From the NCBI GenBank assembly GCA_948466255.1, contig CAOJZV010000010.1:1-43541 (forward strand): DNA of 43,541 nucleotides, given 5' to 3'. The position numbers and the translations under genes were made by a program. How positions within the stretch are numbered: position 1 is the stretch's first letter; each line of letters begins with the position of its first letter. The stretch comes from an uncultured Bacillota bacterium. GTDB taxonomy: Bacteria > Bacillota_I > Bacilli_A > RF39 > UBA660. The notes beneath the pieces are model-generated. The model was not told the origin of the DNA. It was given only the letters and a program-made list of their open reading frames with translations, and did no database searches. Shown piece after piece: positions 1-43,541 of the stretch.

Positions 1-365
1 GGCATCATGTCTGGAGTTGCAATCATAACATCAAAATCAAACCAGTTTTCTTTTTGAATTTTTTCAAGCATATCATTATCTCCAACGTAATCTGCACCAG
101 CATCTTTTGCAGCTTTAGCAGCATCACCTTTAGCGATAACTAATACCTTTTTAGTTTTACCAGTTCCTTTTGGAAGTACAACTGCTCCTCTTAATTGTTG
201 ATCAGCTTTTTTAGTATCTAAGTTTAAACGCATAGCAAGTTCAACTGATGCGTCAAAGTTACATACAGAAGTTTCTTTAACTAACTTAACTGCTTCTTCT
301 TTAGTATATAATTTATTTTTTTCTATCTTTTTAGCAGCTTCAGTATACTTTTTACCTTTTTTCAT
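1..365 (-). CDS. rplA: 50S ribosomal protein L1, C-terminus cut by window edge
   Basis: Large-subunit protein L1 forms the mobile stalk at the E site and also represses its own operon by binding mRNA. The visible 121 codons begin [13 protein letters not shown] and contain the L1-typical stretches [14 protein letters not shown] and [13 protein letters not shown]. The start is the ATG at 365-363, behind a TAAGGAGG ribosome site at 373-380. The gene runs off the left edge, so roughly the last half is missing. It lies downstream of rplK as the last visible gene of secE-nusG-rplK-rplA, the standard order in Bacilli. The identity is clear. Confidence 0.97.
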
Positions 366-380
366 TTTTTTACCTCCTTA

Positions 381-424
381 TGTGGTTATAGTGGAATCGA
401 ATGCGAATATTTTTTCCTCCCACA
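381..424 (-). promoter_or_regulatory. Candidate L1-binding site in the rplK-rplA spacer
   Basis: On the coding strand TGTGGGAG (424-417) is followed about 25 nt later by ATAACCACA (389-381), ending just before the rplA ribosome site. The 23S rRNA L1 site pairs GGTGG of GGTGGGAG with CCACC of ATACCACC, and this RNA can form the same TGTGG/CCACA helix with the same GAG and ATA flanks. A separate hairpin, ACATAGG/CCTATGT at 422-441, abuts it. Mimicry is read from sequence; binding is inferred. Confidence 0.45.
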
Positions 425-455
425 TAGGCATTAACCTATGTTAATTATTTTATTA

Positions 456-875
456 TTATTTTTCTACTTTAATTCCCATATTTAAAGCTGTACCTTCAAC
501 TATTTTCATAGCATCTTCTACAGTATAGCAGTTTAAATCAGGTAATTTCGTTTCAGCAATTTCTCTTAGGCTTGCTTCAGAAATAGTTCCAACGATATCA
601 TTTTTACCATTTACTGAACCTTTATTTATTTTACAAGCTTTCTTAAGTAAGAATGCAGCTGGTGGAGTTTTAATTACAAAGTCAAAACTTCTGTCTTCAT
701 AGACATTAATTTCAACTGGTAAGATATCTCCCATTTTATCTCTAGTTGCATCATTATATTTTGTACAGAATTCTTGTAAATTAATTCCTGCTGGTCCTAA
801 AACAGTACCAACTGGTGGTGCTGGTGTAGCTTTCCCTGCAGGTATTTGTAATTTAATTTTATTTACTATTTCCAC
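456..875 (-). CDS. rplK: 50S ribosomal protein L11
   Basis: L11 binds the GTPase-associated region of 23S rRNA and is needed for factor-dependent GTP hydrolysis and the stringent response. The 139-residue product has the proline-rich N-terminus ([13 protein letters not shown]), [11 protein letters not shown] and the C-terminal ALNMGIKVE. The start is taken as the GTG at 875-873, 8 nt after AGGAGG (889-884). An in-frame GTG at 884 overlaps the ribosome site itself and is unlikely. The length is normal for the family. Confidence 0.97.
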
Positions 876-902
876 GAAAAACACCTCCTATAATATTTTT
901 CC

Positions 903-934
903 GCGTTGTGGTTCTAATGCATCCACGCTCCCAC
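903..934 (-). promoter_or_regulatory. Candidate L1-binding site in the rplK leader
   Basis: The coding strand reads GTGGGAG (934-928), then a short loop, then AGAACCAC (915-908). The GTGG/CCAC pairing and the GAG bulge resemble the 23S rRNA L1 site. An alternative hairpin GCGTGG/CCAC..ACGC overlaps it. In enterobacteria L1 represses at the rplK leader, so the place is right. Binding is inferred from resemblance only. Confidence 0.45.
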
Positions 935-997
935 TTAAATCTATATTTAAATAAAATATAGCCATTTAATAATATCACAAAATCATTTATTTGTAAA

Positions 998-1522
998 CTA
1001 TGATTTGCTTATTTGTGATAATTCTAATTCAACTATTGTCTCTTGCCCAAATAGGTCAAGAGCAACTTCTAATTTAGCGTTTTCTAAATCGACTGACTTA
1101 ACAGTTCCCATCATATTGGCAAATGGCCCATCGATAACTTCAACCTTGTCACCTTCTGCAAGTTCATTAGCAATATCTAATCTGCTCATTCCCATAGAAC
1201 CTAAAATGTGATCTACTTCTGATGGAGTTAATGGGAAAGGTTTAGCACCTTTACCTGACGATCCGATAAATCCTGTAACTCCTGGAGTATTACGAACAAT
1301 AAACCAAGCTTCATCAGTCATTACCATCTCTACTAGTATATACCCCGGAAACATTTTTTTGACTTTTTCTTTTCCTTTTTCATCAATTTCTTTTTGTTCA
1401 GGAACTACTACTCTTAAGATATAGTCTTCCATTTCCATTGAGTTTGCACGCATTTCTAATTTTTCTTTTACTTTATTCTCGTGCCCAGAATAAGTATTAA
1501 CTACATACCATTCTTTTTGCAT
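998..1522 (-). CDS. nusG: Transcription termination/antitermination factor NusG
   Basis: NusG binds RNA polymerase and modulates pausing and termination. The 174-residue product starts MQKEWYVVNTYSGHE, has the NGN-domain segment MFPGYILVEM and WFIVRNTPGVTGFIG, and ends with a KOW domain (EGDKVEVIDGPFANMMGTV). The ATG at 1522-1520 overlaps the secE stop as TAATG and follows GGAGGG. An upstream in-frame extension would run back through secE in another frame and is rejected. The overlap implies translational coupling to secE. Confidence 0.97.
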   Translation of the reverse strand: MQKEWYVVNTYSGHENKVKEKLEMRANSMEMEDYILRVVVPEQKEIDEKGKEKVKKMFPGYILVEMVMTDEAWFIVRNTPGVTGFIGSSGKGAKPFPLTPSEVDHILGSMGMSRLDIANELAEGDKVEVIDGPFANMMGTVKSVDLENAKLEVALDLFGQETIVELELSQISKS

Positions 1523-1710
1523 TATTGTAATCCCTCCGCAAGTGAGCGAGCCCCAGCAATTATAAAGTCTGATGCAACAAAGAATGCTGCAAAGAAAATA
1601 ATACAAGTTAATACTGCAACTGAGTATTTAACCATATCTTTTTTTTGTGGCCATCTAACTCTTTCCATTTCTTTTTTGACACCTGCAAAAAACTTTTTAA
1701 TTTTTTCCAT
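1522..1710 (-). CDS. secE: Preprotein translocase subunit SecE
   Basis: SecE is the small essential subunit of the SecYEG channel. The 62-residue product has the amphipathic helix with the conserved VRWPQKKDM segment (about residues 18-26), then one membrane helix (VLTCIIFFAAFFVASDFII). Single-helix SecE of about 60 residues is normal for Gram-positives. It is preceded by AGGTGA and is the first gene of secE-nusG-rplK-rplA. rpmG, usually just upstream of secE in Bacillus, is absent here. Confidence 0.96.
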   Translation of the reverse strand: MEKIKKFFAGVKKEMERVRWPQKKDMVKYSVAVLTCIIFFAAFFVASDFIIAGARSLAEGLQ

Positions 1711-1778
1711 ATATTCACCTACTTTTAATTTATGTTTTTTTCCAAATAAAAAACACCCTTTTTTGTGTCCAAATAAAT

Positions 1779-1806
1779 ATTATCACATTTAATCACACAA
1801 AGTCAA
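1779..1806 (-). promoter_or_regulatory. Sigma-A-type promoter of secE-nusG-rplK-rplA
   Basis: The minus strand has TTGACT (1806-1801), 16 bp, then GATAAT (1784-1779), about 70 bp before the secE start. It gives the operon its own promoter, separate from sigH upstream. The next TasA-like gene ends at 1867, so the promoter lies fully in the spacer. Two tandem AAGTATTCTTT units (about 1826-1848) lie upstream of it and are unexplained. Confidence 0.75.
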
Positions 1807-1866
1807 GTGTTTTAATTATATTACTATAAGTATTCTTTAAGTATTCTTTTTTGAATTATGATAAGG

Positions 1867-2862
1867 TTATTCATAACAGGATGTTTTTCCATCAAAGACA
1901 GCACAGTAGTAGAAATCTTCGGCCTGGATAGCATTTGTCTCACCACTTGGATTAGCATCTATTAAAAGATTTTCGGCTCCACATGTTGCGGCAAGATCAC
2001 CAATCTCACAATTAGCACCATTACTTTCAAATGTAGACTGTAAGCTTTGTAATAGTGTTTTATTAGCGTTGAAGTATGTATTGCCTTCTGAATCTTGATG
2101 TCCTTGTATACATACTGGCTGTTCTATAAATGAATATTTTTGGCAGACATATGCATTTTTGATTACTCCACTTTCATCTATATCGTATTTAAAAAACCAT
2201 TTATTACCTGAAATATATGAAGGTAATTCTGCATAGTTTGTTTTATATTCTGATTCTGAAAGTGCGCTTGTACCTATTATTTTTTCATCTGTATGGTAGG
2301 CATAAACTGTTGTTAATTGATTATCATCTCCAGAAGGTCCAATTGCGCTTCCATCATTTTGTACATAATCAAGGGTTACATTAAGTGATCCTTCTGTACT
2401 TTCTGGTTGACTTTGCCCTTCAGCTATATCTTTATATGTTACTTTTATTGTTAATGTTGCAGTTCCCCCTGCTGTTAATGTAGACCCCTCTTCTATACCA
2501 CTTGTTTCAAATGTTATCATGTCATTATTTGGTTTTGATACTGTTAACTTTTCTAATTTAGCAGGTAATGTCCCACTATTTGTTACTGTTATATCATATT
2601 TCATTGAATCTCCTGGTGAAACTAAATTTGTTTTAAATGTGGCTGTTAGTGTCCCTACTCCTGTTGGTTCTTCTGCATTTGTTGCATCTCCACTTAGTGT
2701 TGTTGATGTTATTTGGGTTATGGCTATATTCCAGTTACTTGAAATTGTTGTTGTCCCATTTATTTTTAAGATGCTTTGAAATGCTGCATACCCAACAGCT
2801 AATGTTAAAATTAAAGCACATAGGCTTCCTAAAATTACATATTTTTTTTGAACTTGATTCAT
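1867..2862 (-). CDS. TasA/SipW-like exported protein, paralogue A
   Basis: 331 residues of unknown function. The N-terminus (about 1-50) is a membrane segment LCALILTLAVGYAAF followed by LKINGTTTISSNW, almost identical in the paralogues at 11838-12839 and 12874-13923. Residues 50-170 resemble the beta-sandwich of TasA/camelysin-type proteins: L-x-A-T-F-x-TNL-x-SPGD, YDITVTNSGTL. The C-terminal third has paired cysteines and is poorly conserved, and its last 120 nt are about 41% GC by count, above the gene body. The gene sits between sigH and secE, where Bacillus has rpmG. A signal or anchor function is inferred; a fibre or pilus role is possible but unproven. Confidence 0.75.
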   Translation of the reverse strand: MNQVQKKYVILGSLCALILTLAVGYAAFQSILKINGTTTISSNWNIAITQITSTTLSGDATNAEEPTGVGTLTATFKTNLVSPGDSMKYDITVTNSGTLPAKLEKLTVSKPNNDMITFETSGIEEGSTLTAGGTATLTIKVTYKDIAEGQSQPESTEGSLNVTLDYVQNDGSAIGPSGDDNQLTTVYAYHTDEKIIGTSALSESEYKTNYAELPSYISGNKWFFKYDIDESGVIKNAYVCQKYSFIEQPVCIQGHQDSEGNTYFNANKTLLQSLQSTFESNGANCEIGDLAATCGAENLLIDANPSGETNAIQAEDFYYCAVFDGKTSCYE

Positions 2863-2891
2863 AATTTTCCTACTTTCTAATTTATGTTTTT

Positions 2892-2921
2892 ATTATATAT
2901 TATTAGTTAAAAAAAAAACAA
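2892..2921 (-). promoter_or_regulatory. Promoter of paralogue A with a T10 tract
   Basis: On the minus strand TTGTTT (2921-2916) and TATAAT (2897-2892) are 18 bp apart. A run of ten T (2918-2909) covers the end of the -35 box and the start of the spacer, so slippage there would change promoter spacing. The leader after it, TTAGAAAGTAGGAAAATTATG, recurs in paralogues B and C with one or no change near the ribosome site. Confidence 0.55.
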
Positions 2922-2930
2922 GCTTGCACA

Positions 2931-2955
2931 ACAAAAAAAAGACCTTTAAAAGTCC
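2931..2955 (-). terminator. Rho-independent terminator after the 73-residue ORF
   Basis: The minus strand has GACTT-TTAA-AGGTC followed by eight T (2940-2933). It starts only 2 nt after the stop codon at 2957. Confidence 0.7.
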
Positions 2956-2956
2956 C

Positions 2957-3178
2957 TTAACGACGACTACATAGAGATTTAGAATATACCTTAGAATCTG
3001 CTTTTTCATTTTTTGACTTAGTTTCTACTTGTTCTAATAGTTGATTCATTTCTTCTTCGTATTCGCCTAATTCTTCATATTCAACTAATTCTTTAGGTTC
3101 TTGCACTTGTAAGCACTCGAACAACTCAAGTTTTTCAATTAATTTTATATTCTCTTCTTCCGTTAATGCTTTATGCAT
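2957..3178 (-). CDS. Small acidic hypothetical protein
   Basis: 73 residues, unrecognised. It begins MHKALTEEENIKLIEKLELFE, is rich in Glu (a likely helical or coiled-coil stretch LVEYEELGEYEEEMNQLLEQVE), and ends in a basic tail SLCSRR. There is no membrane segment. A good ribosome site (AGGAG) precedes the ATG, and a terminator follows, so it looks like a real gene. It stands between sigH and secE, in the place of rpmG in Bacillus but with no L33 similarity. A regulator or partner of SigH is conceivable from position only. Confidence 0.6.
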   Translation of the reverse strand: MHKALTEEENIKLIEKLELFECLQVQEPKELVEYEELGEYEEEMNQLLEQVETKSKNEKADSKVYSKSLCSRR

Positions 3179-3255
3179 TATATCACTCCTTCCTTACTTG
3201 TTATATGAATTTTTTACCTAAAATATTAGAAGGCTTTTATATTATATCATATTCT

Positions 3256-3873
3256 TTAATTATTTTTATGTTTTTCAACATAATCTTTGACTTTATTTCT
3301 CATTCTTTGAAGAGCATTATCGACTCTTTTAGGTTCTACATTTAATACTTCAGCTATTTCTCTATATGTAAAACCGCTTTTTCGCAGATCAAAAACTTGT
3401 TCTTCAAATGGTGTTAACTCTTGTTTTAAATTATAAGTTAAAATATTTAAGTTTTCAAAATCTAATAAAATCGTTTCAGGATCGCTGGTTTTATCATATA
3501 TAAATTTTCCTATACTGTCATCTTCATTTTGATTTGTAGCTTCCATAGATAAAGAATTATTAAGCACACTATATTTTTTTCTATTTGCATTAATAATTGA
3601 TGTTATTATTCCATGTTCAATGCAAGTTCTTGCATAAGTAAAAAATAAAGTATCTTTATGTTCATTATATGTATTAATTGCTTTACTAAAACCAATCATA
3701 CCTTCTTGAACTAAATCATTAAAATCTAAACCACTGTTTTTATTCTCATCATAAGATTTTTTAGCTAAACTTCTAATTAGTGGCATATATTTATCAAATA
3801 AAACATCAGTGATTTCATCATTTTCTGATACTTTACTAACTAGTTCATAATCATTTAAATCTTTATATTCCAT
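3256..3873 (-). CDS. sigH: RNA polymerase sigma factor SigH family
   Basis: SigH directs the transition-state and early sporulation transcription of Bacilli. The 205-residue product has sigma region 2 (DLVQEGMIGFSKAINTYNEHKDTLFFTYA, about residues 51-80) and region 4 (LTPFEEQVFDLRKSGFTYREIAEVL, a helix-turn-helix). The order mrnC-rlmB-sigH-secE-nusG matches Bacillus, which favours SigH over other short sigma-70 proteins; yacP is missing. Its ATG overlaps the rlmB stop (TAATG). With spo0A and a SASP in this window, a sporulation role is plausible. Confidence 0.88.
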   Translation of the reverse strand: MEYKDLNDYELVSKVSENDEITDVLFDKYMPLIRSLAKKSYDENKNSGLDFNDLVQEGMIGFSKAINTYNEHKDTLFFTYARTCIEHGIITSIINANRKKYSVLNNSLSMEATNQNEDDSIGKFIYDKTSDPETILLDFENLNILTYNLKQELTPFEEQVFDLRKSGFTYREIAEVLNVEPKRVDNALQRMRNKVKDYVEKHKNN

Positions 3874-4553
3874 TATCTAACCGCCTCGTAAATTACTAAT
3901 GCCGCAGCTACTGAAGCATTTAAGCTATTAACAGTACCTTTCATTGGAATAGAAGCTATAAAGTCACAATTTTCTTCTACAAGTCTACTAAGTCCTTTAC
4001 CTTCACTACCAATTACAATAACTATTTTTCCACTATAATCAATTTCTTTATAGTCAGTTCCTTCCATATCAGTACCAATAACCCAATAACCTTTATCTTT
4101 AAGTTCTTTTAAAGTATTAACTAGATTATTAACCATCGCAATATTAACGTGTTCAATAGTCCCAACACTTACTTTAGTAACTGTTGAATTAACTCTTACA
4201 GATCTATCTTTAGGAATAATTATACTTTTAATTCCAGCAGCTTCACAAGTACGAATAATTGCCCCAAAATTATGTGGATCTTCTAAATGGTCAAGCATCA
4301 CAATTATATCTTCATTTAAAACATCATCTAAAGAAGCATATTCATAATCTGCTACTTCCAAAATAATTCCTTGATGATTACCATTTTCTAAATTATCAAG
4401 TTCATATTTTTCTAAATAATTAATTTTAATATTTTGTTTATTAATTTCATTTAATAAATCCTTATCGTTAAAATTTTTATAAACAAAAGCTTTTTTTACC
4501 TTACCTTTTTCCAGCAAAGTTTCTTTTGCTACATTCTTTCCATAAATATACAT
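3873..4553 (-). CDS. rlmB: 23S rRNA 2'-O-methyltransferase RlmB (SPOUT/TrmH family)
   Basis: Predicted to methylate a guanosine ribose in 23S rRNA using S-adenosylmethionine. The 226-residue product has an N-terminal substrate-binding domain (YGKNVAKETLLEKGKVKKAFV) and a SPOUT knot with motif 1 (LDHLEDPHNFGAIIRTCEAAG), motif 2 (IVIGSEGKGLSRLV) and motif 3 (IPMKGTVNSLNASVAAALVIYE). It follows mrnC directly (TAA then ATG) and overlaps sigH, so it is an internal operon gene. TrmH-family specificity cannot be fixed by sequence alone, but synteny supports RlmB. Confidence 0.92.
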   Translation of the reverse strand: MYIYGKNVAKETLLEKGKVKKAFVYKNFNDKDLLNEINKQNIKINYLEKYELDNLENGNHQGIILEVADYEYASLDDVLNEDIIVMLDHLEDPHNFGAIIRTCEAAGIKSIIIPKDRSVRVNSTVTKVSVGTIEHVNIAMVNNLVNTLKELKDKGYWVIGTDMEGTDYKEIDYSGKIVIVIGSEGKGLSRLVEENCDFIASIPMKGTVNSLNASVAAALVIYEAVR

Positions 4554-5306
4554 TTAATCACCCACTATATAATTCATAATTTCATTTATTCTATTAATAT
4601 TATTATTAATTTCTAAATAACCAATTAAAGCCTCTAAACCAGTTGACCTTTTATAAGTTACAATATCAGCAGATTTACTACTATGGCTTTTATGATTACG
4701 CGCTCTTTTAATAATTGTAATTTCTTCTTCTGTTAAAAAATTGTCGTTAAACATTTTTTCTAAATAATTGCTTTGCGCTTTCGCGCTTACATATTTAATA
4801 GCTTCTTTTTGTAAATCATTAACTTTGCATATTCCTTTACTAATCAAATATTTTCTAACATAAAGTTCATAAACTGCATCGCCTAAATAAGCAAGTACTA
4901 AAGAGTTAATATCTTTGTTATTTAAATAATTTTTAATTAATTTTATATCATTTTGATCTTTATCCCTATTTAAATTTTGTTTAAATTTTAAAAGAGAATT
5001 TACATTTTGTACAGGAATACCTTCTACAAAGATAACGTTATCGTTATCAAAATAATTTGTACTAAAATCAAACATATCAAGTGAATATACTTTTATCTTT
5101 TTACCATTAACTTCATATTCACATTTTAAAGTACATTCATCTTTTTTGAGTAGCTCATTATATAACTTATCTGAAACAGCCAAATCAATATCGTTAGCTG
5201 TATCTTTAATTCCTTGTAACACCATTGCCCCTGTTGATAAAACAATATATTCATTATGATCAAAATTATATTTTTTTAATGTAGAAATAATTTCTTCTTT
5301 ATTCAA
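4554..5306 (-). CDS. mrnC: Nucleotidyltransferase-like domain fused to Mini-RNase III
   Basis: Residues from about 133 to 250 match Mini-RNase III, the dsRNA-binding-domain-free RNase III that trims 23S rRNA ends: LVLAYLGDAVYELYVRKYL, then KAQSNYL and RARNHKS. Synteny with rlmB agrees. Residues 1-125 are extra: LSTGAMVLQG followed by NDIDLAVS with Asp39 and Asp41 is the pattern of a minimal or AbiEii-type nucleotidyltransferase. Bacillus Mini-RNase III has about 140 residues and no such domain. No second start or ribosome site was noticed at the junction, and the reading frame is continuous. Function of the added domain is unknown. Confidence 0.85.
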   Translation of the reverse strand: MNKEEIISTLKKYNFDHNEYIVLSTGAMVLQGIKDTANDIDLAVSDKLYNELLKKDECTLKCEYEVNGKKIKVYSLDMFDFSTNYFDNDNVIFVEGIPVQNVNSLLKFKQNLNRDKDQNDIKLIKNYLNNKDINSLVLAYLGDAVYELYVRKYLISKGICKVNDLQKEAIKYVSAKAQSNYLEKMFNDNFLTEEEITIIKRARNHKSHSSKSADIVTYKRSTGLEALIGYLEINNNINRINEIMNYIVGD

Positions 5307-5312
5307 ATTAAA

Positions 5313-6161
5313 TCACCTATCAAATCTATCAAAGGTTATACCTTTAATATAACCATTTTTAACATCACTCATGATTAAACCCATAACTTTATCATAATCG
5401 ATTTCGCCGCCTTTAATTAGACATCCTCTTTTTTTACCAATTTCTTCTAAATCAAGTAGTACATCATCATTTACAAAATCAAGGCCATATCTTTCTTTTA
5501 AAACTTCAGGATAATATTTTTCTAAAGTTCTTAAAATATATTCTACTACATCAAATAAAGGTAAAATTTCTTCACGAATAGCTGTAAAAGTAGCTAAATT
5601 AAAAGCATTTTCTTCTTCAAGTTTAGGCCATAAAATACCTGGTGAATCTAATAATTCTATATTATCATTAACTCTAATCCAGTTTAAATTTTTAGTAACT
5701 CCTGGCTTATTACCAATATTAACAACTTTTTTACCGGCTAGTCTATTAATTAAAGTACTTTTACCAACATTAGGAATACCAACAACTAATACCCTAGCTT
5801 TTCTTTTCATCATACCTTTATCAGAACGTTTCTGATTATATTCTTCTAAAACTTCTTCAGTTAAAGATATTAAAGGTTTAATATTAACATTACCCTCTAA
5901 ATTCATAGGAATGACATAATAACCTTTTTCTTTATAATAGTTAATCCATTTATCTGTTTCTTTTTTATCACATAAATCTGTTTTACTAATAATTAATATT
6001 TTAGGTTTATTTTTAGTATATTCTTCTATATCTATTATTTTTGAAGATAGCGGCATTCTAGCATCAATAACCTCATAAACAATATCAATTAGATTTATTT
6101 GTTCACTTATTAATCTTTTTGTTTTAGCCATATGCCCTGGATACCAATTTATATTAGCCAT
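5313..6161 (-). CDS. rbgA: Ribosome biogenesis GTPase RbgA
   Basis: RbgA is a GTPase needed for late assembly of the 50S subunit. The 282-residue product begins INWYPGHMAKTKR, and its G motifs have the permuted order: G4 (ISKTDL, about 58-63), G1 (GIPNVGKST), G2 region and G3 (DSPG). The C-terminal domain ends in a basic tail. The start ATG follows AGGAAGTGAT. In Bacillus rbgA lies next to rplS; here lepB and accessory genes lie between them. Confidence 0.95.
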   Translation of the reverse strand: MANINWYPGHMAKTKRLISEQINLIDIVYEVIDARMPLSSKIIDIEEYTKNKPKILIISKTDLCDKKETDKWINYYKEKGYYVIPMNLEGNVNIKPLISLTEEVLEEYNQKRSDKGMMKRKARVLVVGIPNVGKSTLINRLAGKKVVNIGNKPGVTKNLNWIRVNDNIELLDSPGILWPKLEEENAFNLATFTAIREEILPLFDVVEYILRTLEKYYPEVLKERYGLDFVNDDVLLDLEEIGKKRGCLIKGGEIDYDKVMGLIMSDVKNGYIKGITFDRFDR

Positions 6162-6173
6162 ATTATCACTTCC

Positions 6174-6605
6174 TTATCTATTATATTTCATATAATATCT
6201 GTTTTCCGTTTCATCAATAATTTCAAATCCTAATTTTTTATATAATGAAATTGCTTTTTCATTTAATTTATAAACCCAAAGGCAGACACTCTTATTTTCT
6301 GAAATTAGTTTTTTTATTATTTTAGTGCCTATACCTTTGTTTCTATAATTTCCCTCTAAATATATCTCATCTAATGAAATACTATCATCATTATTAGTAA
6401 TCAATAAACATCCTATTTCATTGTTATCATTAAATATGATTTTATAATTTTCTAATTTTGTAATAACCTGATTTTTTACATATTCATTAATATCTGTAAC
6501 CTCTTCGGTTGTTAAATTTTCAGCATATTCAAAAATAGTTTTCAATTCATAATCTATTAGTCTAGGTATATCATTTTCAGTTGCACATTTTAATTCATAA
6601 TTCAC
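6174..6605 (-). CDS. GNAT family N-acetyltransferase
   Basis: 143 residues with the GNAT acetyl-CoA loop YRNKGIGTKIIKKL (about residues 86-99) and the C-terminal ALSLYKKLGFE-like segment (KAISLYKKLGFEII). The substrate is not predictable. The start is a GTG at 6605, preceded by AGGTGA; an ATG nearby is out of frame. It lies between the Fic remnant and rbgA and is not part of the conserved ribosomal neighbourhood, so it is likely an accessory gene. Confidence 0.85.
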   Translation of the reverse strand: MNYELKCATENDIPRLIDYELKTIFEYAENLTTEEVTDINEYVKNQVITKLENYKIIFNDNNEIGCLLITNNDDSISLDEIYLEGNYRNKGIGTKIIKKLISENKSVCLWVYKLNEKAISLYKKLGFEIIDETENRYYMKYNR

Positions 6606-6622
6606 AAAATCACCTACAACTC

Positions 6623-6658
6623 ATTATAACAAAAATTAGCCTAAATGGCTAATTAATT
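6623..6658. repeat. 36-bp direct repeat, copy 1 (terminator downstream of the Fic remnant)
   Basis: Identical over 36 bp to 7680-7715. It contains the hairpin AATTAGCC-ATTTA-GGCTAATT with a T-rich 3' side on the minus strand, so it is a rho-independent terminator. It directly follows the wHTH end of the broken Fic gene. Confidence 0.85.
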
Positions 6659-6668
6659 TAATGGATGT

Positions 6669-7654
6669 TTATTTCATATTAACTTTCCAGTAGCCTCCAT
6701 TATCTGGCCCTATTCTTTCAATAATTTTGTTTTTCGTAAGTTTGTTTAAATTATATTTAACACCATCAGGTGTTATATCAAGTTTATCTGCAAGCTCATT
6801 TCTAGTAATATACGGATTATCATTAATCAAATTTATAATTTTTTGTTGATTATTATTTAATTTAAGTTCTTTCTGGGTAGTTTTCTGGGTAGTTTTTGTT
6901 AATACACTATCAATTACATTTAACATAAAATCAATAAATACGTTAGCATTACCGTTTGTATGACATTACTGTATAGCATCATAATATTTTTCTTGATTCA
7001 AATATATTTCTTCTTCTATTGATATATATTCAAATTTTGGATTATAACTGGTTAGCATTAAACTTACCCAAAATCTAGCCATTCTACCATTGCCATCAGT
7101 AAAAGGATGGATAAAAACAAAATAATAATGAAAAATAGACGATAAAATTAATGGATGAAGATTATCTTTATTATCATTTATAAATTTAAATAAACTTTTC
7201 ATAAGCGAAGGAACAACTAAAGAATCGGGCGCTATAAAAATAATTTTATCGCCTTTCTTAATTCCTTCACCATGATTACGATAACTTCCATTATCATCAT
7301 CAAAATATTTCATCATAACCATATGTGCTTTTATAAAATCTTCTTCACTTTTATAATCATAATTTTTTATATTTTCATATAATTCATTAGCATTTTTTAC
7401 TTCCTGTATTTCTTTTCGGTCTCCAAGTACCAATTTATCATCAATTATATTTGATACAGAATCTAAAGATAATGAATTGGCCTCTATAGCAAGAGAAGAA
7501 TAAATAGATCTTACTTTTGATTTTAATTTCAAATTTTTTCTTTTGATATCATTAGGTATTTTAACCATAGATATTTTTTTTCAATACAATTTATCTTTTT
7601 TTGATTTTTATCACTAATAAGAAAAACTGGTTTAATCTCACTAATATTATCCAC
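6669..7654 (-). pseudogene. Fic-family AMP-transferase, broken by a frameshift and a stop codon
   Basis: Fic proteins transfer AMP or related groups to target proteins. The largest intact piece (7568-6966, 200 residues) has the catalytic motif HPFTDGNGRMAR and the inhibitory-helix motif SSLAIEAN. After an in-frame TAA at 6968-6966 the same frame continues CHTNGNANVFIDF into an 85-residue winged-helix tail (ITRNELADKLDITPDGVKYNL, GPDNGGYWKV), the usual C-terminus of this Fic type. Upstream, AAAGGAGAGG and a GTG at 7654 start a frame ending IEKKYLWLK, which joins IPNDIKR if one A is added in the A4 run at 7559-7562. The ATG at 7568 has no ribosome site. Both lesions argue for decay; a sequencing error remains possible. 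Confidence 0.8.
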
Positions 7655-7679
7655 AAATATCCTCTCCTTTGCTTATTTT

Positions 7680-7715
7680 ATTATAACAAAAATTAGCCTA
7701 AATGGCTAATTAATT
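7680..7715. repeat. 36-bp direct repeat, copy 2 (lepB terminator)
   Basis: Identical to 6623-6658. It includes the lepB stop codon (TAG at 7708-7706) and forms the AATTAGCC/GGCTAATT terminator of lepB on the minus strand. With copy 1 it brackets the Fic remnant exactly, as expected if the module entered by recombination at, or duplicated, the terminator. Confidence 0.85.
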
Positions 7716-8251
7716 GTCCCTATTTTATCAAAAGGAAAAATACTTAAATTAGTAGATCCTTTAATATCTTTTTCACTTACTAAACCAATAATGCGACTAT
7801 CCGTAGAATTATCTCTATTATCGCCCATTACAAAATAATAACCTTCTGGAATTATATCAATACCAATATCATCTAATACAAAATCTTTTGTTTTTGAATT
7901 TCTATCAAAGTCTTCTTTTATTTGTTTTCCATCAACATAAAGTTTGTTGTCTTTGTATTCAACTCTTTCACCTGGAAGACCAATTACTCTTTTAATTAAT
8001 CTAGAACCATTATAGTCAAATACAACAACATCAAATCTATCAAAAGATTTATCATATTTTTTTAAAATTAATAATTCTTTATCTTCTAAAGTTGGATACA
8101 TAGATGAACCATCTACTTGAATTGGAGTAATAATAAAAGTTCTAAGTAATACAACTACTACAACGATTATAATATAAGGTAGTAATTCTTTAAACCAATT
8201 TTTTTTAGGCTTTTCTTTTTTAGGTACTTCCAGCACTTCTACTTTTTCCAT
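7706..8251 (-). CDS. lepB: Signal peptidase I
   Basis: Membrane-bound serine protease that removes signal peptides from exported proteins. The 181-residue product has a single N-terminal membrane helix (LLPYIIIVVVVVLLRTFII), then box B with the catalytic serine (GSSMYPTL), box D with the catalytic lysine (SRLIKRVIGLPGE) and box E (VMGDNRDNSTDSR). The start follows AGAAGGAGG. It lies between rplS and the Fic remnant, as in the rplS-lepB order of many Bacilli. It is a standard Ser-Lys type, not the SipW (Ser-His) type. Confidence 0.95.
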   Translation of the reverse strand: MEKVEVLEVPKKEKPKKNWFKELLPYIIIVVVVVLLRTFIITPIQVDGSSMYPTLEDKELLILKKYDKSFDRFDVVVFDYNGSRLIKRVIGLPGERVEYKDNKLYVDGKQIKEDFDRNSKTKDFVLDDIGIDIIPEGYYFVMGDNRDNSTDSRIIGLVSEKDIKGSTNLSIFPFDKIGTIN

Positions 8252-8265
8252 AAGCCCCTCCTTCT

Positions 8266-8292
8266 AAAACAAAAATAAGGCGTACGCCTTAT
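8266..8292 (-). terminator. Terminator or attenuator between rplS and lepB
   Basis: ATAAGGCGTACGCCTTAT (8275-8292) is a perfect 18-bp palindrome, and the minus strand continues TTTTGTTTT. It overlaps the rplS stop codon. lepB starts only 38 bp below rplS with no clear promoter, so some read-through is likely. Confidence 0.75.
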
Positions 8293-8627
8293 CTTCTTTC
8301 TTTGATTTTTGGTTGACCTTTAAGGGTACGTAAATAATTAAGTTTAGCTCTTCTAACTTTACCTTTTCTAACAACACTTACGCTGTCAACTTTTGGTGAG
8401 TTAAATGGGAATACTCTTTCAACTCCTATTCCACCAGAAATTTTTCTAACAGTGAAAGTTTTGCTTACGCCTCCACCTTGGATAGCGATTACGATACCTT
8501 CATAGGCTTGAATTCTTTCAGTTTTACCTTCGATAATTCTAACGTTTACTCTAACAGTATCACCAACGCGGAATTCAGGTAAATCTTGTCTTATTTGACT
8601 TTTAGTAATTTTGTCAATAATATTCAT
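8289..8627 (-). CDS. rplS: 50S ribosomal protein L19
   Basis: L19 lies at the subunit interface. The 112-residue product has [36 protein letters not shown] and [14 protein letters not shown], all diagnostic, and a length normal for the family. It starts with ATG behind AAGGAGTGAG. It heads the transcript rplS-lepB and possibly genes further on. Confidence 0.97.
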
Positions 8628-8641
8628 CGTCTCACTCCTTT

Positions 8642-8695
8642 GTCTATTCTATGATCATAAGTAAATAACAAAAACAACCTCAGCGGATCACGACA
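8642..8695 (-). promoter_or_regulatory. Possible L19 leader RNA
   Basis: The rplS leader contains GTGATC (8691-8686) able to pair with GATCAT (8656-8651), and a small CC-GCTGA-GG hairpin (8686-8678). Firmicutes rplS genes often carry an L19 leader in this place. I did not confirm the family's full consensus. Confidence 0.35.
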
Positions 8696-8701
8696 TAAAA
8701 G

Positions 8702-8730
8702 ATTTTACCACATATTTAAAAAATATGCAA
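8702..8730 (-). promoter_or_regulatory. Promoter of rplS
   Basis: TTGCAT (8730-8725), a 17-bp spacer and TAAAAT (8707-8702) on the minus strand, with about 70 nt of leader to the rplS start. Confidence 0.7.
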
Positions 8731-8792
8731 GAAATAAAATTTGCGTTTTTTATGAAAACGGGATTAAACATTTCTTTTGGTTTTTAGAATAA

Positions 8793-8821
8793 AATAGACC
8801 TATGTCTATACTAGGTCTATT
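8793..8821. repeat. 10-bp inverted repeat upstream of a small membrane gene
   Basis: AATAGACCTA and TAGGTCTATT are perfect complements separated by 9 nt. The element lies between two divergent genes, so it is not an obvious terminator, and it is close to a -10-like TTATACT at 8834-8840. An operator is a reasonable inference. Confidence 0.5.
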
Positions 8822-8851
8822 AATTTGAATACATTATACTAGGTGATGTTT

Positions 8852-9028
8852 ATGCGAGGATGGTGGTGCGGTCGCGGTAAGTGGTGCATTTTAGGTATAA
8901 TTTTTGGAATAATATTATTTTATCAGATTTTAATCACTTTATTTATTGTGACACGTTTTAATGTATTTTTATTATTTTTCTTTATGATTTGTGCATTTTT
9001 CTGTTTGTTTAGGCTTTTTTGGTGGTGA
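8852..9028 (+). CDS. Small membrane protein, unknown
   Basis: 58 residues starting MRGWWCGRGKWC, with two predicted membrane helices (ILGIIFGIILFYQILITLFIV and FNVFLLFFFMICAFFCLF) and a Trp/Cys-rich N-terminus. The ATG at 8852 is preceded by AGGTGAT (8841-8847), the same ribosome-site style as tmcAL. It overlaps the 3' end of the convergent ysxE-like gene by 20 bp. No family is recognised. Low-complexity hydrophobic ORFs can be spurious, but the ribosome site and upstream inverted repeat support it. Confidence 0.45.
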   Translation: MRGWWCGRGKWCILGIIFGIILFYQILITLFIVTRFNVFLLFFFMICAFFCLFRLFWW

Positions 9029-9884
9029 GAAATTCAGCCTTATAAAGCATATCTATTTCTCTACTAATTTTTATGCACATATTATATTCAGTATCATTAA
9101 ATTCGATTAGATTTGGCATACTAATTAAAACGAATAATAAGTTTCTTTCATCTTCCATTAATGGATAATGAACTTCATATTCATTTAAAATATCTTCAAA
9201 ATCAAAATCTAAAGCATGTTTTCTATATAATTTATAAAGATCAAAAACTGGACTCCCAATTTTTGCCTTATCCCAACTTATTAAATAGGAAGATTCATTT
9301 CTAATAAAATGATCTAGATTTAGATTGTTATGAAGAACAACATTTCTTTGCTTTCTTTTGTTTTTGATTTGATCATGCCAATTTTCTAATCTATTTTTAC
9401 AATTATCAATACTATCATATATTTTTGATATGTTTCTAGCAAGTAGGTATTCACTTGGACTCATAAATACCTTACTTTCTATTAAAGTAATTATATCTGT
9501 ATAATAACTATATAAATAATTTAAGTTATTATCAATATCATTATAAATTTCTTCAAAATCATTTAAATCTATTTCTTTATAATGGGTTGTCTTACTATGA
9601 AGCAAAGATACTAGAAGGATTAAATCTAGTATTTTTTGTTCTTTTGGAATATCAAAATCATCTAAATATTCGGTTATTTGATATTCATCGTTTCTAATAT
9701 CATTTATAAATTTTGGCATATAATCAAAATTTCTAGTTTTTAAATAATTTAATATTTCTAAATCTATTTTATTTTCTTTATAAACATATCTTCCATTATT
9801 TGTATCTATGATACTTGCTTTGCCATTTTTTTCATATCTAGTAGGTGTTAAAGAATACCTTTTTAAGGCTTCATTAATTTTCAT
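9009..9884 (-). CDS. CotS/YsxE-like spore-coat pseudokinase
   Basis: 291 residues with an aminoglycoside-phosphotransferase-like fold. The segment VVLHNNLNLDHFI aligns with the catalytic loop HGD-LHPGN of that fold, but the Asp is replaced by Asn (HNN), and the metal-binding motif reads SWDKAKIGSP. This suggests loss of phosphotransfer. In Bacillus ysxE, a CotS-family member, lies directly downstream of spoVID; here the gene overlaps the spoVID-like gene by 11 bp, which supports a coat role. The family assignment is by motif and position. Confidence 0.65.
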   Translation of the reverse strand: MKINEALKRYSLTPTRYEKNGKASIIDTNNGRYVYKENKIDLEILNYLKTRNFDYMPKFINDIRNDEYQITEYLDDFDIPKEQKILDLILLVSLLHSKTTHYKEIDLNDFEEIYNDIDNNLNYLYSYYTDIITLIESKVFMSPSEYLLARNISKIYDSIDNCKNRLENWHDQIKNKRKQRNVVLHNNLNLDHFIRNESSYLISWDKAKIGSPVFDLYKLYRKHALDFDFEDILNEYEVHYPLMEDERNLLFVLISMPNLIEFNDTEYNMCIKISREIDMLYKAEFLTTKKA

Positions 9885-10512
9885 TGGCTGGAATTATTAT
9901 TTTATCGCCAATTTTTACTTCTGATAAATTGTTATATTCATCAAGGTCTTCTTTAGTAACCTCATAATCTAATGCGATTGATTCTATTGTATCATTTTCT
10001 GTAACTATGTGAATTTTATAAACTGTATATGCTTCATCTTCATCTAATCCGTCAAATAACGATTTTACGTTTATTCCTTCTCTTTCCTCTTCTATAGTTT
10101 CTATTTCTTCAGGTATTTCTGGAAGTGTTTCCTCTATAGTTTCTTCTTCTTTTGTTTCTATTTCTTCTCTTTCCATAGCCATCTCCTGCTCTTCTATATT
10201 GTCAACTGAAAGTTCAATATTTACTGATAATATTCTACTATTTATAACTTCATAATAAAAATCACTAATATCAATTTCAGCATTATCAATATTATATTTT
10301 TTATCTATGTTTATATTAAATGGTAATTCATATTCAAAATTATCTAAGTGGCTACTTGTGTCTGTCATTTTATAATCACCACTAACTATAAATTTACCAG
10401 CTATTAAACTTTCTTCATGATTTGTGATTTCATGTTCTAACGAAATACTATTTATTTCGGCAATGTTTGTATCAAACGCAATATCTTTTTTAAATGGAAC
10501 TAGTTTTTTCAT
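9874..10512 (-). CDS. SpoVID-like coat morphogenetic protein with LysM domain
   Basis: 212 residues. Residues 1-110 (MKKLVPFKKDIAFDTNIAEI... ISLEHE, GKFIVSGDYKMT) resemble the SPOCS domain found at the start of SpoVID. A Glu-rich linker follows (about 115-150). Residues 162-212 are a LysM domain (YKIHIVTENDTIESIALDYE ... VKIGDKIIIP). The start ATG follows GTAGGAGGAG. SpoVID helps coat proteins encase the forespore; this version is much shorter than that of Bacillus. Confidence 0.7.
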   Translation of the reverse strand: MKKLVPFKKDIAFDTNIAEINSISLEHEITNHEESLIAGKFIVSGDYKMTDTSSHLDNFEYELPFNINIDKKYNIDNAEIDISDFYYEVINSRILSVNIELSVDNIEEQEMAMEREEIETKEEETIEETLPEIPEEIETIEEEREGINVKSLFDGLDEDEAYTVYKIHIVTENDTIESIALDYEVTKEDLDEYNNLSEVKIGDKIIIPANEN

Positions 10513-10559
10513 ATTATCTCCTCCTACATAATTATATTAATTTATTTTTTTTATATGTC

Positions 10560-11402
10560 TTATTCCTGTAAGACTTTTTCTAAACTTTTTATTTTGTATC
10601 CTTTACTTACTATGTAATTTATAATATTTTCTAGTTCATTTTCTAGTTCACTACCTCCTTCTATCATTATTAGTGAGCCTTTATTTATATTATTTTTTAT
10701 ATTTATAAATGGTTTTTCTTTTATTATTGTAGTTGGAATTATTGTATATGAATTTTGCAGACTACAATTTTTTAATATCGTTTTATTTTTTGTTTGCGTA
10801 AGGCAATAATTATCTTTTTGTTTGGTATTTGTGATTATGGTTTTCATCCAAACAAAATCTGGATTAGTATAATCTTCTTTATTACTTAAATTTCCGATTG
10901 TATGGTTTTTTTCTATTAAATTTATTATTAAATTATGATTTTTTTCTAAAAAGCTACTATCTATAAAAAAAGTGGCCTTTGTATTTGTTTTATCTAAAAC
11001 ACTTATTATTTTATTTATGTTTGTTTTTTTATTTACTTTAAATATCAAACTTAATTCTTTTTTATTTTTATTTGCACTTATTATATATTTATCTTTGTTT
11101 TCTTTTAGCCCCTGTTTTACTTTTAATGGTTTATAAACAATTAATTTTTCATTGAAATAACCTATTTGTTTCATTTTTGTATATGTTTTTTTTATATCTA
11201 CTTTTTTTCCATTAATTCCTGGAATTATGGTGTTACCGTTTATAATGGCTTCAGTAGGTTTTTGTTTATAGTTGCTTTGTTTTTCTTTAATTTCAGTTAA
11301 TAAATCATCATTTAATTTTGAAACTAATCCTACTCTTTCATTATATATAAAACTACCTACTAAAAGTGTGATGATACCTAAAATTTGAAAGCTTTGTTTC
11401 AT
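10560..11402 (-). CDS. Degenerate polysaccharide deacetylase (NodB-like)
   Basis: 280 residues with an N-terminal membrane segment (ILGIITLLVGSFIY), a module NTIIPGINGKKVDIKKTYTKM, and from about residue 115 a NodB-like fold (ISVLDKTNTKATFFIDSSFLEK, IEKNHTIGNL, GSLIMIEGG). The catalytic TFDD is not present (LSLIFKVN), and the metal-binding H-x3-H reads HTIGN, so deacetylase activity is unlikely. Related proteins act on spore cortex or cell-wall glycans. It is followed by the spoVID-like gene in the same direction. Confidence 0.65.
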   Translation of the reverse strand: MKQSFQILGIITLLVGSFIYNERVGLVSKLNDDLLTEIKEKQSNYKQKPTEAIINGNTIIPGINGKKVDIKKTYTKMKQIGYFNEKLIVYKPLKVKQGLKENKDKYIISANKNKKELSLIFKVNKKTNINKIISVLDKTNTKATFFIDSSFLEKNHNLIINLIEKNHTIGNLSNKEDYTNPDFVWMKTIITNTKQKDNYCLTQTKNKTILKNCSLQNSYTIIPTTIIKEKPFINIKNNINKGSLIMIEGGSELENELENIINYIVSKGYKIKSLEKVLQE

Positions 11403-11454
11403 AATCTCACCCTAAAAAATTATATGAATATTTTTTGTTTATTTGTCTATTTTC

Positions 11455-11481
11455 ACGCTTTTTATTATTATTCATATGATA
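11455..11481 (+). promoter_or_regulatory. Sigma-K-like promoter candidate
   Basis: AC (11455-11456), 16 bp, then CATATGATA (11473-11481) fits the mother-cell sigma-K pattern AC-16/17-CATAnnnTA. The -35 is only two bases, so chance is a real risk. It lies 21 bp before the start of a Tyr/Pro-rich small protein, which would suit a late coat gene. Confidence 0.35.
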
Positions 11482-11501
11482 ATATGAAAGGGGGACTTTT
11501 T

Positions 11502-11756
11502 ATGGGACCATATTCAGAATTTTATAGACAAACTCCTGTAACTTTTGGTAGACCTAGACCTGGTAATAGACCAAATAGACCACCTATGAATCAGCCAAAT
11601 CGAATTGTTGGTGGAGGATTTTTAGGGCCATTCTTATTAGGAGGACTTACTGGTGGTTTAGTTGCTCCATTTTTCTATGGTGGGGGTTATAATAGACCTA
11701 ATTATTATCCTTATTATCCAAATTACTACTACCCTCCATATTATAGACCATATTAA
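11502..11756 (+). CDS. Gly/Tyr/Pro-rich small protein, possible coat protein
   Basis: 84 residues starting MGPYSEFYRQTPVTFGRP, with a Gly-rich hydrophobic centre (GGGFLGPFLLGGLTGGL) and a Tyr/Pro/Asn-rich tail (NRPNYYPYYPNYYYPPYY). The ATG at 11502 follows AAAGGGGG (11487-11494); an upstream in-frame start has no better site. Such compositions are common in spore-coat and surface proteins. It lies divergent from the deacetylase/spoVID-like cluster. Function is inferred only. Confidence 0.6.
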   Translation: MGPYSEFYRQTPVTFGRPRPGNRPNRPPMNQPNRIVGGGFLGPFLLGGLTGGLVAPFFYGGGYNRPNYYPYYPNYYYPPYYRPY

Positions 11757-11762
11757 TAATTT

Positions 11763-11800
11763 AAAAACGACGATTTTTTATTTCGTCGTTTTGTTTTTAT
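11763..11800. terminator. Bidirectional terminator
   Basis: AAAACGACG, 11-nt AT loop, CGTCGTTTT, then GTTTTTAT on the plus strand. On the minus strand the hairpin is followed by TAAATT, so it may also stop paralogue B. Confidence 0.8.
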
Positions 11801-11837
11801 AATTAAACTTGGTATTCTAAGTTGTCGCTCAGGCAGG

Positions 11838-12839
11838 CTACCCATTGCAGACCGCACTGCCATCGCTATCGACGAGGCATACCACAGAGCCATCGGACGC
11901 ATTCACATGGCCATCGGGCCTGGCGAGGGCAGTGAGTGAATCGGCATAACAATTCGATGCGGCATCATAGAATTCGCAACTACTACCATTACCATTAGCT
12001 GTAAACCATGATTCTTGACTTTGTAATAGGGCTTTGGTAGTTTCATAGTAACTAGCATCTCCACCTTGCATACAATGTTCCGTATCTGTTACAAAACATA
12101 CATATGATGCTGTTATTTTATTTTCTGAATCTATTTCATGTTTTAAATAATGATTTTTACCTAATGTTGTTGGGTCTGCAGTTGTATTTATGTCTTCTAT
12201 ACTATCTCCTATATTTAAAGTATCCGTTGTCCATCTATATACTACAGTACTATTATCTCCACCAGGGCCGATTACTGTTCCTCCACTTGTTTTTTGTTCA
12301 AAATCAAATGATATAGTCATACTTGCTGTTTTTGTCCCTGCTGTTTGTTGGTTTTCATAGTCTTTATATAATACTGTTACATATACATATCCTACATTAT
12401 TTGATTCTGTTGATTTATATAAAGTATCATTTTGTTTTAAGGTTCCTGTAATATCTTGATCGTTTTGATCTTTATTTAAATAAAAGATTATATCATTATT
12501 TGTATTTTCTGGTATTGTTATATTTTTTAATATCGCATCTAATGATCCATTATTTGTTATTGTTATCTTATATGTTGCATAATCTCCTGGACTTGTTAAG
12601 TTTGTATTAAATGTGGCTGATAGTCCTTTTGTATTATCATATGATGGAGCTTCTTTATCGGTTGCTCCTACACTCGCTGTTTTTTCTATAGCTGTTATTT
12701 TTACATCCCAATTTGAATTAATATTTGTTGTTCCATTTATTTTTAATATTGTTTGAAATGCCGCATATCCTACTGCTAGCGTTAAAATTAATGCACACAG
12801 ACTTCCTAATATTACATATTTTTTTTGAATTTGATTCAT
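11838..12839 (-). CDS. TasA/SipW-like exported protein, paralogue B with GC-rich tail
   Basis: 333 residues. The signal/membrane region and LKINGTTNINSNWDVKIT match paralogues A and C. The middle has FNTNLTSPGDYATYKITITNNGSL. The C-terminal third (YRWTTDTLNIGDSI, YVCFVTDTEHCM) is shared with the partial gene at 43035. By hand count the last 120 coding bases (11841-11960) are 58% GC, many codons ending in C (GCC, CTC, GTC, GGC), whereas the body is strongly AT-rich. This abrupt shift suggests a separate origin or special diversification of the tail. It lies 34 bp below paralogue C, with its own leader. Confidence 0.75.
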   Translation of the reverse strand: MNQIQKKYVILGSLCALILTLAVGYAAFQTILKINGTTNINSNWDVKITAIEKTASVGATDKEAPSYDNTKGLSATFNTNLTSPGDYATYKITITNNGSLDAILKNITIPENTNNDIIFYLNKDQNDQDITGTLKQNDTLYKSTESNNVGYVYVTVLYKDYENQQTAGTKTASMTISFDFEQKTSGGTVIGPGGDNSTVVYRWTTDTLNIGDSIEDINTTADPTTLGKNHYLKHEIDSENKITASYVCFVTDTEHCMQGGDASYYETTKALLQSQESWFTANGNGSSCEFYDAASNCYADSLTALARPDGHVNASDGSVVCLVDSDGSAVCNG

Positions 12840-12873
12840 AATTTTCCTACTTTCTAATTTTTATTTTATTATA

Positions 12874-13923
12874 TTAATAAGTCCAAACTTCTTTTTCACT
12901 GAATAAGTCAATATATGAATCTTCACTACCATCAGCTAGTGAATAACTTGCATTAATATAACCACTTGTATCTGTTGATATTGAAAGTGAATTATCTTCA
13001 TTGCTACAGCTTGCACTAGTTTCATCTCCATAACATAAATCTTCACCAAAGGCCGATAATAATATCGTTTTATTTGCTTCAAATGTAGATCCATCTTCTT
13101 TGCCTTGAAGGCAATATAATTGTCCTTCTTTTTTGAAACATACACTTATACTTTCTATCATATTGTTTACTACATCATGTTTTAAGAAAATTGTACGGTT
13201 TAAAGCGTTATAATCCTCTACATAATAATTTGTTGGTTTAATTTTGGCACCTACACCAATACTCCTATTTTGATCATAACTATATAAGACTCCATCGGAT
13301 GAACTAGCTGGTGGAATTGCCCCACTTTCATTTACTCCTTCTTGTTCGTAATTTAATTCTAATTTTATATTAGCACTTGTTTTTTCTGGTTGACTTGTTA
13401 CAGTATTTTTATAATATACTTGAACGTATATATAATGTTTTTCTCCTTTATCAATTGGAAAATATGAGTCTCTATAATCACCGGTACCTATAGATAAAAA
13501 ATCTGCTAAAACTCCGCCAGTCCATTCACTAGTATATACTTGTTTTGGCGTGGCAAAAACACTGCAGGAAATTGCGTCGTTATCTCCACATGATAAATTA
13601 GCAACTGTAATTATTCCTGCTAATGATCCTTTATTGCTTATCTCAACTTCGTAAGTTCTACTACTTGTCCCTGGTGTGATTAATCCTGTATTAAATGTGG
13701 CAGTTGTTTTAGTAAATGTTGGAGCTGTTATATCGTAAGCATCACTATTTTTATCTGGATTCCCACCTCTTATGTTTGTTATTTCTATATCCCAATTACT
13801 AGAAATGCTTGTTGTTCCATTTATTTTTAGGACAGTGTTAAATGCCGCATATCCAACTGCTAGTGTTAGAACTAAAGCGCATAAACTTCCTAATATTACA
13901 TATTTTTTTTGAACTTGATTCAT
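12874..13923 (-). CDS. TasA/SipW-like exported protein, paralogue C
   Basis: 349 residues with the family N-terminus (LCALVLTLAVGYAAF, LKINGTTSISSNW) and the central FNTGLITPGTSSRTYEVEISNKGSL. The C-terminal region is different from A, B and D: it has SVCFKKEGQLYCLQG and ends EKEVWTY, without the final SDGS-x-x-C block, and stays AT-rich. It is the first gene of a tandem pair with B. The C promoter is the only clear one before the pair, so both may be co-transcribed. Confidence 0.75.
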   Translation of the reverse strand: MNQVQKKYVILGSLCALVLTLAVGYAAFNTVLKINGTTSISSNWDIEITNIRGGNPDKNSDAYDITAPTFTKTTATFNTGLITPGTSSRTYEVEISNKGSLAGIITVANLSCGDNDAISCSVFATPKQVYTSEWTGGVLADFLSIGTGDYRDSYFPIDKGEKHYIYVQVYYKNTVTSQPEKTSANIKLELNYEQEGVNESGAIPPASSSDGVLYSYDQNRSIGVGAKIKPTNYYVEDYNALNRTIFLKHDVVNNMIESISVCFKKEGQLYCLQGKEDGSTFEANKTILLSAFGEDLCYGDETSASCSNEDNSLSISTDTSGYINASYSLADGSEDSYIDLFSEKEVWTY

Positions 13924-13945
13924 AATTTCCCTACTTTCTAATATT

Positions 13946-13975
13946 ATTATACCTTAAATTTGTTTTGAAATACAA
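13946..13975 (-). promoter_or_regulatory. Promoter of paralogue C
   Basis: TTGTAT (13975-13970), an 18-bp spacer and TATAAT (13951-13946). The transcript would begin just before the conserved leader TTAGAAAGTAGGGAAATTATG, so its 5' untranslated region is very short. Confidence 0.6.
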
Positions 13976-14004
13976 TACTTTGTTTTAATATTTACATATG
14001 CTAT

Positions 14005-14039
14005 ACAAAAAAAGAAACTATTTACTTATATAGTTTCTT
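14005..14039 (-). terminator. Terminator of nrnA
   Basis: AAGAAACTAT (14039-14030 on the minus strand) pairs with ATAGTTTCTT (14021-14012), followed by a T-rich stretch. The hairpin includes the nrnA stop codon. Confidence 0.75.
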
Positions 14040-14968
14040 GAAACTTCACTTAATTGTTCAATTAACTTTTTCATATCCTCTTCATTTTTTATTCTAACAC
14101 CACTAGCATATATATGACCACCACCACCAAAGTTTGCAGCCACTTCATTTACTATTGGCCCCCTTGATCTGATTGAAGTACGATATGTTTTCGCTTCTTT
14201 ATCATAGGTAAAAGTTACCCAAATTAACATTTCTTTTATATGATTAAAATTATTAATCATATTACCAGGCGTGGCAACATCTACTTCATATTTTTTTAAT
14301 GTATCATCATCTATAACTATATAGCCAACCTTATCTTCATTAATTATAAAGTTTTGGGAAATAAAACCTTGAAATCTTATTTCTCTAATAGGCCTCATAT
14401 AAAGATTATTGTATATTTTTGTTATATCTATTTTTGATGTTTCTAATAATTTTGCGGCTATTTTAAATGTTTGTGGTCTTGTATACGCAAACATAAATCT
14501 ATTTGTATCAGCTACTATTCCTGTATATAAAAGTTCTGAAGCTTTTTTATTTAGTTTTAATTTTGTATTAAAAGAAAGTTCAGCAATCATTTGGCAAGCA
14601 CTTGAAGCTTTGTTATCTATCCATTCTATTGTGCATGTTTTTTCTATAAATGGATGGTGATCTATTTTTATACTTGTTTTAAATTGCTTTGGAATTGCTC
14701 CATCTATTCTTTTTAAATCTGGGGTATCAGTTACTATTAATAAGGCATCTTTTATATCTCCATCTAGTTTATCTAATTTACCCATAAATTTAAATTTATT
14801 TGTTGGTTTTCCAATAGCATATACTTTTTTTTCTGGAAATGTGTTTATAATTATTTCTTTTAGTCCTAATGTACTACCTAAAGCATCTGGATCTGGCCCA
14901 CTATGTCTTGCGATTACTATGGTATCTGCTTTTTTTATTTCTTTATATATTTTTTTATATATATTCAT
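14018..14968 (-). CDS. nrnA: NanoRNase/pAp phosphatase, DHH family
   Basis: Degrades very short RNAs and dephosphorylates pAp. The 316-residue product has the DHH signature set: GPDPDALGS (about 25-33), VTDTPDLKRIDG, KIDHHPFIE and the DHHA1 motif NFGGGGHIYASGV. The middle Asp-rich motif TGIVADTNRF is intact. It follows ackA by 13 bp in the same direction. Confidence 0.92.
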   Translation of the reverse strand: MNIYKKIYKEIKKADTIVIARHSGPDPDALGSTLGLKEIIINTFPEKKVYAIGKPTNKFKFMGKLDKLDGDIKDALLIVTDTPDLKRIDGAIPKQFKTSIKIDHHPFIEKTCTIEWIDNKASSACQMIAELSFNTKLKLNKKASELLYTGIVADTNRFMFAYTRPQTFKIAAKLLETSKIDITKIYNNLYMRPIREIRFQGFISQNFIINEDKVGYIVIDDDTLKKYEVDVATPGNMINNFNHIKEMLIWVTFTYDKEAKTYRTSIRSRGPIVNEVAANFGGGGHIYASGVRIKNEEDMKKLIEQLSEVSRNYISK

Positions 14969-14981
14969 TAAATCACACTTT

Positions 14982-16163
14982 CTATTTTAAAAGTTCGTAT
15001 GTATCTTTAGCAATCATAAGTTCTTCATCAGTTGGAATAACATAACATGGTATTTTTGAATTTTCTGTTGTTATTATGCCTCTATTTATTTCTGAAAATT
15101 TAGAAATGATATTATTTTTTTCTTTATCTAAATAAATATTTAGTTTTTCTAATTTGTTTATTAATTTTTCTCTAAATTTGATGGCATTTTCTCCAACTCC
15201 ACCACACAAAACTAAAGCGTCTATATTATATAATTTTAAATAATATTTAGCAATATAATCTACTATTTTATTTATATACATTTCATTAGCTATTATCGCT
15301 ATTTCATTCTTTTCACTAACCAGCTTTTCTAAATCTCTATTATCACTAACACCTGTTAATCCTTTTAAACCACTTTCATTATTTAAAATATCATCAAGTT
15401 CATTTATACTTTGTTTTGTCATGGACATTATATAAGGTAAAATTGAATAATCTATATCACCACTACGTGAGCCCATCATAAGTCCAGCATTAGCTGTAAA
15501 GCCCATTGAATTATCAACTGATTTTCCATCTTCTACTGCGGTTATACTAGCTCCATTACCAATATGACAAATTATTAGATTTGGTTTTTTATTAAGTACC
15601 TTTTCCATTTCTTTGGTGATATATTCACAACTTATCCCATGAAAACCAAATTTTCTTACACCATAATTTTTATACCATTCAAGTGGGACTGGATATAAAT
15701 AGTTTTCTTTTGGAATGGTGTGGTGGAAAGCTGTATCATATATAGTTACTTGTTTTACGTTTGGAAGTAAAGTTTGAAAAGCTTTTATACCGGCTATATG
15801 CCCTTTCATATGAGCGATTGATAATATTTTTATTTCTTCTAATCTTTGAATTACATTTTCATTAATGATTTCTGGTTTGTATTTTCCAGCACCATTTACA
15901 ATACGATGCCCAATAGCATCTATATCTTCTAAATTATTTATTATTTTGTTTTCTAGTAACATATTTATAAGACATTCTACTGCTTCTTCGTGGTTTTGGA
16001 GATCTTTAGTTGTTTGCATTATTTTATTATTTATAATTACCTTAACATCGGCGTTACTGCCTAATTTATCAATATAACCATATATTAATAATTCTTCTTC
16101 AGGCATATTATATAATTTGAATTTTAGTGATGAACTTCCAGCATTTATAGATAAAATTTTCAT
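14982..16163 (-). CDS. ackA: Acetate kinase
   Basis: Makes acetate and ATP from acetyl phosphate, the last step of acetate fermentation. The 393-residue product has the ASKHA start ILSINAGSSSLKFKLY, KFGFHGISCEYI, HIGNGASITA, and GLMMGSRSGDID, and ends with a normal C-terminal domain (LVLCGGVGENA). Length is normal. Its ATG overlaps the stop of the upstream phosphatase (TAATG). No pta is visible nearby. Confidence 0.96.
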   Translation of the reverse strand: MKILSINAGSSSLKFKLYNMPEEELLIYGYIDKLGSNADVKVIINNKIMQTTKDLQNHEEAVECLINMLLENKIINNLEDIDAIGHRIVNGAGKYKPEIINENVIQRLEEIKILSIAHMKGHIAGIKAFQTLLPNVKQVTIYDTAFHHTIPKENYLYPVPLEWYKNYGVRKFGFHGISCEYITKEMEKVLNKKPNLIICHIGNGASITAVEDGKSVDNSMGFTANAGLMMGSRSGDIDYSILPYIMSMTKQSINELDDILNNESGLKGLTGVSDNRDLEKLVSEKNEIAIIANEMYINKIVDYIAKYYLKLYNIDALVLCGGVGENAIKFREKLINKLEKLNIYLDKEKNNIISKFSEINRGIITTENSKIPCYVIPTDEELMIAKDTYELLK

Positions 16164-16705
16164 TATTTCACTTCCTTTTTAATTTCATAAACTCTAACTG
16201 AACAATTTGGAATTTCTAAGGTGGTTAAATCTCCATCTTTTGGAATTCCTGTAATATAGTAATGAATAGCCCTAGCTACTCCACTATGCGTAACTAATAA
16301 GATGTTTTTATCCGGATATTTATTTTTTAAATCATTAATTAAGTTTTCTACTCTTTTTAACAAATCTTTAATATTTTCACCATTATTATCATTTAGATTT
16401 TTATGATAATTCCAAAAGCCATCATAATCAACATCATTTTTCCTTCGCATATCAAATGTTCCATAGTCTCTTTCGATTAATCTTTTATCAATAATAATGG
16501 GTTTATTAGTTACAATACTAGCAGTAATTCTAGCTCTACTAAGCGGTGAAGTAAAAATATAATCAAATTTTATATCTTCTAAATGTTTCTTCGCCTCTTT
16601 AACTTGTTTAATACCTTTTTTTGTTAAATCTGTTTCTTTATTACCACTAATTAGATGTATTGTATTTGTGATTGTTTCTCCATGCCGCATTACATATAAT
16701 TTCAT
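16163..16705 (-). CDS. Histidine phosphatase family protein
   Basis: 180 residues of the phosphoglycerate-mutase-like phosphatase family: catalytic MRHGETITN (residues 6-14), FTSPLSRARITASI, ERDYGTFD and LLVTHSGVARAIHYY with the second catalytic His. Substrate is unknown; family members include cobalamin phosphatases and broad phosphatases. It is coupled to ackA by a 1-nt overlap and follows the RDD gene by 15 bp. Confidence 0.85.
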   Translation of the reverse strand: MKLYVMRHGETITNTIHLISGNKETDLTKKGIKQVKEAKKHLEDIKFDYIFTSPLSRARITASIVTNKPIIIDKRLIERDYGTFDMRRKNDVDYDGFWNYHKNLNDNNGENIKDLLKRVENLINDLKNKYPDKNILLVTHSGVARAIHYYITGIPKDGDLTTLEIPNCSVRVYEIKKEVK

Positions 16706-16720
16706 TATTATAGCTCCCTT

Positions 16721-17305
16721 TTATTTTGTACTAGCAACCCAAGTTTTGGATATGAGATCGTGCAGACCTTTTTTATCTTTTCGATATACTACCATAAACA
16801 TACTAACTAAAATTAATCCTATTTGAACTATTCCTAGTATTGTTACGGTTATAAAATAATAATTTGCCGGTATAATCAAACTACAAATAATTACGGCAAG
16901 TAAATAAAGTAAACCATTAATTATTAAATTTCTTATAAATAAATTTTGAATTGTTATTTTTTTATTGCTTATGGCTCTAACATTTATGCTCATAATTCTC
17001 TTTCCTAATGTTTGTCCATTATTGAAATATGGTAATATTACAAAATAACCTATTATATAAACTGCATTTATTATATTTATAATAAGGTTATTTAAATCTA
17101 TTTGTTTATAAATTTCACTAGATTCTGTCATATAGTTAGTAAAATTTATATCACCACTAGCATACTGCATAGTTAATAAATTTATACTGTTATTTAGTAC
17201 CTCATTGTTTGGTTTATATAAAATACTAATAAATCCTAAAATGATTAACATAATTATAATATCAATTAGGTAAGCTGTCATTCGTTTTTTTAGTGAAGCT
17301 TTCAT
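16721..17305 (-). CDS. RDD family membrane protein
   Basis: 194 residues, four to five predicted membrane helices. The N-terminus (KKRMTAYLIDIIIMLIILGF) carries the RDD-type pattern R..A.LID, followed by YFNNGQTLGKRIMSI, which is also typical, and HDLISKTWV at the end. Function of RDD proteins is mostly unknown; some are ion exchangers. It is the first gene of an operon with the phosphatase, ackA and nrnA. Confidence 0.82.
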   Translation of the reverse strand: MKASLKKRMTAYLIDIIIMLIILGFISILYKPNNEVLNNSINLLTMQYASGDINFTNYMTESSEIYKQIDLNNLIINIINAVYIIGYFVILPYFNNGQTLGKRIMSINVRAISNKKITIQNLFIRNLIINGLLYLLAVIICSLIIPANYYFITVTILGIVQIGLILVSMFMVVYRKDKKGLHDLISKTWVASTK

Positions 17306-17376
17306 GTTTTCACCTTCTATTCTTTTCTAATAATTATTATACAATAAATATAGTCTTCAAGCAAACATAGATATTT

Positions 17377-18300
17377 TTATTTGGCTTTATAAGTCGTTAT
17401 TTTTATATTATCTAAATTTAAATACTTTTGAATGTTTTTATCATCTTTTTTACAAATTAATATTCCTATGGTGGGTTTGTGGTGAGGTTTCTTTATTTCT
17501 AAATCTATATAGTTCATATAAAATTGTAACTGCCCAATATCTTCCTTTTTTAAATCTTTTATTTTTAATTCAATAGCTACAAAGCAATCATGCTCATAAT
17601 TAAAAAATAGTAAATCTATATAATGAAATTTATTACCTACTTTTAATTTCTTTTCACTTCCTACAAAGGAAAATCCTATTCCAAGTTCCAGGAGAAATGT
17701 TTCTATTTGTTTTAATATGGCTTTTTTTAGTGCTTTTTCACTTAGTTCTTTATCTTTTAATTCTCCGATATCTATTAAGAGTGGGTCTTTGATAAATTCC
17801 ATTACGTTTATTGTTTTATCGTTAGTTATTATTTCTATGTTTTGATTATTTTCTAGTCTTTCATAAGCCTTGTTTTCTATTTCTTCTTTTAACTGTCTTA
17901 CTGACAGATTATTTTTGTTTACTAAATTGATATAGTAATTTCTTTTATTTTCATTTTTTATGGGTAGTAATATTATAATGTGACTCCATGTTATAGAATT
18001 GCGCGACAGTGTCGCGCAATTTGGGACAAGCAAATAAAATTGTTTCATTTTTCTTAAAGTTGTATAATCATAACCTGGTCCATAAAGCTCTGTTAATTCT
18101 AAACTTAAATTTTTTATATAACTATTCCCATATTTGATTTTATCCTCATTCCCTGCTTTTACTATTTCTTTTCCTATGTTCCAGTTAGTAATTATTTTAT
18201 CATTTTCCATTTCTATATTTCTTGCCTTATTTCTTACTATATTGTTTTCTATTATTGTTTTTATGTTTTTGGTATAGATGTTTTCTTTTGCTTGATTCAT
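17377..18300 (-). CDS. YhcG-type PD-(D/E)XK nuclease (DUF1016)
   Basis: 307 residues. The N-terminal half (NWNIGKEIVK, YGPGYDYTTLRKMKQFYLL, WSHIIILL) is the DUF1016 N-terminal domain, and the C-terminal half has a PD-(D/E)XK-like core (FHYIDLLFFNYEHDCFVAIELKIKDLKKEDIGQLQFYMNY is the region, with Asp in YIDLLF and E-x-K in AIELKI). Such proteins occur in restriction or mobile-gene neighbourhoods; here it stands alone. A 25-nt perfect palindrome lies inside the gene. Product function is inferred from family. Confidence 0.82.
   Translation of the reverse strand: MNQAKENIYTKNIKTIIENNIVRNKARNIEMENDKIITNWNIGKEIVKAGNEDKIKYGNSYIKNLSLELTELYGPGYDYTTLRKMKQFYLLVPNCATLSRNSITWSHIIILLPIKNENKRNYYINLVNKNNLSVRQLKEEIENKAYERLENNQNIEIITNDKTINVMEFIKDPLLIDIGELKDKELSEKALKKAILKQIETFLLELGIGFSFVGSEKKLKVGNKFHYIDLLFFNYEHDCFVAIELKIKDLKKEDIGQLQFYMNYIDLEIKKPHHKPTIGILICKKDDKNIQKYLNLDNIKITTYKAK
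17997..18021. repeat. 25-nt perfect palindrome inside the YhcG gene
   Basis: Two 12-nt arms (AATTGCGCGACA and TGTCGCGCAATT) flank a single G. It encodes part of the linker before TWSH in this gene and is GC-rich compared with the rest. On RNA it would form a strong hairpin. Confidence 0.85.
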
Positions 18301-18435
18301 AATTTCCTCCGTTTCTATTTAGCCCCTTCGCATATATCATACGAGATTTATATAGCTAATTCCTTCTTTTTTCTTTATTTTTTTAATATTTGAATAAAAA
18401 TAAAAGATAGTTTATAATACTATCAGGTGATTTAT

Positions 18436-19554
18436 ATGAACGGTGTTGGAATTATTTGTGAATATAATCCTTTTCATAATGGACATATTTACCACATTAA
18501 TAAGGTAAAAGAGATGTTCCCTGATAAACCTATTATTTTAGTGATGAGTGGGAATTTTACCCAGCGTGGTGATGTTTCAATTATTGATAAATGGACTAAA
18601 ACGGAGATCGCTTTAAATTACGTGGATTTAGTTATTGAACTTCCTTTTGTATTTTCTTGTGCTTCGGCTGATATATTTGCTTATGGAGCAATTAATATTT
18701 TAAAGAATATGGGCGTTAGTCATATTGTGTTTGGAACTGAGAATCTTAATGAGGATGATTTAATTAAAATAGCTAATATTCAAAAGAAAAAAGAATTTGA
18801 TATTTTAGTTAAAGAATATTTAGATGAGGGTATTAATTATCCTACCAGTTTATCTAATGCTGTCTATGATTTATGCAATATTAAAGTTAATAGTCCAAAT
18901 GATTTACTTGGCTTAAGTTATGTGAAAGAATTAATTGATACTGATATTAACCCTGTTACTATTAAAAGAACTAATGATTTTCACAGTAAAGAATTAGAAG
19001 ATTCTATTAGTAGCGCTTCTAGTATTAGAGAGGCTCTTAAAAAAGGACTTAATGTAAAAAAATATGTTCCTAAAGAAACATATTTAAAACTTAATAATTT
19101 ACATTTTAACGAAGATTATTTTGATTTGCTTAAATATAAAATTATTAGTGAAATTAATGATTTAGATAAATATGTTAATGTGGATGAGGGTATTGAAAAT
19201 AGGATTAAAAAATATATTTATGAAGCTAATTCTTTAGATGAATTAATTGGTAAAATTAAAACTAAAAGATACACCTATAATAAGTTAAATCGCATGTTTA
19301 CTTATATTCTTTGTGGATTTACTAAAAAGGAAAATATTAAAAAACTAGAGTATATAAGAATACTAGGGTTTAATAAAAAAGGTAGAGATTATTTAAAAGA
19401 CGCTAAAAAGATTTCAAAATTGCCAATAATTACTCAGTATTCTAACAAATATAAAATGTTAGAAATTGAAATGAAAACTAGTTATATTTATTATTTAAAT
19501 GAAAAAGATAAAGTTAGTTTAATGGAATATAAACATAAACCCATTATTAAATAA
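18436..19554 (+). CDS. tmcAL: tRNA(Met) cytidine acetate ligase
   Basis: Activates acetate with ATP to acetylate C34 of elongator tRNA-Met. The 372-residue product begins GVGIICEYNPFHNGHIYH with the HxGH nucleotide-binding motif (HNGH), MSGNFTQRGD and ELPFVFSCASADIFAYGA, all typical of the YlbM/TmcAL family. The ATG at 18436 is preferred: AGGTGA (18425-18430) precedes it, and an in-frame GTG at 18427 overlaps that site. It is divergent from the YhcG gene and convergent with mutM. Confidence 0.92.
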   Translation: MNGVGIICEYNPFHNGHIYHINKVKEMFPDKPIILVMSGNFTQRGDVSIIDKWTKTEIALNYVDLVIELPFVFSCASADIFAYGAINILKNMGVSHIVFGTENLNEDDLIKIANIQKKKEFDILVKEYLDEGINYPTSLSNAVYDLCNIKVNSPNDLLGLSYVKELIDTDINPVTIKRTNDFHSKELEDSISSASSIREALKKGLNVKKYVPKETYLKLNNLHFNEDYFDLLKYKIISEINDLDKYVNVDEGIENRIKKYIYEANSLDELIGKIKTKRYTYNKLNRMFTYILCGFTKKENIKKLEYIRILGFNKKGRDYLKDAKKISKLPIITQYSNKYKMLEIEMKTSYIYYLNEKDKVSLMEYKHKPIIK

Positions 19555-19556
19555 CT

Positions 19557-20369
19557 TTATCTTTTTTGACATTTTGGGCAGTAGTAAGTTCCTCTACCAC
19601 CAACTGTAATTTTTTCTATTTTTGTATTACAGACTGGACATATTTCTTTTGTATGGACTAAAAGTTCATTTTGGAATCTTCCATGTACTCCTTCACTTGA
19701 GGTATAACTTTTTACGGTTGTTCCTCCAAGTTCAATAGCTTTTTCTAATGTTTCTCTTGTATATTTAATTATATTTTCTAAATCTTTATCTTTTAATTTA
19801 TTACCTGGAGTTTCAGGGTATATTTTACTTAAAAATAAAACTTCATCAACATAAATATTTCCAATTCCAACTATAATACTTTGATCTAATAATTGCACTT
19901 TAATTGGTTTTTTATTTAGTTTTTCTTTTAAATATTCTTTAGTTAGGGTTGTATCCCAAGGCTCTTTTCCTAAATCTTTTAATGGTTTTTCTTCATATAC
20001 TTTATCTTTATCTATTAAATACATTTTTCCAAATTTTCTTGTATCATGATATCTAAGTTCAGTATTATCACTAAATGTGAAAATAATGTGTTCATGTTTG
20101 TTTTTTTCATCATGGATATTTCTAATAAAATACTTCCCTTCCATTCTTAAATGTGAAAGTAAAAAATAATCATCTAATTCAAACATTAACCATTTACCAC
20201 GTCTTAATATATTATTTATTGTTTGATTTTTGATTTTCTCTTTGAATTCTTCTGGTTTTGGTGAAGCGATTATATTATCCCAATAAATACTAGCAAGAAT
20301 AATTTTTTTATTTAATACTTGCTTTTTTAATGTGTTTTTTACAGTTTCTACTTCTGGTAGTTCGGGCAT
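19557..20369 (-). CDS. mutM: Formamidopyrimidine-DNA glycosylase
   Basis: Removes oxidised purines such as 8-oxoguanine and cuts the strand. The 270-residue product has the N-terminal catalytic PELPEVETV (Pro after initiator Met), the K in GKWLMF, the helix-two-turn-helix GIGNIYVDEVLF, and a zinc finger CPVC ... YYCPKC at the C-terminus. Its stop lies 2 bp from the convergent tmcAL stop. It follows dusB closely and likely shares its transcript. Confidence 0.95.
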   Translation of the reverse strand: MPELPEVETVKNTLKKQVLNKKIILASIYWDNIIASPKPEEFKEKIKNQTINNILRRGKWLMFELDDYFLLSHLRMEGKYFIRNIHDEKNKHEHIIFTFSDNTELRYHDTRKFGKMYLIDKDKVYEEKPLKDLGKEPWDTTLTKEYLKEKLNKKPIKVQLLDQSIIVGIGNIYVDEVLFLSKIYPETPGNKLKDKDLENIIKYTRETLEKAIELGGTTVKSYTSSEGVHGRFQNELLVHTKEICPVCNTKIEKITVGGRGTYYCPKCQKR

Positions 20370-20380
20370 AATACACCTCC

Positions 20381-21349
20381 TTAATCATTTAAATAGTCAT
20401 CTAATATTTGAATAAATTCTTCTTTAGTGCTCGCCTTAAATATTTTATTTTTAATTTCTGCGGCCTTAGGAAGACCTTTTAAATAATGGGCAGCATGCGT
20501 TCTCATTTCTGGAACTGCTACTTTTTCTGGTTTGGTTTTTAACAAATAATTTAAATGTTTTTTTATCATTTCTATTTTTTCTTCTTTTGATCTCTCTTTA
20601 GGTAGCGTTCCACTTTCTAAATATTTTATTGTATCTTCAATTAGCCAAGGATTCCCTAAGACACCTCTACCTATCATTATAGCATCACAGTTTGTTTCAT
20701 TTAACATTCTTTTAGCATCTTCTGGTGTTTTTATATCACCGTTACCAATTACTGGAATATTAACCGCTTCTTTTACTTCTTTAATTATATTTAAATCAGC
20801 TTTACCACTATAACCTTGGCTTCTAGTTCTTCCATGAACAGTAATAGCACTAGCTCCTGCTTTTTCACAAATTTTGGCAATTTCTACAGCATTAATACTA
20901 TTACTATCCCAACCACTTCTGATTTTTACGGTTACTGGAATATTTACGTTTTCTACAACGGATTTTACTATTTCATATACTTTATTTGGATTTTTTAAAA
21001 GAGCGCTTCCTGCCTGGGCTCTTTGGGCTACCTTAGGAACTGGACATCCCATATTTATATCAATAATATCAGGTTTCATTGTTTTTTCTATAAATTTAGC
21101 AGCTTCTATGAAACTTTCCTTATCACTTCCAAATATTTGCTGAGAAATAGGTCTTTCAAAATCAGTCATATAAAGCATATCTATTGTTTTTGTACTACCA
21201 TAATAGATTGCTTTATCACTAACCATCTCAGCCACCACTAATCCACATCCCATTTCTTTAACTATAGTACGAAAAGCACTGTTTGAAATGCCAGCCATAG
21301 GGGCTAATACTACTTTATTTTTTATGTCAATATTACCTATTTTCCACAT
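20381..21349 (-). CDS. dusB: tRNA-dihydrouridine synthase
   Basis: FMN enzyme that reduces uridines in tRNA. The 322-residue product has VVLAPMAGISNSAFR, IDINMGCPVPKV with the catalytic Cys, KIRSGWD, ITVHGRTRSQGYSG and IGRGVLGNPWL. The start at 21349 (MWKIGNIDIK) follows AGGTGAT; a GTG 9 nt upstream overlaps that site. The Bacilli paralogue is usually called DusB. It is coupled with mutM downstream. Confidence 0.93.
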   Translation of the reverse strand: MWKIGNIDIKNKVVLAPMAGISNSAFRTIVKEMGCGLVVAEMVSDKAIYYGSTKTIDMLYMTDFERPISQQIFGSDKESFIEAAKFIEKTMKPDIIDINMGCPVPKVAQRAQAGSALLKNPNKVYEIVKSVVENVNIPVTVKIRSGWDSNSINAVEIAKICEKAGASAITVHGRTRSQGYSGKADLNIIKEVKEAVNIPVIGNGDIKTPEDAKRMLNETNCDAIMIGRGVLGNPWLIEDTIKYLESGTLPKERSKEEKIEMIKKHLNYLLKTKPEKVAVPEMRTHAAHYLKGLPKAAEIKNKIFKASTKEEFIQILDDYLND

Positions 21350-21439
21350 AGTTATCACCTAGTCAATTATATTATATTTGTTTATTTTTTTCAAGGCAAG
21401 GTAAGATTCTTCATAGACTTACAATTTTTTTATTTTTGT

Positions 21440-21471
21440 AAAGTAAAAAGAACATGTGGTTATGTTCTTTT
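21440..21471 (-). terminator. Terminator of the phase-variable surface gene
   Basis: AAAAGAACAT and ATGTTCTTTT pair across a 6-nt loop, and the minus strand continues TACTTT. It overlaps the stop codon region of the gene at 21470. Confidence 0.7.
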
Positions 21472-22537
21472 ATGAATTAATTATATATGGATTTGTTTCT
21501 GTTCCCTTTCCTTTTAATAATATATTTGATTTTATATAAACTGTAGGACGTACTCCATAATTACTGTAATTAGCGGTATAACCTCCACTTAATCTCCCTG
21601 AAGTACTTAAAAGCCAAACGTAGTAAGAATATGAATACGGGCGTGGTGTCATTGTCCACCAATCTGTAGAATTAAATAAAAAATTGCCATTTTTACAGGG
21701 ATATGGACTTTCACTTCCGACATAAGCACTTGTACATGATGAATCAGTGCTTGCTCTTACATAATCTGTAGCATTGGCAAGTCCTATTTTTCCTTTCCAT
21801 GTGTATGTTTTTTCTAATGAAATATCTTTAGTTAATGTCTGTCCACTTGTATAGTCCAATAATCCCACATTAAAAATATGTGTTGTTATTTTGTTTTGTA
21901 TATTTTCACTTAAACTATTATAATAGGTTTCATTTAAATATGTATTTATATAGGCTTCTTTATCAGGTAGGTTATAGGTAGTAGAATTCCCTGTTTGTTT
22001 TGGCATTTTTGTTATGTTATTTCCATTTGCATCTAACATTGTTGTTTTACTTCCCCATACATTACATCCATAATATGATGTTGTTGATGAACTATAATAA
22101 CAATAATCTGTATTATCTGAAGTGTATCTTGTACCTTCCATTGAGTTTGCATTTGTTATTCCTTCTATACTAGTTGTATATCCCGGGTCATATACCATAC
22201 TGGTTATACTTTGTTGCTTTATTATCTTTAATGTATTATCATTTTCGATTGAAATGATTCTCCATAGTTCCCCATTAAATTCTATATAATTATCTGGGGT
22301 TGCTCCTCTATAAATATATCTATTTGTTTCATATGTATCTTTATATAGTCCATCTCCTGTTGTTATTACTTTATTTTTTAGTTCATTTATCGTTATTCCT
22401 TTTTCTAATATATTTCCTTTAGCTGTTATATTTATATTTGTTTGAAAAGCGGCATAGCCTACTGTCATTATTAATAATAATGTTAGACTTGATATTATTA
22501 TTATCTTTCTTTGTTTTCTTCGTCTTCTTCTTCTCAT
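21470..22537 (-). CDS. Surface protein with SipW-like anchor and CLec/GVRP-type domain
   Basis: 355 residues. The start MRRRRRRKQRK is followed by a membrane segment (IIIISSLTLLLIMTVGYAAF) and QTNINITAKGNI, the same logic as the TasA-like paralogues but of another branch. The C-terminal half ends WWTMTPRPYSYSYYVWLL ... GRLSGGYTANYSNYGVRPTV, a layout seen in C-type-lectin-like domains of DUF6273 type and in diversity-generating retroelement targets. The ATG at 22537 follows AGGTGA. Its promoter contains a G13 tract. Function is unknown; an exposed variable surface protein is inferred. Confidence 0.75.
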   Translation of the reverse strand: MRRRRRRKQRKIIIISSLTLLLIMTVGYAAFQTNINITAKGNILEKGITINELKNKVITTGDGLYKDTYETNRYIYRGATPDNYIEFNGELWRIISIENDNTLKIIKQQSITSMVYDPGYTTSIEGITNANSMEGTRYTSDNTDYCYYSSSTTSYYGCNVWGSKTTMLDANGNNITKMPKQTGNSTTYNLPDKEAYINTYLNETYYNSLSENIQNKITTHIFNVGLLDYTSGQTLTKDISLEKTYTWKGKIGLANATDYVRASTDSSCTSAYVGSESPYPCKNGNFLFNSTDWWTMTPRPYSYSYYVWLLSTSGRLSGGYTANYSNYGVRPTVYIKSNILLKGKGTETNPYIINS

Positions 22538-22637
22538 ATTTTTCACCTATACTTTTTAATATTTCCTATTTGCTTATCTTTATACTATTATAACGAATAA
22601 TAACACTTTATTCAATGCTTATTATATTTGTATTTTT

Positions 22638-22667
22638 ATTATACCCCCCCCCCCCCTGGTTTGGCAA
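22638..22667 (-). promoter_or_regulatory. Promoter with G13 spacer, candidate phase-variation switch
   Basis: On the minus strand TTGCCA (22667-22662) is followed by AACCA and thirteen G (22656-22644), then TATAAT (22643-22638). The spacer is 18 bp with G13; G12 would give the optimal 17 bp. Homopolymer G/C runs between -35 and -10 control phase variation of Neisseria and Bordetella surface genes by slippage. The run is extraordinary in such AT-rich DNA. Switching here is inferred. Confidence 0.75.
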
Positions 22668-22707
22668 GTAGTTTTAAGAGTAAAATGTATGTTTTGACAT
22701 TAATATA

Positions 22708-22738
22708 CAAAAAAACAAGATAATATTATATATCTTGT
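22708..22738 (-). terminator. Terminator of the prepilin pair
   Basis: ACAAGATA and TATCTTGT (22738-22715) form a hairpin followed by TTTTTTG on the minus strand, 12 bp after the prepilin stop. It isolates the prepilin transcript from the G13 promoter. Confidence 0.75.
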
Positions 22739-22749
22739 ATAATTTATTA

Positions 22750-23190
22750 TTAACATGTTTTACTAGTTAACTTGCAATCATTTTGATTTATATTTTCTAA
22801 GTGTGGAATCTTATCTTCTTTGGTCTTAACAGCACATTTTTGTATGTTTTTATTATAAATACGCATTTCTACTGTACCATCAGTATTTATATATATATTT
22901 CCGCTATATGGGTTTTTTCCACTATATTCTAGTTTTGGTTTGTTTTTGCAATAAGTAGCAACACCATTATTATATGTTACTAACAATGGAATCATTTCTT
23001 CTTTACTTAATTCATTTTCAGCATAATAATTATCAGCAGCTTTTTTTAATACTTTTGCATCATCTAAAAAGGCTGTTTGTTTAGCATTGTTTAATGTTTT
23101 TATAACTATAGGTGTAACTATAGTTGCAATTATAGCTATAATAGCAATGACAGCTAAAATTTCCATTAATGTAAATCCATTTTTTTTCAT
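22750..23190 (-). CDS. Type IV prepilin-like protein
   Basis: 146 residues. The leader MKKNGFTLMEILAVIAIIAI has the prepilin peptidase site G-FTLxE and a long hydrophobic helix (about 9-32). The C-terminal domain has cysteines (CKNK, KCAVK, NDCKL, KTC) and the segment GKNPYSGNIYINTDGTVEM of pseudopilin type. The start ATG follows AGAGGGG. It begins 1 nt after the stop of the upstream prepilin. No assembly ATPase or peptidase is in the window. Confidence 0.85.
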   Translation of the reverse strand: MKKNGFTLMEILAVIAIIAIIATIVTPIVIKTLNNAKQTAFLDDAKVLKKAADNYYAENELSKEEMIPLLVTYNNGVATYCKNKPKLEYSGKNPYSGNIYINTDGTVEMRIYNKNIQKCAVKTKEDKIPHLENINQNDCKLTSKTC

Positions 23191-23191
23191 T

Positions 23192-23575
23192 TTAGCACCC
23201 CTCTTTAGTAAATTCAAAAAAATATTTTTTTGAATTACTTGTAACTTTTACACAAGCATTTTGAATGTTTTTATTTTTATCATATATACTTTTTTCTAAA
23301 TAACCTTTATTGACTAATTCTATGGTAGAAATTGGATCATGTGTTTTTCTATTTGTTCCATTATCTAAAGATTCTAATTGTTTTGGATAGAGGTTTTTAT
23401 TATCATTTACATAGTTATTAGCAGCGCTTTCAACTACATCTATAACCGATTTATCAACTTCCTCTTGGCTTTGATTAAGTACACTTAATGTAGCAGGTAA
23501 AACAACTAAAGCAATGACAGCTAATATAACTACTGTTCCAATTAATTCGATTAAAGTAAATCCATTTTTTTTCAT
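23192..23575 (-). CDS. Type IV prepilin-like protein
   Basis: 127 residues from the ATG at 23575, which follows AGGGTGA. The leader MKKNGFTLIELIGTVVILAV and helix (IALVVLPATLSVLN) are typical of prepilins. The C-terminal part holds two cysteines (NACVKV, EGC). It starts 53 bp after spo0A in the same direction and is coupled to the next prepilin by a 1-nt gap, so the two may form a minor/major pilin pair. Confidence 0.85.
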   Translation of the reverse strand: MKKNGFTLIELIGTVVILAVIALVVLPATLSVLNQSQEEVDKSVIDVVESAANNYVNDNKNLYPKQLESLDNGTNRKTHDPISTIELVNKGYLEKSIYDKNKNIQNACVKVTSNSKKYFFEFTKEGC

Positions 23576-23594
23576 ATCATTCACCCTATTATTA

Positions 23595-23603
23595 ATTATA
23601 GCA
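23595..23603 (-). promoter_or_regulatory. Extended -10 promoter of the prepilin pair
   Basis: The minus strand has TGCTATAAT (23603-23595), an extended -10 element, with only a poor -35 in a T-rich run. It lies about 20 bp before the first prepilin start. Confidence 0.45.
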
Positions 23604-23628
23604 TATTTTGGTTTAAAAAAAAATTAGA

Positions 23629-24393
23629 TTATCCTACTTTGTGGAAATCTAATCTTAATTTATCAGCTATGGTAACCATAAATTCTGAATTGGTTGGTTT
23701 AGCTTTATCGATATCTACACTAAATCCAAATATTTCTTCCATGAAATCTAAATTACCTCTATTCCAGCTAACCTCAATGGCATGTCTAATAGCTCTTTCT
23801 ACTCTAGAAACTGTTGTATTATATTTACTTGCAAGTTCTGGATATAGTTCTTTTGTAATTCCACCTATGACTTCTGGCTTTTCAAAAATTATACCTACAG
23901 CTTCTCTAATATATTGATAACCTTTTATATGTGATGGTATTCCAAGTTCATGTAACATTTTTGTGATTGATACTTGTAAATTGCTATGATAAAAATCGAT
24001 GTTTTTATTATTTTCCTTTTTATTAGTAATGTCATAAATTCTTGATTTTAAATTATCTAAATCAAATGGTTTTAGAATATAATAATTTACTCCATATTCT
24101 GAGACTTCTCTAATTACTTCGGCTGCATTATAACTAGTTGCGACTATTATCTTTTTATTTATTCCTAATTTTTTCATTTCACTTAAGAAATAAATTCCAT
24201 CGGTTTTTGGCATTATTAAATCTAAAATAATTAGATCTATTTTATCTGTGTTATTTGTAAGTTTTTCTATTCCTTGCTCTCCATTATAAGCTTCAAAGCA
24301 AATGTTTATATCTTCGCTACTATCAAAATATTCTTTTACCATGTTTATTAGATTAATATTATCATCAATCATTAATATATTTATTTTTTTCAT
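23629..24393 (-). CDS. spo0A: Sporulation response regulator Spo0A
   Basis: Master regulator of sporulation. The 254-residue product has an N-terminal receiver domain with acidic Asp10/Asp11, phosphoacceptor Asp58 ([10 protein letters not shown]) and KPF lysine, then a Spo0A DNA-binding domain ([19 protein letters not shown], and the recognition region [19 protein letters not shown]). Length is close to Bacillus Spo0A. Several 0A-box-like sites lie just upstream. It is the best evidence that the organism can form spores. Confidence 0.95.
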
Positions 24394-24431
24394 TTTATTC
24401 TCTCCCTTACTATATTAAAATTATACATAAT

Positions 24432-24487
24432 CTTGACATTGTTTTCTAGAGTAAAAATTAGCTAATTTTGTCGAAAACCTTGTCAAA
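24432..24487. promoter_or_regulatory. Cluster of 0A-box-like sites upstream of spo0A
   Basis: TGTCGAA at 24469-24475 is a perfect 0A box on the plus strand. TGTCAAA at 24481-24487 and, on the minus strand, TGTCAAG at 24438-24432 each differ by one base. They flank a -10-like TATAAT of spo0A. Spo0A autoregulation is established in Bacillus; here it is inferred. Confidence 0.55.
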
Positions 24488-24519
24488 AAAAATAAAGAAG
24501 TTTATTTTACAACTTCTTT
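24486..24519 (-). terminator. Terminator of tpiA
   Basis: AAAGAAGTT and AACTTCTTT (24519-24494) pair, with ATTTTTTTT next on the minus strand. The hairpin includes the tpiA stop codon. Confidence 0.8.
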
Positions 24520-25179
24520 AATTCTAATTAGCTCACTAATATTGGTTGAATTTCCACCGATAAGAAAGCCGGATACTTCATTTACTTCTTTTAAATCTTT
24601 AATGACAGTACTATCTACACTACCACCATATAGAACTATTATATCATAGTTTACTAATGATTTGATATAATTTATAACATTTTTTACTTCTTCTTTACAT
24701 GGGATTTCATTAGTACCTATAGACCATGCGGGTTCATAGGCAATAATTATTTCATCATTTATATCTTTTAATCCTTCTTCTATTTGTTTTTTTAAAACCT
24801 TTTTATAATCATCAGCTTTTTTTTCACCTACACAAAGTATTACTTTTAAATTATCTCTTAAGGCTGCTTTTATTTTTTTATTTATTTCTTCATTACTTTC
24901 TTTAAAAAGTTCTCTTCTCTCATGATGACCAATTAGAGCGTAATCTATACCTAAACTTCTAGCTTGACTCCCAGATATTTCTCCTGTATAAGGCCCTTCA
25001 TTTTTATAATATATATTTTGAATTCCTGTTTTTATCTTATTATCAATAAAATCTTTGGCATATATTGAGGTTGGAAATACTATAGGATCTAAATCTATTT
25101 TTTTTAATATTTTTATATAGTCCTTTATCTCACTATAACGCATATTCATTTTATGATTTAAAACGATTATTTTTTCCAT
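24502..25179 (-). CDS. tpiA: Triosephosphate isomerase, divergent and short
   Basis: Interconverts glyceraldehyde-3-phosphate and dihydroxyacetone phosphate. The 225-residue product is shorter than the usual 250. Catalytic Lys10 (NHKMN, Trp replaced by His), His85 (IGHHERR) and the Glu in IIAYEPAWSIGT are present, as is the phosphate loop GGSV. The Ser after the catalytic His is His86 here, an unusual substitution. It overlaps the glycosyltransferase by 13 bp and belongs to a glycolysis/envelope cluster with pgk and gap. Confidence 0.9.
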   Translation of the reverse strand: MEKIIVLNHKMNMRYSEIKDYIKILKKIDLDPIVFPTSIYAKDFIDNKIKTGIQNIYYKNEGPYTGEISGSQARSLGIDYALIGHHERRELFKESNEEINKKIKAALRDNLKVILCVGEKKADDYKKVLKKQIEEGLKDINDEIIIAYEPAWSIGTNEIPCKEEVKNVINYIKSLVNYDIIVLYGGSVDSTVIKDLKEVNEVSGFLIGGNSTNISELIRIKEVVK

Positions 25180-26399
25180 GGATTCACCTTCGATACTAAA
25201 TTTATAAATTTACTTTTTAAAGTATTATTTTGAGTTTCTATGGCCTTTTTATATACATCAAGAACATGTTCTGCAAAATATTTTGAAGAGTGTTTTTCAG
25301 CGCTCGCTTTCGCCCCTCTTTTTAAAGAGCGTTCTAATTTTTTATCTTTCTTTATTTTTACTATATATTCTCCACATTCTTCTTCATTATTAAATAAATA
25401 TCCGTTTAAACCATCAACTACTGTATTTCTAAAACTTTCGTCATCAATACATAGTGGAGGAAGCGATGCAGCCATTGCTTCAATAATTGTAAGACCTTGT
25501 GTTTCTGTTGTTGAGGCAGAAAGAAAAACATTTCCTATGTGATAATAAATTGGGATATCCTCCCATGAAACTTTTCCTGTAAAAATTATGTTTTTTTCGC
25601 ATTTTTTTTCTTTAACTAGTTTTTCATATTCTTCTTTATCTGGTCCGTCACCAATTATTAATAATTTTATATCTGGATATTCTTTGATTAATTTTCCAAC
25701 AACATTAATTAAAAATGGAATGTTTTTTTCTTCGGCAATTCTTCCTACAAAAACGCACACAAAATCTTTCTTTGTGATTTTATACTTCTTCATTATTTCA
25801 TTTTTTCTTTTTATATCCATATTTTCTTTATAAAATCTCTCTACCTCTATACCAGTTGGAACTATATGAATATTTCTTTCAACATTATATTTTTGTTTAA
25901 ATAAATTATAAGCTTTTTTTGTTGGAACAATTAGTTCTGTTATTGTTTTGTCACAGTAAAATTTAGTTAAATATTCTACCAGTTTTTTACTTGATTTATT
26001 AAAATGTCCTTTAGTTATATAATGAACATAATCTTCATACATTGTGTGATAAGTATGAACGATCGGAATATTATACTGTTTTGCGAATATTCTTGCGAAT
26101 GTACCGATTGCAAATTCTGTTTGCGAATGAATTACATCTAAATTCCAACTTTTTATTTTATTAACAGCTTGAATTGGATATATACTTGTAAGTCTTGAAT
26201 CATAGATACCAGTTGGAATCCCTGGGATTCTTAAGACTCTTTCTTCTTCATCATATTCATAATGAAAATTTTGAAGATTAGCAGTTACTACGTAAACTTC
26301 GTGACCCTTTTCTTCTAATGCGTTTTTAAGCATTAATTCGCTTGTAACTAACCCACTTATATATGGGGTATATGTTTCTGTAAAAATGCCTACTCTCAT
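25167..26399 (-). CDS. GT4 glycosyltransferase, probably glycolipid synthesis
   Basis: 410 residues, GT-B fold. The N-terminal VGIFTETYTPYISGLVTS and HTYHTMYEDYVHYITKGH, and the C-terminal GRIAEEKNIPFLI, IIGDGPD and FLSASTTETQGLTIIEAMA with the E-x7-E motif are typical of diacylglycerol glucosyltransferases and GT4 family members. It probably glucosylates diacylglycerol for membrane glycolipids or lipoteichoic acid anchors. It overlaps tpiA and lies 2 bp from a flippase-like gene, consistent with envelope work. Exact acceptor is unknown. Confidence 0.85.
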   Translation of the reverse strand: MRVGIFTETYTPYISGLVTSELMLKNALEEKGHEVYVVTANLQNFHYEYDEEERVLRIPGIPTGIYDSRLTSIYPIQAVNKIKSWNLDVIHSQTEFAIGTFARIFAKQYNIPIVHTYHTMYEDYVHYITKGHFNKSSKKLVEYLTKFYCDKTITELIVPTKKAYNLFKQKYNVERNIHIVPTGIEVERFYKENMDIKRKNEIMKKYKITKKDFVCVFVGRIAEEKNIPFLINVVGKLIKEYPDIKLLIIGDGPDKEEYEKLVKEKKCEKNIIFTGKVSWEDIPIYYHIGNVFLSASTTETQGLTIIEAMAASLPPLCIDDESFRNTVVDGLNGYLFNNEEECGEYIVKIKKDKKLERSLKRGAKASAEKHSSKYFAEHVLDVYKKAIETQNNTLKSKFINLVSKVNPWKK

Positions 26400-26401
26400 T
26401 T

Positions 26402-27406
26402 TTAATCCTCCTTTTTACTAAGAGAAATTGCGCCGACAATTAAACCTAGATAGTAAGTTATAAATCTCCAAACTATCATAATACTTGATAGCTTTGCCCC
26501 TACTATATAAACTCCAAAGAATCTAACAAAACCATACTCTAAACCTCCGCTCCCACCTGGAAGTGGGACAAATGATCCCATAATCATTACGTAAGCTGTA
26601 GCAACAATAACGATAAATGGATTCATTTCTAATCCTAATCCCATAATTAAAGTGTATGGGACTAAATATAATAAGGTTAAAGCAATAATATTAAGTAAGA
26701 TAATTCTTATAAAGTGAATTTTATTTTTCATTAATGCTTTTGCACTTTGATGGAAATCTATTATGATTTTGTTACTTTTTTCTAAAAATGCCTCTTTATC
26801 TTTTATTATTTTAAATTTTGCTCCTAATTTGATTGCTAATTCTAAAAGTATTTTATTCCCTTTTTTATTGAAGGCAACTATAAATAAGATAACAATTACT
26901 GATAGGTTTATAATATATCCTAAAATTACTAATTTTTTTAGGAAATGATTATCGGGGAAAAAGCCAAAAAAGTAGTTAGATATAATGGCAACTGTTCCTA
27001 GTAAAATTAATGCTATTTGATAGACTATACAATCTTGAATTATTATATTCATCCCTTGTTCTAAATTAAATCCTTGTTTTTTTAATCTATAAACTTGATA
27101 AGGTTGTCCACCTAGTGAAAAAGGTGTGATAGCGTTAAAAAATTGAGTATCTAATGTTAGTTTAAGAGATTTTTTAAATGTATAATCGTTTTTTATTTGA
27201 TTACCACATAGTTTTATGACTTCGGCCTTTAATAACCAGTAAAGAACAACTAATAGGATTCCTCCTATTAGCCACCAAATATTGAAGGAAAGTATGTAAT
27301 TTATTTTTTCATAGAAATCGTCCTTTAATGCAAAGAAAAGGACGATTACAGTTATAATGGCAATTAATATACCATTTTTAATATTACTTTTTTTGTTTTT
27401 TTGCAT
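26402..27406 (-). CDS. Flippase-like integral membrane protein (UPF0104/YbhN)
   Basis: 334 residues, eight or so membrane helices. Motifs SLGGQPYQVYRLKKQG and SFVPLPGGSGGLEYG are typical of the lysylphosphatidylglycerol-synthase transmembrane (YbhN/AglD) family. The cytosolic synthetase domain is absent, so it is not MprF itself. It is transcribed with the glycosyltransferase and overlaps the pgk 3' end by 23 bp. Transport of a glycolipid is a reasonable inference. Confidence 0.8.
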   Translation of the reverse strand: MQKNKKSNIKNGILIAIITVIVLFFALKDDFYEKINYILSFNIWWLIGGILLVVLYWLLKAEVIKLCGNQIKNDYTFKKSLKLTLDTQFFNAITPFSLGGQPYQVYRLKKQGFNLEQGMNIIIQDCIVYQIALILLGTVAIISNYFFGFFPDNHFLKKLVILGYIINLSVIVILFIVAFNKKGNKILLELAIKLGAKFKIIKDKEAFLEKSNKIIIDFHQSAKALMKNKIHFIRIILLNIIALTLLYLVPYTLIMGLGLEMNPFIVIVATAYVMIMGSFVPLPGGSGGLEYGFVRFFGVYIVGAKLSSIMIVWRFITYYLGLIVGAISLSKKED

Positions 27407-28577
27407 CTATAACTTTTAATGCAGGTAATTCTTTTCCTTCAAGCATTGCTAAACTAGCCCCTCCACCAGTTGATATATGTGATAATTTACTTTGATATCC
27501 CATATTTATGGCTGCGCTAGCTGTTTCGCCACCGCCTATCAATGTTGTACCTTTTGTTTTTGAAATGATTTCAAGTATTTGTCTTGTGCCTTCAGCAAAT
27601 TGTTCTATTTCGAAATATCCTAACGGACCATTCCACATTATTGTTTTTGCATCATCTAAATATTGTTTGAAAACTTTTATTGTTCTTGGACCAATATCTA
27701 GACCTATTTCATCTTCACCAATTTCATTGATAAATCTTGTCTTTGGTGTTGCATTTTTATTTATTTCTGTACTTGTAACTATGTCGATTGGAAGTACTAT
27801 TTTATTTGAATATTTATCAAGCATTTCTATACAGAAATCTATTTTTCTTTTTTCTATTGATGATTTTCCAGTGTTAAATCCTGCTGCTTTTAAGAAAGTC
27901 ATAGCCATAGCACCACCAATTAATACATAATCGGCTTTTTTACATAAGAATTTCATAACATCTATTTTATCACTAACTTTTGATCCTCCTAAAATTACAA
28001 CATATGGTTTTTTAGGTTTTGTGGTTGCTTTTGATAGTTGTTTGACTTCTCTTTCCATTAATAGTCCTATACCACTAGGTAAATATTTGGCTATCCCAAC
28101 AGTTGAAGCGTGAGTTCTATGAGCTGTTCCAAAAGCGTCATTAATAAAGATATCTCCTAATGAAGCCCAATATTTTGCAAGATTTTTATCATTTTCACTT
28201 TCTTTGTTTCCTTCTAAATCTTCAAATCTAGTATTTTCCAAAACAATTATTTCTTTTGGTTTCATTTGTTTGATAGCATTTTCAACTTCTTCGCCTTTAG
28301 TATTTTCAACGAAAGTTACTTTACTTTCTAATAATTTATTTAATCTATCAGCTATAGGTCTTAATGTATATTTCTTTTTATCTTCTTTAGTTTTTACTCT
28401 TCCTAAATGTGATAATACTATTACTTTTGCACCTTGTTCTGTTGCATATTTTAATGTTTCTAAACTTTCTAAAATGCGATTATCATCAATTATTTTTCCG
28501 CCTTTCATTGGAACATTTAAATCACATCTTATTATTACTTTTTGTCCCTCTAAATCAAAATTCTTAATTGTTTTCAT
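27384..28577 (-). CDS. pgk: Phosphoglycerate kinase
   Basis: ATP-forming step of glycolysis. The 397-residue product has IIRCDLNVPM, VIVLSHLGR, FINDAFGTAHRTHAS, LGGSKVSDK, MWNGPLGYFE and IGGGETASAA, the full family set. Start ATG is near the preceding prepilin gene (25 bp). The overlap with the flippase-like gene and the interposed prepilin make an unusual operon; in most Firmicutes pgk follows gap directly. Confidence 0.96.
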   Translation of the reverse strand: MKTIKNFDLEGQKVIIRCDLNVPMKGGKIIDDNRILESLETLKYATEQGAKVIVLSHLGRVKTKEDKKKYTLRPIADRLNKLLESKVTFVENTKGEEVENAIKQMKPKEIIVLENTRFEDLEGNKESENDKNLAKYWASLGDIFINDAFGTAHRTHASTVGIAKYLPSGIGLLMEREVKQLSKATTKPKKPYVVILGGSKVSDKIDVMKFLCKKADYVLIGGAMAMTFLKAAGFNTGKSSIEKRKIDFCIEMLDKYSNKIVLPIDIVTSTEINKNATPKTRFINEIGEDEIGLDIGPRTIKVFKQYLDDAKTIMWNGPLGYFEIEQFAEGTRQILEIISKTKGTTLIGGGETASAAINMGYQSKLSHISTGGGASLAMLEGKELPALKVIDAKKQKK

Positions 28578-28602
28578 TCTCTACTTCCTCCCTTTAATTC
28601 CT

Positions 28603-28968
28603 TTATTCTTTACTATATGTACAAGTGATTTGCCCGTTTGTGTTTTTGATGGTAATTTGTCCTTCTTCTTCTTCTAATGTTTGTCCTTCAGGATTTTTTA
28701 GTGTACCTTTTAGATAGCCTTCTTCAATTAATGCTTTTGCTTTTATTACTTTTGTATTAGGGCTGGTTTTTAATACATCATTTTTAATATCATCATGACC
28801 TTGCAGATACATTAAACATGCTGAGTTAATTATATTATCAAATTCTTTTTTATCGTTTATCTCAGCGTTTTTATTTGATTGTATTAATGATGGTACAGCA
28901 ATTAAAATAATCACACCAAGCAAAATTATAATACCTAAAAGCTCTAATAAGGTAAATCCTTTCCTCAT
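28603..28968 (-). CDS. Type IV prepilin-like protein between gap and pgk
   Basis: 121 residues. MRKGFTLLELLGIIILLGVI has the prepilin cleavage motif and helix (about 7-28). The C-terminal half has LIEEGYLKGTLKNPEGQ and two cysteines (SACLMY, TCTYS). The start ATG follows AGGTGAT. A terminator at 29031-29059 separates it from gap, and pgk follows in 25 bp, so this prepilin may be the first gene of the pgk transcript. Confidence 0.85.
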   Translation of the reverse strand: MRKGFTLLELLGIIILLGVIILIAVPSLIQSNKNAEINDKKEFDNIINSACLMYLQGHDDIKNDVLKTSPNTKVIKAKALIEEGYLKGTLKNPEGQTLEEEEGQITIKNTNGQITCTYSKE

Positions 28969-29030
28969 ATTATCACCTATTATATATTTTATAACAAAAT
29001 CAGCTTTATTACAAGAAAAAGGTGTATTTT

Positions 29031-29059
29031 AATAAAGAAAAAATGAGATTTCTCTCATT
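29031..29059 (-). terminator. Terminator between gap and the prepilin
   Basis: AATGAGA-GAAA-TCTCATT with a following TTTTTC on the minus strand, about 90 bp beyond the gap stop. The surface-gene relic lies between gap and this hairpin. Confidence 0.75.
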
Positions 29060-29085
29060 AATAAAATTTTTCTATAATAATTTAT

Positions 29086-29154
29086 TTTTAGTTCTTGAAT
29101 AGTTATATCATTTTCTATAATATTTTCTTTAGCTATTATGTTTATATTTGTTTT
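29086..29154 (-). pseudogene. Relic of the SipW-like anchor region of the 21470 surface gene
   Basis: Translated on the minus strand, this stretch reads KTNINIIAKENIIENDITIQ then ELK. The gene at 21470 has QTNINITAKGNILEKGITINELK; 16 of 23 residues agree and the DNA also matches well. No start, signal segment or remaining domain follows. It begins at the end of gap, in another frame. Confidence 0.75.
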
Positions 29155-30156
29155 AATTTTTAAATAAATATTTTGCAGTCCTAACCATTTGAGCACTGTA
29201 GCTCATTTCGTTATCATACCAGGCAATTACTTTTACTAATTGTCCGTCTTCAGTATCTAATACTTGCGTAAGTAGGCCGTCAATGACTCCCCCGTGTGTA
29301 TCACCAATGATATCACTTGATACTATTGGATCTTCTGTATATCCTAATGTTTGATTTTGGTTTTCTTTAAATAACATATTTATTTCTTCAGCTGTTGTTT
29401 TTGTTCCTAGTTGTAATGTTAAATCTACTACTGAACCAGTAGTTACTGGCACTCTTAGGGCATTACCATCTAATTTGCCATCTAATTCTGGGATGACTTT
29501 TCCAAGGGCACTTGCAGCACCTGTTGAGCTTGGAACTATATTTGCGGCTGCGGCTCTACCTCTTCTAGATTTAGCCCCTTTTTTATGAGCTACATCTAGC
29601 ATTGATTGATCGTTTGTATATGCATGGACTGTTGTCATATAACCTTTTTTTATTTTAAATTCATCATTTAATACTTTTACTACAGGGGCTAAACAATTAG
29701 TTGTACAAGATGCGGCACTTATTATTTGTTCTGTACCATCTAATATGTTTTCATTAACACCATATACTATTGTTTTTAACTCTCCTTTGGCGGGAGCAGA
29801 TATAATTACTTTTTTTGCTCCAGCATTTATATGGGCCATAGCTTTTTCTTTATCTGTAAATTTACCTGTACATTCGAATACTTCGTCTATTTCTAAATCT
29901 TTCCAAGGTAAATTATTTGGATCTAATTCTTTATACACTTTGATTTTTCTACCTTTAACGATTATTCCTTCATCATTGTATTTAATATTTTCTGGTAAAT
30001 ATTTTCTATGTGAAGTATCGTATTTTAAAAGGTATGCGAGTTGTTCTGGTTCTGTTAAATCATTGATTGCGACTACTTCAAAATCATTATCCTCTTCCAT
30101 TAATCTAAAAACTAACCTTCCTATTCTTCCAAATCCGTTAATGGCTACTTTAATCA
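29153..30156 (-). CDS. gap: Glyceraldehyde-3-phosphate dehydrogenase
   Basis: NAD-dependent step of glycolysis. The 334-residue product has the NAD-binding GFGRIGRLVFR, the catalytic SAASCTTNCLAP (Cys and downstream His), and GRAAAANIVPSSTGAA. The ATG at 30156 follows AAAGGGTGG; an upstream in-frame start lies in the preceding gene. The upstream neighbour is the uridine-kinase-like gene, 14 bp away. Confidence 0.97.
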
Positions 30157-30170
30157 TTCTACCACCCTTT

Positions 30171-31823
30171 CTAATTATCTGTACCAATAAATTCTCTTAA
30201 AACTGAATCCTTTGGAACTAATTCGCTAGATATTGGTAAAAAGTTCCTAAGCAAATTTATTAGACTGTATGCTTCTTTATAATAATCGCTATCTTCTTTT
30301 ATGGCGAATAATAATGGTTCTGCATATATTTTTAATACACCAATTTCATAATTTAAAGACGAATTTATTACAACATCTACCTCGTCTTGGTATGGATAAA
30401 TGCTTTCTTCAGCTTCTTTTACGACATTCGGCCAAATTTTCAATGTTTCTTCAGCACTTGCACCTCTAAAATTATTATCTCTAACTATTCTTCTTAATTT
30501 TCGAAGATCAGCTGAATGTACTCTATTATGGTTATCGATTTTTAACGGTGTAAGTGGGTTGATAAAAATTTTATATTTATTTTCTCTAGGAACATGTTTG
30601 GTTAAATCATCATTTAAAGTATGTATACCTTCTATAAGTAAAATATCACTTTCTTTTAATTGCATTGTGTTCCCAAGAAATTCTCTTTCGCCTTTTGTAA
30701 AATTATATGTTGGAAGTTCTACTTTTTCCCCTCTTAATAATTTTTCAATATGGTTATTAAATAATTCTAAATCTAGTGCTTTTAAACTAGCATAATCATA
30801 ATTACCACTTTCATCCTTTGGTGTATCTTCTCTTCTAATAAAGTAATCATCTAATGATAACTCATGAATTGTTATGCCTCTAGCTTTTAAATGGATTTTT
30901 AATTTTTTTGATGTTGTTGTTTTTCCACTAGATGAAGGTCCTGACATAAGAATTAGTTTAATTTTTTCTTTTTTATTATCAATATCTTCAGCTACTGAAG
31001 AAAGTTGGTCATCATAATGAGTTTCTGACAAACTAACTGCTTCTTTATATTTTCCTTCAGTTCCTAATTTGTTTAAATCTGATGATAGGTTAAGATCTAC
31101 TTTTCTACTCCATGATTGATAACTTCTATATTCATCAAATACTTTTTTATGGTGAATATGTTTAATTGGTTCTTCTGGGTATTTCCTTCTTGGACAACTG
31201 ATTATAAATCCTCTTTGATCTAGGCAAGTTAATTTAAAAAGATCTGTTTGACCTGTATCATAGGTAAGTGGGCCAAAAAAGTAATCATAATGATTTCCAA
31301 GTTTGTATAGTTTGATAGTTGAATCACTTATGTATCTTAAATTTTCAACTTTATCTAATTGACCCTTGTTTTCAAAATATTTCATAGCACCTAATTTTGT
31401 AACAGTTACATATTCATAAACTATTTTTTGATTTACGAGTTCATGCATTTTATTTTCTATTAATTTTACAATGTTTTCGTTTATTTTTGTATGTTTTACT
31501 TCACAGTAGATTCCATTATCTAATGTATAATCGATAAAAATATCATTACTTTTCCCTAATACTAATGACGAACAAGCTGTAACTAAAAATTCCAAACTAC
31601 GTTCATATGCTCTACTACCATATATACTGCTTCTATCAAAAAATTCCACTTTACTATCGCTATAAATTTTTTGATGTAAATTTGTTAATAAATTATCACA
31701 TGTTCCAATTAAAATAGGATATTTAAAATCCTTTTGAACATATTTACTAATGTCATATAAGGTCATCCCAGCTGGTACTTCTAAGACAGTATCTGGGTTA
31801 CCTTTGATCGTTACCTTTGGCAT
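30171..31823 (-). CDS. Nucleoside kinase with TGS and ThrRS-like domains
   Basis: 550 residues, three parts. Residues 1-60 are a TGS domain (VTIKGNPDTVLEVPAGMTLYD). Residues about 60-230 resemble the second N-terminal domain of threonyl-tRNA synthetase (EYVTVTKLGAMKYF region). The C-terminal 250 are a uridine-kinase-like P-loop NTPase (LMSGPSSSGKTTTSKKL, HELSLDDYF, DILLIEGIHTLN). This architecture is common in Firmicutes; substrate is likely a nucleoside but not established here. It lies upstream of gap on the same strand. Confidence 0.88.
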   Translation of the reverse strand: MPKVTIKGNPDTVLEVPAGMTLYDISKYVQKDFKYPILIGTCDNLLTNLHQKIYSDSKVEFFDRSSIYGSRAYERSLEFLVTACSSLVLGKSNDIFIDYTLDNGIYCEVKHTKINENIVKLIENKMHELVNQKIVYEYVTVTKLGAMKYFENKGQLDKVENLRYISDSTIKLYKLGNHYDYFFGPLTYDTGQTDLFKLTCLDQRGFIISCPRRKYPEEPIKHIHHKKVFDEYRSYQSWSRKVDLNLSSDLNKLGTEGKYKEAVSLSETHYDDQLSSVAEDIDNKKEKIKLILMSGPSSSGKTTTSKKLKIHLKARGITIHELSLDDYFIRREDTPKDESGNYDYASLKALDLELFNNHIEKLLRGEKVELPTYNFTKGEREFLGNTMQLKESDILLIEGIHTLNDDLTKHVPRENKYKIFINPLTPLKIDNHNRVHSADLRKLRRIVRDNNFRGASAEETLKIWPNVVKEAEESIYPYQDEVDVVINSSLNYEIGVLKIYAEPLLFAIKEDSDYYKEAYSLINLLRNFLPISSELVPKDSVLREFIGTDN

Positions 31824-31850
31824 GGCCTTCCCTCCTTATTCTTTTTTATT

Positions 31851-31878
31851 ATTATATCAATAATATAGTATTTTGTCA
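31851..31878 (-). promoter_or_regulatory. Promoter of the nucleoside kinase-gap transcript
   Basis: GTGACA (31878-31873), a 16-bp spacer and TATAAT (31856-31851). It is divergent from clpP, which has a -10-like TATAAT near 31916. Confidence 0.55.
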
Positions 31879-31939
31879 CTTTTTTTGATGAATAAAATTT
31901 TTCTTTTACACTTATTATAATATTAGGAGGCGATTGAAT

Positions 31940-32506
31940 TTGTTAATACCAAATGTTGTTGAAAAAAGTAGTGATGGAGAACGTGTATATGACATTTATA
32001 GTAGACTTTTAAAAGATAGAATTATTATTTTAAGTGGGGAAATTGATGATAATTTGGCCAACTGTATTGTTGGACAATTATTATATTTAGATTCTATTAA
32101 TCATGATGATATTAGTTTATATATTAATTCTCCAGGTGGAAGTATTACTTCTGGAATGGCAATTTATGATACGATGAATTTTGTTAAAAGCAATGTATCC
32201 ACAATATGTATTGGCATGGCTGCAAGTATGGCTGCATTTTTATTATCTTGTGGTAAAAAAGGTAAAAGATTTTGTTTACCTAATAGTGAGGTTATGATTC
32301 ACCAGCCACTCGGTGGAGCTCAAGGCCAAGCTACTGAAATCAAAATTGCCGCTGAACGAATTTTAAAACTAAAAGCCAAACTAAATAAAATTTTAAGTTC
32401 TAATACTGGTCAGGATTTGTCAAAAATTGAAGTCGATACCGAAAGAGATTATTTCTTATCTGCTGAAGAAGCTTTAGAATATGGTCTTATTGATAAAATT
32501 ATTTAA
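31940..32506 (+). CDS. clpP: ATP-dependent Clp protease proteolytic subunit
   Basis: Serine protease ring that degrades proteins fed by ClpC/ClpX. The 188-residue product has the N-terminal [20 protein letters not shown], catalytic Ser in [11 protein letters not shown], His in MIHQPLGG, Asp in DTERDYFL. The TTG at 31940 is chosen: it lies 9 nt after AGGAGG (31925-31930) and gives the usual MLIP start, whereas TTG 31934 is only 3 nt away. Length is normal. Confidence 0.93.
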
Positions 32507-32530
32507 AACTCTTTAGAGTTTTTTATTTTT
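32505..32530 (+). terminator. Terminator of clpP
   Basis: AAAACTC-TTTA-GAGTTTT followed by TTATTTTT, overlapping the clpP stop codon. Confidence 0.75.
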
Positions 32531-32640
32531 ACCAAATTTCCTTTTTGGCGATATTAAATACTTCAAATTTGGTAAATTTGCTTAAGATGAATTTGCCTTT
32601 TTTGTATATAAAAGTATCTTCAATTTGCCAAATTTGTCGT
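32530..32640. repeat. AAATTTG-rich imperfect repeats, no gene
   Basis: TACCAAATTT (32530-32539) and AAATTTGGTA (32565-32574) are inverted copies, and TTCAAATTTGG (from 32562) and TTCAATTTGCC (from 32619) are near direct copies. No coding frame with a ribosome site is seen. The stretch lies between the clpP terminator and the small-toxin promoter. Confidence 0.4.
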
Positions 32641-32669
32641 TTGACTATTATTTAGTATTAGTTTAAATT
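32641..32669 (+). promoter_or_regulatory. Promoter of the small hydrophobic ORF
   Basis: TTGACT (32641-32646), a 17-bp spacer and TAAATT (32664-32669). The transcript would begin at or just before the left inverted arm. Confidence 0.6.
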
Positions 32670-32677
32670 AATTCCCT

Positions 32678-32907
32678 GGAAACATTTTAACCGCTATTGG
32701 TGTCTACCCCTAATCACTTTTATAAGTTAGATTGGAGGTTTTATAGTTATGACAAAAAAAGATTTTTTAATCCTAGTATTGCTTATAATTATAGTTTTAT
32801 TAATTCTGTTCCCTCAGGGGGTTTAGGTTATAAAAAAAGACATCTAGCTTTAGGCTAAATGTCTATTCAACAATTGTGGGTAGACATTGATATGTTACAA
32901 TGTTTCC
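32678..32907. repeat. About 30-nt imperfect inverted arms around a small ORF
   Basis: The left arm (32678-32709) and right arm (32878-32907) pair by 28 base pairs, three of them G-U, with one mismatch and one small internal loop. The inner end TGTCTACCC/GGGTAGACA pairs perfectly over 9 bp, and the outer end GGAAACATT/AATGTTTCC over 9 bp. Both arms lie just downstream of opposing promoters. Confidence 0.8.
32749..32826 (+). CDS. 25-residue hydrophobic peptide, type I toxin candidate
   Basis: A short ORF beginning MTKKDFLILVLL, continuing as an unbroken run of Ile, Leu and Val, and ending LFPQGV. It is led by GGAGG (32734-32738) and has one likely membrane helix after a charged start. This build resembles type I toxins such as Ibs. 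It is located inside inverted arms, with a convergent antisense RNA and terminator. Toxicity is inferred from form and context only. Confidence 0.6.
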   Translation: MTKKDFLILVLLIIIVLLILFPQGV

Positions 32908-32911
32908 CATT
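32832..32911 (-). ncRNA. Candidate antisense RNA to the small-toxin transcript
   Basis: Starting near 32911, the minus strand runs through the right arm and ends at a hairpin AGACAT-(T/A mismatch)-TAGC ... GCTA-ATGTCT (32865-32839) followed by seven T (32838-32832). The hairpin has no T-run in the plus direction, so it is aimed at this strand. The RNA would be about 80 nt and complementary to the 3' part of the toxin mRNA. Its existence is inferred. Confidence 0.5.
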
Positions 32912-32917
32912 ACTTAA

Positions 32918-32946
32918 TTTATATCATATTTGTTTAAAATATTCAA
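32918..32946 (-). promoter_or_regulatory. Promoter of the antisense RNA
   Basis: TTGAAT (32946-32941), a 17-bp spacer and TATAAA (32923-32918) on the minus strand. Confidence 0.55.
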
Positions 32947-33014
32947 TAAATATATTATAATCTTTTTTATTTTTTTAAAATATAGTATAATACGTTAAGA
33001 AATGAGGGAGTAAT

Positions 33015-34181
33015 ATGGACAAATTAATTTTGATTAAATATGGTGAACTTACTACTAAGAAGGATAATCGTAAATTTTTTATTAATACTTTAGAAAAAAA
33101 TATTAGAAATTTGATTAAAGAAGATATCAAAATTACAAAAGATAGAGTACGCATGTATATTGAATGTGAAAATGTAGATGAAGTTGCTTTAAAACTTAAG
33201 AAAATTTTTGGTATCCATGGTATAGTTATATGCCATAAGGTAAATAATAACACTGAGGACATATTAACTAAGTCTTTAGAAATTATGGATAGTAATAAGA
33301 AAACTTTTAAAGTGGTTACTAACCGTGCGGATAAAAGTTTTCCTATACCATCTATGGAATTTAGTCGTAAATTAGGTGGATTAATTCTTAAAAATACTGA
33401 GTTTAAGGTTGACGTTCATAACCCTGATATTACTTTAACTGTCGAAATAAGAAACAATGGGACTTTTGTTTATATAGATGAAATTAGAGGTGCGGGAGGA
33501 TATCCAGTAGGAATACAAGGTACAGGCCTATTAATGCTTAGTGGAGGTATTGATAGTCCCGTTGCAGGATATTTAACTATGAAACGTGGAGTCAATATTG
33601 AATGTTTGTATTTTGAATCACCACCACATACGAGTTTAGAAGCTAAAAATAAAGTTTTAAAACTTGCTTCTATTCTTAATGAATATTCAGGACATGTCAA
33701 AGTTCATGTTGTACCTTTCACAGAAATCCAAGAAGCTATTTTTAAAAAATGCCCTGACACTTATATGATAACCATTATGCGCAGAATGATGTATCGAATT
33801 GCGGATAAATATTCAGAAAAAATTGGGGCTAAAATAATTGTTAATGGAGAAAGTATTGGACAAGTTGCTAGTCAAACTTTAAGCAGTATGGAATGTATTA
33901 ACAATGTAACTAATAAACCTGTTATTCGTCCTGTTGCTTGCCTTGATAAATTAGAGATTATTAATATTGCTGAAAAAATTGGAACTTATGAAACCAGCAT
34001 TTTACCTTTTGAAGATTGCTGCACAATATTTGTTCCAAAACATCCAATTATTAATCCTTCTTTAAAATCTTGTATAGAGTACGAAAAAGCTTTTGATTAT
34101 GAAAAATTAATTGATAAATGTATTGATAATATTGAAGTTGTTACTAATTTTGAAGAGGATAATTTTTCCGATTTGCTTTAA
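33015..34181 (+). CDS. thiI: tRNA 4-thiouridine synthase ThiI
   Basis: Adenylates U8 of tRNA for thiolation. The 388-residue product has a ferredoxin-like N-terminus (LIKYGELTTKKDNRKFF), a THUMP domain and a PP-loop motif LSGGIDSPVAGY, with CLYFESPPHTS after it. The C-terminal rhodanese domain of the enterobacterial form is absent, as in Bacillus. The ATG follows GAGGGAG. A -10-like TATAAT at about 32987 precedes it. Confidence 0.94.
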   Translation: MDKLILIKYGELTTKKDNRKFFINTLEKNIRNLIKEDIKITKDRVRMYIECENVDEVALKLKKIFGIHGIVICHKVNNNTEDILTKSLEIMDSNKKTFKVVTNRADKSFPIPSMEFSRKLGGLILKNTEFKVDVHNPDITLTVEIRNNGTFVYIDEIRGAGGYPVGIQGTGLLMLSGGIDSPVAGYLTMKRGVNIECLYFESPPHTSLEAKNKVLKLASILNEYSGHVKVHVVPFTEIQEAIFKKCPDTYMITIMRRMMYRIADKYSEKIGAKIIVNGESIGQVASQTLSSMECINNVTNKPVIRPVACLDKLEIINIAEKIGTYETSILPFEDCCTIFVPKHPIINPSLKSCIEYEKAFDYEKLIDKCIDNIEVVTNFEEDNFSDLL

Positions 34182-34237
34182 CAAAAATTTCCATAAAAAA
34201 AAACGTATTATATTACCAAATGTACACACTATATAAA

Positions 34238-34243
34238 TGTACA
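34238..34243. repeat. TGTACA pair upstream of the SASP gene
   Basis: TGTACA occurs at 34221-34226 and 34238-34243, a 17-bp period, around CACACTA (34225-34231), which is one base off the sigma-G -10 CATACTA. The match is weak and could be chance. Confidence 0.25.
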
Positions 34244-34256
34244 GGAGGTGAAACGT

Positions 34257-34457
34257 ATGACAAATAGTAATAAAATCGTTGTTCCAGGAGCTAAACAAGC
34301 TATCGAACAAATGAAATATGAAATCGCTAACGAATTAGGCGTTAATATGGGTCCTGATGCTACTAGTAGAGCTAACGGTTCTGTAGGTGGAGAAATTACT
34401 AAAAGACTTGTACAAATGGGTCAACAACAATTAAGTGGTACTAAATATTCTAAATAA
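34257..34457 (+). CDS. Alpha/beta-type small acid-soluble spore protein
   Basis: Binds and protects spore DNA and is cleaved by GPR protease at germination. The 66-residue product begins [13 protein letters not shown], and holds the GPR cleavage segment [10 protein letters not shown] and the family signature [17 protein letters not shown]. The ATG at 34257 follows AGGAGG with 8-nt spacing. It is the clearest spore structural gene in the window. Confidence 0.95.
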
Positions 34458-34478
34458 TTAGATTATTAGTTCATATAT

Positions 34479-34512
34479 AAAAATGCTAACTGTATTTGTT
34501 AGCATTTTTTTA
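34479..34512. terminator. Bidirectional terminator between SASP and ezrA
   Basis: AAAAATGCTAAC and GTTAGCATTTTTTT pair across a 7-nt loop, with T-rich ends on both strands. Confidence 0.8.
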
Positions 34513-34556
34513 TATATTCATATTATCATATTTTTAAATAACAATTTATAATTTTT

Positions 34557-36278
34557 TTATTTTGTTTCTTCACTAGATAAATCTAATAATTTTTCATAAA
34601 TTCCTGGTTCTATTTTATTTAATGAATTTATACTAAGTTCTAGCGATTTTTTATATTCACCTTTATTAAATAAAACTTCACTATAATTTAGATTTTTATC
34701 TAATTCATTTTCGGTAGAACGATATCTATTTCCATATACTATTGCCATTTCTGCAAACATGGCTGTTTTTACCATTTCTTTTGTTTTTCCAAATAATTTT
34801 AATGCTAAATCTCTAGCTGTATCTACTCTTGTATTTAGAGTTTCTATAGTTAATGGTTTTTTTCCTAATTCTTTTACTATTTCTTTTATAGCTTCACTAG
34901 CTTCTCTTAATTCAATATAATAGCTATTTGGGATAACTGGTAAATTATAGTTTCTGATTTGACTTTTAGCATCTTTTAATAAAACATTTACTTCATCTAA
35001 CTGTTGTCTAGCTCTAACTTCATCATCATGCATACTCCCAATTACATTAATTGATTTATCTAAATTTTCTTCAATGTCAGCAAGTTTTATAACTAGATTT
35101 TCTACTTCTTCAGTTAGTTTAGAATAAGGAAATGTTTGATTATTTGTATGCCCTTTTAAAGTTTCATAATCATTATTTAATTCATGTAATTCATTTCTAA
35201 CTTCTTCTAATGATTTAATGTCTTCTTCTTTTAAATCGTATAGTCTTTTTAACTCATCTAATTGATTGAAAATATCACTAACTAAATTATTTGTTTTATC
35301 TAATTTGTTTTTAAGTGTTTTATCAGCTTCTTCATATTCAGCTTTTATGATTTTTTCTTTTTCAAAATCAGTAAATATTGACTCAAAATAATCTGTTAAT
35401 ACTTTTAAATCAAAAACACTATCTTCTAAATCTAACACTTTGGCTCTATCTAAAATATCTTTTATTTTTTTATTTGCTTCTTCAATATTAAATTCAATAT
35501 TTAAATAATCTAATGGATAACCTTGGCTATTCATTTTCTCATAGATTTCTTTAATTTCTTCTATTTTCTTTGGAAGAATTCCTTCAGCAATTAATACTAC
35601 TGCTGGCATTTCTTCTAATATAACTTCCATATGGTTAAGCATTTCTTCAACGGCATTTACAATGGTTCCAACTTCCTCATATTGATTTTTATCCATTATA
35701 TTTTCAAAGTCTTCAAATCTTCTAGAAATGTTTTCAAATTGTAATTCGATCGATGGGGCCATATCTCCAAATTCTGATTTTGTATCAATAAATTTTTCAA
35801 ATAACTCACGATATCTACTTTTTAATTTTGTTATTAAAGCCCTACTACGTTCTTCGCTAGTTGTTAATTCTTTTATTTCATCTAATAAAAATTCCGATTT
35901 TGTTCTTACTTTATATATTTCCATTTCTAATTTAGCTATTTTATACATTGCACTTTTATAATCTGTTTGTGAAATAGAATATTCTGCTTCTATAAGCATA
36001 TCTGTTATTTTGGGTATTTTGGTTTCTTTAATATCTTCTAACCTTTCCTGCCAGTCATTATACATAACCTCTAATTTTTCGTTTTTTAAATAAGATTCTA
36101 CTTTGGCAAGTTCTGGTCCTACTGGGGATGAAGCAATTTGATTTTTTTCATATTCTAAATCTTCAAGCATTTTTTTATATTTATTTTTTTTATTACTTTT
36201 TTGCATTGCTAATATAATACAAATAAGTATAATTAATGCAATACAAGAAGCAATTCCAATGATTAGCATTTGATCCAT
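34557..36278 (-). CDS. ezrA: Septation ring formation regulator EzrA
   Basis: Membrane protein that limits FtsZ ring assembly. The 573-residue product has an N-terminal membrane helix (LIIGIASCIALIILICIILAM), then long coiled-coil spectrin-like repeats, and near the C-terminus YGNRYRS, the QNR-like patch required for ring localisation. The start ATG at 36278 follows AGGTGG. It is convergent with the SASP gene and divergent from rpsD. Confidence 0.92.
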   Translation of the reverse strand: MDQMLIIGIASCIALIILICIILAMQKSNKKNKYKKMLEDLEYEKNQIASSPVGPELAKVESYLKNEKLEVMYNDWQERLEDIKETKIPKITDMLIEAEYSISQTDYKSAMYKIAKLEMEIYKVRTKSEFLLDEIKELTTSEERSRALITKLKSRYRELFEKFIDTKSEFGDMAPSIELQFENISRRFEDFENIMDKNQYEEVGTIVNAVEEMLNHMEVILEEMPAVVLIAEGILPKKIEEIKEIYEKMNSQGYPLDYLNIEFNIEEANKKIKDILDRAKVLDLEDSVFDLKVLTDYFESIFTDFEKEKIIKAEYEEADKTLKNKLDKTNNLVSDIFNQLDELKRLYDLKEEDIKSLEEVRNELHELNNDYETLKGHTNNQTFPYSKLTEEVENLVIKLADIEENLDKSINVIGSMHDDEVRARQQLDEVNVLLKDAKSQIRNYNLPVIPNSYYIELREASEAIKEIVKELGKKPLTIETLNTRVDTARDLALKLFGKTKEMVKTAMFAEMAIVYGNRYRSTENELDKNLNYSEVLFNKGEYKKSLELSINSLNKIEPGIYEKLLDLSSEETK

Positions 36279-36374
36279 ATTTACCACCTAGTATAATTTT
36301 AACACATTTTTGTCTAGTTTTGTATTCTTTTGTCGTATTTTTAGAAATTATTATTTTGTTTATAGGATTTGGTC

Positions 36375-36403
36375 TTGACTTATAAGGCAAAACATAATAT
36401 AAT
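36375..36403 (+). promoter_or_regulatory. Promoter of rpsD
   Basis: TTGACT (36375-36380), 17 bp and TATAAT (36398-36403), a near-consensus sigma-A promoter, 160 bp before rpsD. Confidence 0.85.
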
Positions 36404-36410
36404 TATGGAA

Positions 36411-36544
36411 GCGTGTTTAAATGCAGCGTTACTTTGAAAATTATAATGTGTTTATTTCCTTTAGGGATTATTGTGTAACTTCAGCTGCGAAGCGAAGATA
36501 TTAATTTAATACACCCTATAGTTTGGCAAAGTAACCTCTCACGC
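36411..36544 (+). promoter_or_regulatory. Structured rpsD leader, probable S4 autoregulatory site
   Basis: GCGTG (36411-36415) pairs with CACGC (36540-36544), and GTTACTTTG (36428-36436) with CAAAGTAAC (36527-36535), closing a large leader fold just before the ribosome site GAGGGAGG. Firmicutes rpsD genes carry an S4-binding leader in this place. The pairing is seen; S4 binding is inferred. Confidence 0.65.
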
Positions 36545-36563
36545 ATAGAGGGAGGAAAAAGAT

Positions 36564-37166
36564 ATGGCAAGATATACTGGACCTATGTACAAAAAATCTA
36601 GAAGACTTGGATTTTCTGTATTAGAAAACGGTAAAGAATTAGCTAAAAAGCCTTATATTCCAGGTGAACATGGGCAAGATCGTAGAAAGAAACTTTCTAA
36701 CTATGGTATTCAATTACAAGAAAAACAAAAAGTAAGATTCATGTATGGACTTAATGAAAAACAATTTAAGAAAGTATTTGAAAAAGCTGGTAAAATGAAA
36801 GGTGTTCATGGTGAAAACTTCTTAAAATTACTAGAAAGTCGTTTAGATAACTTAGTTTATCGTATTGGTTTTGCAACTACAAGAAGAGGTGCAAGACAAT
36901 TAGTTAATCATGGACATATTACTGTTAATGGTAAGAAAGTTAATATCCCATCTTATACTGTTAAAGTTGGGGACGTTATCAGTTTACCAGAAAATGATAA
37001 AGAACTTGTAATTGTTAAATCTTCTTTAGAAGCTTTACAAAATAGAGTTGAATTCATTTCTTATGATGATAAGAAAATGGAAGCTACTTATGTAAGAATG
37101 CCTGAACGTAGTGAGTTAAATGCTGATATCAATGAAGCATTAATTATCGAATTCTACAACAGATAA
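36564..37166 (+). CDS. rpsD: 30S ribosomal protein S4
   Basis: Primary 16S rRNA-binding protein. The 200-residue product has [20 protein letters not shown], the S4 RNA-binding domain [29 protein letters not shown] and a normal C-terminus. Length matches Bacillus. It is monocistronic, with its own leader and terminator. Confidence 0.97.
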
Positions 37167-37177
37167 AATTAAAATAT

Positions 37178-37199
37178 GGACCCTTAAGGGTCTTTTTTG
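37178..37199 (+). terminator. Terminator of rpsD
   Basis: GGACCC-TTAA-GGGTC followed by TTTTTTG. Confidence 0.8.
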
Positions 37200-37204
37200 T
37201 TAGA

Positions 37205-37231
37205 AAAAAGATTGCATTTGGTTGCAACCTT
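37205..37231 (-). terminator. Terminator of the DUF2207 gene
   Basis: On the minus strand GGTTGCA and TGCAATC pair across ACCAAA, then TTTTTT. It sits right after the stop codon. Confidence 0.65.
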
Positions 37232-38881
37232 TTATCTTACTCCACCACCTGAAGAAAATCCTCCAGAGCTCATACCTCCACCTGAGAAGCTGCCACCACT
37301 ACTTGCAGCGCTAGCAGCATTTCTAGCAGCATTTATTGAACTTAAAGTAAATGTATTAATCCAAATATAATTATTATAATAAATCATATTTTCATCATAT
37401 TCTACTGGGTGGAAGTCTTTAAATTGTTTGGCTACTTTATCAGCTATTCCAAAACTTTGTGCAAATATTAAATATTCATCCCACATATGAACTTCAATAG
37501 CTTTTTTGTCATCAATAAGTGTCATATCTTCTAGGAATTTTTTTAAACCTTTCAGTTTGATAAATTCATCTGCTAATTTAGAGGTTAGTTTATAAACTTT
37601 TCTAGTTTTATTTTTTGTATAATTTTCTTCGCTTTTTTCTATGTATCCATTTTCGATTAAAATATCTCTTGAAATTTCAGGTAAATCCTCTAACCAATTA
37701 TTAATTCTTTCATAATGAACTTTGCACCATTTTTTAAATGTTTTTGGGGTTAATGTTTTATTAGAATCTGCAGCTTCTAATAAAATACTTTTTAGCCTTT
37801 CTTCGGCTTTATTATCTACGTTTTCTAAATTTGTTAAATCTAAATAATAATTATCGTTTTTATTAAAATCTAGTATTCCACCTTCAGTAGGAATCATTTT
37901 TATTTTTTCTTCTTTTATCCATTTTAATAGTATAGCTCCCATGATATTTTCTCTTTTCATGATATTTTTTCTAAATCCTATAAAATAGGCTTGCATAACA
38001 TCTTTATTAAATGGTATATCTCTAAAATTATTTATGTCTTTTGGAATTATAAACTCTGTTTCATCATATCTATCCTTTGATCTTATGGCTTTTATAAAAA
38101 TTATAATAGCTATTCCACAAAATAAAATAAGTATTATGATTGGTAATATATTATCTATAAGATTATTTCTTTCATTTAATTTAGCGCCTTCTAAAGCTTC
38201 ATTAGCAACATCTTCATAGGTTCCTGATTTTGTTATTGTAGGAATGAAGGTTCCATTAGGAAAGCCTACTAAAGCCACTACGTATTCATTCGAATTCATT
38301 GCACCGTTACTTTTAAAATTTATTCCTCCATTTTGAATTGTGTTTGTACTATCAAAGCCATATGAACTATATTTTATGTTTGAAGGATCTTCATTTACTT
38401 TAATAGTTAGATTAAATATATTTGGAGCAGGATCCATATCTTTTGGAAGAAATGTAAAATAAAGTACTTGGTTATTATCATATTGCCATACTAAATTTTC
38501 AATTGTATATTGTATAGTGTAAGTATGAAATCCATATTCTATTCCCCAGCAAAGTTCTAATCCATCATCCGTATAATTGATTCCATTTTTATTATTTTTT
38601 TGTGACTTTGACCAATCTATATTCCAATTAGAAACTGCATTATAAATTTGACCATCTCTTGAAGCAGTAAAGTCTGTTATCTTTCTATCTTCCATATTTC
38701 CAAATGAATGATAAATTTCTGTACCTTCATCGGCATTTAATTTCCATATTTCAGTTACATGACCATTTCCGTTTTGATCAATATCAACGGTTGTATTTAT
38801 ACTTTCTAAAGTATTGGCTTTTGCCTCTCCAAATGTGAAAAAGCAAAGTATACTAAATAATATTAAATATATTTTTTTCAT
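37232..38881 (-). CDS. DUF2207 membrane protein
   Basis: 549 residues. A signal peptide (IYLILFSILCFFTFGEAKA) is followed by the DUF2207 ectodomain (DIDQNGNGHVTEIWKL, AEG-type YHSFGNMED, YTIQYTIENLVWQYDNNQVLYF), a membrane helix (IIILILFCGIAIIIFIKAI, about 246-266), a cytosolic domain, and a Gly/Ser tail (GGSFSGGGMSSGGFSSGGG). The ATG at 38881 follows AGGAGAG. Function is unknown. Confidence 0.85.
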   Translation of the reverse strand: MKKIYLILFSILCFFTFGEAKANTLESINTTVDIDQNGNGHVTEIWKLNADEGTEIYHSFGNMEDRKITDFTASRDGQIYNAVSNWNIDWSKSQKNNKNGINYTDDGLELCWGIEYGFHTYTIQYTIENLVWQYDNNQVLYFTFLPKDMDPAPNIFNLTIKVNEDPSNIKYSSYGFDSTNTIQNGGINFKSNGAMNSNEYVVALVGFPNGTFIPTITKSGTYEDVANEALEGAKLNERNNLIDNILPIIILILFCGIAIIIFIKAIRSKDRYDETEFIIPKDINNFRDIPFNKDVMQAYFIGFRKNIMKRENIMGAILLKWIKEEKIKMIPTEGGILDFNKNDNYYLDLTNLENVDNKAEERLKSILLEAADSNKTLTPKTFKKWCKVHYERINNWLEDLPEISRDILIENGYIEKSEENYTKNKTRKVYKLTSKLADEFIKLKGLKKFLEDMTLIDDKKAIEVHMWDEYLIFAQSFGIADKVAKQFKDFHPVEYDENMIYYNNYIWINTFTLSSINAARNAASAASSGGSFSGGGMSSGGFSSGGGVR

Positions 38882-38924
38882 ATTTGCCACTCTCCTATGA
38901 TTTCATTTTAACATATTTTTTTGT

Positions 38925-38955
38925 AAGAAAAAAGGTAAAGTTAATTAACTTTACC
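38925..38955 (-). terminator. Terminator of tyrS
   Basis: A 22-bp perfect palindrome (38934-38955, ends GGTAAAG and CTTTACC) followed by TTTTTTC on the minus strand, and overlapping the tyrS stop codon. Confidence 0.8.
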
Positions 38956-40167
38956 AATAAAGTATTTCTTTTTACCTCTTTTTAATACTAAAATTTCACC
39001 ATCAATAGCAATATCTTTATTTATATTATAATTTTCATCAGTAATTTTTTCTTCGTTAATTGTAATACTACCAGCATTTACAAATTCTCGTGCTTCTCTT
39101 TTACTTGAAGCAATGTCTCCTTCTACTAACATATCAACAATATTAGTTTCTTCTTTAGTTTCAAAAGTAGGTACGCCTTTAAAGATATTATTTATATCTT
39201 CTTTTGTTAAATCTTTTACTTTTCCGCTAAATAGTGCTTCACTCATTTTCTTCGCTTTTTCTGATTCTTCTTCTCCGTGTAAGAAAGTTACAACTTCTTT
39301 AGCTAAAATTTTTTGAGCCTGTCTTAATTCTGGTTTTTCTTTGTGTATTTTTTCTATTTCTTCTATTTCTTCTTTACTTAAGAAAGTAAATATTTTTAGA
39401 TAATCAATAACCATTTCATCTTCTGAATTTAATAAGTATTGATAAATTTCGTAAGGAGATGTTTTTTCTTTATCGAGCCAGTAAGCGTTTCCTTCGCTTT
39501 TTCCAAATTTTTTACCATTCTTATCAGTAACTAATGGCATTGTAAATCCATATGCTTCTTTACCTTCTTTTTTTCTAATTAGATCTATTCCAGCGGTTAT
39601 ATTTCCCCATTGGTCAGATCCGGCACATTGCATAGTGCAGTTTTTTGTTTTGTAAAGATGAAGGAAATCTAGAGCTTGCATTATCATATAAGAAAATTCA
39701 GTATAGGTAATACCTGTATCTAATCTTCTTCTGATAATATCTTTGTCTAACATGTAGTTGATATTAAAGTATTTTCCATAATCTCTTAAAAAGTCTATAA
39801 AGTTTATGTCTTTACACCAGTCATAGTTATTTACTATTTCGAAACCAAATAAGTTTTCTACTTGTTTTTTTAATGATTTAAAATTGTTTTCTATTTCTTC
39901 TACTGATTTCATTGCTCTTTCTTCAGTTGGCCTTGGATCACCTATTCTTCCAGTAGCTCCACCGATTAAAAGAATTGGATGATGACCACCTTTTTCTAAT
40001 CTTTTACTGATTAAAAAGCTTGATAAATGTCCTAGGTGCAAACTATCGGCTGTAGGATCAGTTCCAATATAAAATGTCATTCCACCATTATTTATTTTTT
40101 CTTCTAAATCTTCCCCTGCTTCATCTTTTATTAATCCACGCCATTTAAGTTCTTCATATAATGTCAT
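38941..40167 (-). CDS. tyrS: Tyrosyl-tRNA synthetase
   Basis: Charges tRNA-Tyr. The 408-residue product has the Rossmann core with HLGHL (HIGH motif), TDPTADSLHLG, KFGKSEGN (KMSKS-like) and a C-terminal S4-like domain (SKREAREFVNAGSITIN). The ATG at 40167 follows GAGGAGG, which itself lies in the last codons of deoC. The T-box upstream has a UAC specifier, as expected for Tyr. deoC lies between T-box and tyrS. Confidence 0.96.
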   Translation of the reverse strand: MTLYEELKWRGLIKDEAGEDLEEKINNGGMTFYIGTDPTADSLHLGHLSSFLISKRLEKGGHHPILLIGGATGRIGDPRPTEERAMKSVEEIENNFKSLKKQVENLFGFEIVNNYDWCKDINFIDFLRDYGKYFNINYMLDKDIIRRRLDTGITYTEFSYMIMQALDFLHLYKTKNCTMQCAGSDQWGNITAGIDLIRKKEGKEAYGFTMPLVTDKNGKKFGKSEGNAYWLDKEKTSPYEIYQYLLNSEDEMVIDYLKIFTFLSKEEIEEIEKIHKEKPELRQAQKILAKEVVTFLHGEEESEKAKKMSEALFSGKVKDLTKEDINNIFKGVPTFETKEETNIVDMLVEGDIASSKREAREFVNAGSITINEEKITDENYNINKDIAIDGEILVLKRGKKKYFIGKVN

Positions 40168-40168
40168 T

Positions 40169-40882
40169 TTATTCCTCCTCGCATTTGCATTCTTCACAGT
40201 GGCAGTCATCACCACAATTACAGTTATCATCACAATCGCATTTATGACTTACTATTTCTACACCGCTACTTGTTCCAAGTCTAGTAGCTCCTGCTTTTAT
40301 TAATTCTATTGCTTGTTTATGGCTTCTAATACCACCTGAGGCTTTTATTTCTAAAACTTCATTTTTATTATCATTCATTATTTTTACATCTTCTATTGAT
40401 GCACCTCTACTTCCAAATCCGGTTGATGTTTTTATAAAATTTACAAATGTTTCATTACAAATTTCGGTCATTTTTTTAATTTCTTCTTTTGTTAGTAGGG
40501 ATGTTTCAATTATTACTTTTAATGTTTTTCCATCGATAGAATCTCTTATTTCTTCTATTTCTGATTTTACATAGTCATAATCTTTATCTTTTAAAGCTCC
40601 AACATTTATTACCATATCGATTTCATCTGCCCCATTTTCTACAGCATCAATAGCTTCAAATGCTTTTGTTTTTGGGGTATTCATGCCTAAAGGAAAACCT
40701 ATTACAGTACATACACCAACATTTGAATCTTCTAATAATTCTTTAGCTAAAGTAACGTAACAAGGGTGAACACAAACTGTTTCAAAGTTATATTCCATTG
40801 CCTCCTTACATAATTTTGCGATGTCTTTACTAGTAGCATCCATTTTTAAATTTGTGTGATCAATATACTTACTTAATTCCAT
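40169..40882 (-). CDS. deoC: Deoxyribose-phosphate aldolase with Cys-rich C-terminal tail
   Basis: Cleaves deoxyribose-5-phosphate. Residues 1 to about 212 form a standard TIM barrel: YIDHTNLKMDA, CVHPCYV, VCTVIGFPLG, the Schiff-base Lys in LEIKASGGIR, and LGTSSGVEIV. The last 25 residues are extra, with eight Cys in four CxC motifs and many Asp/Glu, like metallothionein or zinc-ribbon patterns. The final Glu codons GAGGAGGAA also form the tyrS ribosome site. It is the first gene under the tyrosine T-box, an unusual partner. Confidence 0.93.
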   Translation of the reverse strand: MELSKYIDHTNLKMDATSKDIAKLCKEAMEYNFETVCVHPCYVTLAKELLEDSNVGVCTVIGFPLGMNTPKTKAFEAIDAVENGADEIDMVINVGALKDKDYDYVKSEIEEIRDSIDGKTLKVIIETSLLTKEEIKKMTEICNETFVNFIKTSTGFGSRGASIEDVKIMNDNKNEVLEIKASGGIRSHKQAIELIKAGATRLGTSSGVEIVSHKCDCDDNCNCGDDCHCEECKCEEE

Positions 40883-40899
40883 AATTTCCTCCTTTTTTA

Positions 40900-41110
40900 T
40901 AAAAAAATACTATGAATATAGGGGCGAATTATGTCGCGGTACCACCCTACTTCCATAGTATTCTATGCTCTTTATCTGTTAACGGAGATTAACCGTTTTG
41001 ACTCCAAATATGTACTTCATTAATTAATCTTGATTAGCTTTCATCGACCGCTAATTTTCTAGTTACTAATTAATTAACTACTAAGTATTTTTCTCCATCA
41101 ATTAATAAAA
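40900..41110 (-). promoter_or_regulatory. Tyrosine T-box riboswitch
   Basis: The conserved T-box AGGGTGGTACCGCG is at 40948-40935. A terminator helix AATACTATG ... CATAGTATT spans about 40968-40907 and ends in TTTTTTT. A UAC codon at 41014-41012, in GAAGTACATA, fits a Tyr specifier. Binding of uncharged tRNA-Tyr would allow reading of deoC-tyrS. Stem I features are less clear. Confidence 0.88.
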
Positions 41111-41138
41111 ATATAACATATCTATTTAGTTTCGTCAA
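41110..41138 (-). promoter_or_regulatory. Promoter of the T-box-deoC-tyrS transcript
   Basis: TTGACG (41138-41133), a 17-bp spacer and TATATT (41115-41110). The -35 lies inside the last codons of the GtrA gene. Confidence 0.65.
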
Positions 41139-41562
41139 CCTTTTTAAAAATAATAACCTTACTTAGAATATAGTTCATAGCAACTATTACAAATTGAACA
41201 ATTATTTTAGCAATTGTATCATTCATATGAATTACACTATATAGAATATACATCATAGCCATATCTACTATTAATGAAGCAACTCTAGCTAAAGTGAATT
41301 CAAACATTTCTTTGATTTGAGCTTTTCCTTTTGCCTTACTTTTAAAGACCCATGTTCTATTAGTTGTATAAGCGAATGTAACTGCACATATCCAAGATAA
41401 TACATTAGCAATTTGAATATCTAAATCTGTTTTTTCTGGAAAAAATAAATTAGCAAATATTAGATATGATCCAAAACTAACTACTGTTGTTAAAACACCC
41501 AAAAATAAATAACTAATAATTTCTTCATATTTTCTATATAAATTTTTTAATTTATTTATCAT
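41122..41562 (-). CDS. GtrA family membrane protein
   Basis: 146 residues, four predicted membrane helices. YLFLGVLTTVVSFGSYLIFA, SWICAVTFAYTTNRTWVFKS and YILSKVIIFKK are the GtrA family pattern. GtrA-like proteins are thought to flip or help transfer polyprenyl-linked sugars. It overlaps the GT2 gene by 11 bp and forms a two-gene unit with it. Confidence 0.9.
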   Translation of the reverse strand: MINKLKNLYRKYEEIISYLFLGVLTTVVSFGSYLIFANLFFPEKTDLDIQIANVLSWICAVTFAYTTNRTWVFKSKAKGKAQIKEMFEFTLARVASLIVDMAMMYILYSVIHMNDTIAKIIVQFVIVAMNYILSKVIIFKKVDETK

Positions 41563-42505
41563 CTTTTTTATCCTTTTCGTTTGTTAAAATTTCTTTTGTT
41601 ATATAAATAGGCCTATTTTTAGTTTCTACATAGGTTCTAGCTAAATATTCACCTATAATTCCTATACATAGTAATTGAATTCCGCCTAATAATAGAATTA
41701 GGGTAACGATTGTGGCATAACCTTCAGTATCAATTCCAAAAAATAGTTTTTCTGCTATAACGAATATTAAATATACAAGTGAAAGTAGTGAAACTAATAT
41801 ACCAACGATTGTAGCTAATCTAAGCGGAACAGTTGTAAATGAAACAATTCCATCAACTGCATATTTAAATAATTTATAAAATGACCATTTTGATTGTCCT
41901 TGATTTCTAGCTTCTACATCATAAGTCATATAGCAATTATTAAAACCTACCCATGAGAAAATACCTTTTGAAAAGCGATAGTATTCCTGCATTTGTAAAA
42001 CGGCATCCACCATACTTCTTCTAAAAGTTCTAAAGTCACTAGCCCCCATAACAAATTCGGTATCAGACATTTTATTTATTATTTTATAAAATGTATTTTT
42101 AAAGAAACTAAGTATTTTGCTTTCTTTTCTTCGTTCTTGATAAGCAACTACTGAATCATATTCCTCGTTTTCATCTAAAATTTCTACCATTTTTAAAACA
42201 TATTCAGGATTTTGTTGTAAATCAGCATCAATTATAGATACATAATCACCTTTTGTTTCTTTTAATCCTGCATACATTCCAGCTTCTTTTCCAAAATTTC
42301 TTGAAAAATTTATTACTTTTATATTTTGTTTTGATTCTTTTAACAATTCTCTTAATTCTTTCATGGTATTGTCCTGACTACCATCATTTATAAAAATAAT
42401 TTCATAATTTTTTATTTTATTTTTGAAAGTTTTTTCTATTGTTTCTGCGAATAATTTAACATTTCCTTCTTCGTTATAACAAGGAACTACTAATGATAAC
42501 TTCAT
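41552..42505 (-). CDS. GT2 polyprenyl-phosphate glycosyltransferase (GtrB-like)
   Basis: 317 residues. GT-A domain with LVVPCYNEEGNV, FINDGSQDNT, SIIDADLQQNPE (DxD) and two C-terminal membrane helices (LATIVGILVSLLSLVYLIFVI, IVTLILLLGGIQLLCIGIIG). The fold is the DPM/GtrB class that loads a sugar on undecaprenyl phosphate. With the GtrA partner it likely decorates surface polymer. The sugar is not predictable. Confidence 0.9.
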   Translation of the reverse strand: MKLSLVVPCYNEEGNVKLFAETIEKTFKNKIKNYEIIFINDGSQDNTMKELRELLKESKQNIKVINFSRNFGKEAGMYAGLKETKGDYVSIIDADLQQNPEYVLKMVEILDENEEYDSVVAYQERRKESKILSFFKNTFYKIINKMSDTEFVMGASDFRTFRRSMVDAVLQMQEYYRFSKGIFSWVGFNNCYMTYDVEARNQGQSKWSFYKLFKYAVDGIVSFTTVPLRLATIVGILVSLLSLVYLIFVIAEKLFFGIDTEGYATIVTLILLLGGIQLLCIGIIGEYLARTYVETKNRPIYITKEILTNEKDKKDDK

Positions 42506-42542
42506 AATATACCTCTTTCTTTAGCATATTATATCATTTTTT

Positions 42543-42580
42543 TATTGAAAAACCAATTAGGTATTATACTTAATTGGTTT
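42543..42580 (-). terminator. Terminator of the 42584 prepilin
   Basis: AAACCAATTA and TAATTGGTTT pair across an 11-nt loop, then TTCAATAAAAAAA on the minus strand, a modest T-tract. It lies 4 bp beyond the stop. Confidence 0.6.
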
Positions 42581-42583
42581 ATT

Positions 42584-42949
42584 TTATGCACATACTTCTC
42601 CATATTCATAATCATATTGTTTATAGTCTGGATCATATGTTATTTTTACGCAACCTGTCATTTCACTATTATCTCTTGGATCAAGTGTTTCTTGGTTACT
42701 AGTTAAATATCCATTTTGTTTTAAAAATGAAATGGATTTATATATTGTAGTTTCTTTGCTTAACTGTGCAGAATTATCAGTTGCCCATCTTTTAGCCGCA
42801 TATTCAATAGTTCTTACTTGTTCTTTATACGTATTTTCTCTTGATTCTTTAATTGAATCTTGAATAAATGGAAATGCGATTGCGGCAACTATTGCAAGAA
42901 GTGCAACTACTGCAAGTAATTCTACTAAAGTAAATCCTTTTTGTTTCAT
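42584..42949 (-). CDS. Type IV prepilin-like protein
   Basis: 121 residues from the ATG at 42949, behind AGGTGA. MKQKGFTLVELLAVVALLAI has the cleavage motif and a hydrophobic helix. The C-terminal domain has SKETTIYKSISFLKQNGYL and two cysteines (TGCVKI, GEVCA). It stands between a GT2 gene and the fourth TasA-like gene. Like the other three prepilins in the window, it has no assembly gene next to it. Confidence 0.85.
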   Translation of the reverse strand: MKQKGFTLVELLAVVALLAIVAAIAFPFIQDSIKESRENTYKEQVRTIEYAAKRWATDNSAQLSKETTIYKSISFLKQNGYLTSNQETLDPRDNSEMTGCVKITYDPDYKQYDYEYGEVCA

Positions 42950-43034
42950 ATTCTTCACCTATTTTAATTATACATATCAATTTGTTTTATTGTCAAGAAA
43001 AACAAATTATAATTGTTTAAAAATATGTGATAGA

Positions 43035-43541
43035 CTACTGAACACATTTTGAACTACCATCACTATTAACAATGCAAAGTGCATTGGAATCATCGGAAAC
43101 GCGAACAGCACCATTAATATAAGCCTCGACAAATTTGAATCCTCCGCCACCGCGACAATAAAAACTAGAACTTACTTCACTGCAATAACCTCCATTATCA
43201 GTAAACACAGTTTCTTGGCTTTGTATTAGAGCCTTACTTTTTTCATATTCATTTGGTTTCATACAATGTTCTGTGTCTGTCACAAAGCATACATATGATG
43301 TTGTAATTTTATTATCCACTACTTCATGTTTTAAATAATAATTTTTTTCTAACGTAGATGCTTCTGTAGTTACATCTATTTTCTCAATACTAGATCCAAT
43401 TTCCAATACATCTGTAGTCCATCTATACAATGTTCCAGTAAATAGATCAGGATCTGGTATATCTGATTCATTTCCTGTTAATTGAGCATAATTTAAAGTT
43501 ATAGAAAGTTCTGATGAGATTGGGGCTTCTACTTTTGTTTC
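43035..43541 (-). CDS. TasA/SipW-like exported protein, paralogue D, N-terminus cut by window edge
   Basis: The visible 168 codons run open to the right edge. They hold YRWTTDVLEIGSSIEKI and YVCFVTDTEHCM, nearly the same as paralogue B, then FTDNGGYC, FYC and a final SDGS-x-x-C. The last 120 nt (43041-43160) are about 41% GC by count, with CGC, GGC, TTC, GTC and TCC codons. The tail sequence between cysteines is unlike B except for the frame. The signal region lies beyond the window. Confidence 0.75.
   Translation of the reverse strand, partial: ETKVEAPISSELSITLNYAQLTGNESDIPDPDLFTGTLYRWTTDVLEIGSSIEKIDVTTEASTLEKNYYLKHEVVDNKITTSYVCFVTDTEHCMKPNEYEKSKALIQSQETVFTDNGGYCSEVSSSFYCRGGGGFKFVEAYINGAVRVSDDSNALCIVNSDGSSKCVQ

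Follow-up and report, generated by a model that had tools for sequence, protein, structure and literature searches.

In a few pathogens, slippage within a promoter spacer has been documented for individual genes; we describe the same design as an apparent regulon of approximately 18 cassettes in uncultured gut bacteria whose genomes are very small, one relative having as many as 74. Described switches built on promoter repeats include porA with its poly-G spacer, hifA/hifB and Mycoplasma hyorhinis (PMC3899988). A reading of this DNA from sequence alone had likened its layout to that of both porA and opc: the former comparison is right, whereas for opc the published sources disagree on the position of the poly-C tract, placing it either across the -35 box (PMC7864442) or between the -10 and -35 boxes (PMC2791445). 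In Neisseria meningitidis porA a poly-G run separates the -35 and -10 boxes, as it does here, and there single-base changes in its length affect how strongly a surface protein is transcribed (PMC3899988, PMC7864442), with PorA transcription following the G count in the spacer (PMC3899988). The meningococcal system comprises one gene, whereas the cassettes reported here are many, belong to a Gram-positive-type (Bacilli) lineage and have a larger total spacing (mode 19-20).

The Vlp system combines a poly-A spacer with a conserved N-terminus. In the form in which PMC3899988 cites it, Mycoplasma hyorhinis Vlp is a surface-protein family with a promoter homopolymer for each gene and divergent exposed parts, a design that the present, predicted surface proteins would share. 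The genes discussed below likewise have a conserved N-terminus, divergent C-termini and one tract each, but their tracts are poly-G, they are more numerous and scattered over the genome, and their conserved N-terminus contains no lipobox cysteine, so that the Vlp combination of poly-A and lipobox is not reproduced. Bifidobacterium breve is likewise a gut commensal, and in it G-tract slippage controls surface structures, namely sortase pili (PMC9187656); its described tracts are intragenic and frame-shifting, whereas those presented here lie outside the reading frame, although its authors mention, without detail, further G-tracts in promoter spacers (PMC9187656). Finally, poly-G length affects transcription of the Treponema pallidum tpr surface-protein family, but there the mechanism differs, as the tprL tract overlaps the -10 region and leaves the -35/-10 spacing unchanged (PMC7864442). 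In the open-access literature on this lineage or on the mechanism we found no description of such a regulon, and the feature is both real and larger than the sequence-only reading had reported.

The G13 promoter and its target gene

The window, that is the whole stretch of 43,541 nucleotides analyzed, corresponds to one entire contig (G000:C10) of a 1.05-Mb, 32-contig, 68%-complete assembly. On its minus strand, positions 22667-22638 read TTGCCA-AACCA-G13-TATAAT: the -35 hexamer at 22662..22667 is kept in the cassettes of this genome, the G13 homopolymer at 22644..22656 corresponds to C13 on the plus strand, the -10 hexamer occupies 22638..22643, and the spacer between the two hexamers measures 18 bp. 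The position originally proposed for this promoter, and the arithmetic by which G13 yields 18 bp and G12 17 bp, are right; the tract had further been said to sit exactly between the hexamers, and while it does abut TATAAT, the bases AACCA part it from TTGCCA. The promoter, hereafter P1, matches 11 of 12 consensus positions and is among the two best-scoring promoter-like sites in the 2-kb stretch scanned, with a homopolymer between its hexamers as in porA. That such a run exceeds chance in AT-rich DNA holds as well, since among 100 shuffles of the window (27% G+C) that preserved its dinucleotide content none contained a G11 run.

Immediately upstream of P1, an AT-rich block on the minus strand (22668..22697; consensus tttA...aTTTT..ccTTAAAA..AC) is common to the cassettes, and its information content increases from approximately 0.4 bits to 1.5 bits as the -35 box is approached; by its sequence it resembles an UP element and may act as one. 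Further upstream, a terminator-like hairpin with a T run (22708..22738, minus strand; 8-pair stem, -7.8 kcal/mol, z -2.3) follows a pilin-like gene and stops approximately 50 bp 5' of P1, and the target gene is therefore its own transcription unit. This hairpin was missed by the scan that scored P1 because it is low in G+C. The tract itself ends 106 nt 5' of the target ATG and hence lies outside the reading frame, which rules out poly-G phase variation by translational frameshifting.

The open reading frame called downstream of the tract is real: the target gene (21470..22537, minus strand, ATG at 22537) encodes a 355-aa exported protein that begins MRRRRRRKQRKIIIISSLTLLLIMTVGYAAFQTN, with a basic N-terminus, a hydrophobic segment and surface-type domains recognizable in the sequence only. 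Its N-terminal export/anchor segment (22391..22537, minus strand) is conserved and common to approximately 30 genes of the genome, whereas the C-terminal tail is paralog-divergent; the latter had been called CLec-like and is assigned by Pfam to DUF6273 (residues 183-337, 21527..21991 on the minus strand, E 4e-10). The label of a SipW-anchored protein was not borne out: an NCBIfam search returned no SipW-type match. A PDB sequence search yielded nothing meaningful, and a fold prediction for the target protein made without an alignment was too poor (pLDDT 38) and was discarded.

Promoter cassettes across the genome

The G13 promoter is one of 18 such cassettes in this genome, with tracts of 7, 11, 13 (four copies), 14 (seven), 15 (three), 16 and 17 Gs, plus one apparently artefactual G22 tract at a contig end; the count includes the G7 copy located 5' of another family gene (L070/L316), and the sequence read outside the window comprised the stretches around tracts and family genes. 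Every run of at least 11 Gs in the genome has either the cassette layout or the marks of a contig-end artefact. The order of elements is constant, with the AT-rich upstream block followed by TTGCCAAAACCA, the G-tract and TATAAT, the -35 context ACTTGYCAAAAYCA recurring with small variations and TATAAT directly 3' of the Gs (one contig-end copy reads TATAAA), and the -35/-10 spacings range from 13 to 23 with a mode of 20. On the 5' side of the common block, each cassette abuts different sequence.

Nearly all intact genes behind the cassettes share a start, MRRRRRRKQRKIIIISSLTLLFIMTVGYAAFQTN or a related segment, beyond which they diverge, with C-terminal domains that include DUF6273, glycine-rich ALK/LTK-type, CBM_4_9 with Flg_new, DUF11-like and Gp10_C-like modules. 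A search of the genome with an N-terminal profile marked 34 places, of which 14 can be seen to follow a tract and others are truncated at contig ends. At L009 (G000:C3, around position 54953) the longest of the internal tracts, G17, precedes not a surface-family gene but what, by inspection of its sequence, we take to be a histidine-phosphatase-like protein.

Family members also occur without a G tract, three of them in the window (1867-2862, 11838-12839 and 12874-13923), the last of which has an ordinary 18-bp spacer with GG at its end before TATAAT. Among the tractless members of the genome, L089 and L096 show this 18-bp arrangement with terminal GG, which suggests that the tract could have grown out of such a short GG. 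In three other tractless members, L072 and L076 (G000:C22) and L073 (G000:C25), poly-T runs (approximately T18, T18 and T8, respectively) stand directly 5' of TATGAT and are possibly either terminator T-runs or a second kind of variable tract.

In light of these results, we propose that the cassettes are best explained by a slippage switch of the porA/Vlp type that has been multiplied into a regulon, an explanation that we hold with good though not complete confidence, the switching itself being what we infer from the arrangement. What the data establish is the layout, its non-randomness, its repetition, the class of genes involved and the compensated spacing described below, an arrangement that is unambiguous and subject to selection. 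In this mechanism, G13 would constitute the length-adjustable part of a σA-type promoter spacer, in which DNA polymerase slippage in living populations would add or remove Gs and shift the -35/-10 distance in one-base steps, independently for each gene. Spacing would in turn set promoter strength, with approximately 18-19 bp giving strong transcription and longer or much shorter distances giving weak or none, and with the same cassette before approximately 18 genes individual cells would display random and heritable subsets of presumably exposed surface proteins, perhaps as a means of escape from phage, immunity or competition. The locus presented here, at 18 bp, would be near the predicted optimum and hence likely ON. 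Should the tracts prove variable in situ, existing public gut metagenomes would allow culture-free estimates of switching rates and of surface-coat combinations in natural populations.

The genome encodes mutS1, so that no general repair defect raises slippage in it. Loss of mismatch repair was accordingly rejected as a cause: mutS1 is missing in G013, a genome with 29 tracts, but also in tract-poor genomes. In G013 (92% complete) no mutS1 match was obtained, while 40 of 44 genomes of the genus have one over the cut-off; two further genomes that lack mutS1 contain no tracts or only a few.

A second promoter-like element behind the tract

Between the tract and the target gene lies a second promoter-like element, P2 (TTGAAT-17-TATAAT, 22587..22615 on the minus strand), whose conserved core at 22590-22615 contains the inverted repeat GAATAA...TTATTC. 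It is linked to a leader element, TTGAAYAARGTGTYRYTATTCGTTAT, that is conserved in six cassettes (this locus, L009, L011, L018, L022 and L023) 25-60 nt past the -10 box. In four of the six leaders TTGAAYAARGTGTYRYTATTCGTTAT completes TTGAAT-17-TATAAT with the inverted repeat in its spacer. An Rfam search of the leader gave no match. P2 may, judging from these motifs, be a second, regulated promoter with an operator, and its position between tract and gene means that the tract may modulate rather than switch the target gene, to which P2 may add a tract-independent level of transcription.

The alternative that fares best goes further and takes P2 as the working promoter at this locus, possibly with a repressor on the inverted repeat, such that the G-tract promoter only adds to or interferes with it. 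Arguing for it are the 10/12 consensus score with 17-bp spacing, the retention of the 26-nt core, spacer included, in all six leaders while the flanking leader diverges, together with the absence of the element from the rest of this genome, and the presence behind the tract, in the related species G023, of a comparable TTGCTA-17-TATAAT that has an inverted repeat of its own (the palindrome there differs, CCATTGTT...AACGATGG). The -10 box of P2 is however degraded in two of the six copies (TATGGT and TATAAC), and at least nine other cassettes lack P2 altogether, with translation starting 24-40 nt past the tract. We regard this alternative as possible but rather doubtful. In the short-leader cassettes the G-tract promoter is therefore the sole candidate, and off-switching by the tract is a weaker claim for the gene studied here than for them.

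Spacing, tract length and the wider lineage

For a tract that serves as a spacer, one expects a length that offsets the other spacer bases. With the -35 box picked independently of tract length, the number of other spacer bases is inversely related to G count (rho -0.71 over 129 cassettes in 61 genomes, a figure that ignores kinship), as it also is by genome medians (rho -0.63 for the 61 genomes) and in 25 family-type genomes (rho -0.85), kinship again ignored. Total spacing has a median of 19 over the 129 cassettes and a standard deviation of 1.03, as compared to 2.04 when permuted, with none of 10,000 permutations as low; in other words, longer flanks go with shorter tracts and spacing is held near 18-20 bp. 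As in porA, tract length thus sets a constrained spacing, and this compensation provides the strongest indication that the tract functions as a spacer. The proposal to that effect made from the sequence alone is borne out both by this tuning in many genomes and by the repetition of the cassette before a surface-protein family. Beyond the lineage, 63 of 110 G10+TATAAT sites examined across many phyla are preceded, at a spacing of 15-21 bp, by a -35 box scoring 5/6 or better, as opposed to 4.3% in shuffles, with a mode of 19. The textbook -35/-10 spacing is 17, and the higher optimum may stem from G-rich DNA being underwound. Compensation thereby provides a natural data set on workable spacing with G-rich spacers, at approximately 19 rather than 17.

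As a proxy for variability, we compared paralogous cassettes with similar flanks (at most 14/70 mismatches) in one genome per species. Tract length differs in 6 of 7 such pairs here, in 10 of 13 in G013 and in all 3 in G030, but in none of 137 close pairs (at most 7/70 mismatches) in G406, where the wider limit gives 20 differing pairs out of 225, as expected from a single G8 copy. These comparisons suggest that long tracts are labile over the time scale of cassette duplication and short ones stable, although the differences between paralogous copies may be older than the duplication or be due in part to homopolymer assembly error. The pattern fits observations in B. breve, where a G11 tract is a strong slippage motif and G10 less so (PMC9187656).

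Not every G spacer is a switch: among the 74 tracts of G406, the ones examined are G9 with essentially no variation. Its genome is possibly a frozen or slow version of the system. Many of its G-tract promoters stand in tandem arrays approximately 1.0-1.1 kb apart (L240-L269), and each precedes a paralogous exported protein. An alternative is that the tract is a fixed structural spacer, in the form of stiff, A-form-like DNA or a non-template G-quadruplex, that determines promoter properties and is invariant in practice. The strict orientation, with G on the coding strand in all cassettes, and the 30 of 31 examined G406 cassettes with G9 at 19-bp spacing are what it would predict, but 7-17 Gs are found in near-identical contexts of one genome and it is total spacing, not tract length, that is conserved across genomes; we consider it improbable.

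Slightly less probable still is that the tract marks a recombination or insertion hotspot that shuffles cassettes and C-termini, with phase variation incidental. Such a hotspot would account for the near-identity of promoter and first approximately 50 codons between family genes whose C-termini differ, and for cassettes often placed behind terminators of unrelated genes, yet it leaves the spacer-length compensation unexplained. A diversity-generating retroelement behind the C-terminal variation was likewise dismissed, as the assembled genome (68% complete) holds no RVT_1 match and hence no reverse transcriptase of that kind. Finally, although 5 of 19 tracts are no more than approximately 120 bp away from a contig end, and some of these are followed by corrupted sequence, it is very unlikely that the tract lengths arose by assembly or PCR error from real tracts that are shorter and stable, given at least 13 contig-internal tracts that have intact flanks and are followed by TATAAT and a correlation between tract and rest of spacer that cannot arise by sequencing error. 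Corrupted contig ends at G tracts occur at L011 and L014 (contig starts) and L024 (contig end), with G22 at L011 and G-rich/A-rich junk, which makes these promoters probable break points in assemblies of this lineage.

Returning to the proposed slippage-switch regulon, its promoter design spans many species of one family. G9+TATAAT occurs in 53 of 385 genomes of the order and the reversed control pattern in none, with 74 tracts in G406, 33 in G205, 29 in G013 and 28 in G131; a G9+TA...T query matches 15 of 59 relatives, and in class members outside the order G10+TATAAT is rare, at no more than 4 per genome. Within the genus, the -35 context is species-specific (TTGACATTTTAA, TTGAAATTTTGAT, TTGACAAAATC and others) and the class of downstream gene unchanged. 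None of the relatives that we examined showed a tract at the orthologous position; in the closest (G023, 82%) the contig stops short of it. A species-specific scan of GTDB r220 contigs gave no match. Taken together, these data would fit a genome-wide combinatorial surface-coat switch in an uncultured, genome-reduced family of gut Bacilli, in which a mobile or self-copying promoter cassette with slippable Gs serves tens of paralogous surface genes, having evolved repeatedly, with species-specific -35 contexts, 18-20 bp spacing and freezing at G9 in some species; to this joint reading in all its parts we would give an even chance.

Related arrangements appear elsewhere. Thirteen viral contigs carry G10+TATAAT, few of them promoter-like; three (L324, L327 and L331) have downstream flanks in common after runs of G10, G11 and G13, respectively, which suggests related prophages with a length-variable tract. 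At L124, L140, L150 and L207 (Streptobacillus notomytis, Lachnospiraceae and others), closely paired G-tract promoters precede paralogous exported proteins.
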